From: Monosiga brevicollis MX1
Lineage: Eukaryota; Opisthokonta; Choanoflagellata; Craspedida; Salpingoecidae
Reading direction: 5' to 3'
Assembly: GCF_000002865.3 (NCBI RefSeq)
Contig: NW_001865040.1
Span: 494,905-558,904, forward strand
Length of the DNA stretch: 64,000 nucleotides
Of this stretch, positions 1 to 64,000 are shown piece after piece. Both the position numbers and the translations under genes were made by a program. Position 1 is the first letter of the stretch. Every line of letters begins with the position of its first letter. The notes beneath the pieces are model-generated. The model searched no databases and was not told the DNA's origin. It was given only the letters and a program-made list of their open reading frames with translations.

Positions 1-3000
1 GAAAGATTGTGCAGTCGATCTCTACATCAAAAGTGATCCAAGTTTTCAAGCGAGCGGCATCAAACGACAGACGCCGTGAGCAGACGCAAAGAGGTGGAAA
101 CACGGGCAAGCCACAAACAAAAATTTGCAAGCAATCCACCAGACGAGGGTTATTGGCATGACACATACGAAACGGGCATCAAGAAGCGCCAGCGACTGCG
201 AATCAGCTCGCGTGCCAAGTGGATGTCCTCTGGTGACGGAGCCGGCTCCGTCTTGGCAAACACCACGTCTGTGACAGCCTTCAGCAAGCGCTGACGATCC
301 GACTCGGCAACGTTGAGGATGGGCCAGCCTTGCAGTAAGCTACAAACCCAGACGTCAAAGTGGAATGAACCAACATGACCGCAAACGTGTGCAAACAAAC
401 GGGGGAGTATTGGCAGCACAACACTCACCAAAATTGAGCCGATGTCGCAACTTGTGATGAAACGGAGAGTGAGGCCGAAGCAAAGGTCAAGAGCATGTTG
501 CGAAGCGGAGCTACCACCTCTTCGCCAATGGCCGCACGTGTTCGCACGGCCAGCTAAAGCATAGAGCAACACATAAGAATGGGAAAAAGTGGCTGATGAG
601 CTTTCATCGGGAGAGCAAACAGCATGCAACCCAGTTGTGTCGGCTTTGTGGGCCCAAACAGAGGCCGCACCTGAAGACTGCGCTCGAGCATGGAAAGTAT
701 GGCGTAAACACATCGGTTGCGCAGTTCTGGCGACGCGCATGATTCCATCAATGCTTCCAAAGTGCGAGCAATCGCTAACAAGGAGGCTTGATCCCCAGCG
801 GGTGCAAACGGCACCGGCGTCAAGGGCAGCACGGCCAATGAGCCAGTCCAGGCCATGGCGTGATTGGAGCCCACCGCAACCTGACGGCAAGCGTTGACAA
901 TCGATGCGATAAGGCAACGGGCACAGAACCGGCTTTTCTCTTCGGCGTGGCAGAGAAAATGAACAGCACAAGGGTGATGACGCACCTGGGTGACGTTTTT
1001 CCCCACTAGTGTGGTGAGAAGCACGGGGGTTGGATTGGTTTTTGTCCCCTCACTCACGGTGCCAAATTGGTACACCTCATTCTCTGCTGTCACTGCCAAA
1101 CCGCACGAATAATCCATCGCCGCCTGACACCACGAAAGAGCATTGAGAGCATGTGTGTGAGATCTGCCACGAAAAGAGAAACTCAAAATGGAAATAGAGG
1201 AGGAAGATAGCGTACGTTTGTGATGACGTGGTCCTCCAAAATGCGGGTGGGAGAGGGCACTGAGCCCGTGACTCGCCCATTGCCGAGAGCGCCCAAGGCG
1301 CAACTGCAATGATGAGAAGCACGACAGACCCCAGTTCAGAGATCGATGAGCCTCCTGAGGAGTGCCTCGTACCAAGGCCAAAGCCGTTGTAGGGTCGTAC
1401 CTGCCCCAGGTGTAAAGGGCGCCGTGATTTGTCAGGCAGCCGGATATTTGCAGACCACACCACGCCGCCTTGACACCTGAGCCGTCAAACTCAAAGTCAA
1501 TGCGCTCGGGCTGACGACGACGATCATTGGTACCATGACCCAATTTGCCTGCATCACCCCCACAAACAAAAATAAAAAAAGAAAATTAAGAAATTGATGA
1601 AGAAGAAAGGACGCAAATATTATTATTAGAAAACGTGGGGCCTTCGATATTCCACGCAGCGATGTCGTTCGTATGGAATCGGATCGGTGACGCATCAACG
1701 CTCACAAACATGAGCACAAGAGCTGAACTCACCAAAATCCCCATCGCCAAAACTGTAGATGTGCCCGTCCTCAGTCACGCACATGGAATGGGCATCTCCC
1801 AGGCCACATGCCACGTGCACCACACGGATGCCCCTGCGGACAGCAATTCAAGGCGTGAGTTGTCATGACATTTTGCAGTTTTGAACACCCATAGCAGCGG
1901 CAGAACATTTGCCTCTTACTCGGGAAAGGCAGCAACGCGTGTGGGGACGTTGACATCATCTGAGGTACCGTGACCAAGGCGGCCATAGCCGCCCCGGCCC
2001 CAGGTGTAGAGGTTGCCGGCTTTGGATACGGCGGCGCTGTGATGCCCACCGGCGCAGACCTGCACAACCTCCTCGCCCTCGAGGGCAGTGATTTTCATGG
2101 GGCGGTTGTTGACGCCGTCGCGGCCGAGTTGCTTGTACGAGTTGGAGCCCCAGGAATAGACTTCGCCTTGTAGGGTGACAGCCAGCACATGGCTGGTGGC
2201 ACTCACTTGGATGAAGCGCTCGCTCTCAAGCCCCTCCACGAGAGCCAGACTGGACTCGGCATGGCCCAAAAAGGATTTGACATCGTTTTGTGGGCGCGTA
2301 TGCGATCCGCAGGACCAGAGCCGCCCCTCGCCGTCAATGACAAAAGTACCGCGCTGGCCCAGAGCAATGTGCGTGGGATTGAGGCGGCTAAGAAGGGTGT
2401 TGATTTGTGGACTCTCAACGGGTTGATTGGCCACGTAACCAAGCTCAGCGTCACGCGTGTTGCCCCAGCTGAAAACCTTGACATCCTCAAATTCAGCACG
2501 ATCGGGTGGTGAGAGGCGGGCGAGCTGGGTTAGCAGCAAGGCTGCCAAGCGGAGCGGATCCACTGAGCGGGCAAAAGGCTCGTCCTTGCGCAGCTGGTTT
2601 TCCAAGACATCCACCACGCTGACGACATCGGGCATGGTTGAAGATTGCGAGGACGAATCAAGGGCGGTCGTGTGCTGCTGACGTAGTTCGCTGAAGCGTT
2701 GGAGATAGTCGTGGGCAGGCAGGAAGAGCTCACGATCGCTACCATTGTGCAACAAATGCGTGATGGCCCCCAGCATGCTGACACCATTGCCAGTTTGAGC
2801 AGCGAGCTCCAGGCGAAGCATAAAAGCTGAAATGCGATCGGCCTTGTCTGGCGAAGCGCTGGGTTCACACAGTTCTTCAAGGAAGAGCTGGGCGCGACGA
2901 ATCGTGTAGATCCAATTCTCCTGATTGTTATCATCGTAGATCTTTTGCAGGCTAGCCAGGGGCAGGTCGGCCAGCAAATCCTTGGCATCCTCGAGCAGGT

Positions 3001-3999
3001 GGCGGCAGACACTCGAATCGCTGTTGCGGTTGGCCTCGCGCAAGAAAGCAAAAAGCACGTTCACAAGCGAGCGAATGGCAAAGTGGAGAAAGCGGTCTTC
3101 TGCTGTTCCACGCTATGGGCAGAGGGAGAGGGGTGGGGGGTTGGAGAGAGACACGGAGGCATACCAGGTGAGCCAAACAACGTTGTGATGAAAACGAGCT
3201 GTGGAACCGCCCAGGACTGCCAAAGCCAAACTGGCTGAGCAACAAGGGTTTCGCCTTTGTCATATGAATGTCACATGCATCCCATCAGCTGGGATTGACA
3301 AGCTTACCCGACGCAAGATTGTGTCTCGAGATGCTGGCAGACGGGCTTGACCACCCTCAGATACTTCGGTTTCGGTAGACTGGGGAACCATCAACGTGTC
3401 ACCACTGCTGGTGCCAGGAGTCGGGGAGCTGCGACGCGTGCGATTGGGCGATCCCGGGGCCGATGTGCGCTGGGAAATGCATGCGCTTGGTTTGGCCCCC
3501 GGATGAGTGGAGGCTCCAGTTTTGCTGTACACTTCGACAGCGAACTGGGCCAGATCCTGGTAAAAGCGGCGCAGGAGCCTGAGACGCAAGGCACCTCGCT
3601 CCTCAAAGACCGTCCTGTCATTTGTGTGTAGATCATCAAGAGCAAAGAACGACACACCGCGTGTGAGCATGTCAGAATGGACAGTCGAAAAACACAAGTA
3701 GCAGACGAAAACGAGCCGAGCGCTGCGCCCGCACGCACGCACCGGCCCTGGAGCTGAAAGAAGTAGAGATGATCGCGCAGAAGCAGGTCCTGCAGCTCAT
3801 CGGGATCAAGGTCGGCCCATCGAATGACCTCATCGGTCACATGGGTTTGAGGGCCTTGGACACCATCTTCGCTGCCATTGTCCAGGGCCACCTTGTCCTT
3901 CTGGAGGCGAGTCCAGAGCCGTTCGAGCGACTCGGCATAGACAAAAGAGTTGCGCAGGGCAGTGTACTTGGCATCCCAAAACGTAAGGTTGAGGGACAT
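1..3999 (-). CDS. HERC2: HERC2-like E3 ubiquitin ligase, N-terminal part (partial, runs off left edge)
   Basis: Ten exons on the minus strand fit one continuous frame: 3743-3999, 3308-3614, 1920-3112, 1733-1833, 1401-1548, 1216-1303, 986-1123, 671-880, 429-553 and 169-339; the next exon was not placed. The start is ATG at 3999. The first about 190 residues and the helical stretch after them align with the N-terminal region of animal HERC2. Next comes an RCC1-like beta-propeller, with motifs such as VYSWGSNSYKQLG, LYTWGRGGYGRLGHG and IYSFGDGDFGKLGHG. After it lies helical sequence (PLRNMLLTFASASLSVSS...GWPILNVAESDRQ) matching the region after the first HERC2 propeller. The family is a >4000-residue HECT ligase acting in DNA repair and trafficking; the later propellers and the HECT domain must lie beyond base 1. 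Family assignment is strong; individual splice sites are inferred. A small HERC or a plain RCC1 protein is less likely because of the HERC2-type N-terminus. Confidence 0.85.
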
Positions 4000-5535
4000 G
4001 GCGCCGGTCTTCTCTTAAACCCTTTGCGCGCTTGTTACAAACATGCAGGTGCAGCACGGCCAGGGTCTGAAGCGGCCAAGGGCCGCTAGCATGCCACCAG
4101 AAGCCGGCAACAGAAGCCACCCGGTCGGTCAGCAAGAATACCGCTGGCGAGTCAATGGCGAGGAGGTAATGGAGAAGCATAACAAGCAAAGCAAAGCGAA
4201 AGAAGCGCACCATGCCGCGAAAAACAGGCAGGCTACGACCTGCGGCTGCCCGTCGTGAGTGTTGCACGGTGCCGTCGTGTGCACTGTGGCACGCAGGTCG
4301 TGAAACAAGCTGGGCAACCTGTAGATAGAATCAAGACCATGAGGAGAGGCAAAGCACCTGTGAATGGCAGGTTGAAGGCTGGTATTGGTATTGGAGCAAC
4401 AGAGGCCACAGGAGCAGAGTCAGCCATCAATGGAGCTGACGCTGCCCTCTTGTCAGTGATGACGGCAAAGCAACGAAATGCGCATGCATGCAGCTGGCTT
4501 TGCCAGACGGCACTTGGCCTATCGCCAGTGAAGCCTTCCACTGGCGCCCCGCCAACCCCCTTCCAGCAACGACGCTCCAACGCCATTTCCCAAGAAACCA
4601 TTTTGTCCACGTACCTCCCCGTGGACCGCGACCAGCAGACAGCGCGTTCAGCGTCCAGTAGCACGACCGCCGACCGCGACAAACGCGCAGCAGAAGAAAC
4701 ATCAAACACGACACAACACAACCAACAGTCAAGTTCGGTTACAGTTGTGTGTGTGATAGAGAGAGAGAAAATGACAGAAACATCACACACATGCACTTGA
4801 ACACACACAACACACACACAACACACAGATCAAGCTTGCAACTGTATGCTTTTATTCTCTCTCTCTCTCGTTTCGACTCTCTCGCTTCTCTCTTTTGACT
4901 GGAGCCCTATGATATTATGATGTCCCAACGTCAAAAAGTCCGGTGACAGTAGTTCAAAAGAGACGACTGAAAACAAAACAGCTGTGCTGCGATCATGACC
5001 CTCTCGTTTGTGTCGAGCCATCAAAGAACAAACGTTGAACCAGGTCATGTCTCCGAGCCAGACACACCCCAGCGTTTTCGGATCTGCTAGCCAAGGCAGT
5101 CACAAAATACGCAGCCCGAAGCCCCGTTCGACGGCTGCATGCGCAACACAGTCACATAAATTCGAGACCCGAAGTCAGTGAGAATAACCAAGTCAAGGTG
5201 CTGTTTGTAGAAAACATGTGTTTTCAACGAAGCCATTGGCGGCCGGTCCCCGCGCTCATTTTCTGGTCGTCGTGCGTCGTTTACGCCTTAGACACCAGAC
5301 CCGGCTCGACCCCGGACTTGCCTCGACCTCGAGTACCACGCGACCTTAGCGCGTGTGGCCTTGGGACTTGAATTTACCAGCTGGCAACCGCCTTGGCTGT
5401 CTGCGGGGCGTTGTGGCCTGTCACCGCCTGCAGTGACTCACCCATTTGACTGCGCTTGATCGAAAAGTATTGAGCATCGCTCAGATTGTGGACCGCGGCT
5501 CAAGAGCCCCCCTCCCCTTGGTCAGCACCGCAGCC
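4000..5535. other. Divergent intergenic region between HERC2-like and DHX8 genes
   Basis: About 1.5 kb separates two divergent genes, so it should hold both promoters and 5' UTRs. Short AC-rich and GA-rich tracts occur near 4740-4880 (for example acacacaacacacacaca and ctctctctctctcgtttc). Open frames on both strands here encode low-complexity Ser/Thr/Arg-rich peptides with no recognisable domain and no convincing splice structure. I see no gene. Confidence 0.6.
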
Positions 5536-8500
5536 ATGGATGACGTTGAACAGCTGCAGCGTCTTTCCTTGGTGTCCAAGGTTGTCACCGAGCTTGAGAA
5601 CAACCTGGGTGTCGGCGATACAGCTCTCGGTACGAGTCATGGGACCGTGGAAATCCCTGCTCTCTTTTTCTTTTTTTTTCTTTTTTCTTTTTTTTTCCCC
5701 TTTTTGCGCACGCACGCTTGCCCCATCCCTATAATCACACCTTCCACGTTGTCTTGTTGTGACGGCGCAAGAAAGAATGGGCTGGGTTTTTCTTACCCTT
5801 TCATTATTTTTATTTTTTTCCTTCCGTGATCTAATGATTGTGCTCGTGGCTGTGGCGACGTAGCCGAATTTCTCATCAACTTGGCTGAGGAGAACGGCGA
5901 GGAATCCAAGTTTGCCAGTGCTGTAGATGCCCTCGAAGCAGGTCTCGAGGTGGGTCAACGGCCCCTTGCCAAGGGCACACGCCCTGCCTGTTGTCACCGT
6001 TTGCTTCCTGCTCGCACCCTCACGTTCCCGTTGCCCGACGCCCCACACCCGACGCCACCGCAGACAAGTTTTATCTCCAACCTGTGGCGCCTCATCGCTC
6101 GTTTAGATCCCAAGATCCGGGCTCAACAGTCAAGCGGGGCAAGCGGCAGTCATGGGCCCACTGGAGACGCGGCCCCGTCTGCCAAACGATCCGCTTTCCC
6201 AGCTCTCGCCATACCTGACGCGTCTGGCCCGCTCAAGGCTGATGATCTCAAGGATGATGCCGACGCTACCATGGCACGCCTTGAAAGTTTTCTCGAGGAG
6301 AGCAAGACTGCCGCCGCCTCGAGCCAGCAAGAGCCCCCCAGTGCCAGCAGCCGCGATTGGGAAGAGCGTCCGGCTCGCCGTGCCTCACCGCCGCGCGACC
6401 GCGGCTCCCATCGCCGCTACAGCCGTTCTCGTTCTCGCTCTCGCTCTCGCTCACCGCCCCACCGCCGCGACCGCTACGATGATGACCGCCGAGGTCGCCG
6501 AGAAGGCCGCTATGATGATGACCGCCGCCGCGGAGATCGCTACGATGACGACCGCCGCCGCGGTGACCGCCATGAGGACCGCCGCCGTGGAGATGATCGC
6601 TATGATGACCGTCGCCGTGGCCGCTCGCCGCCCCGCCGCGGCGGCGCGGGAGGTCCTGTGGATGACGAGGCCATCGTCGGCAAGGTATATGATGGTATTG
6701 TAGCTGGTATTACGCAGTTTGGCTGCTTCGTCCAGCTGGATGGCGTCCGAGGTCGTGTGGACGGCATGGTTCATGTCAGCCAAATGAGTAACGAAGGGCG
6801 TGTGGCCGATCCCCACGATGTTGTCCAACGTGGCCAGCCCGTCAAGGTCAAGGTCTTAAGCAAGGTCAACCACAAAATTAGCCTTTCCATGAAAGACGTG
6901 GATCAGCGCACGGGTCAAGACCTCACCGAACCACGCGACGGTTTTGGAGGCCGCTCGGGCCCGGGCCGCGATGGGCCCGCAGACCCCTATGACCAAGCCA
7001 TGCCCTTGGGTCGCAATCCTGATCGTCCGATGAATGCTGGTCCTGACTTGCTGGAGCTGGAGCGAGATCCCAAAAACGCGCGCAGTCGCAAGCGCCTCAC
7101 CTCGCCTGAAAAGTGGGAGCTGAAGCAGCTCATTGCTGCTGGCGTCCTGGACCCAACCGAGTATCCCGACTACGATGAAGAAACTGGTATTCTCCCTCAG
7201 ATTGACGCGGAATCAGACGAAGAAGTCGAGATTGAGCTGGCCGAGGATGAACCCGCTTTCCTGCGCGGGCAGATCAAGGGAGCAGATTTGAGCCCCGTGC
7301 GCATCGTCAAAAACCCGGACGGCTCGCTACAGCGCGCCGCCATGAATCAGAGCGAACTCTCACGAGAGCGTCGTGAGGTGCGTAACGCACAGCGCGATGC
7401 TGAACAGGCTGGCCACATGCCCATGGGTCGTGACTGGAGCGACCCGCTCCGACAGGACGAGGGCAGCATGCAGCGCGGTGCCCGCAGCGATCCAATGCGA
7501 GACATGCCCGAGTGGAAAAAGGCGACCATCGGCGGTCGGCACGTCTCTTACGGCAAAAAGACCGATCAGTCGATTCAGGAACAGCGCATGTCGCTTCCCA
7601 TCTACAAGCTCAAGAACAGCCTCATGGAAGCCATCGACAACAACCAGGTCCTCATCGTCATTGGCGAGACGGGATCAGGCAAGACCACTCAAATGACGCA
7701 ATACTGCCTCGAGATGGGCCTTGGTGGGCGTGGTCTGATCGGCTGCACGCAGCCTCGTCGTGTCGCTGCCATGTCCGTCGCGAAGCGCGTGGCCGAAGAG
7801 CACGGCTGCCTCCTTGGCCATGAGGTGGGCTACACCATCCGTTTCGAAAACTGCACCAATGAAAAGACACGCGTCAAGTACATGACAGACGGCATGCTCC
7901 TGCGTGAGTGCCTGATTGACTCAGCTATGCGTGACTACTCGTGCATTATCCTCGATGAGGCCCACGAACGCACCATCAACACGGATGTCCTTTTCGGTCT
8001 CGTCAAACGCGCGGTCCGCGAACGCCCGGGCGACCTCAAGCTGCTCGTCACCTCGGCCACTCTGGACTCTGTCAAGTTCTCAGAATACTTTTTGGGTGCT
8101 CCCATCTTCACCATCCCGGGCCGCACTTTTCCTGTCGAGGTGTTGTACACCAAGGAGCCCGAGAGCGACTACCTCGATGCTGCCCTCATCACCATCATGC
8201 AAATCCATCTGACTGAGCCCCCCGGTGACATTCTGCTCTTCTTGACGGGCCAGGAAGAGATTGACACCTCATGCGAGATTTTGTTCGAGCGCATGAAAGC
8301 TTTAGGTAATGATGTGCCCGACCTGGTCATCTTGCCCGTGTATTCAGCATTGCCGAGTGAGATGCAGACACGCATTTTTGAGCCCGCCCCTCCGGGCGGT
8401 CGTAAGGTGGTGCTGGCCACCAACATTGCCGAAACCTCCCTGACCATCGATGGCATCTACTACGTCGTTGATCCCGGATTCGTCAAGCAGAAGGTATACA

Positions 8501-9567
8501 ACAACAAGACTGGCATGGATGCGCTGGTGGTGACCCCCATTTCACAACAGCAGGCAGATCAGCGCAAAGGTCGTGCTGGTCGCACCGGTCCCGGAAAGTG
8601 TTATCGACTCTACACGGAGCGTGCCTTCCGGGAGGAGATGCTAGAGACGGCCGTGCCCGAGATCCAGCGCACCAACCTGTCCAACACCGTGCTTTCGCTC
8701 AAGGCCATGGGCATCAACGACCTGCTTGCCTTTGACTTTATGGATGCGCCACCCACGGAGACACTGATTCTGGCCTTGGAGAACCTGCACTCATTGGGCG
8801 CGCTTGATGATGAAGGGCTGTTGACACGCCTTGGTCGCCGCATGGCTGAGTTCCCTCTTGAGCCACAATTGTCCAAGATGCTGATTCAGTCCACCCACCT
8901 GGGCTGCTCGGATGAGATCTTGACCATTGTGAGCATGCTCTCCGTGCAAACCGTTTTCTACCGTCCAAAGGAGAAGGCGGCGCTCGCTGATCAGCGCAAG
9001 GCCAAATTTCACCAGATTGAGGGTGACCATCTGACTCTGCTCCAGGTATATAAGAGCTGGGAGGCCAACAAATTTTCGGCTCCCTGGTGCTTTGAAAACT
9101 TTGTGCAGCAACGCTCGCTGAAGCGGGCACAGGATGTGCGCAAGCAAATGGTTGCCATTATGGATCGACATAAATTGGATATCGTCTCGTGTGGCAAGGC
9201 GTACAAGCGGGTGCAGATGGCCATCACCTCGGGCTTCTTCCGCAACGCAGCCAAAAAGGATCCTCAAGAAGGTTTCCGCACCTTGGTGGACCAGCAAGCC
9301 GTCTATGTCCATCCTTCCAGTTCCTTGTGGCAACGTCAGCCCGAGTGGCTGGTGTACCACGAGCTGGTCCTCACAACCAAGGAGTACATGCGAACGGTCA
9401 CGGCTATTGACCCTCGCTGGCTCACTGAGCTAGCGCCTTCCTTCTTCCGCGTGGCAGACCCGACGAAAATGTCCAAGCGCAAGCGCAACGAAATTATCGA
9501 GCCTCTGTTCAACAAGTATGAGGAGCCCAACTCGTGGCGTATCTCGCGAGCCCGCCGTCGTCGTTGA
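5536..9567 (+). CDS. DHX8: DHX8/Prp22 DEAH-box spliceosomal RNA helicase
   Basis: Three exons: 5536-5629, 5864-5949 and 6064-9567, giving about 1227 aa (human DHX8 is about 1220). The N-terminus ([17 protein letters not shown], then [10 protein letters not shown], then [11 protein letters not shown]) is the diagnostic Prp22 N-terminal helical module and fixes both small introns. Next come an RS/RD-rich segment (about residues 160-256), an S1 RNA-binding domain (about 258-343), and a DEAH helicase core with [10 protein letters not shown] (about 594), ILDEAHERT (about 691), SATLD (about 724) and [12 protein letters not shown] (about 893), followed by the HA2/OB-fold C-terminus. Prp22 releases spliced mRNA from the spliceosome and proofreads exon ligation in the nucleus. 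The last exon holds over 95% of the coding sequence and is uninterrupted. Intron 1 has poly-T tracts. Highly confident. Confidence 0.97.
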
Positions 9568-13361
<3,794 letters not shown>

Positions 13362-14176
13362 TGTGCAGTGTTTGGGGGTCAAAAAGTGGAAAAAAATCTA
13401 CAAGCCATGCCCAGGCACATGTTGATTGAGATCCTTTGACTTGAGACACTGGCGCACGCGTGTTCATGGATTCATCCACCAGTCGGCTCCAGACCAGCAT
13501 GTGCCGCAAGAAAGCACTTCACAGACACTAGGCCACCACCGCATATGGAAGGGCAGCAGCAGGTGACGAGCGACAAGAGCAGCAGCAGCAGCAGCAGCGG
13601 TGACGGTGGCAGCGGCGGCGGCGGCGCGTTTTTTCTCTCTCGTTTTGTAACGGTTGCTTTCAGCGGAACCGCCTTATTACTTTACCGGAGTTTTGTATCG
13701 GGAAAATGATACAAATTTCCCATCTTTCATCTGCATAAGGGCACCAATGGGCAAGCTTACAACGACAGTTATCAACACCTGTTGTCCGGGGTTCGTCAGT
13801 TTGCGTGCTTGCATGCAATGGTCATCGATTCAGCCGTCCGCCGAAAAATTGAATGATGGGACAAGGGTGAGGGTGGTGAGTGGATTAGCTGACTGCTGTT
13901 TCCCTCGCTTCCGCTTGTGGATGGGCCTTGATGATCCTGTCCAAAAGCCAATCTCCGGTTTGATGCATTGCTCTTTTCAAACTGAAGCCTCAGTCCGACT
14001 CTGGGCAGGTATCCATCACCACGAACCAAGCAACGCTTCGACCTCGTCCTTGTAACTTGTGTGTACAGGCCGTGTGGCGGTGATTCCATTTATTTCCTGA
14101 GCACGCCCGAGGAAAATCCAAATTCTCGTGCGACCACACGGGGTGCTAGCTGTGCTCTTGCATTCTGGCCGGTGCA
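13362..14176. other. Divergent promoter region with trinucleotide repeats
   Basis: About 0.8 kb between the head-to-head RBBP4-like gene and the TNFR-like receptor gene. It contains an (AGC)n stretch near 13578-13598 followed by a GGC-rich tract to about 13628. Open frames here are short and unsupported. It presumably carries both promoters and 5' UTRs. Confidence 0.6.
13578..13628. repeat. AGC/GGC trinucleotide repeat tract
   Basis: The sequence reads (agc) repeated about seven times, then a mixed ggt/ggc stretch ending in (gcg)n. It lies in the divergent intergenic region, about 220 bases upstream of the RBBP4-like start codon. It is simple-sequence DNA with no coding role visible. Confidence 0.8.
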
Positions 14177-15376
14177 ATGGTGGACGGCCATGGGCAGGCG
14201 CGCCTCCGGGTTGCACGCCATTCCTTGCTTCTGATTCTGGCTTTGTTCTTGCTGGCCAAGACAAGCGTGGCATACACGATTCGCCCTCTACTCGAATGTG
14301 TCGAGCCCGATCCCGGCGATAGCTCTTGCGATCACAACTGCTGTACCCCGGTAAGGTGCCTTTTGACGGCAGCACTTTGGCCTTGCTTTTTCGCTCGACG
14401 CCTACCGCATGGCGTGCTCACCTCATGTGCCACTCTCGAAACATGGGATGGCAGGGTGGCGTCGATCGTGGGGGACACTGCGTGGTCACCAATGTCGGCT
14501 ACGCTTGCAGTTGCGAGGCTGGCAAGGTGCTTGCGGCTGAGAGCCGTCAATGCGTTTGTCCCAACTCGTGCCCCACAGGCTCGATTCAAGACGTGAGCTG
14601 TGCTTGTATTTGCCCGCAAGGCGACACCTGCGTGGCCGATTTGAACCGCGACCGCTCCAAGTGCCTGCGCGTCTTTGACACGGACGACCGCATGGAGCAA
14701 GTGACCGCGAATTTCACCGACATGTTTCCATCCGATTGCACGAGCTGCCGCTGCCAGGAGGTGGCCTGTAATACAGCGGTGACTCATGCACAACCTGATG
14801 CTTATGGTCAATGTTCCTGTCCGGCTTGGCGCGTCTGTGACAGCGAAAACTGCCTGAATTCTCTCTTGAGCCACGAGCGTTTTCGCGACTATTTCTTTCC
14901 TGGCTGCACCGACTGCGAATGCAAATCACTCGAGCATTCGTGCTCTCCCAGTGACTCTCCCTCTGCGATGCAAGTGGGCCAGACCTGGGTCGGCAGTCTT
15001 GATTGCATTGGCGAGACCGCCGTTCTGCAAATCACCAACTCTCAGGGCCCGTCTTGGAATGTCAGCGCTACCCTTACCACCACGTATGTGGTTGGTGGCG
15101 CTTCATTCACTTCCATTTGGCGCTTGCAGGGCGTGCTTGGAAACCCATGTGCCACATTTATTGTGGATGGCTTTGAGGAGGGCTCGCATTTTATTGTACA
15201 CACGGGTCCTTCCAGCTATTTGCCAATCAACCTGTTTGGTGAAGTCAGCTTTAGCTCTGTCGAGGATACCTTTGTTTTTTCTGGCGAGGCGGTCGGGTGC
15301 TCGGACGACACATTCTCTCTTCTCTTAGCAGGTCTGTTGCTTGCATGGGAGAACAGTTTGAATGCCATTAACACAA

Positions 15377-15419
<43 letters not shown>

Positions 15420-15849
15420 CTACTCTCCTGTCAGCTCTGACCTCGCAATGGTACGCCGTAGAACCTTGTTTGGAGACGGAATACCGCCATTTGAGCGGTG
15501 TTTGCCGAACGCTGCGTGTGTGCACGCCAGGGCAATACGCTCTGCAGCCCGCCACATCCTCCTCCAACCGGTGAGGGAGTGCACCCGTGTACTGCGCCTT
15601 CAAACCCTCGACTTACCAGTTCTTATGCTGTACCGGGTCTCGTGCTATTGCAGCGTGTGCATGTCCTGTCCTTCAAACACCTACACGGATGAAGCCAACC
15701 TGGCGATGTGTGTTCCACAGGTGACTTGTGGGCCCGGCACACGAATTTCTGTTGCTGGGAGCACTTCACGAGCCCGCGAGTACGTTTAAACTTATGACAT
15801 GGTCATGTTCAATTGGCGACCCAAGTCGCATCTTGTGTGTATGTGTGTA

Positions 15850-15885
<36 letters not shown>

Positions 15886-18800
15886 GACAGGCAAGCGTGC
15901 GACCAGCGCCAAGCTCACACACGCAAAAACAACCAAACTTGCATGCACCGTCAACAATCGGCGTGCGCAGATGCACGGCGTGCGATGGCGTCGCCGAATA
16001 TCAAAATCAACCCCAGCAGACAGCGTGTAAACCAACGCACAACTGCTCGTACGGGGTGGCTGAATTTCTGCCGCCCACACCGACCACGGATCGCATCTGT
16101 ACCAACTGCGATGGCATTGATACCTATTATGAGGACTACGGCTTGCCCCACTGCGTCAACACCACGACCTGCCTGCCAGGTTCTTTTGAAAATGTCGCCC
16201 CAACCATTAGCACAGATCGTCAGGTGTGTGTTGCCATTTTTAGTTGTGAGATCTTGTCCATAGTCGTGCAGCTCACCCATTAACAATTGTTTCCTTGTTC
16301 CCCCATCTGTAGTGCTTGGCATGTGATGTCGGATCCTTCAGCAGCAAATTCAACGCGAAGAGTTGCTTGCCCTGGACAACATGTGTTGCGGGCAGTGCCA
16401 TTGCTTCCAACGGCTCGTCAAGCACGGACCGGCTATGTGTGCCGTGCGAAGCTGGTACCTATCAGAATGCCACCAACCAGCCAACATGCCTTCCCACAAC
16501 GCCATGCAGGCCCGGTACAGAGACCGTTCGGCCCGCTGCAGCCAGCCACGACGAGCTCTGCCGTCCGTGCCAACTGGGTGAAGCCTTCAGCAACGCCACT
16601 GGCTACAACATCGCGTGCCAACTCGTGAGCCCGACTTGCCCGCCCGGTACGTCCATGACCCATGAGCCCACTCTGTTTAGTGATCGCGAGTGCACGGTAG
16701 GTCAAGGTGCTGCGTGCCCCTGCAACACCATGGCGTGCTTGCACTCTGTGCTTTGCACCTGCTGGGCGAGTCCACGACTGAAATGACCTGATCCAGCTTG
16801 GCTTACGCTTTTGCAACAATGTGTGTAGACATGCCTGCCCGGTACCTTCAGCCCTACTGCCGGCTTGGAGCCCTGTCGTCAGCTGTCTTCCGTGAGTCCA
16901 CAAAAAACGTGCTGCAAAGCCTCCCCCCCCTTTTTTTTTTTTTCGAATTTTAGCCAAGCATGCTCGAGTCGTTGCTGCACTATCCCCTATCCTTTGCAAT
17001 TCACACACACCAACCACCGCGCGTCCGACTGATAGTGTGCCGCAGGTCAATTCATACTCAGCAACGGGACCAGCACAACAGATCGCACGTGTGCCAGTTG
17101 TGCCGCAGGACACTTTTCTAGTGAACTCAACTCGCTCGCCTGTCAGCCGTGGCAATCATGCACACCTGAGCAATTCCAGCTCGTTCCCGGTACCGCATTG
17201 TCCGACGTCGTGTGCCGCTCCATCTCGACCTGTGCTGCGGATCAATTTGAGCAAGCCGCAGCTTCGCCCACTACGGACCGCCTCTGTGCCAATTGCACCA
17301 TTTGCTCCAGCCATTCTCATTACCAAGTGGCTGCATGCACGGCCACCAGCGATGCCGAGTGCTATGGCTGTACTCCATGCCCGACGGGCTCATACTTCAC
17401 GGAGCCGTGTGGCGCCAATGTCCTAGAACCAGTCTGCGCGCCCTGCACCGTGTGCGAGGGTCACCAGTTTACCTCCACCACGTGTTCCTCGGCCCATGAC
17501 CGACAATGTCGGGACGTGACGCCCTGCACAGCCAAGCAATTTATGCTTGCTCCTGCTACGACATACAGCGACAATGTGTGCGCCAACCACACCATCTGCA
17601 CCCCATTGGAATTTGAGCAGGCGGCACCCACAGCCTCAACAGACCGGGCCTGCACACCAGTCAGCGCCCCCTGCCCATCGGGATTTTTTGAACAAACCCC
17701 GGCGACGGCTACTAGCGATCGCGTGTGCATTGCGTGCGGCCCAGGGACAGTGGATGCAGACGCCAACGCCACGACCCCGTGCGTCCCATGTGATCCGGGG
17801 ACGCATGTGCCCGCAGGTGTTGTAGGTTCCTGCAGCGCGTACGCTTGTCAGCCCGGCACCTTCGATGCGGACAACTCTTCTGCCACGCCTTGCGAACGCT
17901 GTCCCACTGGATACTTCAGCTCTGAAGCTGGAGCTCTCTCGTGTGAACCATGGAGTGTGTGTCCCGGGGGAAGTGCAGTCATTGCTGGCACCGGCTCGAA
18001 TGTATCAAACGTTGCTTGCGAGGCTTGCGCAGCCGATCACTTTGGAGATGGAGAACGGTGCCGAATTATTGGTGACTGTCCACCTGGTATGTTTGTGATG
18101 ACGCCACCCACGCGATCAACGGATCGTGTCTGTGCCGCCTGCCCTGCGTCAACACAAAGTGCGACCATGAACGCGCCCAACTGTATGGCACATGTGTTGT
18201 GTGACGCCGGCGAGTACGCATTGACTCAGCCGACAAGCTCTAGCGATGCCTACTGCCTGCTCTGCCCCATCTATGAGTTTGCCGACGAGCCGTCGTTGGA
18301 TTCCTCCTGCACGCGTGCCACCATCTGTGAGCCAGGTTACGAGGTCGCCGCATGGCCCACACGGACTAGGTAGGCTTGATGCGTGCGTGCCTTGCCGGTT
18401 GTCAGCCTGTTCAGGAAGTGTGCAAACAAGGTGTCGGTGCGCTGCTTGATGCTCATGCGGATTGGCTAATTTGCATCGCTGGATTCTCTTACCTGTGTGC
18501 GCGCACTCTGTTGGGTTCTGTGTCTAGTGATACCGTGTGCGAGGCATGCGTTCAGGGCGCCTCATATACGGACACGCACAACAGCGAAAACTGCCTGCCG
18601 CTGACTGATTGCCCAGCAGGCACAATGCAGAGTGGGGCACTGAAGACCACAGCCAATCGCAATTGCGTGAGCTGCCAAGTGGGCGTTACGTTCAAGGACA
18701 AGGCCGGTGCCGGCATTTGCATGCCGATCTCAAACTGCCCCGTGGGTCAGCACGAGACAGCCGCTGCCACGTCCTCAACCGATCGTCAATGCCAGCCATG

Positions 18801-21253
18801 CCCGACTGGTAGTTTCAAACCAGAGGTAGGCCAGGGGCAGTGCCAACTAGCCAAGGCCAGCTGCGAGCCCGATGAATATTCAGCTTCACCCCCAACCATC
18901 TCAACGTACGTTCAAGGAGGCGCTGCCTCATCTCATGGCACCGCTTGTTGTGCTTTCCGACCAGCTTGAAAATGCACGTTGGACCCTGGCTGACCATTCT
19001 ACGCATTGTATTTGACCTGATGCATAGGGATCGACAATGCCTGACGCTTACCGTGTGTGCAGCCGGCGAATGGCAAAGCACTGCGCCAGCAGCTGACCGA
19101 GACCGAGTGTGCCTGCCTTGCCAGACCACCTGCCCCTTCAACCACCGCTATCTAGGCCCGTGTGGCGCATACCACGACTTGCAGTAAGTTGCGCCACCAG
19201 CAGCGGCAACGCAACTGTAATTACTTCGACGACGCTTTTAAGCTGACAACAATGGGATGCCAACGCGCGACTCCTTCTTTGCAGGTGTGATGGGTGTCGC
19301 GTTTGTGCGCCTGGATCCTTTGCGCAGCAGGAGTGCGATGACCACCACAATACCACTTGTGCACAATGTCTCGATTGCCAGGCAGCTGACGAATACGAGA
19401 CGGTGCCCTGCACTCTGTCCACAAACCGACAGTGTGCCAATCTTTCCGTGTGTGCAGACCACGAGTACGCGTGGCAGGAGGAAACGGCGACCACAGATCG
19501 CATCTGCCGCAACATGACCCAGTGTACAGCTGAACAGTTCGAGTTGATGGCACCGCTTCCCGACCAAGGCATTGACCGCATCTGCGCTGTGGTGCGCTCT
19601 CCGTGCGATGCTTCAGAATATGAGGACCGGGCGCCAACGGCTACATCTGATCGCAGCTGCACGATCTGTCCAGCCGGGACGGTGGGTCAAAATGGCATCA
19701 ACTGTACCGAGTGTGGCCCGGGATTGTACGTGCCAGCCGGTTCAACGGGACGATGCGAGTACTATCGTTGTCCCGTGGGTACCAAGGACCACGACGCAAG
19801 CGCTGCCACGCCCTGTGTTCCCTGCGCCAACGGAACAGAGTACCAGAATCTCTTTGGCCAAACGGCCTGTGAACAAGCCACACAGTGTGGGGCGGGTTAC
19901 CAGGCGCGTGCCAATTCGTATTCGTTTGCTTCGGATCGCCAGTGCGAGCGGTGCCCCGCAGGGACTTTCCGCACAGGAACCGAGACCAACTTGGATGCGC
20001 CGTGCAGGTCCTTTTCTCTGTGTGGGCTGGGTGAAGGTCTCTATCTACCAGGGTCCTCCGTTCGTGATTCCGACTGTCGATCCTGCTTCCCCAGCCACTA
20101 CAGCCCAAACATCAGTCTAGCACCGTGCATCAAGATCACAGACTGCCGACCGGGCTTTTACGACGTCAAGCCTGCGACGCCTACCAGCGATGCCGAGTGC
20201 ACGGCCTGTTTAGAGGGCACCTTCAAGTCGACGGCTGGAGCGGGCGTGTGCAAGGCGGTGCAGCAGTGTACAAGCCAGCAGTATGTTCTGGCCGACAGCA
20301 CCATCAGTTCAGATCGGGATTGCCAAACCTTTAAAACGTGCGGCGGCGACGAATATGAGGCGGCGGCGCCCACGCGCAGCAGTGATCGCGTGTGTCGGTC
20401 GAGCACGGAGCTTCATGTTACGCGGCTTTACGTGGCGCTGCCGTTTGAAGCCTTCTCAGCACCAGCAGCCCAGGATGCGCTAGCGAGCCACGTGTCCATG
20501 GCCGCTCGTGGGGAGCCTTGCCGCGTCGGCGGGTATCTACACGTGGACGTGGCGCAGACCATCATTGGTGAGTCACCCGAGCTCCTGCTGACGCTCAGAT
20601 CGACGGACGCACCAGGGATGCGCTGCGTGGAGCAGCGTCTTGAGGCGGAGGAGTTTGTGGTGGAGACTAGCCTGAGTGACAACACAACGGTGGCGGTTCT
20701 GGCCCAATCGTATAGTGAGGGTGCTGCAGAGGAGACGGCTTGGCTGGCCTTTTTAAGCGAGCTCCGACAGGGACACACGGTGGCGGCCGCGACGGCTTCA
20801 GCGGCCAAGGCATACTTTGGGGCTGGAGGACTACGCAACTGGTCGGCCGTCTGGGTGGCGCCTACCGTAACATACTCGAGCACGGGTTCGGCGTTGACAC
20901 CTTTGTTGCTTGTGATTCTGCTGTGTCTGGTCGTGGGTGGGACAAGTGCCCTTCTCATGTGGAGGGCGCATCGCTCTGCGCGCACATTTGAGCGTGACCA
21001 CGCCGAGCTGCTTGCCAACTGCCAATCAGATGCCGAAGCTGATGTGGATGCCAATGAACAGCGCTACAATAATCCTCTGTTCACTCGCCTGACTCACGCC
21101 TCTGAGGGCGCTGACATGCAGCTTGCCCCGGGGCGATTGTCCGAGGGTAACCTGTCACACCGCTCAGGGCGTTCATTGCATCGTGGCTCGGGTAACTATC
21201 AGCCGCCACAACCCGCCCCAGCCTGGGAAGAACCGTCGGCTCCGGATGCGTAA
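14177..21253 (+). CDS. Giant TNFR-like cysteine-rich single-pass membrane receptor
   Basis: Eleven exons close in one frame: 14177-14350, 14455-15331, 15435-15570, 15654-15779, 15971-16223, 16313-16696, 16829-16891, 17036-18369, 18528-18905, 19028-19183 and 19285-21253, giving about 1949 aa. An N-terminal hydrophobic signal peptide (SLLLILALFLLAKTSVA) leads into a cysteine-rich head, then more than 20 repeats of about 40 residues built on C-x2-C, PG-x-(F/Y/E) and S-T-D-R-x-C motifs (STDRLCVPC, TSDRVCIAC, TTDRICTNC). These resemble TNF-receptor CRDs or GCC2/GCC3 modules. A roughly 200-residue cysteine-poor domain follows, then one transmembrane helix (PLLLVILLCLVVGGTSALLMW) and a roughly 90-residue tail with NNPLF and a proline-rich end. 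The topology suggests a type I receptor or adhesion protein; the ligand is unknown. There is no death domain or kinase. Two introns contain CA/GT repeats. Confidence 0.88.
15381..15417. repeat. (CA)n microsatellite in an intron
   Basis: About 18 CA units between exons 2 and 3 of the TNFR-like gene. The repeat lies upstream of the tcctgtcag acceptor. Confidence 0.95.
15834..15884. repeat. (GT)n microsatellite in an intron
   Basis: Interrupted GT repeat (gtgtgtatgtgtgtatgtatg, then about 14 pure GT units) in the intron between exons 4 and 5 of the TNFR-like gene. Confidence 0.95.
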
Positions 21254-21468
21254 GCACATGGCCTTGCGCGGCGTCTGATGGCAAGAAGAGAGCCCCACGT
21301 GATGATGATGGCAGTGTGGTTGTTTGAAGAGATGACAAGCTTCTAATTGAAATTTTGTAAGCGAATGTGCTTGGCAACTGTGCTAGAGATGAGCGATGCA
21401 AGCCTGAAGGCTAGAGGTGTCAATTGGCTAGACAGGCGTGGGTCCAAGGGGGTGTTGCCAAGGGCGGT

Positions 21469-23016
21469 TTACTCCAAGTCGCGCACGTGGAGACGGTTCT
21501 CAGCCTGCAAGCGCTGAAAGTGCTCCGCCGTTTCGCGAATGGCATCGGGGAGAGGAGTCGGGAAGGCTCCGGTGAGACCATAAGGGGCAGGGACGCTGGC
21601 CAGCATGGTCTGCAAGCCCGTTTCGTCGACGTCAGCCATGATGGGGACTTCACGGCCATCGATTGTAATGAGCTTTTCAGCGGCTGGAAGGATTTGGCGA
21701 ACTGGATTTTCGACACGGCCAGTGGGATCATGAGTGGCATGATAACACAAGCCGAACAGCCAAATACGGCAAAGGAGCGCAGTGATGGCTTGCTAGCCAC
21801 ATGCTTGGAGCACCGGACGGCAGGGCGACGAACCGTAGTCGATGAATTCTTCGGCTGACGTGACTTCGCCTCGGATGTTAAACACGGGGGCACCGTCGGA
21901 GGTAGAGAAGGCCGCACCAATAAACGCTCGTGCGACGTCCTTGACATAGCTAAAGCCGGTCGTGCCAGTGACGCTGCACACATAGGGCTGACCCACGATG
22001 GTGGCCTTGATGGCCTATCAAGCACGCGAGAAAGAAGGGTAGAAGGACACCGGCCAGCTATGAGACTGGCTTGAGCACGTACACACGACGTGCATGCAAG
22101 GGTCGGGGAAGTGCGACGAACTTTGGTTGGTGCCGAGGTGAGGCCGATTTCACGGCCCACGCCGAAGCAAGTCAGAGGCCGCAGGCCGACGCTGGGGATT
22201 TTGTGGTCTTGCCAATAGAGGCGAGCGGAGCCCTCGTTGGCAAGCTTGAAGACGCCGTAGATGGTGGCAGGTTTGTGGTAGAAGTCGTCTGGCACGGGTG
22301 GGTTGGTGTAGTCAGCCTTGGGGCCCAGGACGGCGGCAGACGAGGCGTAGGCGATACGGATTGGGGACTGGCCAGTTTCGGCAGCGAGGAGGCGGACAGC
22401 CTCAAAGACATTGAGGGTACCGATGACATTGACTTGCGCTCCCAAAACCGGGTTGACCTTGCAGGTGGGGATCTGTAGGCCTGCCAGGTGAATGATGGCA
22501 GACGGCTTGCTGGCCAGAACTAGGGTCTTGAACTGCTCCGGATCGGCAATGTCACCTGTGCGTGATGCCGATCGAAAACAATGACTCAAGGTTGACGGAA
22601 AATTCGGGTCATGAAGACCGTGTGTGTGTGCGTGCGCGTGTGTTTGAGTAAAAGTCACTGACCATAGTGGCGCTCGAGGCCAGCAAACTGTTCCTCGCTC
22701 AGCACCTAGGTCAGTTGCGACACAAAGGTGAAGGCGCGCGCCGAGCGCGCAGGTGTGTTTGTCTGGCATAGAGGAATGGTACCTGGCGAAGAATGTCATC
22801 GCTTTGCCGCAGGTCAAAGATGATGGGATGAGCCCCAGCCTCGATGAGCTGCTTGACGATCCAAGCTCCAAGAAAGCCCTGCCCGCCAGTGACCAGCACC
22901 TTGTCTGCACGCGCGCACACACGCATCACCAAATTCCTGTCAATAAGCTGCGGCGCACAGAGCCATGATCCAGAGCACCAATTCGGTCGTACACACGCAC
23001 CTTGATTGGCCGCCAT
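21469..23016 (-). CDS. NAD-dependent sugar epimerase/dehydratase (extended SDR)
   Basis: Six exons: 23001-23016, 22783-22904, 22663-22705, 22122-22555, 21834-22014 and 21469-21701, about 342 aa. The Rossmann motif VTGGQGFLGAWIV (GxxGxxG) is near the N-terminus. IIHLAGLQIPTCK, YASSAAVLG (catalytic Ser region) and YGVFKLANE (the YxxxK catalytic pair) follow in the order of extended short-chain dehydrogenases; GLRPLTCFGVGREIGLTSAPTKA and GFSYVKDVARAFIGA resemble UDP-glucose 4-epimerase-family enzymes. The substrate cannot be told from sequence. The first coding exon is only 16 bases, and an in-frame upstream extension cannot be excluded. Two introns use GTTCGT donors, unusual against the GTAAG/GTGAG norm here. 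It is convergent with the TNFR-like gene, 215 bases apart. Confidence 0.88.
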
Positions 23017-23250
23017 CTTTGAGGTATCAATCCAGTTGAGCGCCTCCGTCGGGGTCTTTCAATAAAGGTCAATCAGAAATGCATCAGACGCAGCGCCAGC
23101 AGCGCCAGCAGCAGCACGATTCGACGATCCGGATCGAGACGGCGAAACAAGTCACCATACCCACTTTTTTCACCCAATTTATCTGACAAAAAGCCTTTCT
23201 GCTTTTGGAGAACGAACATGCGGTAGCGGCCACCGTTGTGTGCCTCACAC

Positions 23251-23251
<1 letters not shown>

Positions 23252-23287
<36 letters not shown>
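23252..23287. repeat. (CA)n microsatellite
   Basis: About 18 CA units in the divergent spacer upstream of the epimerase gene. Translation of this tract gives an artefactual Cys-Val or His-Thr repeat. Confidence 0.95.
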
Positions 23288-23289
<2 letters not shown>

Positions 23290-23740
23290 CCACCACAGAG
23301 CAAAACTTGACAAGCAAAGAAGAAAGAGCCCTCCTATCTCTTCATGATAGACAGCATCTTGCTCACTCTCTCTTTTCCCTTTAGTTTTCTACATTGAATA
23401 CATGGTCGATTCATCCATGCCTCTGCCGATTTCACATCTCACGACTCTTTCTCTCGCTTTGGTTTCGAGATTTTTCTGCCTGCTCTTCAGACGAGCGACG
23501 GCCCTCTCTCTCCCTCTCCCTCTCCCTGTCTGGGACTGTAGATGTGCGCCTGCCTGCCCGCGGCAGCTCGTGTTCTGAGCGTCTAGAAGGTGCCTTATCC
23601 GTGGCAACAACCCTATCTTGTCTGCCTTGGCCTCACCTCTGCCTCTTGTGCAAACGGCTATCCTTCCGTTGATACACGCAAGCTCGTCAGGTACGCTGTC
23701 GCGCCGTATTCGTTCTCGTGCCGTTTTCCTTTCGTCTCCC

Positions 23741-23769
23741 GCGCGCGCGCGCGCACACACACACACACA
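23741..23769. repeat. (GC)n-(CA)n alternating purine-pyrimidine tract
   Basis: Seven GC units run directly into about seven CA units, making nearly 30 bases of uninterrupted purine-pyrimidine alternation in the divergent spacer. Such tracts can adopt Z-DNA. Confidence 0.8.
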
Positions 23770-24124
23770 TACATACACCACGAAGAGTGATATCAAAGGG
23801 TAGAGGCCAAGATCACAAAGAAGCCGTGGCTGCGGTTCAGCACGCATCCACACACGCATCTCCAAACCCAATGAGCCATCGGCCGGGGACTTTGAATGCA
23901 TCATATGATTCAGGCTTGCCGCTCCTCTTGATGTCATGCGGTTCGCTTAGGAGCAGTCGCTACACCTCTCCCTGCTTGAGACGATCATAGCCGAAGGGCG
24001 TTGATACTCGCCGCAATGTGGTCCGATCCTGATACTTGAGCACCGTCTACGGCCTTGACTAGCTTCCGTGCGCCGTCCTATTCTCTCTCTGTTGCGTCTT
24101 ATCACCCCTCCCCAACCGAGTGCG

Positions 24125-27100
24125 ATGGACAGCAAGGGCTCAGTGGCCCCTGCGGCCCCCGCAGTCGATGCCTCACAACACCCAGACAGTGCGTCTTGCG
24201 CCGTCTCTCGTGACCTGCTTCAATCTCCTCCGTGACGCTGCACCCCGACTTCTTGCTACTCTTCTCTCTCATCCCCTCGCTTTTGAATGGCTCGGCCCCA
24301 AACTCACGGGGCTGTTGCAGATTTTCACGTCGAGTTTTCCCGTAACATCTTCTATGTCTCCTCCATGGAGCTCCAAGAGGGCGAGTCAATTCACATCATT
24401 CATCAGGGCATCGCCGACGTTGCAAACGCCTCCGCTGCTAGGTTCGACCATGCATTGGATAGTCTGATCCAGTGCCCCAGTCCATGTACAACTCACCGGC
24501 CTTGTGTGGACTCCCGGGACATCAGCTTTGTGCCCAAGGCCCAACACATTCCCGTGAAGCTCGAAGTCAACCTCAAATCAGTGGTCACGCGAAGGGCAGG
24601 CACGGCCGAAGTAGGTTCATCCAAGCGGTCGTGTCCAAGCAAGCGCCAAAAAAAGCCCGCAGGGCCCAGCCTCACACCGTATTGCTTGCTTGTTTGTTAG
24701 ATGTTGTACACCACCCCTTTATCGACCATTGCCGTAGCAGCTTTTGGCAACACACCCCGCACAGCCGCTCTGTTTGGTTACATTGCCGACAACCTGCGCG
24801 ATGGCCTTCCCATGGGCTATGCTCTCCACGTTTATCGAACTGACTCAGAAACCACTGCCTCCACCATTGTTGAGGTTTGTGTGCAAGAGTTTTTCCGCGA
24901 ACGCGGTTGTTAGCCTCTTTGAAATGGCGGCGCTCTTTTGTAATTTTGACAGCCCATTTGCCGCCGCGTTACTTCACCATATGTTTTGGATGCTGCCCGC
25001 ACAGATGCTTGGCCGAGCTTTTTCGGGCGCGCAACGCCACGCCCAAGAGGCAAGATCCTTGCAAAGCTACAACAGCCACGATAGTGGTCTCTATAGCACG
25101 AGTCAAGGAAGTCACCAGCCTCCTATACCCGAGGGGGGTGTGGACCTGACCAAGGCCCAGCCCTCCAGAGGCGATGGCACCTCAGCCCCTCCAAAAACCG
25201 TCCAACCAGTCTCCAGAGCATCGTCTGCACCCCCCGGGCACCGGCGCACTGTCAGCGATGGAGGTAACTATGCGCCTCAGCCGGCAGGACCTTCCATCAA
25301 TACCAACTATCTGATGGAGCAGACGGTACAAAACATCTATCGTCGGCTTCACGCCCAAACACCTTGCCTTGTGAGCGACCACACGGCTGCCAGTGGCCGC
25401 AATGAGCCCCTTACTTTTATCGGGAATGAAGTCATCACCTGGCTTGTGGCCCAGCGCGACTTTCACAGCCGCCATGAGGCCGTCGAGTTTATGACCACCC
25501 TTCTCGTGCTGCGACTCATTTTCAATGTTGACGACGAAGGTGACGAGTTTAATGACTCCAACAGCCTCTATCGCTTTTCCTTGGACCAAGGGCGCAGTGC
25601 TGAGGCACCTCGCGCCCGCAGCGCAACGCTAGGCGCTCAGCATTCAGCTTCACAGTCACGATCCGATGACGCCAGCGCAGGCGCTGGAGCGCCAACGCAG
25701 ACACTTGGCCTCAATTCCCTCAAAAACACCGCTCATAAGGCCGCCACCTTAAGTGCTTCTGCGGGCGATGTCCGGCTAGATGAAGACGATTTTGAGGCCG
25801 GTCTGGGCCTACCAGGAGCAACACCGCCACTCGAGTCCGTCTTGGCCCATGGTGAGTCTGCGGAGGCTTTTGCGCTGGTCCATACGCCACTTGAGGAATT
25901 GCAGGCGCGGCTCGAGGGCGGCGGTGACGGGGCCTTGTTGGATCACCTTCCAGTCAAGGTTCGTGCACGCCTCTTGGCTCAATGCTTGCACAACAGCGAC
26001 CTGCCCCGAGCTCGTCTTTTGCTGCACCATGAGCCCGGCGGCATCTTTGAGGCCGCCCTCAACAGTGGTGGCGATGTTCTGCTCCACTGGGCTGCCCGGG
26101 CCAATCTGCGACACATTGTCATGTTTCTTTTGGAGCACGGCGCTGATTTGGAACACGTCAACGATCAACAACAGACCCCCTTGCACAAGGCCGCCGCGCG
26201 CAGCGAGTGCTTGGAGACATCCATGGTCCTGGTTCAATATGGCGCACGAATTCGTGTTGTCAACGCGCAGGGCAAGCGGCCCATCGATGATCGCCCAGAA
26301 CTGGTTGAGGCACAAGCCGTGTTCTGCCGTTCTGTGATTGAGGACGTGGCCAACCACACAAACGTCGTTGACGCCTTGCAAGCCCTCATCCGCCTCAGTC
26401 AAAACCGGGAAATTCAGGCCACCTTGTGCGAGCTCGTTCCGAGCGTCGCCGACGACTTGGCGGTTTCATGTCGAGGCAACGATCGAGCACAAGAGCTGCT
26501 GATGACCTTCCTTGATCACGTCATGACGGACCAAAGCAGCTCCAATTGCGACCCTGATGTGCTAGCGTGCGTCCTGGCCCTGACACGTATCCCAGGCGCC
26601 AGTCGACGTCACGCTCTGGCCGCCCTCAACGGCCTGGTAGGCACTCAGGATCCCGTGGACTGTGTGGCTGCACTGGCCCGTTGTGATCTCAATCCCCTGG
26701 TTGAGATTGTTATGGCGGCCGATTCGGATAACGGAGCCATGGACATGGAACACCTCGGCCTGTCCGCCCGGTTGCTCTGCTTTGTTACAATGCTTCCCAA
26801 GTGTCGCAAAACACTCTCGAGCAGCAGCTTCGTGGACGTCCTGAGCCACATTCTCAGCCATCGCTACATGGCTGAGGTTTCCGGCGAGCCGTCGGCCGCA
26901 GGCCCAAACCACGAGCTCTTGCTGGCCCACATCCTGACTCTAGTGGGCAACCTCTGTGCGGTCCTCTCCAAGCAAGCCATGTATCGAGGACTCGGGGTGG
27001 ATGACATTCTGCGCCAGCTGTTGCATCACACAAGCCGCCGCTTGCGACGCCTTGCTGCCCGTGCCTTGGTCATTCTCGGAGAAACAGATGTGTCGGGCGT

Positions 27101-30100
27101 CGATGTGTTTGACGAAAGCATCGAGGCACTCGATCTACGTGCAGGTGATCCATCAACCTTGACCTCCAACACCGAGTGGGGGCACACGGAAGTGATTGAG
27201 GATTCAACCCACGCACTACAAACCTACGTTGGGCCGCATTCTCGGCTGGCCCACACCGAGTACTGGCGACGCTTTTTGGGTATGAATTTGGAGCGGTTCC
27301 TGCTGGCGCTGACGGATCCACGCCAAACATCGGTGTGGGAACTGGCATTCATCTTCATCGCTGATTATTGGCCGCCGCTCGTTGTACTGCGTCTGCTGCT
27401 CCACCGATTTCGCTCCATTCCTGCCGCCCATGACCCAGGGGTGCTGGACCCGGAGCACCGCCAACTCTTCATTGTAATTGGGGCCTGGCTGCAGACCAGC
27501 CCTGAACATTTTCGCTCGGACACGGACATGTTGCGTGCAATGCAAGCGTGGCTTCAAGAGGCTCGCTCCCGCGGCCCGGTCTACGTGGAGGCGTGCCATT
27601 CTCTCGAGACGGCCGAGCTCAGCCCTCGCACGGATGAGCTCCTGAGCGGACAACTCAACTATCAATCCGCAGCTCATCAGGCCATGTATCGCCGTGCACA
27701 CCAAGCCGTCCTCAAGGGTGAATTGCCACTATCCGACCAGACAGCCGTGGCATTGGCGGCGGCCTACATACACATCGAGGATTTGGCTCGCCGCCAGCCC
27801 GGGGCACTGGTCATTGAGCCCCGCGGCGGTATCCCTTCTTACAAGATGAAGCAGGTGCTGCCGCCAAACTTTGCACGTGGTCGTGATGTCAAACAGCTAG
27901 CCGAAGAAATTCGCCGCGCGTACGATGCCATTGCGAAGCGCAACGAGCGGGATACCATGCACTTCTACTTGTACAAGTATCATCTTGAGGCGCAGTCCGA
28001 GTGCGAGTTTTTCCCCGTGCGGGTGGTGCCCGAGCAGGCACCGCGCACCCGCTTGCCGCGCCTGCTGGGCATATCTCCCAAGCGCATCGTACTCACCTTG
28101 GAGAAGACTCGCCAGGTCGAGGCCAAGTACCCGCTTCAGGCACTGCAGCGCTGGCACATTCAGAAAGTCCGCGATCGCTTTCCTCGCCAGGACCGACCCA
28201 AGGCCTCTCTGCGCCACCGCCCCGAGCGCCATGCCCTGTGCCTACAGTTTGGGCGTGGTGAACTGGTTGTGTTGGCCGATGATACCACCATCACTGCGAT
28301 CACCGATCTTCTGTGGCAAGTCACAGCTCTCGGGGCCCGAGGTGGCTCTGAGCCCAATGCCGACGTGAGTACGACGAGCACGTCCAGCCATGGGCAACAA
28401 GCTGGCGGTGTCGGTGCCTCCACTGCCGCGGTCACGGGCTCCATTGGCCCGGGGGCAAATTCCGGCTTCTCCTCCGTAACGACATCGGCCTCAGCTACGG
28501 CGCCCACAAGCCCAGCGCTGGTGCTGCCTGGGCGTCACAACGCGGCTAGCGATGACAGCATGCTGGGAGGCACCGGCTTGAGTGCCACCCGAGGATCCAA
28601 TCTCACGAGCGGTTTGCGCTCTCGGGCCAGCACTGCTCCCCAGCAGCAGTTGTCCAGCTTGCGCGAGAGCTCATCCCATGGTGACACTAGTGGTGGACGC
28701 GGCGGCGGCAATGGTGCAGGCCAAGCTGGTGGGGCGCTTGGCGCCTCGACGCTTGATGTTGACGCTCGGACTTCCATGTTTGGTTTTGACGACATGGACG
28801 ATGACTTTGACTTGAACATTTTTGCACCTGCTGAGGTTGAGGCTACACTCTCTGAGCCGCTCGACGACGATAACAACGGATCAGAGGGGGGTGGCTTTGC
28901 CCTCGGGAATGTGCGCCCGCGCTCCAACACACACACTACAGCCACATCCCCGGCAGCCAGCGGTCAGGCTTCGGGCACCGTCACACCCCGTGCCGTCACT
29001 CCTCCAGGGGCCCCGGACTCATCCCCCGCCGGCAGCGGAGCGGCGAGCCTCGGGGCCACTCGACCCACCACGCCCAACTTCACCTCGATCCCCAACACCG
29101 CGGGCCCGGTGAGTGCCGGCCGCAGCGGGACTGTTGGAGCGCCGTCGCCGTCCACGGCGTGTACCACGGTGGTGCCCAGCGTAGCCGGCACCGCTGCCCC
29201 GACGGCGCCGCCCTCTCCGATTTCGGTGCGTCCTCCAGCATCAGCATGGCAGGCCAATCCTCCGCCGGCCGTGGCCAGCTCCAGTGATGTGGCTGCCACT
29301 GAAGCGTCGGGCAGCAAGACGTCAGCCGAGTCAAACGCAACGACGTTTACCAACTGTGATCGCCGCTTCAAGCCGTACATGCTGGTGTCGCGTGGTGTGG
29401 TGATCTGTGATTGCCCGGCGTCTCCAGCGCTGCCCGCAGCCTTGATGCAGCGTTCAGTCACGCCCCTCGACTGCACGCCCCATCCGCTCGAGCTCGCACG
29501 TCAACTGACATTGTATGAGCATGACTTATTCAAACGAGTTCGCGCTCTAGACTTGGTGCACAAGGTCAAATCGGGCGAAGCCGCGACGGTGGCATCGGTG
29601 TCCGCCATGATTCGCCACTTCAACGCCATGACCAGTTTTGTGGCCGCCTGTGTTCTGCAGGAGACGGATCGCGAGCGCCGCGTGGCTTTGGTGCAGAAGA
29701 TGATTGCCTTGGGCCATCGCTGCTACACCTTGGGCAACCTGAATGGGGCCATGGAGGTGGTTGCCGGGCTAGGCCTGACGCCTGTTCGTCGCCTCACGGA
29801 GACCTGGGCCGGCGTGGACCCAGCTGCGCGAAAGGCCTTTACGGGGCTGGAGCGTCTGATGAGTGCCGAACGCAACTTCCATCGCTACCGCGCCCTTTTG
29901 CGCAAGCTGCGACCACCCATGGTGCCGTACTTTGGGCTCTATCTCCGTGATCTGACCATGACATTGCACAGCAATCAGGACACGCTGCGGTGCGGCATGC
30001 TCAATACGGGCAAGTTGCGAGACCTGAGTGTCTTGTTGGAGGATATGGAGGCGCGGCAACAGGGCAGCTACCCATTGATTGTGTTGCCCAATGTACGTGC

Positions 30101-30305
30101 CATGCTGCAGGGCCTGGCCCCAGTGGACGAGGATGTGCTTTTTGAGCGGTCCTACGCGGTGCAGCCGCCTTCCCACCTACGCAAGGCGTCATCGACATCA
30201 TTCTTCGGCTTTCGCCTCACCGGAGACAGCGATTCCAATTCCTCCAACAGCCTGCGCGGGCGGCGTGCGAGCCGCCATCGCACTCTCAGCACCAATGTCA
30301 AGTGA
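24125..30305 (+). CDS. Multidomain Ras-family GEF: PTB-DEP-ankyrin-RasGEF_N-FERM-RasGEF
   Basis: Four exons: 24125-24188, 24321-24610, 24701-24874 and 25005-30305, about 1942 aa. Residues about 30-185 look like a PTB/PID domain (FHVEFSRNIFYVSSMEL... STIAVAAFGNTPRTAALFGYI... ALHVYRTDS). A DEP domain lies at about 277-372 (FIGNEVITWLVAQRDFHSRH) and two ankyrin-like repeats at about 530-605 (LLHWAARANLRHIVMFLLEHG; TPLHKAAARS). A helical ARM/HEAT-like region, a RasGEF_N module (about 905-1040) and a FERM-like M and C lobe (about 1065-1290; LGISPKRIVLTLEK) follow. A 330-residue Ser/Gly/Pro-rich linker leads to a CDC25-type RasGEF catalytic domain (about 1660-1900; NFHRYRALLRKL, VPYFGLYLRDLT). It presumably activates a Ras/Rap GTPase at membranes. 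The huge last exon is intronless. RasGEF is certain; PTB and FERM are strong inferences. Confidence 0.9.
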
Positions 30306-30961
30306 AGGTCCAGATCTACTTGTCCTGACACTTTTTTTCCCATATTATTTCTTCCCGGCTTGGCCGGCCCGTGATGTTGATCCAATTGTGCTTCATCTGC
30401 TGTTGCTCACACAACAATATTGTTGATGGTTGCGCCGTATCAACATGTTTTCCGTCCTAAATAACCCTTGTTTGATTGATCCCATTCTGGCACGAACCGC
30501 ACAAAACCCTCGCGCTGGCGTTTTTGGCCCTTGGTGACCCATGCGGTGATATTTTTCACCTTGCTCTCCTTGGTTGTTGTTGTTTTGAAAGAAATGTTTA
30601 AATGAAATGTGACTGACTGCGGGGTGCTCGCTTTGGATCGGAAGGTTCTTGGCGAGCATTTGCTGTTGTAATTGACTTTTTTTATTTTTTATTTTGGATG
30701 ACTAGCGTACCGTTTGGTTTGGCAGCCGAACGACTTGACGTCTGGATGTGATCTCATGGTCGATTGAGACATGGGTATCAGTGGAGGTAACGGGACAGCA
30801 AGGATCATCGGACGGGTGAAGACAATGCCTTTAATCCCGGGCCCTGGTGTGGTGTGGTGTGGATGATGGTGTGCAAGGGCTTAGTAATAGATACAGCGCG
30901 CGCTGCAGATACTTGACTGGTGGGGAGTGAACGTTTGCAAGTGACTTTCAAGGTGGGAAAC
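30306..30961. other. Convergent intergenic region (RasGEF and mitochondrial uS5)
   Basis: About 0.65 kb between tail-to-tail genes, T-rich in places. No supported open frame or repeat; presumably 3' UTRs. Confidence 0.6.
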
Positions 30962-32619
30962 CTACTCCATTGCTGGCACGGGTCGAAAGAAGTCATCGAG
31001 GACAGTGCCTTGCGTGAAGAGCCAGGCGTTGCTCGGCATGGCTTCAAGCCAGGTGCGCAAGTCAGCGGGCAGCTTGGCCAAAACGGGCGAGGCGGTCGCG
31101 GCGTCCTCCACGAGGGCATCCATGCCAGCAATCGCAAGGCGAATGTTCTGCAGGGTTGGTTCTCCTGGAAAGGCGTCTAGCCATTGACGGGCAGCCCGCT
31201 TCTCTACTTCTGGGTGCACATTTTCAGTACCAGCGCGCGGATTGGGGACGCGCAGCGCCACCTCGGGCACTTTCTCAGGGTGCTCGGCGTACAGCAGTGT
31301 CTTGCCACGGGCCTCGGCCAGTTCGGTAGCCGGAATTTGGCGGGCCAGGGCCCCAAAGGTGGCCCGCACCACGTTGAGCGGGTTGTTGGAGCCAATGATA
31401 TCAGCACCCAAGTCACGAATGCCGGCCAACTCGGCAATGCCCATGACGGAGCGGTGGGCAATCAAACCACCCCCCGGACGCTTAGGGCGCAGGAAAATTT
31501 TGGTCCGCAGAAACTTGTGGTGGATGGTGTGATGGACTGGCATATGAAACAATCAACAGCAAAGTTTGAACCACGCAAAACAAATGATGATGGTGAGCGC
31601 TCGAAAGCGTTGGTCGTGTCGGTGGTAGGGGGCGAGGGTCACGGTTAAAGGTCAAGGGGCAGAGCTACGCACTGGTACGCTCGTCGAAGCGATCGATAAA
31701 GACGGCTTTGCGAATAGCCTTGGCGGTGGCCTTGCGTACGGCATCACCCACGTCCTCTGCTTTGGCAATGGCAAAGCCAGCCACACCCTTTTTGTTACCC
31801 ACGATGACGAGAGCCCACATGGATGATTGACGACCACCACGGGTCATGTTGATAACTCGCTTCGTCTGCAAACATGGCACGTGGCAAAGGATGAGCGCGG
31901 TAGGACTCGGCGTCAAGCTCCAGCGTGATGTGGATGGCCGAGCGTCGGATGAGCACACACACCTCGACAATACGGGCCTCAAAATCCTTGGAACTTTTGT
32001 CCTCCAGCTCTGCGAGAGGATCGACAAGGTTTGGGATGTGAGCGAGCAAAGGAAATGGCCAGGCTGGCGGCTCACCGTGGTTAAATTGGCAAAGCTGGCT
32101 GTCTGCTCGTGCCCTGCCTTGACCTGCCCTGCTATGACGTGTCGGGACTGTGAAACGGGGAAGAGCCGCGTCTCAAACAAACCATTTTCGACTTCGATGC
32201 GTCGTGCACTCTCAACCAGCTCCATGGGGTTGGCCAGGCCAGCCATGGACTCTGGAAACACGGCGCCCTTGTGCAAGGCTACAGGTTGCTCGTTTGTGTC
32301 TGTGAGCCAAGTGCCGGGGATCCGGGAAGGGAGGAAGGTGAGCACCGCCAAACCAGCATGGATGCACTTTCAAGTTGCATGTGGCCAGGCCGAATTCAGA
32401 CAGCCAGCCAGCCAGACAAACAGACAGACCAGCTTTGACGGAGCGCGGCTTAGCGGAGCGACGATTCGCAGTTGAGGCCGCACGCTTGGTTGTTAATTCC
32501 ATTTGCCGCAGGCGGTTGGCCAGCACAGCCATGGTTTGGGATGGCACGGCCATTCGCGCTGAGGGCACCGCCGCCCGCCAGGCGCTGACCAAGCCTCGCG
32601 TTGCCATCATGGGGGTCAC
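30962..32619 (-). CDS. MRPS5: Mitochondrial small-subunit ribosomal protein uS5m
   Basis: Five exons: 32430-32619, 32076-32299, 31963-32007, 31673-31865 and 30962-31536, about 408 aa (human MRPS5 is 430). The Arg/Ala/Ser/Thr-rich, acid-free N-terminus fits a mitochondrial presequence. The S5 RNA-binding fold reads LEDKSSKDFEARIVEV then TKRVINMTRGGRQSSMWALV and NKKGVAGFAIAKAEDV. The C-terminal S5 domain has KIFLRPKRPGGGLIAHRSVM and NPLNVVRATFGALA. It sits near the decoding region of the mitoribosome small subunit. The acceptor of the 45-base exon is placed at gcagag|ctg because it alone keeps the frame. It is divergent from the syntaxin 6 gene. Confidence 0.93.
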
Positions 32620-33083
32620 GCAACTGCATCAGCGTACAACTTGACCCCCACCTGCCTGTGATAAGAATGTCAGATGATTCTGGTGTCAGGCGCTATTTAT
32701 AGTAGTTGGAAACATTTGTTGTGAACATATCAACTTTGGGGAGACTACAACAACTCGAGCGGCATCTGCTGGCGCTGGCTCCATCGCTGTTGCTCTGCTG
32801 CCGTGGCATTGAGCTACGTCGCGTTGCGAAACAGTTCATGCGCCGAGTGGGCCGCGGCCGGGAGCACCCAGCGGATAGGCACACCAGGTGCATCGGCTTA
32901 TGATCGTCACACTTCTGGCCGCGCTTATTGACACGCCACCGTCGGGCGTCTTATGTGCCGTCACCGAGGAGCTGTGCTGTGGCCTCGGGCGTGGGTGACT
33001 GAAGCGGGGTCCGAGGGGTCCTTCAAGTTGAAACTCCTAGTAGCCTCCTTTTAGTCCTCGAGAGAGGGAATCATTGCTCAGTC
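32620..33083. other. Divergent promoter region, uS5m and syntaxin 6
   Basis: A 464-base head-to-head spacer between two housekeeping genes. It probably holds two promoters and 5' UTRs. No gene or repeat is seen. Confidence 0.6.
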
Positions 33084-34505
33084 ATGGCGGCGGCAGATCC
33101 CTTTTTGGTAGTAAAAGAGTAAGTGGCGCAGTGTCGCGGTATCAAAGCCTTAGAACTGTCTGGCGTCAGCCTTTGCCTCGGGGATTTCGTCTTTTTGCGC
33201 CTCATCTTGGTTGGGACACATATACTTGGTGGTGCGACATCAACGTATAGAGAGGTCGAGCAGACCATGAAAAAGGCGCGGGCGCTTTATCAGCGTTGGC
33301 AGCAGCTTTTCGGAGATCGCTCCACAGACTCGGAGGAGCTGGAGTGGACGACCAAGGAGCTGCGCACCTCTCTCAAGGGCATTGACTGGGACCTGGAGGA
33401 TTTGGCAGAGACGGTTGTCATCGCTGAAAAGGAGCCTGAAAAATTCAAGGTGGTGTTCACGTTCATGGGCTGCGTTTCTGCGCTGCTTGCTCGTTGTGCC
33501 AGCTCATTCCTTCTGCCCGACCGACCTGCTGACCTCACTCTCCAATATTGTAGCTCTCACACACAGAGCTGGCTGCGCGTCGTCAGTTTATTGAGCGTAG
33601 CCGCCGTGATGTACAGGTGCGCTTGCCACAGGGCTGTGTCCACGCACGCGTGTTTCGGACGCTGGGCCTGAGCAGCATGAATGGCGAACCGCCTTACCTC
33701 GCTTTTTGTTGTTGCTGCGACGCAGGAAATGGTGGATGGGACGAATCCCGCCAAGATCAAAGCGAAGCGGGACGCTTCTGACAAGGCGGTCTGTGTTCGG
33801 TCACGCTGGCCCGGTTTCCTGGGGCCAGGGTCTTGCCTTTTGCTTGGTTCCCGGGCCAGGGTCTTCGCATGCTGCTTGGCCCATCGCAGCCGCCTCACGA
33901 CTCGTTTCTGGCTGCGCGCAGAACCTCATGGGGGGCAGCAAGTATAATCGCTACGAAAAGCTAGAGCGCGAGATTCAGGAAGATAATCAAAGTAGGTGAC
34001 CCTCGCACTGCCGCGTGCGGGCCGCACGCACGTCTTATGAATGATTCACATGTCCGCCAAATGACTCTGGCTTGTACGCCACGCGGCCTGCTGTCACTAG
34101 ATTTCATTGATGACCAGCATCAAACCCAGGGTATGATCATGCGGGAGCAAGACACACAGTTGCAGGAGGTGGGCCAGACGATTGGAGTTTTACGACAGAT
34201 GGGTCAGATGATCGGCGACGAGCTGGAGGACCAAAACGAGCTGCTCGAGGATTTGGACACGGAAATGACCACAACCGGCGATCGCCTAACCAACGTACTC
34301 CGCAAGCTTGATCGCACCCTGAGCATTACCAAAGGTATCTCGCATCTTCTTTCTCCCAGCATGGCTCTGCTGGCCCCGCGCCTCATTTTGTCTCTCACCT
34401 CAACGCCTCTTGTTCTCCTCCCCTCGCACAGATGGCAAACAATCGTGCTGCATCTGCTTGCTCCTTATTTTGCTCGTGATTCTACTTGTTGTCTATCTCA
34501 CATAA
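33084..34505 (+). CDS. STX6: Syntaxin 6 (Qc-SNARE of trans-Golgi/endosome)
   Basis: Seven exons: 33084-33118, 33251-33449, 33554-33616, 33726-33788, 33922-33991, 34101-34334 and 34432-34505, about 245 aa (human STX6 is 255). It begins MAAADPFLVVKE and continues through the Habc region with ELEWTTKELRTSLKGIDWDL, which matches [21 protein letters not shown] in the animal protein. The SNARE motif (IMREQDTQLQEVGQTIGVLR through DLDTEMTTTGDRL) precedes a C-terminal anchor (CCICLLLILLVILLVVYL) ending two residues later. It acts in endosome-to-TGN fusion. The stop at 34503-34505 directly follows the membrane anchor. Confidence 0.97.
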
Positions 34506-34635
34506 ATAACGCCCTTCTTGCTGCCCTCGGCCTCTTGTCGTTTGTGCACCATGTTCCACTTTGCGGCCCTCCTAAAAGCGATGCTCGTTCGGGTCAAGTG
34601 TTGTTGTTCTTCTTTGCTGCTCTCTCCTCTCTCCT

Positions 34636-34666
<31 letters not shown>

Positions 34667-35449
34667 GATTTCGTCTTTTCCCTCCACAAATCTTGATGAC
34701 GCAATTTTGGCCATTAATTTTAGTTGATGCTCACTGAGTTCGCATTTTGAACCCCTTCAAGTGAACTTGCACGTGCAACACCTTTTAGCTTCTTTGAAAA
34801 TGTGATGGCGATGGCCACTGCAGTTGGAGTCATCTGCACCCAGCCTGAATACGTAACTCGTGGCCGCGCATTGTCCATGAACCCGAGCGCAGCCCTCCCT
34901 CAAGTGAACGCAAACGCTTGAGCTCTGAGCAGTCGACTGCTGATATGACGCATTCGCAAGCATCGGCGACAAGCAGCAAGGACCCCCATGGCGTTGTCGA
35001 CCGAGCGATCCACTCTTGAATTCAGCTTCAGCTTGCCTAAAGCTGTCCGCATCTTTCACATGGCAACTCTGCCTTTGCATCTTCCTTCTTCTTGCCCTGG
35101 AGCCCTGCCGAGTTGACATGGACTCTGGGTTTCTGCCTGCCTTTTCTTCCTACCCTCCTGCTGGAACGTCATAAAATCTCGGACATGGGTAAGGCCCACA
35201 CAGCCCTCCTGGTGAGGTGCACCGCGCTAACCACACTGCCGTTGACGCGGCATCGTGCGCAAGACATGGACAAGCAAGCCTCCACTTGACCCTCGCGTGT
35301 TTTCCAGATGTGCGCCACCGCCGCGCGCTTTGAGCATTTTTCTCTTTCCGCTCGTCCAGTGCATCTTCACCACCCCGTCCTTCTTCGCTCCCACCATTGC
35401 ACACCCCGTGCCTTGAGCCAGCCCTCAAATCTTCGTGTCAAACAACATC
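34506..35449. other. Intergenic region between syntaxin 6 and the small Cys-rich membrane protein gene
   Basis: About 0.94 kb containing the syntaxin 6 3' UTR (with a 22-base T run near 34640-34666) and the upstream region of the next plus-strand gene. No convincing open frame; a non-coding 5' exon of the next gene could be hidden here. Confidence 0.55.
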
Positions 35450-35780
35450 ATGGTAAGTGGGTGGGAGACAAACGACACGCTTGCTCCGACTAGACGTTCT
35501 TCATGGTGGTGTTGACCAACTCATGTGCTTGTCTTGACATACCAATGTCTAGTCGGCCCAACCCCCTAGCGGTTATCCCCAGTATGCCAATGATCCCTCG
35601 GGCAACCCTCCCTACGTCCTCCACAATGGCCAGTATTACTATGCCCAGCCTCAGCAGCAGCCGGGCCAGCCCCAGCACGCACAGCATCACCATGGTGATG
35701 CGACCAAGGGCTCGGGTGGCTTTTGCGCCGGTCTCTTCACCGCGCTAGCGGTGTGCTGCTGCTGTGACATCATCTTTTAA
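35450..35780 (+). CDS. Small CYSTM-like cysteine-rich tail-membrane protein
   Basis: Two coding exons. The start codon ATG (35450-35452) is immediately followed by a consensus donor (gtaagtg), so exon 1 contributes only Met. Exon 2 is 35553-35780, after the acceptor tgtctag. The 76-aa product is a Pro/Gln/Tyr/His-rich N-terminus (SAQPPSGYPQYANDPSG; QYYYAQPQQQPGQPQHAQ) followed by GGFCAGLFTALAVCCCCDII and a terminal Phe. This layout, a disordered PxQ-rich head plus a C-terminal hydrophobic helix with clustered cysteines, is that of CYSTM-type stress-associated tail-anchored proteins. Function is unknown; cysteine palmitoylation is plausible. The start assignment relies on the splice signal and absence of a better ATG. 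Confidence 0.75.
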
Positions 35781-36875
35781 GCCCGGGCCGGGGCGCATTG
35801 AAGTTTGAGCCTAAGTACGCTTGTGAAATTTTTCTAGCGTCCGGTTCTCAACGTGCCGCAAGCGCTTGAGCAGTGGGAAGGCCACGGTCGGCCGATTGGT
35901 GCATGGAAGATAAATGTGTGTTTGTGTGCGCGTGTGCATTGTTAACGTGATTGTGGCACAGCTTTGAGCCCGTATCCACCGCCAGAGCGTGTGGAGATAG
36001 CAGCGGCTGTCGCCCCCGTGCCGTGCTTGGTGTGTGGGAGAGGAGCGTGCGCGCGGTTGCCACCGCTGTGCGCTGTTTGTGGCTGGGCCATTGTAACAGG
36101 CTGCACATCCTCAACCTTGTTCTTATTTCTTTTCTTGGTTCTGGTGTACCTGGAGTAATTGACAACCTCTTTTTGTCACCAAGCAACACGATCAAATGAT
36201 ATGACTCCTTTTCGGCGAAGGGCAGCGACAACATCTCATCCTCAACGCCTTGCTGTTGCCAACACCGATCTCCGTATCCCGCAGCCAATATCAGCAAAGA
36301 AAAGCTGGGCGCCATCTGCGATGTTCGTTTTGGATTCGGAGTGGATCAAGGGGGAGGGGAAAAGGGTGGGGCGCCCGGACACAAGGTCAACTTTAAAGCG
36401 GCCAGTGAGACCAAAACAACGGCTGCAGCTCCACGGCCAAAGAGCGCCATAAAGAAAAATCTGGTCAAATCAACAAGGACATACCACACAACAAGGGTTT
36501 CTCAGAAAGAGGGAATGCTGAGAATGCAAAGGGGAGCAAGCGTGCGCAACACGACAAATCCTCTCACACATCCGGGCAAAAGAAGGCGAGATTGTGGAGC
36601 ATGCACAGAAAGACAAAACGTGCACAAAAAAAAAAAAAAGAAAAAAGAAAAAAGAAAAACCACACACACACACACACAAGCCAGACAGACATTAACAAAG
36701 AAAACACAAGAGAGCAAATCTGTGTGCAAGTGCAAGTACAACTGAGCGCGCGCGCGCATGGGCATGCAAGTGACAACGCCACAAAAGCGAGGGGGTGGGG
36801 ACTTGAGCGCGCCTCAATATCAGCGACGAGTCATTATTGTCCGCTTGAAAACGGCAGCTTCGACAAGGCAGCCAT
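35781..36875. other. Convergent intergenic region before DLST
   Basis: About 1.1 kb between the tail-to-tail Cys-rich protein and DLST genes. It contains an A-rich tract with (CA)n near 36625-36680. Open frames on either strand are short, low-complexity and unsupported. No gene is seen. Confidence 0.55.
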
Positions 36876-39511
36876 TTACTCCAGCACCAAGACGCGGGGG
36901 TCCTCAACGGCCTCCTTGACCTTGCGGAGGAAGGTAACGGCCTCCCGGCCATCGATGAGACGATGGTCATACGTCAGCGCAACGTACATCATGGGTCGGA
37001 TCTCCACCTACAAGTCGTCGGCAGATGGCGTACCATGGTGAGGAGATGATTACACAGTGTCAAGGTACGACATTCGACCACGCCGCGTCAGTTGGGACAT
37101 ACCTTGCCGTTGATGGCAACAGGGCGCTCAAAAATGCCGTGCATACCCAAAATGGCAGACTGAGGTGGGTTGATGATGGGGGTACCCATGAGAGAGCCGA
37201 ACACGCCACCATTGCTGATGGTGAAGGTACCACCGTCCATGTCCTCAATGGCCAGGTCGCCGTTGCGAGCCTTGTTGCCAAGGCTGGCAATCTCGTTCTC
37301 AATGTCAACGTAGCTCATCTTCTCGACGTTGCGCACGACCGGGACGACAAGGCCGCGAGGGGTAGCCACAGCCACGCTAATGTTGACGTAGTCGTGATAC
37401 AGGATGTGCTTGCCATCCGGGTCGATGAAAGCGTTGACAGCGGGCTCCTGCTGCAAAGCCCAGGCCGAGGCCTTCATAAAGGCAGACATGAAGCCAAGCT
37501 TGACATCGTGCTTCTTCAAGACGGCGTCCTTGTGCTTCTTGCGGAACTCCATGATGTTGCTCATGTCAATCTCATTGAAAGTGGTAAGCATGGCAGCGGT
37601 GTTTTGCGAATCCTTGAGGCGCTCCGCCGTGCGCAGACGGATGCGGGACATCTTCACCTTGGTCACACCTGAGGACTGGTCCTCAGGGGCAGCCGAGGCA
37701 GTATTGGCACTGCTTGAGGCCTTGGGAGCGGCAGCGGGAGCAGGGGAAGCGGCAGAGGGGGTCTTCGATGCCTTGGGGGCGGCAGTTGCGGCGGCACCAG
37801 CAGCCGCGCCCGCAGCCGCGCCGGCAGACGCACCAGCAGAGGAGCCACCACTGGCAGGGGCAGAGGCAGGCTTAATCTTGAAAAGCTCGGCCCCGACGGG
37901 CACGGTATCGCCTTCAGACACGAGGAAAGCGGTGACGATGCCCGACTCGGGCGCATTGACAGGGGCCGAGGCCTTTTCAGTTTCCACGATCAAAACGGCT
38001 TCATCGGCCTCCACAAAGTCACCAATCTCCTTCTCAAAAGACGCAATATCGCCTTCCGAGATAGACTCGGCAACGCGGGGCAACGTAACGGTGAACTCGG
38101 GCTTGTCTGACTCAGTGGGGCCTGAAGATTCCGCCGCAGGCGCTGCGGACTCGGTCTTGGCAGCATCCGAAGAGGCACCTTCCGCGGGAGCTGTGTAGAT
38201 GGGTGAAGAGCAAGGAGTGCAGGAGGGTGAGAATGGCGAGATGAGCAAGGTGCCGGAGTCCAAGTCCACCCGGCTTGGACCTTGCAGTCGTGGCTGTTCG
38301 TGACGACTGGTCTTCCCTCCCCTGTCTCGTGGGCTTGTGCAAGCACGCATCAACACACGGGAGGGAAGCGCTCTCCGAGAACAAACCATCTCCAGGTCGG
38401 AGCTTGAAGAGGGGAGCACCAACATGGACGGTGTCACCAATTTCAGCTAGGAGCGCTGTAATGTATCCAGACTGTGGGCTATTGACAGGGGCGGCAGCCT
38501 AGCAAGCAGAGGATAGCAAGGTGACGGCAGCAAGGGAAGAGACATGAGCCTGACGCATTGCTGGGTGGGCCTGCAGGACGGCGCGCAAAGGTTGGCACGG
38601 CAGCCTACCTTGTCTGTTTCAAGGGTGGCGACGGCCTCATCAATCTCAACAAAGTCTCCGACCTCTGCACAAACATACCAACCACCGCGGGCGCGTGAGG
38701 CCGCTCGACCATTCTAGAGGATACACCGCACCCAAGACACTGAGCTCCAAGCGCTGGCTTACCCTTGTGCCATTCCGCAACTTCACCCTCGGAAATGGAC
38801 TCGGCCACCTGTGGCACGGGGACCTCGACTTCCTCGGCGCCTGCAGGTCCAGTAGATCACCACGGTGACAAAGCTTATGAGTACTTGAGAGTTCAGAACG
38901 CATTTAGCAGTCACGACTGAGCGGCAGGCGCCAGCAAATTCGCCAGCAACCCAAGTGGCGGGTGTGGGACAAGTCAACAAGGTCTTCAGAAAACGCGGTT
39001 GGAGGCTCTATGTCTGAGCACTGCCACACGATCAGCCATGCGCTCATACTTACGACGCAGAGGAGTGGCATGAAAGAAGCGCTGTGCTGCAACAGCGACC
39101 TGAGGGCACTTCAGTCGCGCGTCATGTGTGCGCGCGCGTGCATAGCAGTGGCGCGTGAGTGGGTGGCAGGCGGCAGGAGCAGGAGGAAGAAAAAGAAAGA
39201 AAGAAAAGAAAAGACAAGCAAGATGTAGAGGACCGTAGGCCCAAGCACAAATGCTTGAGATCCAAGCACACAACCACTGCATGTGCGCAGCCCAGTGGTC
39301 TGGAGCTACGGCACAGCCAAGACAAGGGCTGCACCCTCCCATGTGCCAGTGCAAGTGACATTGGAACAGGAGGGAAGCCTACCTGAACTGCAGGAGAGCT
39401 AGACTTGAGCTGGGACAATTTTTGCCACAGGGGAGCAGCACGAGTCGCCGAGGCACGCCAAAGCGCCGGGGCCAGAGCGCGCAGGGCGGGGGTAGAACGA
39501 GCCGCCGCCAT
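36876..39511 (-). CDS. DLST: Dihydrolipoyllysine succinyltransferase (2-oxoglutarate dehydrogenase E2) with two lipoyl domains
   Basis: Seven exons: 39383-39511, 39054-39099, 38763-38840, 38609-38664, 38387-38498, 37103-38190 and 36876-37007, about 546 aa (human DLST is 453). An Ala/Arg/Ser-rich start ([20 protein letters not shown]) fits a mitochondrial presequence. The first lipoyl domain reads [16 protein letters not shown] ... [16 protein letters not shown], with the lipoylated Lys as the last codon of its exon. A linker and second lipoyl domain follow ([20 protein letters not shown] ... [18 protein letters not shown]). The catalytic domain is typical of E2o: [48 protein letters not shown] and the active-site [11 protein letters not shown]. 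It makes succinyl-CoA in the TCA cycle. The second lipoyl domain and the Ala-rich linker account for the extra length. Confidence 0.95.
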
Positions 39512-40370
39512 GATGCCGTCACTTGCACAAATCCACGGCGCCAAGAAAAATGAACGAAATGAGAGAGAGACACACACACACACACACAAAAAAAAAAAAA
39601 AAGCAAAAAAGCAAAGAGAGAAACAACAGAAAACAAAAGAAAGGCAGAAAGACCATTGAGAACGTCACACAAACGAATGCAACAGCGGGGAAAGTGAGCA
39701 GGCAGGCCCTGAGAGAGGCTGAAGCATGCTCGCCACATCGCTGGCAAAAGGGCCATCGTGTCAATTGAGGGGGTCAAGAGGCTGCTGCGCCTGCCAAAGC
39801 ACCCCTCCGCAGGCGCTGCCGTTTCATCTTCAACAAGCGCAAAGGCCGAATGGGATGCACTCACAGCTGGTAGCAGAGCCTGGTGGCACGCTGTTGTGTT
39901 AGCGGACCTTTTCCCTTGATTTGCGACTTGAACTGCAGCCGCACATTTTGAATTACTTTACTGCCATTTTTACCTAGATGTGCCTTCACACCGAAAGAGA
40001 CTTGCGTCATGTGTACCGGGCTCACACTCTTGTGCTCCACAGTGCTGACAATTTGCCATTGTCATCATTTTACCCACCTCAGTGAACAACAACAGAGAGA
40101 GTGTGAGAGAGATAGTGTTGGTCGTTGTCAAGAAAGACGGCATCGGGGCTCATAGGGTAGAGCCGTGCCGGGGCTCATAGGGTAGAGCCGCTATCCTTGG
40201 ATGAAACAGCGACGAAATTTACCATAGAGGGTTTGAACCAGCAGGGTCTGTCTTCTGGTGGAGGCGGGGAGAACTCGTTGCGACCACGTCTCGATTTCCC
40301 ACGTCAGTCAAGACATCGGACTTTGCGGTTGCGTTGTGAGAGCAGCATCCGTAGCCGCACGACCAGCAGC
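39512..40370. other. Divergent promoter region, DLST and STIM
   Basis: About 0.86 kb head-to-head spacer. It contains a (CA)n-(A)n tract near 39570-39605 and a 22-base perfect direct repeat at 40144-40190. No coding sequence is supported. Confidence 0.6.
40144..40190. repeat. Perfect 22-base direct repeat, two tandem copies
   Basis: The unit begins cggggctcatagggtagagc and occupies 40144-40165 and 40169-40190, separated by three bases (25-base period). It lies about 180 bases upstream of the STIM start codon in the divergent promoter gap. It could be a duplicated regulatory site or a recent slippage duplication. Confidence 0.85.
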
Positions 40371-42588
<2,218 letters not shown>

Positions 42589-43139
42589 AGCAAACCAGCG
42601 GCCTGGACCAGCTGCACCTTTGAGGGCGGTGGCCACGTCTTTTCTAAACCTGCAACCTGACACGTAAAAATATAGTACCGATCTCCCATACTCAGCACGT
42701 TGAGATGTGCACTTGAAAAGACTCTCACCCACACACACACACACACATTCACCCGCTCCTCAACACTTGAAGGCCCTTCTGAGGACAACCGTTTTTTTGG
42801 CGTCAATGTCAGATCCCTTTCTCTCCTTAAGGACTTTGCACACAACACGATTTTATTTGTCATCAAGACCAGGACAGCACCAGTAAGCCCCCTTTGATCC
42901 CAACACACGCCCCCCTGCCTGCTGCTGCCCCTCGCCCCTCCTCCCTTCTGCTCCCACCTGCCCTGCTCTCCTCGTTCTCCCCTCCCGCTCTCATCTACCT
43001 AATCCCCTCGTTCTTTCTTTCGCCTCCCCTTTCTCTCCCATTGTCAAATGTTGGCTTTTGAAATTGTGTTCTAGATCCCGGAAACGCCCGATCTCTGGTG
43101 TCTTAACCTCGCAGCTTCAGTGTGCGTGGAGACTTGAAC
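42589..43139. other. Intergenic region between STIM and ARM-TIR genes
   Basis: About 0.55 kb. It has a short (CA)n at about 42728-42748 and a C/T-rich stretch at 42900-43040, probably part of the ARM-TIR promoter or 5' UTR. No gene. Confidence 0.6.
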
Positions 43140-46100
43140 ATGGCCGCAAAATGGACGTTGCTTGTGGCGCAGGCCAAAGAAGGCCAGCTCAAGGCATTTG
43201 ATGATCTCTTGGAAGGGGTATGACCTGACCCAGCACAAGTTTGGGATCACCGTTTCGCGCAACCCCTCTGACCCGCCATATCTCGCGTCTGCATGCACAT
43301 GCCCTTGCCCGCTGAATTGTATTTGTGGAATAGCTCAATGGTGAGGATCATCATTCTGCCGTCATCCGCATGGCCATGTGTGAGGCCGGGGTCTACGATG
43401 CCATCAAAGCTGCCCTTGAGACGAAGAAGAGCGACTTGACGGGCAAAGGTGTGTTCACCTCAACTTCAAAGCCGCTCCACCCACCAGTTTCTCTGACCTG
43501 GCCAGCAAGATCTCGCAGTCACCTGCACTCTCACCTGTCGCTTTCTTTGTGTTCCTACGTGTGACTAATTTGGCAGCTTGGCACTTGCTTCGCCAGCTCA
43601 ATGCCACATTTCATGAAAAAAATGATGTCCTTCACGCCAAAGCTCTGGAAGTGGTTCCCCTGGCCGTCCAGCTGCAGGTATTTTTCGAAGCGCTGGCGCC
43701 TGTTTGGCGCCCACTTTAACCGCACCACTAAAGTTGACGATCAAACGGTCGGACATGATCCTCAAACCAACTGGATTCGTGTTCACGTGTGGGGCCTAGA
43801 CACTACTTGACCCTGCGGCCAGTGCCGAAACCATGGAATGGGCTTCCAAAGGTCTCCGCCCGTATCCCATGTCTAACAGCGGGCGCGTTGCCATGCAGGA
43901 GCACATGGTCAAGGTTGTCGAGGTGAGCGCGATTGACCCTTTGAGCTGATTGACTATCCACAAGACCATCTTGCACCGATAGCCCAAGCTCTCCAATATT
44001 TATACTGCTTCTGTTGGCAATTTGCTCTCATGTTTGGTGCGTGCCATCTCACCCAATAGACGTTGGACCTACTTTCCTGGGATCAAGAGCTGCAGGCTAT
44101 GGCACTCAAAAACATCGTGGGCACCATGCAGAACCTCAGTCAAAGCGAGGAGGCACGAGCACCCATGCTCAAAGCGGGTGGGTGGTCCCCTTTGAACGCG
44201 GCTGCTGAGATACAAAAAATTATCGTGAGCCAACCCAACTCATTTTAAGCCATCCGTTTCCCGCGAGCTTAGGCGTCCACGACCGCATGTTTCCACTCAT
44301 GAAAAGCAAAGACGAAAACAAGGCCCCGGTGGACGCTGGCAGTACCATTGCCAATCTGCTGGGCAACCAGGAGAATCACCCCATGTTGCAGGCACGTCTG
44401 TTACCTTACCGCATCGCGCCGAGGCAGCTGGAAACGCGGCAGGACTCCAGACATAGCTCATAACCTCCCCTTGTTATGACCCCGGTGTTCTTTTTTTTTT
44501 TTTTTTTTCAGGCGGATAGCACGCTGATTAAGCTTATGCTAGATTGTCTTGCCAAGGCGCGCAAGGGGCAGCTGTTCTACGGCGCCTATTGGCGCACCTC
44601 GGCTGCCCTTCAGTGTTTGGCCGCCCTCTCTGTTGCTGACAGCAACAAACCGTATGTCCCACCTGATGAGCACTGAGCTACTGATGCGATCACCCACTTC
44701 ACTTTCTTGACGCCCCTGCACCCTGGGTGCGATGCCGATGCAGGATGCTGTTGCACGCGGGAGCGGGTAAGGCTGCCATTGATATTCTCAAGGCCAAGCA
44801 CACTGCCCCGGACGCCAAGACCGAAGAGTACGCTGTTATGCTTCTCGGTAACTTGGCCTTTGTCACTGACCTCCACAAGATCTCAAAGAGCGTGGACAAG
44901 GTACGTGGAACTCACATGGTTTTGCCCTGAGCACACCGTGCCGGTCGCAGGGGTGTCTGGCTTGGCACCTAGTTCACGATCCCAATCTCGATGACAATAA
45001 ACGCATAGCTCTTGGCTTACGTGGCCGAGCATGGGCAGTCGGCCGAGGCCAAGCGCCTTGCCCAACTCGCGCTGTTCAGCCGCACCCATCAAGCCAATCA
45101 AGAGACTGCTGCTCGCAAGCGGGTATGACCCACGCTTGCCACCGCGGTCTTTCAGGCCGGCCAACGGCAAAAGCAACCTCACAACTTGATGTTTCGAGCA
45201 GAATTCCATGGGAGATCATGGTCACGTCATGCTGAGCTATTCTTGGAAGCAGCAAGATACGATGCTCGAAGTCAAGAGGCGCCTCGAGGCCGAAAACTTC
45301 CCTGTCTGGATGGACGTGGACCATGTACGTCTCAGCCCCGCCCCTGTCGTTCGCTTTGGATCGCACATTGCAATGCATTCCTCCTCAACTGCCATGTTAG
45401 ATGTCTGGTTCTACTCTCGAGGCCATGGCCAGCGCAGTGGAAGACGCCTCCGTGGTCGTGGTGGCACTCTCGGCCGATTACAAGGACTCGGCAGCGTGTC
45501 GCACCGAGGGCGAGTACGTAACTGTGCCTGACATGGCGCCTTGGCAATGCCAACCTCGCATTTCGCAGGATGCTCAAAGCTGATGGCTTACGCAGATACG
45601 CCTTTAACCTTCGCAAGCCCGTTGTGCCCCTCAAGACGGTGTCAGACTACCGCCCCGATGGCTGGCTCGGTAAGGCCCGACTTGAGGGAGGGCAGCCTTG
45701 TGGCAGCAGACCGAAAGCGCTCGCTCACGCTGCCTCCCTTGCCGGTGGGCATTCTGACCTTTAGGTGCAATTGTGGGCTCCAAACTCTATTTTGAAGTTC
45801 ATGAGGATGCCGACAAAGAAGCAAGCGTCGACTCCCTGGTCAAGGAGATTAAACGACTCATCAAAGCTAACAAGGACGTCGCCAGCAAGTCTGTTGAGGG
45901 GGACGACCGAGCTCAAAAGCTGCAACAGCAATTGCTCGACGCCGAGAGCGAAATCAAGCGGCTACGAGCGACCGCTCGCCAAGAGCCAGTAAGTCACACT
46001 CTTTTGAGTGATGATGCGGCAGACTCTTAGTTCTCATCGCCTTGTTCATACGTGACCCCCCGCTAGGTGGGACTCACGCCCACGAGCCTGGAGGAAATTG

Positions 46101-46204
46101 CTGCCACTGTGACGCAAATTGTCGAAACCCAGACCGACAAGGTGTTGCGGCGCCTAAATGAGCTGGAAAGCCGGCTCGAAACCCTCGAAGCTAAAATGGC
46201 ATGA
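43140..46204 (+). CDS. ARM-repeat TIR-domain protein (candidate NADase)
   Basis: Fourteen exons: 43140-43217, 43334-43448, 43577-43677, 43800-43922, 44060-44177, 44273-44391, 44512-44651, 44744-44900, 45009-45122, 45202-45324, 45401-45513, 45596-45669, 45765-45988 and 46067-46204, about 578 aa. Residues 1-355 are armadillo/HEAT-like helices. A TIR domain occupies about 360-475: GHVMLSYSWKQQDTMLEV, PVWMDVDHMSGSTLEAMASA, VVVVALSADYKDSAACRTE, then KPVVPLKTVSDYRPDGWLG and GSKLYFEVH. Glu432 in the S-x2-C-x2-E motif aligns with the catalytic Glu of NAD-cleaving TIRs such as SARM1. A C-terminal coiled coil (about 500-578) could oligomerise it. ARM-TIR order recalls SARM1, but the SAM domains are absent and the TIR is of the YSW-MDV type seen in many invertebrate proteins. 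Enzymatic activity is inference. The intron after exon 6 is GC-AG. Confidence 0.9.
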
Positions 46205-46679
46205 GTTTGCCACACAACTACCTGCTTGTACAAACCAACATCAGAATCCATAACTGCCAAGAGCCCGCCGAGCTGTTACATCGGCTATCCCAAATGAGCC
46301 ACCCACATATCCGCATGTGTACTGAAATGATTTTTAGGCCACAAATTCGAGTTTTTGTGTGACAAAGGATCTTGTTCGTTTTGTTATGTTTGTTGTGGTA
46401 TTTCTTTGTTTCGTATTTTTAACTTTTCTTGTTGATGCAGGTTTGCTCAAGGCTTGTAGGGGGCGATCCAACTCGATGGTGGGTGGCGATGGGAGGGCGA
46501 CGGGGATATGAAAGAGGGGTTGAGTGGAGCCAAAGGCCGTGCTCAAAAGGTCATGATGGGGTCGTGTGAGGGATTGGGATTTGGAAGGATGCCGGGGTCC
46601 TGGCATGGTCTGATCAATCACATGCCATGGCTGGCATTCGCGCAGAGAAGAAGGAGGAGGAGGACTGATAGCCATCAAC
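46205..46679. other. Intergenic region between ARM-TIR and cyclotransferase-like genes
   Basis: About 475 bases, probably the 3' UTR of the ARM-TIR gene plus the promoter of the next gene. Nothing else is seen. Confidence 0.6.
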
Positions 46680-48070
46680 ATGCACTGGATCTTTGGATAC
46701 GGCTCACTCATCTCCGGGCAGTCTCGTGACAAAACCGGGAAGAGTGGCAACTACATCAATGCGCTAGTCTCAGGTGCGCTACTCGCTGACGGCGATCGGC
46801 CGCCTTCCAAGCGCCTCCCTCACCACTGGTCGTGTACATCTGCCCTGGCTGTTAGGCGTTGAACGCCGCTGGGTTTTGCGGCATGCCTGGTCCTGGGATG
46901 TACCCAGTCTTGAGCCCAAGCTCGTTGGCATGGTAGGACCTAAAAGACGCCGTGATCTCGCTTCCATCTCTTGTGCGGAAAGCGCCTTCATCAGATCTAG
47001 GCGGTAGCTTAACCTGCGCATCGTGCACACAGACGGCGGTTGGTGTTGTCAAGGTCGAGGATCCCAGCGTGACTTGCACGGGTGTTTTGTTTCAAGTGCC
47101 TGATGAGGAGTTGCCCAGCTTTGATGAGCGGGAAGTGGGCTACACGCGCACCCGCCTGGCTCCAGGTAAACATAGAATTTTATATTCAACCCCTCAATCT
47201 GCTGTTCACCTGCAAAGACCAATCGCGCGCGCGCTCAATTATTCGGTTTTTTTTTTTTCTTTTTTTTTTAACAAAAAAAAAAAATCATCTTGATGCAACT
47301 TTAGAGGCGGTTAAGGCTTGGACAGACTCAACCACAAGCAGCAATGGGCCCGTCACGCTCAGTGTAGATGATGAATATTGGGTCTACTGCATTAATGACC
47401 CAAAGCCGGCGGATGCCGATTTTCCTATTCCTCAAAGCTACATCGATGTCATCCTGTCCGGCGCTCTCGAAGTGAGTTAACCCCGTTGCTACGGTTTGCA
47501 GGCAGAAGAAAGGGTACAAAAGAAAAGGGATGAAACCACTTTTATTTTAGTCTCTGCAACGGCGCGCCTTGCAGAGCATCCTTGACAAGCATCTCATTGT
47601 TTGAAAACACGCGCGCGCGCACACACACACTCACACAGGTCTCGGAGGAATTTGCGGCCGCCTTTGTGACCGGAACCCAAGGCTGGCAGCATTGGATCAA
47701 TGACCGCGAGGTTTGTGTCGATGAGTCATCCCGGTTCTCGCAAACGACGTCAGCTCATGTCGATTGTTGCACCGCCTTGGGCTCTGGACCGGCTTGTAGC
47801 TGCCCCTATACATTCGACACACCCCCGAAGCCAAGGCGCAGGCGGTTGCGGTGGATGCAGTTTTAACCAAGGTATGCCCGTGGCTTCCAACCTTCTCTCG
47901 TGCCGCGTTTAAGCAGCAAGGGTTGTGGCCTGTCCGATGCTGTGTGTTCTGCCATAGCATCTCATTCCCTTGCGGTTGGTGTCTTTCGGGACTATTGAAT
48001 CTTTCTCTTGCGCTTTTAGCACATTCCCAAAGCCTTGGCCCAGCGCTATGAGGCCAAGCAAGGGGCGTAG
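46680..48070 (+). CDS. Gamma-glutamylcyclotransferase-like (AIG2/GGCT fold) protein
   Basis: Seven exons: 46680-46773, 46856-46932, 47033-47165, 47305-47471, 47639-47710, 47800-47871 and 48020-48070, about 221 aa. The start MHWIFGYGSLI carries the family's N-terminal (F/Y)GYGSL substrate loop. TAVGVVKVEDPSVTCTGVLF and FDEREVGYTRTRL follow, the latter holding the Glu expected to act as general acid/base. The C-terminal part (YIDVILSGALE; TGTQGWQHWINDRE; YIRHTPEAKAQAVAVDAV) resembles the longer eukaryotic members. Such enzymes release 5-oxoproline from gamma-glutamyl compounds, sometimes glutathione; the substrate here is not predictable. The ATG at 46680 directly precedes the GYGSL motif, so little N-terminal sequence can be missing. 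Confidence 0.85.
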
Positions 48071-48270
48071 GCCTGATCGTGACAAGCACAATCGAGCCTT
48101 ACTCTTGAGTAGTCCTCTTCCCTGCCACAACATGACATTGAGTTTTCTGACCCAGGCAAGGCAGTAGCTGCCGCTTCCAGCGGATGATGTAGTCCTCTCT
48201 TGACGGAAAATCATATTATCGTTTCGTTGCAAATCCAACGAAGAAACACTGTGCGAGCGCGATCTGTATT

Positions 48271-51256
<2,986 letters not shown>

Positions 51257-51400
51257 GACAGAAGCGAGGACAGAAACCGCCACACAACTTTGAAGAAATA
51301 TGGGGCTAACTCAGCATGCTTGGCAGGAGTCAACGCCTCCTTGATCCAGGGGTCTTGGCCGCCACCAATAGTACCGCGTCAACAAGAAAAATGATGACAT

Positions 51401-51442
<42 letters not shown>

Positions 51443-51671
51443 CCGTGCATGCATGCAACGAGGCGTTTCCGGCGCTGGCGCGATCGCGCGGGTAACGGCC
51501 ACTTGGGTGGACGTGCGCGTCACTGAGGCGGTGGGCCAGCGACATTGCGTGGCGGGCAGCATTTTACTCCTCACCACTTTCACCAGTGGCTACCCGAGGC
51601 CGCGACTCGGGGCTCTGCTGCTACTCCGGCTCCCAGTTTTCTCTTTCTATCGCATCCCGACTTTTGTCGGG
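51257..51671. other. Divergent region between the unrecognised gene and the GT49 gene
   Basis: About 415 bases with a (CA)n tract at 51402-51434. Some minus-strand peptide sequence (near 51285-51345) looks protein-like and could belong to a 5' exon of the unrecognised gene, but I could not place splice sites. It should include both promoters. Confidence 0.45.
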
Positions 51672-54310
51672 ATGCGCTGGGCTTCTTCGCCACGCCGTTT
51701 GGCCACAGCCGGCCTTCTGGCTAGCTTGTTGGTTCTGGCCGCGTGGCATGGGCATTGGTACGGTCTGACCCACTCATTGCGCCGATACAGCCGCCGAACG
51801 ATACTTGAATCGCCGCAGCACGACCTCCTTCACCACTTTGTCACTCCCAACCATGGTCTGTGCTTGGCTGGGTGGTGGCGCCCGCACGCCATTTGGGAAG
51901 CCGACATACCCATCCCAACGCTGGATCCCCTCGGCGCTCCTATCGATGGCCGTGGCCCGATCTTGACAACCCAATGCAGCAATACAGCCATGCACAACGT
52001 CTTCCAGGCCGTGGTTACCGAACCCTTGCCCACCAGGTAACGTCTGCTACCAGCCACTTGGCTCCCTGACACCGCCCTCCTGCACAAGAAGCATTCAACT
52101 CTCATGTCGTCATGTGGTCACCAACACCCGCTTGATGGCCTGCAGCAAACCCGTTTTAGCCGTGCTACGTTTGGAGGTGAGGCGACCTACCCCCGCACTC
52201 GCGTGCTAAGCTTTCCCTCAAACTTCTCTTATATCTCCATCTTTGGGTTTTTTACTTGGACTGCCCCACAGGCGACCGCGGACCGCGCCTGGCAGCCAGC
52301 ACGCTCCTTGATTGCGTACCTGAGTTGGCAGTGCGAGGGCGAGGCTGATGACACCGCACGCCATCTTCCGGCACAGTGGTTGCCACTCTCGCTCACGAGC
52401 AGCTCTTCCAACAGCTCGCCCGCCAACCCCGAGCCAACAAGCACTGACCGCAAGCCTGGCCCTTGGCACGCAACACTACAGGCCGCCTTTAATCTGTCAG
52501 GCCCTGCTCAGCGGCAATGCCTAGCACTCGTTACACTGGGCTGTCAACATTCCCATGCTCGCCTTACCCTGCGTGACGCCGCACTTACTCTCCAGCAAGA
52601 CAGGCACTGGCTAAGGCGGGCAACGCCCTGCTCGGGGTTCACTGCTCCATCCCTCGCCCGCCGCCCGCTCTCTCTTCTGGCCAACTACAGTCTACCACAA
52701 CACGCGGCCACCGTGCCAAACGTCGAGGCTGGGGTCACGCGCTCCTCCTCCTTTCGCAGCCGTGGTAGCACGCAGCCCCAACCTCGCGCCACCGTGGCTT
52801 TGGCCACGCAGCTGTCCATTGACCGCTTAGACGCATTGCGGATGCTGCTGCGTCGATGGCCCGGTACCCGAGGCATGGCTGTTGTGTACGTGCCCCACGG
52901 CCTTAGCGCCAACAACAAGACGCTGTCATGGCAGGTCATTTACGCACAAAAACAGCTTTCGGCCTTTCGCAAACTCTCTCGCCCCGCAAGCTGGGACATT
53001 GGTCTGATGACGACCCCGCACACGGTATGAGTGCCGTCACCTGTCCACCCATGCTGAGATCGGGGTGCATTCTCATCCCCGTCCTTCTCCCTGTGCTGCC
53101 GTCGCTGTAGACGTACCCCATCAATGCACTGCGCAACGCTGCGATGCAATTGGGACCCTCGTCACCCGCGGCAGACTTTATGTTTTACCTGGACGCCGAC
53201 TTCTTGCCCAGCCCCGACTTGCCGGTGGGCTGCCTCCCTCTGAACACTGCGGGATGGCATGAGAAGTGGGAGAAGGCTTGTGGGCACAGAGGCAGAGGAG
53301 ATGGGAGGCACGGGAATGGAAAGGGCTTTGATATTCTCATGACCGGGCACTGCACCCTGCACGCAATACAGGAGGCACTGGCAGCGGCCGTTGCAGCTGC
53401 CGAGACGGACGGCGAGGATGTTGCGCGCATCGCATGGGTTGTGCCCGCTTTCGAGCTCAAAGGCCAGAGTGGACCTACAGTAGATCGACTGCTCCCGGCG
53501 TCGATGGATGCGCTGCGTTCGCAGTACGCTGCTGATCAGGTTGTCCCTTTTCGCAGCCGCGAATCCCCTCTTTCGCATCGTGCAACCAACTATGCACAGG
53601 TTAGATCCTGTCCATGCGCTCGCTGATGAGCACACGCTGTGCACTACTGCCGGCATGAGGCATAGCATGACTGACGTAGATGCTGTCGCCGTGGTAGTTT
53701 TTGAACCCAGAGAACCGTCAGCCGTACTATCTGATCGAGTACGAGGATAAATTTGAGCCCTATGTCGCGCTACGCAATAATCCTGAGCTCCCCTTGTTTG
53801 CTGAGCAATTTGAGGGCTACGGGCTGAACAAGATCGCCTATACCATGACATTGGCGGCCAAGGGCTTTCGTTTTGCCGTTGTCAAAGGCGGTACGTCCTC
53901 CAAGCCAACTGTGTTTGCCAGGTTTGCCGCCCGTCGCACGGCAGCTGATCCTGCGTGTGCGTGTGGATCTGATAGCCTGGGTTACACATGTTCCGCACGT
54001 GGAGAGCCCGCATGCCAACGTTTTTACCCACGACGTTGCTACACGAGTGGCAAATCGCTTTCAGCGGTAAGCTGGCCTGTCCTGCTTGCGCTGGCCAGTT
54101 GCCTCTTTCCTGTCTGCCTTTGTACAGTCATGATAGGCAAGTTGGGGCTCACTTTGTTGCAATCGGGTTTGGATGGAGGACAGGTTCAAATTGGTCCAGC
54201 AGCTGCAACGTACCAACCAAGTGGGCCAATGTGCGCCGGTCGCTTCACGCCGACAAAGTGACAATGATCCGGGCCTCGGATGCCCATCAGCCGCGTTTCC
54301 CGCCATTTGA
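51672..54310 (+). CDS. LARGE/B4GAT1-type family 49 glycosyltransferase
   Basis: Six exons: 51672-52036, 52160-53024, 53111-53599, 53698-53890, 53976-54066 and 54184-54310, about 709 aa. The start MRWASSPRRLATA leads into one signal-anchor helix (GLLASLLVLAAWHGHW), giving a type II Golgi topology. The GT49 domain (from about residue 330) has TVALATQLSIDRLDALRMLL, YPINALRNAAMQL, FMFYLDADFLPSP with the metal-binding DAD at 438-440, IAWVVPAFELKG, IEYEDKFEPYVALR, FEGYGLNKIAYTM and the terminal WVTHVPHVESP. These line up in order with human LARGE1 (YPVNLLRN, FLSDIDFLP, IVPAFE, FEPYVV, GFGWNKVAH, HMPHAPSFD). LARGE builds matriglycan and B4GAT1 adds glucuronate. Only one GT domain is present; the 300-residue N-terminal stem has a Ser-rich stretch. 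Confidence 0.88.
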
Positions 54311-54624
54311 CAGCATCAACAACCTTTTATCTATTTATTACCTACCCTCCGCCTGATCTGCGCTCCCAGCCCCGAATTGATTTGACCAGAACCCTCACAA
54401 CAACGATAACAAAGGGAAAGCGATGTTCGAACTGGACCAATCGAATGTTGCAGTCAATTTTTGAGTTGTTGTCGCTCTTATTTGTTGATTAGCTTGCCTG
54501 CCTTTTTGATCAGCTCCGAGTTGTTGTTGTTTAAAATATAGTTGATGCAGTATACTATTTATCAAGATTTTTCGCGTCGAGGTGGCCTCGCAAACCCGCA
54601 ATCGCGAACGCACTGACCGCTGGG
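54311..54624. other. Intergenic region between GT49 and CX3C protein genes
   Basis: 314 bases, A/T-rich toward 54500-54570. Probably the 3' end of the GT49 gene and the promoter of the next gene; nothing else is visible. Confidence 0.6.
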
Positions 54625-55594
54625 ATGGAGATCGATTTGCATGCACTCTTGCGTCGCATGTGTGAGGTTTCGTGCAATCCATCACGGTATGTTGTTGTCC
54701 AAGCAGGCGGCGGCCTTGTAGAACCGCACGATATCGTCGTCATGCGCACTGGCCTTGTGTTCCGCGCCTGACCCATCAAATCGAAATCGTGGCGCTCGCG
54801 TTTTGGCAGTCTGCAACGGGCACTCGTCGCTGGCGGGCGCAATACTGATGAGCACACGGAAAAGATGCTGCGTCACAAAGAGGTGCGCTGAGTCCCATTT
54901 GCAACCTCACTCTTGTGCTGTCTTGGCACAGTTGTGCCAGCTTTTTCGGTGCTGTGAGCCTGACCAACGCTGAACTTCATCTGTCGACGTAGGCCTGCAT
55001 TAAAGGCTGCTTTTATGCTTCAACAGCGGATGTGCGCATTCAGCAAAACAACAGCGAGCGCCGCAAGCTTTCTGAAATCGCGCACAAGGTGGACAAGGAC
55101 ATTGACAGCGTTCTTGAAAGTGCGTGATCGGGCCAGCGTCCGCCCCCCAGGGTAGCAGGGAAATGATAAACCTGTGTTGATTCCAGGGGTGTCCTCACTG
55201 TCAGGCTCCGCTAATTGCATGGCTGTTCAGACGCACAGCTGCGAGAGAAGCGCCAGCTGATGAGTGACTGGTTTCTGAGCATGCGTTTGGCTTGCGCCAA
55301 GGCCTGTGAAGAGTCCAAAGAAGTACAGTAAGTTTTGCTATGCACCGTCGTCAGCTACATGCCAGTGCTTAACAGCTGCGGCTCTGATCTCACCGCTTGT
55401 ACCACAACGGCGCGTTACATCGCTCGTCCCGCTTGGGCCATACGTCGCAGGGGCCACAAAGCCGAGCGTTCTTGCCACGTCGGCTGCGACAAATATTTTG
55501 ATATTGTACGAAGTCGTTTTCGTTCTTGCTTTTTTTTTTTTTTTTTTTTTTTTTGTCACTCACGACAGACAACATCGCTCAAATGCCTGCATAG
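54625..55594 (+). CDS. FAM136A: Small quadruple-CX3C protein, FAM136A-like
   Basis: Six exons: 54625-54686, 54810-54882, 54993-55119, 55231-55327, 55451-55512 and 55569-55594, about 148 aa (human FAM136A is 138). Four C-x3-C motifs occur: CEVSC, CIKGC, CAKAC and CHVGC, in a mostly helical charged protein (KLSEIAHKVDKDIDSVLE; LREKRQLMSDWFLSMRLAC). It ends CDKYFDIVRNNIAQMPA, similar in layout to the FAM136A end. Twin CX3C helices are the hallmark of proteins imported by Mia40 into the mitochondrial intermembrane space; FAM136A has this pattern. The last two splice sites are the least certain: the exon 5 donor (gtcgtt) is weak, and intron 5 contains a 26-base T run. The family call rests on motif spacing and length, not strong identity. 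Confidence 0.65.
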
Positions 55595-55925
55595 ATCATG
55601 GAGGATTAGCCGAATCTTGTCAGGCAATGGGTATCAAATGCCGGTATTGCATCGCTGCGATTTCTTCTTTCGTTCCTCCCATGAATTGTGCGGTGTGTGC
55701 GGTTGAATCGAAGCACATCTGTGCGCGTATACAATTATTTGCGCTGGCAGCTAGACAAGGCCGTGCTACACAGCAGCGGCATGCAAAGGAAATCATTCGA
55801 ATAGACAGGGGATACATTCACCGCTCTTCTGAGGGAGCCACTGTTTTTAGAAGTGAATCCCATTTTGGACCCGCGGCCAGCCGCGAGCTAGGTCATGGGG
55901 AGCCTGATTTCGTTGGAGACGGTCA
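55595..55925. other. Convergent intergenic region
   Basis: 331 bases between the tail-to-tail CX3C and Myb-like genes. A plus-strand open frame crosses it (to 55938) but has no domain and would overlap the next gene. I read it as 3' UTRs. Confidence 0.5.
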
Positions 55926-57004
55926 TCATCCAGCTTGAGGATAAGTACAATGGCTGCGGCCATGTCCAGCAACAGTTCTTGGCTGGCCATTGGGTACAGC
56001 CAAGATCTGCTCGGTGAGCCGCTCAACAAGGTCCCACGGCTGCTGAAACTCCATGCATGGCTCAGAAGCAGCGTCCTTTGCACTGAGCCTCGAGCTGCGG
56101 TCCACCAGCTCCCGCAAGATGGCGCGTAGCATTAAATCTTCGTTCGGGGTCCAGCATAGTACCTCTGGGGCCGTCTGAGGTGGCAGTAAGGGCGTCATTT
56201 TTGAGATCGCGGCTTCAAAGCCAAAGCCGTTTGCTTCCTGACGTGGCCATGCCATGGCAGAATGGGTGACCCCCTCTGGTCTGCAGGGTTGCAATGCGCT
56301 TTCCTTTGAGACCGCAGTTGACGACAAATGTTGGGATGTGTCGAAGGCTTGAGTGTAGAATAAAGCCGGTCCGCTTCCCCGCATGCCGATGCCCATGCTG
56401 GGCGCCGAAGAGGCTGCCATGGCGTCTTGGTCTTGATGTTGATCTGAGAAGTACCGTGTGGCAGTTGATGGGAATGTTGAGCCTGTTTGCGCATGGTTGC
56501 TCGTGGCACCGCTGGCTGATACGATACCACAGCCATCGAGAAGTTCAAAGAGCTCGCGCGGTTCGACTTGCCCCGTCAAGAGATACGGCTGGTCCGAGAG
56601 CAGGCGTGAGATTTCATTTGCCGTCTGGGCCCAGTCCCGCTCTTGATTCTCCAGGAACGGGGCCAACATCCTGCTCGGCAGCCGTGTGTTTTGGTCGAGC
56701 TGCGTCTCGGGATGCAAAGAACCGGACTGCGGGCGCCCTTCGTGCGCAAAAGTATGCTGCCAGGCATGGCCTGTAAAGGGGGCACGGATGGACTCGTCCC
56801 TCCAAAGGTGATGGTGGTCGGCCATGCCTCGATGTGGGGATCGAGGCGATGGCACCGTGCGCGTGGATGACAGTGAAGTGGCTGCGATGCTGGTGGACCT
56901 CGGTGTGCACGGGGCAGGCTGGTGAATAAAAGTGGTAAAAACATCACCGAACTCACCACATCACGCGCATCATTGTGCCGAGGCAGGAGGGAGAAGGGGA
57001 TCAT
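55926..57004 (-). CDS. Unrecognised protein with a possible Myb/SANT-like C-terminal segment
   Basis: Two exons: 56957-57004 (MIPFSLLPRHNDARDV then a gtgagt donor) and 55926-56918 (after the acceptor attcaccag), about 346 aa. An alternative is a single exon starting at a Met further in (MADHHHLWRDE). The protein is low in secondary structure, rich in Ser, Pro, Gln and His, and contains DWAQTANEISRLLSDQPYLL. Its most ordered part is near the C-terminus: APEVLCWTPNEDLMLRAILR followed by ELVDR and later QQPWDLVERLTEQI. The W-x-EDLMLR...WDLVERL spacing resembles a Myb/SANT repeat, suggesting a nuclear regulator, but this is only a resemblance. Gene existence is supported by the 993-base open exon with a good acceptor. 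Confidence 0.6.
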
Positions 57005-57613
57005 AAGCCTGTGTCATGACCCATGCCATCCCATGGGGCACCTTACGTCATCCTATAGGGTTCGATCGCACTTCACACGTATTGTGACCCAGGTCGAGGT
57101 TTGGGGCAACATCATCGTCGAGAGATGATGTTGTGTGACAGTGAATAGGGTTCAGGAATGTTTGACATGTGAATGTCAAAACCTCCGTGCTGAGGACGCT
57201 ATTCAAGGTATCAGTGCGTGTACCATAGCATCACAGTCAGATATGCCTCGAGGCGCTTTGTTGGAATCGATCAATCACACCATGCACCAGTAGAGTCTTG
57301 GCTTTCTTCGACCCGCTGAGCTCTTTGCTGGCTCGCGCGCAAACTAAAAACGCATGATGAGCGACTATTTTGTAAACGGAAAAATTGTTTGGATGGGAGA
57401 ATTCTATTCCACCAAACGACAAACGCTTCTTTTCTGTGTGTCTGTGTCTGTGTCCGTGTCCGTGTGTATTCGAATCCCCACGTCGCCCAAGCCTTGCGAT
57501 GAAGCTCGGTGGGGGTTGGGATGGCACATTTCAAGATCGATGTTTGTGGAATTATAGTCATCTTAAACAGTTACTGGAGCTAGACATCAGGCAAGACACA
57601 CCAGGTGACGGCA
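57005..57613. other. Intergenic region between the Myb-like gene and the TARBP1 3' end
   Basis: About 0.6 kb containing the promoter of the minus-strand Myb-like gene. It has an 8-bp-arm inverted repeat at 57161-57180 and a degenerate (GTGTCT)n stretch at about 57435-57470. No gene. Confidence 0.6.
57161..57180. repeat. Perfect inverted repeat (tttgacat-gtga-atgtcaaa)
   Basis: Two 8-base arms with a 4-base loop. It lies about 160 bases upstream of the Myb-like gene's start codon on the minus strand. It may be an operator-like site for a dimeric factor or a chance palindrome. Confidence 0.7.
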
Positions 57614-60600
57614 CTAGAGAGCCGCAGGCTGCAGCCGGCAGCGGACGTAGGCATAAATCTGCACAAACCGATCGATCAGGAAGACGCAAATCAGTCGCAA
57701 CTGAGCAAGAGTGGAAGGACTGGCTCGCCCCGTATATAACAGCACTCTCAAGGACCGTCGACGTGCGTACCGCAATTGCCGCGCTCACATGAACGTTGAG
57801 AGATCGGGTGACCCCAAACTGAGGTATTTCTACACAACGATCAATGACCTGCTCGCCGAGCAAAGGGGGTGCAGTGATGATCAAGAACAAAGAAAAATAT
57901 TAAGATTGGGTGCGCGAGGCACATGAGTTTGCCTTCAAATTCAGTCTGTCGTGGTGCGCAATGGTGTCACACACCATTCCGCCCCCAGGCCAAGAAGGCC
58001 ACAACCCCACAACCCCCATGCAAGTACAAGTACGACCATCGCAAAGTCCGTACCGCTAAAACTTTGGGTGAAATACCCCGCCGCTCCTCGCCGAGCACCA
58101 ACACTGTCCGCTCTGGGAAGGTGTACTCTTGAAGAGGCACTGATTCGGCCGTCTACGCCAGCGGCACGCAACATCCCGTCACAAGCATGAAGGCGAGAAA
58201 CATCTCATGACATCTGGGGTGGTGGTACACCCCGAAAGAGGCCTCACCTGTTCAAGACCCACAATGGTGTAGCCCTCGCGACGCTTGCGGACAAGATACT
58301 CGACCAACTCGTCCTCGGGCTTGACGATGTCAAAGTGCATCCATCGCTCACTGCTCACACTCACGCCTTTGTATTCCTATAAAAGCCCAGCGCCCCACTC
58401 ATGCTCCATCAACATTGGACCTAAAGAAAAAGGTCATCCCCTGATAGTATCCGTATCCTTCCCTCTCTGTGCGCTGCTGCCACCCCGTGTCAACCATCAA
58501 AGGCATCAAACCTTGGACTGCAGCACCCGATTATCTGGCATAACGAGGCGATCGGCATTGAAAATCTCGCATGTTCGCGTCAGTCCACCTAAGTTGTACG
58601 GCTGCCCCACAATCCGACATGTGAGTCCCAAGGCCAAGAAAAATACCGTGTGGCAACTCAAGTTTGTACAACGCACAATGTTGACGAAGCTCGCCGCCAC
58701 GATCAAGGGGAAGCGTTTTCGGTCGTGGATTCGCATTAGCTGGCCCGTCTATTGCCATAAGACCAAACAGGGAAGAATTTGGATGTGAACCGTGGCGTGT
58801 ATTGTCGGATATCCGTCTGGCAGTCACAAGTGTGCCGTCAAAATTCTCGCGCACGCACCGTTTCACCAAAGGCTAGTTTGGCTGCCTCGGCCACTGTATC
58901 TGCTGTCACAATTTTTTTCTGTACATCTGTTGACTCGGGTTCACCAAGCCCATGAGTGTTGGGGTAGCTTGCGCTGGACGACATGATAAACGCAAGGCTT
59001 GAGCGCTGCTCGCGGGCTTACCTGTTTCCAGCTGCGCTGCCACCTCATGCAGGGCCTCACCCTCCTAGACACAGGACAAAGCAGATGTGAGCAGGCACCA
59101 CATATACCCCTTCGGACCAGAGCTGAGGGGATAGAGCCCCTTGCAAATACAAAACGGGACTCCAGCACCCAAATGCCTCAATAGTCAGACAGCTCGTTGC
59201 CGCAACCATTGTTGCCTGCAGCATCTGCTATCAGACGCACCGAATCGGTCGCAACATCACCCGAAGTAGGCAAATTGAGGTCTGCCATAGTAAGCTCCCA
59301 CTGTTCGGCGAGCCACCTAAAAATGGTATCGGAGCGTCGCAGCATGGTAGCGGCAACAAAATCTGGTCAGAGGCTGAGATGAATGACACAAGGCAATGCT
59401 CTCTACTCCACACAGCATGGTGGCTGAGGGAAGGTCCGTCCTTCTTTTGAGAAAAAGTAAACTGATGGGTGGGCAACGGTCAAGCGCAACGCACTGTGGG
59501 GGCTGAGTAAAAGCAGGGAACAGCACCACCTCAGAGGCTGGCAGCTCAAAGAGTGGAATGCAGGCCTCAAACAAAAACTTGAGGTTCAGCTCGCGATGCG
59601 CATCAAAGCGGCCAAAGAGAAAGGTAGACTGCAGAAAACCAGAGTGACGCACGGCATCGGCGTTGTTTTGAATGTAGTGCAGAATTCGACCCGGCAGCGA
59701 GGCAGGCTCGCTCAAGCCAGCTGCCGCCACGCGGCGCTGCAGCAAGCTAAAGGTGCTTGCAGCATACAATCGGACAGTCATGTTCGAATTGACCACGTGA
59801 GGCAGGACGTAGGCCTCCACTTGCTGAATCAATGCCACGCTTGCCATGGGAGCCAGAACATCCACTTGGCGGGTATACAGGGCCAAAAACTCCATGATAC
59901 CACAGACAAAGGATGGGCGGGTATCTACGCGCTCGGCTTGCTGCAACATCCACCCAAGGACGGGCACGCGCTCCATGGTCAACCCTGCATTCGACGTTGT
60001 TGACGAGGCTGCCAGAGCCAAGCGCGATTCGTCCCTGGCCTTGAGCACCAGCATCCAAATGGCCATGAAGCGGAGCGAGACGCGCTTTTCCGATGCCATT
60101 TGCTCTTGGCCCCACTTCACTAGGGTGTCGACAATTGGCCGGTCGGCTTGACCCGCGCGCAGCAGGAACACGAGCAGAAGAAGCAACACTTGACTGCAAC
60201 GCATTTTGGCCCGGTGTGCAATCGTGCCCACATGGTTTGAGGTTTCGTCTGCGTCCGAGGCCTTGTACAAAGCCAAGGTAGCCTAGGAAGGGACCAACGT
60301 CACAACACACACTGCATGAATTGACGAGTTGCTATCAACGCGCCAAGCCAAGATTGCCTGCCGACCTGGATGACCTGGTTTGAGTTTGCGATGCCTTGAA
60401 ACACAAACTGACCTCGATGGTACGGGTAGCCATGGTCCAGTGCGCAGAATTGTTTAAATCAAACCCAAGAAGGTAACGCAGGATATAAGTACGCACAAAG
60501 CGGTCGTCCAGAATGTTGGCCAGACCTATATCAGGCCCAAGCAGCCGTCGGCGCGCACAATAAGGTGGTATCAACGACAACAAACCTGCTCAAAGAAACG

Positions 60601-63600
60601 CTTTCAAAAAAAAAAAAAAAAATGCAACTGCGAAGTTGTCCGTTGGCCCAAAGCATAGTTGACAGGGATGCCATTGCTCAACAAACCAGGGGGGTGGGGA
60701 ATCGAAACGCGATGCGTGGCCAGCACGTGGGCATCAAATGCATCCGATGCCCGAAGCCAGGCATTGGTGTAGTTTCCAAAGGACGCCAGCAGGCCAATGC
60801 TCGTGGTCAATCCCGTGGGGGCCTCCGCCAGGTCGGGCAGATGACGCGCCAGTACGGCTGCAAGGGGCACCAAGAGGCCACGGCGGGCAGAAAAGCCCAC
60901 TGTTGATACGGAGGCAATCAGCTCGCGAAGGTTGTGTTCAATGGCTTGGCAGTAGGCAGTATTGTCGACGTAAGCGCGCAAGGCCTTGACTGATAACACC
61001 AAGCTGCACACAGACCCCAAGTTCAATCTACGTGAGAAACACACAAAAAAGTTGCATCTTGTGAGTAAGAAGCACACGACAAGTTGCGTGTAGCACGTAA
61101 GGACACAAAGCATTGCGTGGGGCGGTCAGGAGGATACAAGAATCTGATTGTCCCCTTTGAGAGAGATGGCAAAAAAAAAACCAAACCAAACAGGGGCCGA
61201 ACAGGAACTGATGAGGCGTACTGGGTTGACTGGGCGGTGCGATCGCGAGAGCGGCCGGTTCGAGCGTAAGTGAGCAAACGATCAGCCAAAGCGGCAAACT
61301 CGTTGCCCGACAGCGCGGTCAAATCTACGACCTCAGCTAGATCTGGCAAACAGGCCAAAGCAGTGTAGGCTTCCTTTTGCGATAGGCCATCCAACGCAAT
61401 ACAGGTGAATTCGAGGACGGCCCGCGTCTCGCTGGCATTAAGCGCCACGGCACCACGGCGCAAGGCCTGAATGCAACTGGCAATCACCTTCCAGCGAAAA
61501 GTTTCCACAAAATTACCCACGGCCTCCATCGAACTTGACTCGGAGGTGGCAAAGCGAGGAACTTGAACTTCCATGGCGCGGAGCAGGCTCAAGCGAGGCT
61601 CGCTGCCTAAGGGCAAGGCACCCTGGAGTGCCAAGCCAAGGGCACGGCCCTCGGGGCTCGAATCCTCGAGTAGAGCCTTGACAAGCTCTGCACCAGCCAC
61701 AGCAGCAATGGCGGCAACACTTCCCGGGCTCGTGCCAAGATGTCGGTGCGCCAGCTCTCGCATCTCGGTTGACAACACCACGCTGGCATTCTGCAGTAAG
61801 AAGCGCAATCGGCTGGTTTGCGCCCAAAGAGTCTTTGGTGAGCCACGACATTCAGTGACTATAAACTGTGTCACGGGTTCCTGTGCGCTGACAACAAGCT
61901 GTGCAAGCCAAGTGGGCCAGGCGGTGGGAGCAGGTGGCACGCCATGAACCAAAGATATGAAGTTGCGGCGAGCGGTGCATCGTTCAGCAAGCTTGGCCAG
62001 CAGGGCCACAAGATGAAGCTTCTGTTGCTCGCCCATGTACGCTCGCGTGCAGAGACCGAGCATGTCCTCGGTGATGGTGGCCAGCAACGCATGGTCGGGT
62101 GCAGCCGTCCAAGGGACAACGGCCACCAATAGCGTCGCCAATGTGGCCTCCGCCTCCGCATCGGAAACAATTTCTGCCTGGCACAAATCCTCGTATAGAC
62201 GCTGAATTGTAGCGGTGGGCCCATCCAGGTGCGCGCCCAAGAGCCCGGAAAGATGCTCCTGAATCAGCTGCCACTGTTCGTGCTCCGGGCCCACCAAGAG
62301 GCCATCGCCCGTCGGGCAAAGGGCAAAGAGCGCAGCCACTTGTGCCACGTCCACGCCTCGCTGGGTGACTGATGTCGGAGTAATGTGATGCACAGCCGCA
62401 CGAATCAGCTCATTATAGAGGGCGGAAGCGAGCGTGAGGTCGGGAGAAATGGCGCACTGGGCCGCGATTCGCTGGAGTAGCTGCACGTGATGGGGCCCCA
62501 GATGCAAGGGTGACACGCGAAGCAGCGCGCGCACGAGCAACAGTGTTTTACCCTCAAAGGACACGCTAGTACACAGGGCCAGCAGGAATTCATCGAGAAG
62601 CTGCGTAGTCAGTGCCTGATCGGTGCTGGCGGTATAGAGCAAGGCCTCGTAAAAAGCCATGACCTGGTGGGCCGCTTCGCAAAGTGTGCCCGAAGGGTGG
62701 TCAGGCCGAATGAGAAAAGCATTGGGAGAATCAATGGCATGCACGAGGCTTCCTGTGCAGAGGGAGGTGGCAAGCAGGGCGCGAACGTCGTCCACAGAAA
62801 CACAGCGCAACTGGCACGCGGTACGAACACCCAAGGTCTGGACATTGGCCTTCTCGTGCTGAAGCATGCGCGCAAGTAGGGCGTTGACCCAAGGAAAGAT
62901 GGTAGTCCAGCCGTGTGGTTCACGATGTTGCACGTTCTCGTCGTTCCCAGAGCTTGCTTTTGCAGCAGAAAGCACCGCGTGGGCAGGAAACATGCGCAGA
63001 AGCCGGGGCATGAGTGGGGCGATGATGTGAATCTGCGTGTCGTCCAAGCACTCGGAGATGAGAATCAGGTCGGAGATGGTGCGCTGGATGGCTTCAGCGT
63101 GGTTGGGGTTCCATTCAAACAAGTCCTCCACGCAAAAGGTTTCAGTGAGATTGGGGAGGGCGGCCTGCATGAGTTGAAGAATAAGACTGGCGCGTTTGCG
63201 GGGTAGGGCGTTGCGCAGATTGGCAAAGCCGTGGAGGACGATACGCCAGAAGATGGGGGAGCGGGCTGCAGCTGCCAGATAGCCCGATGCAATCCAAATG
63301 GGCAAAAGCGCACACAACAGACAAAGAGCAGCATCTCGGCCGACCTCCTCCGAGCCAAGCGCAAGCACAAAGTCCCATGCTTGCTGAGTACCGGCTGGTC
63401 CCCGCGCGATGCTCTCCATGGCCGCGCGCACTGGACCCACCAGAACGCCCAAAAGCGCGAGCTGCTTTTTGTGGCCGACCGCCTTGAGAAGTTGGAGCAG
63501 CTGGTTCCAAAGGAGGGCCTGCTCTGCACCAGCCATGTCCTCTTGCAAGACTTCAAGGCCCAGGCAGACAGTGCCAAGCGGCAGCCGCTCCCCCTGCAGC

Positions 63601-63996
63601 GCAATGAAGAAGAAGAAGGGTGGCGGGAGGCTCGGTGAGACAGCGCATGTGTACCAAACAACTCCTGCCCCGAGCGAGAAGTCAGGAGCAGAGGGCCCAG
63701 GGATCAAAGTTTGTGTGACTCACGAGGTGGCATTCTTCTGGATCCTCGAGATTGAGGCGCAAGGTGCAGGCAAGATGGTGATAAGCGGCTAGTTCCTGGG
63801 CCAAATGCGCGCTCACGGGTCTGGCGAGCCACTCGAAGGGGCGACAGGCCTGCAAAAGCGCAAGTTTGGCATTATCGGCGTGCTCTGAATGGGCAAGCGC
63901 CTGCAGCACTTGCTGTTTGGCAAGCACCTGGACGTCCTCAGCAACGAGGGCAGGAGGTGGGGGCAACTGGCTGATCACGCTAGTCAGCAAACTCAT
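57614..63996 (-). CDS. TARBP1: TARBP1/Trm3 tRNA (guanosine-2'-O)-methyltransferase
   Basis: Fourteen exons close in one frame: 63724-63996, 61222-63593, 60687-61027, 60413-60525, 59495-60282, 59241-59316, 59022-59064, 58859-58902, 58677-58739, 58512-58601, 58248-58376, 58054-58152, 57771-57848 and 57614-57658, about 1517 aa (human 1621). About 1300 residues are alpha-solenoid; one stretch, SDLILISECLDDTQIHIIAP, parallels human YILIMETLEGNQIHVIKP. The C-terminal SPOUT domain is clear: FPLIVAASFVNI, YNLGGLTRTCEIFNADRLVM, GVSVSSERWMHF, GYTIVGLEQTAESVPLQEYT, VLVLGEERRGISP and CVEIPQFGVTRSLNVHVSAA. These are motifs 1-3 of the SpoU/TrmH class, binding SAM in a knot. Trm3 modifies G18 in the tRNA D-loop. 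The start ATG lies at 63996, four bases from the window edge, so its promoter is outside. Confidence 0.95.
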
Positions 63997-64000
63997 GCGC

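Follow-up and report, generated by a model that had tools for sequence, protein, structure and literature searches.

The window, a 64,000-nucleotide stretch of contig NW_001865040.1 from the choanoflagellate Monosiga brevicollis MX1, holds on its forward strand a predicted four-exon gene for a 1942-residue Ras-family guanine nucleotide exchange factor (GEF), in which a PTB domain, a DEP domain, ankyrin repeats, and FERM lobes precede the CDC25 catalytic domain (Table 1). The spliced translation contains no internal stop, the three introns (132, 90, and 130 bases) are all of the GT..AG type, and the body of the protein is carried by a single open reading frame (ORF) of 1855 codons (24738-30305). 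The initial annotation had placed a gene with three 5' introns at this site, and its coordinates and structure hold as a predicted model. Upstream on the same strand lie two ORFs with TNFR repeats that probably form one gene, and an epimerase-like ORF on the opposite strand is situated between the TNFR-repeat sequence and the GEF.

Table 1. Positions in the window of the exons and predicted domains of the GEF gene and of the neighboring TNFR-repeat ORFs.
Feature	Position	Strand	Details
TNFR-repeat ORF, first	17036..18373	+	TNFR_c6 1.6e-37
TNFR-repeat ORF, second	19247..21253	+	TNFR_c6 5.4e-18
NPLF motif (NPxY/F-type)	21071..21082	+	tail of the second TNFR-repeat ORF; outside the GEF gene, about 3 kb upstream
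Exon 1	24125..24188	+	residues 1-21 from the start Met, and one further base; ATG within GCGATGG; donor GTGCGT
Exon 2	24321..24610	+	opening part of PTB domain, to residue 118; acceptor TTGCAG, donor GTAGGT
Exon 3	24701..24874	+	central PTB strands, residues 119-176; acceptor TGTTAG, donor GTTTGT; spanned by PID match
Exon 4	25005..30305	+	end of PTB helix (Phe182), remaining domains, stop; acceptor GCACAG
PTB/PID, Pfam-supported part	24542..25031	+	residues 96-185 (start 95-96), interrupted by introns 2 and 3
DEP	25407..25577	+	residues 311-367; PF00610 6.3e-11, over cut-off in full protein
Ankyrin repeats, 2-3 units	25998..26258	+	residues 508-594; PF00023 2.7e-8, PF12796 3.5e-8
Possible HEAT/ARM-like solenoid region	26301..27103	+	residues about 609-875
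RasGEF_N (REM)-like, tentative	27279..27542	+	residues about 935-1022; PF00618 E 0.035
FERM F2 lobe (FERM_M)	27663..27974	+	residues about 1063-1166
FERM F3 lobe, talin-like, IRS/PTB-type	28047..28334	+	residues about 1191-1286; Arg1225-Trp1226
Low-complexity linker	28344..29336	+	residues about 1290-1620; 27% Ser/Thr, 15% Ala, 13% Gly
CDC25/RasGEF catalytic domain	29490..30020	+	residues 1672-1848; 2.5e-48, profile 1-181 of 181

Domains were assigned by applying the curated Pfam cut-offs to the full-length protein, for which 12 families are listed up to E 10, to isolated segments, and in a six-frame search of the genome. The predicted protein ends in a RasGEF domain that is matched across the whole profile and places it among the CDC25-type GEFs of the Ras family; this domain, the DEP domain, and the ankyrin-like repeats (PF00023 3e-10 when the segment is scanned alone) are all confirmed from the initial annotation. 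A solenoid had also been proposed downstream of the repeats, and here HEAT_2 matches the region alone at E 0.0011, though below the cut-off (19.6 vs. 27.7) and over 29 residues only, which points to a possible HEAT/ARM-like stretch. The low-complexity linker that precedes the catalytic domain contains no Pfam domain over cut-off.

The PTB-like start of the protein likewise stands. Scanned alone, the segment passes the PID cut-off (E 2e-5, 25.1 bits vs. 20.9), while in the full-length scan it falls just below (6.2e-4, 20.3 bits vs. 20.9). Profile positions 1-48 are unmatched in these Pfam comparisons, and residues 22-94 are without Pfam support. A profile built from 11 PTB entries of the same genome scores the segment at 19.8 bits, a value reached by none of 20,000 shuffles (best 13.2), and in sliding 200-residue windows both this profile and the corresponding FERM profile peak only at the expected places. 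The alignment retains the phenylalanine of the PTB helix, Phe182. A phmmer search of the PDB with this region returned five rows (best E 0.061), none of them a PTB protein, and the case for a PTB fold thus rests on the Pfam match and the own-genome profile.

The internal FERM-like lobes correspond to half of a FERM domain. The F2 lobe (FERM_M, residues 1066-1166) passes its cut-off when the segment is scanned alone (3e-6, 28.0 bits vs. 23.8) and in the six-frame genome search (28 bits), and lies under it in the full-length scan (1.5e-4, 22.5 vs. 23.8). The F3 lobe was matched by IRS below the cut-off of 22 in every scan (21.8, 19.1, 21.1, and 17.2 by query length, the first with E 1.9e-4 in the full-length protein and the last in exon 4 alone), over profile positions 12-50 of 92, or about the first half, and it carries an insert following RWHI, that is, after the Arg-Trp strand. 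The FERM profile built from six F2-F3 entries of this genome gives the segment 27.8 bits against 9.8 for the best of 20,000 shuffles. No F1 family is among those reported up to E 10 in the full-length Pfam scan, and F2 follows the REM-like match by about 40 residues, too few for this ubiquitin-like lobe, so a whole FERM domain was rejected. The FERM-like lobes of the initial annotation are therefore retained as an F2 lobe over cut-off on its own and an F3 lobe that is supported at sub-threshold scores.

Several comparisons place these lobes nearest to talin. In blastp, F2-F3 matches locus L015 of the same genome at E 1e-6 (24.5% over 151 residues), with the other five FERM entries behind (L013 7.5e-4, L018 0.002, the remaining three at least 0.011); L015 is a talin, judged by eye on sequence and on resemblance to the PDB talins. 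Against the PDB, F2-F3 returned 22 rows up to E 10, 21 of which are named talin or integrin-talin fusion and the other of which, MKIAA1027, we take to be talin as well. The best PDB match of F3 is talin-2, a weak one (E 0.02 over about 50 residues), so the talin affinity is consistent but weak at the level of solved structures. Arg1225-Trp1226 aligns with the talin pair that presumably contacts integrin NPxY tails, and among the six FERM entries of this genome only the talin L015 has this pair. The resemblance to the talin head thus extends to the F2-F3 lobes, an LLGI...EKT stretch, and the Arg-Trp pair, whereas no F0/F1 or rod is seen and the lobes are embedded in an exchange factor. KRIT1, which combines ankyrin repeats with a FERM domain, and the kindlins, whose F3 lobe binds tails, are comparable by description, but neither has an exchange domain.

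A RasGEF_N (REM) module, also claimed initially, is only suggested by the sequence. PF00618 is the sole family reported for its segment and spans nearly the full profile (positions 4-103 of 106), but it scores 14.8 bits against a cut-off of 28.3. A REM profile built from this genome gives 7.7 bits, a score reached by 1 of 2000 shuffles in one run and by 18 of 20,000 in another, and it is nonspecific within the protein itself, with higher values of 8.3 and 8.6 in windows over residues 551-800; residues 700-880 alone score -0.9. In the PDB, phmmer retrieved nothing for the REM region up to E 10. An AlphaFold prediction from the single sequence of residues 883-1289 (407 residues; mean pLDDT 37.7) renders the REM-like stretch mostly as helix, with block means of 53-76 over about residues 963-1042, and stays below 50 in the FERM part, values that speak neither for nor against a FERM fold.

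The reading we consider probable is that the product of this single gene is an exchange factor that activates Ras and is recruited to receptor or adhesion tails through two separate folds of the phosphotyrosine-binding type. The PTB domain at the N terminus and the talin-like F2-F3 lobes farther inside would attach to NPxY/F tails and to acidic membrane, while the DEP domain and the ankyrin/solenoid-like stretch could add membrane contact or could stabilize or restrain the enzyme, possibly by autoinhibition. The CDC25 domain, probably propped by the putative REM module, would then load GTP onto a Ras-family protein. The initial annotation had joined this architecture to a tail- and membrane-directed role; the domain order is largely supported by sequence, and the recruitment is read from the architecture.

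The alternative that fares best concerns the wider meaning of the protein, namely that it reflects ordinary lineage-specific domain shuffling with no bearing on adhesion or on animal origins, which is somewhat likely. No described protein uniting PTB, DEP, ankyrin, FERM lobes, and CDC25 was found in the open-licence PMC literature, searched mostly by title, and the portion of a Dictyostelium review that was available (PMC9197732) does not concern this protein. Nor was a second copy found in the genome: among 13 candidates scored, the 1120-residue body (from residue 177 on, without CDC25) matched itself and two further places, the latter through the ankyrin part only. The same genome does hold a second RasGEF frame, at L003, in which RasGEF_N and CDC25 occur together with a PTB-like match (24.6 bits in one search; 20.4 vs. 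a cut-off of 20.9 in another), a set shared with the present protein as far as its tentative RasGEF_N-like segment allows. There the PTB-like part is C-terminal, in contrast to the GEF described here, and FERM, DEP, and ankyrin domains are not reported in the frame. At four other loci (L028, L030, L032, and L034), PTB domains directly precede sequence that looks kinase-like by eye, an arrangement resembling the HMTK kinases of M. brevicollis. In the part of the kinase literature available to us, 10 of the 15 HMTK kinases carry PTB domains, and many M. brevicollis tyrosine kinases show combinations unseen in any multicellular organism (PMC3082566), a frequency of unusual assemblies that further favors shuffling. 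The protein is best described as known parts in a new domain combination, within a genome holding other shuffled signaling proteins, and this combination may have arisen by shuffling in this lineage alone.

Whether the two lobes read tails bears more directly on mechanism. PTB folds bind lipids or other peptides too, and the PTB- and FERM-like lobes might be genuine folds that bind lipids or GTPases, or that act as inhibitory spacers in the manner of the RA domain of Epac, whose place between REM and CDC25 the FERM lobes occupy; the missing F1 and the insert in F3 would fit such a role. This account appears rather unlikely, as the Arg-Trp pair of talin and the PTB helix phenylalanine, which we take to be tail-contact positions in the related domains, are both kept. 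An integrin-like ligand, as first suggested, is not supported, with no match to integrin beta (PF00362) at E 1 in the 39.47 Mb genome (57 contigs), in a search whose control genomes were silent as well. Closer at hand, the second TNFR-repeat ORF is receptor-like: after its strongest hydrophobic stretch (19 residues, mean 2.7) comes a tail of 96 residues that contains the NPLF motif. An NPx[YF] sequence arises in 2.1% of 100,000 shuffles of this tail, a figure to be read with the motif having been sought post hoc and in these two ORFs only. The NPLF tail is a candidate docking partner of the GEF and is put forward as a testable lead; adjacency by itself is no evidence for interaction in eukaryotes.

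The sequence of the catalytic domain makes Ras a likelier substrate than Rap. Of the 28 PDB sequences matching the CDC25 domain at E 0.001 or better, SOS1, 2ije, SOS2, and yeast Cdc25 score highest (102-109 bits; E from 2.9e-30 for SOS1 to 1.8e-29 across SOS1, SOS2, and 2ije), followed by Epac2 (81-82), RalGPS1 (75), RasGRP4/1/2 (62-70), and RGL2 (61). The 2ije entry, listed as guanine nucleotide-releasing protein, is presumably RasGRF1. Because the domain is nearer to SOS than to Epac2 among solved structures, the "Ras/Rap" activation of the initial annotation can be narrowed toward Ras. SOS and RasGRF1 thus offer the closest CDC25 domains of solved structure; the GEF differs from them in that DH, PH, and histone-fold families are all absent from its Pfam list. 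Within the genome, the nearest of seven loci compared are L001 (30% identity) and L003 (26%); L004 matches at 40% over a shorter stretch of 88 residues. SOS L938 and E942, which we assume to enter the nucleotide site, align with Thr and His in this domain, so that the predicted exchange activity is not assured.

Epac is the natural point of comparison for a Rap exchange factor. Its order of domains is DEP, REM, RA, and CDC25, and the GEF recalls it in having a DEP domain upstream, then the REM-like segment, an inserted domain, and CDC25. A Rap exchange factor of the Epac, PDZ-GEF, or C3G type nonetheless seems unlikely here: SOS, 2ije, and Cdc25 lead Epac2 by 20 bits or more in a comparison whose 28 PDB rows include neither PDZ-GEF nor C3G (nor RasGEF1), and the cyclic-nucleotide-binding and RA families that mark Epac are absent from the 12 Pfam families reported up to E 10 for the full-length protein, which instead has PTB, ankyrin, and F2-F3 parts.

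The predicted model places the PTB exons and the remaining domains in one transcript. Codon preference, trained on the long exon 4 and then scored by frame on the other exons and the introns, favors the model frames of exons 1, 2, and 3 (0.22, 0.17, and 0.47, with the other frames negative). The test is a weak one: intron 3 has a frame at 0.29, above exon 2, intron 1 has one at 0.03, and the value for the initial 300 bases of exon 4 is 0.02. The continuity of PTB homology is the stronger argument for the predicted model, as the PID match extends from exon 2 through exon 3 into exon 4, and by crossing introns 2 and 3 it ties these exons together. That exons 1-3 instead form a separate short PTB transcript, with a DEP-ankyrin-REM-FERM-CDC25 protein starting within exon 4, is very improbable. 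In its favor, the exon 4 frame stays open for 89 codons upstream of its acceptor, and N-terminal PTB exons can be predicted yet go unused: one Monosiga kinase has three PTB domains, and its longer forms, which include the first two, are apparently unexpressed according to the part of PMC3082566 available to us. Against it, the PTB match runs through both introns, exon 4 opens by encoding the final PTB helix, Phe182 included, and the codon scores weakly favor the model frames.

A bolder form of the preferred reading is that the GEF is a single-protein bridge from receptor to Ras, in which the PTB domain and F3 would read NPxY/F tails, for example that of the NPLF-bearing neighbor, and the same molecule would load Ras. 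We regard this as doubtful, and the same low estimate covers, jointly with it, the suggestion that such a bridge predates animals, or arose independently, as a way of coupling adhesion or receptors to Ras activation. Animals divide such work among Shc, Grb2, and SOS, or between talin and Rap GEFs. If tail binding and Ras exchange were both true of this protein, it would represent a one-molecule route from receptor to Ras outside animals, without the animal adaptor chain, and the GEF and its NPLF-tailed neighbor offer a concrete pair for testing how coupling of tail to GTPase can be built. Even if private to this lineage, the gene would be a case of talin-type FERM lobes occurring in a protein other than talin and linked there to an exchange factor.

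Elsewhere in the M. brevicollis genome, at L003, a single 986-codon frame encodes another RasGEF, which combines RasGEF_N and CDC25 with a PTB-like match on their C-terminal side. By eye, the end of this frame resembles the start of an SH2 domain; Pfam reports no SH2 domain there. At four further loci (L028, L030, L032, and L034), a PTB domain is followed by a sequence that, judged by eye, is a tyrosine-kinase glycine loop, GAGQFG, an arrangement similar to that of HMTK-type genes. Two very similar RasGEF regions lying ∼6 kb apart (L006 and L007) possibly represent a recent tandem duplication, and just upstream of the RasGEF_N (REM) match in this pair, one copy (L023) carries in-frame stops while the other (L021) is open.

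Features of the window and of the same genome (G000)
Feature	Location	Strand
RasGEF_N + CDC25 + C-terminal PTB-like match (L003)	G000:C39:142099-144171	minus
RasGEF region (L006)	G000:C55:44113	
RasGEF region (L007)	G000:C55:37904	
TNFR-type cysteine-rich repeats, ORF 1	window 17036-18373	+
TNFR-type cysteine-rich repeats, ORF 2 (last)	window 19247-21253	+
NAD-dependent epimerase-like ORF	window 21423-22925	-
CA repeat	window 23246-23287	

Upstream of the GEF gene, the two ORFs with TNFR-type repeats probably belong to a single receptor gene, and the second contains a transmembrane-like stretch and a tail bearing an NPLF motif (21071-21082). The epimerase-like ORF and the GEF gene lie head to head; ∼1.2 kb separates this ORF from the start of the GEF gene, and the CA repeat falls within that interval.

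Within the talin-like F3 lobe of the GEF, an insert rich in basic residues (residues 1229-1251; window 28161-28229) follows the strand bearing the Arg-Trp pair, whereas the genome's own talin (L015), compared by eye, is without it. This basic insert may contact the membrane or alter the tail groove.
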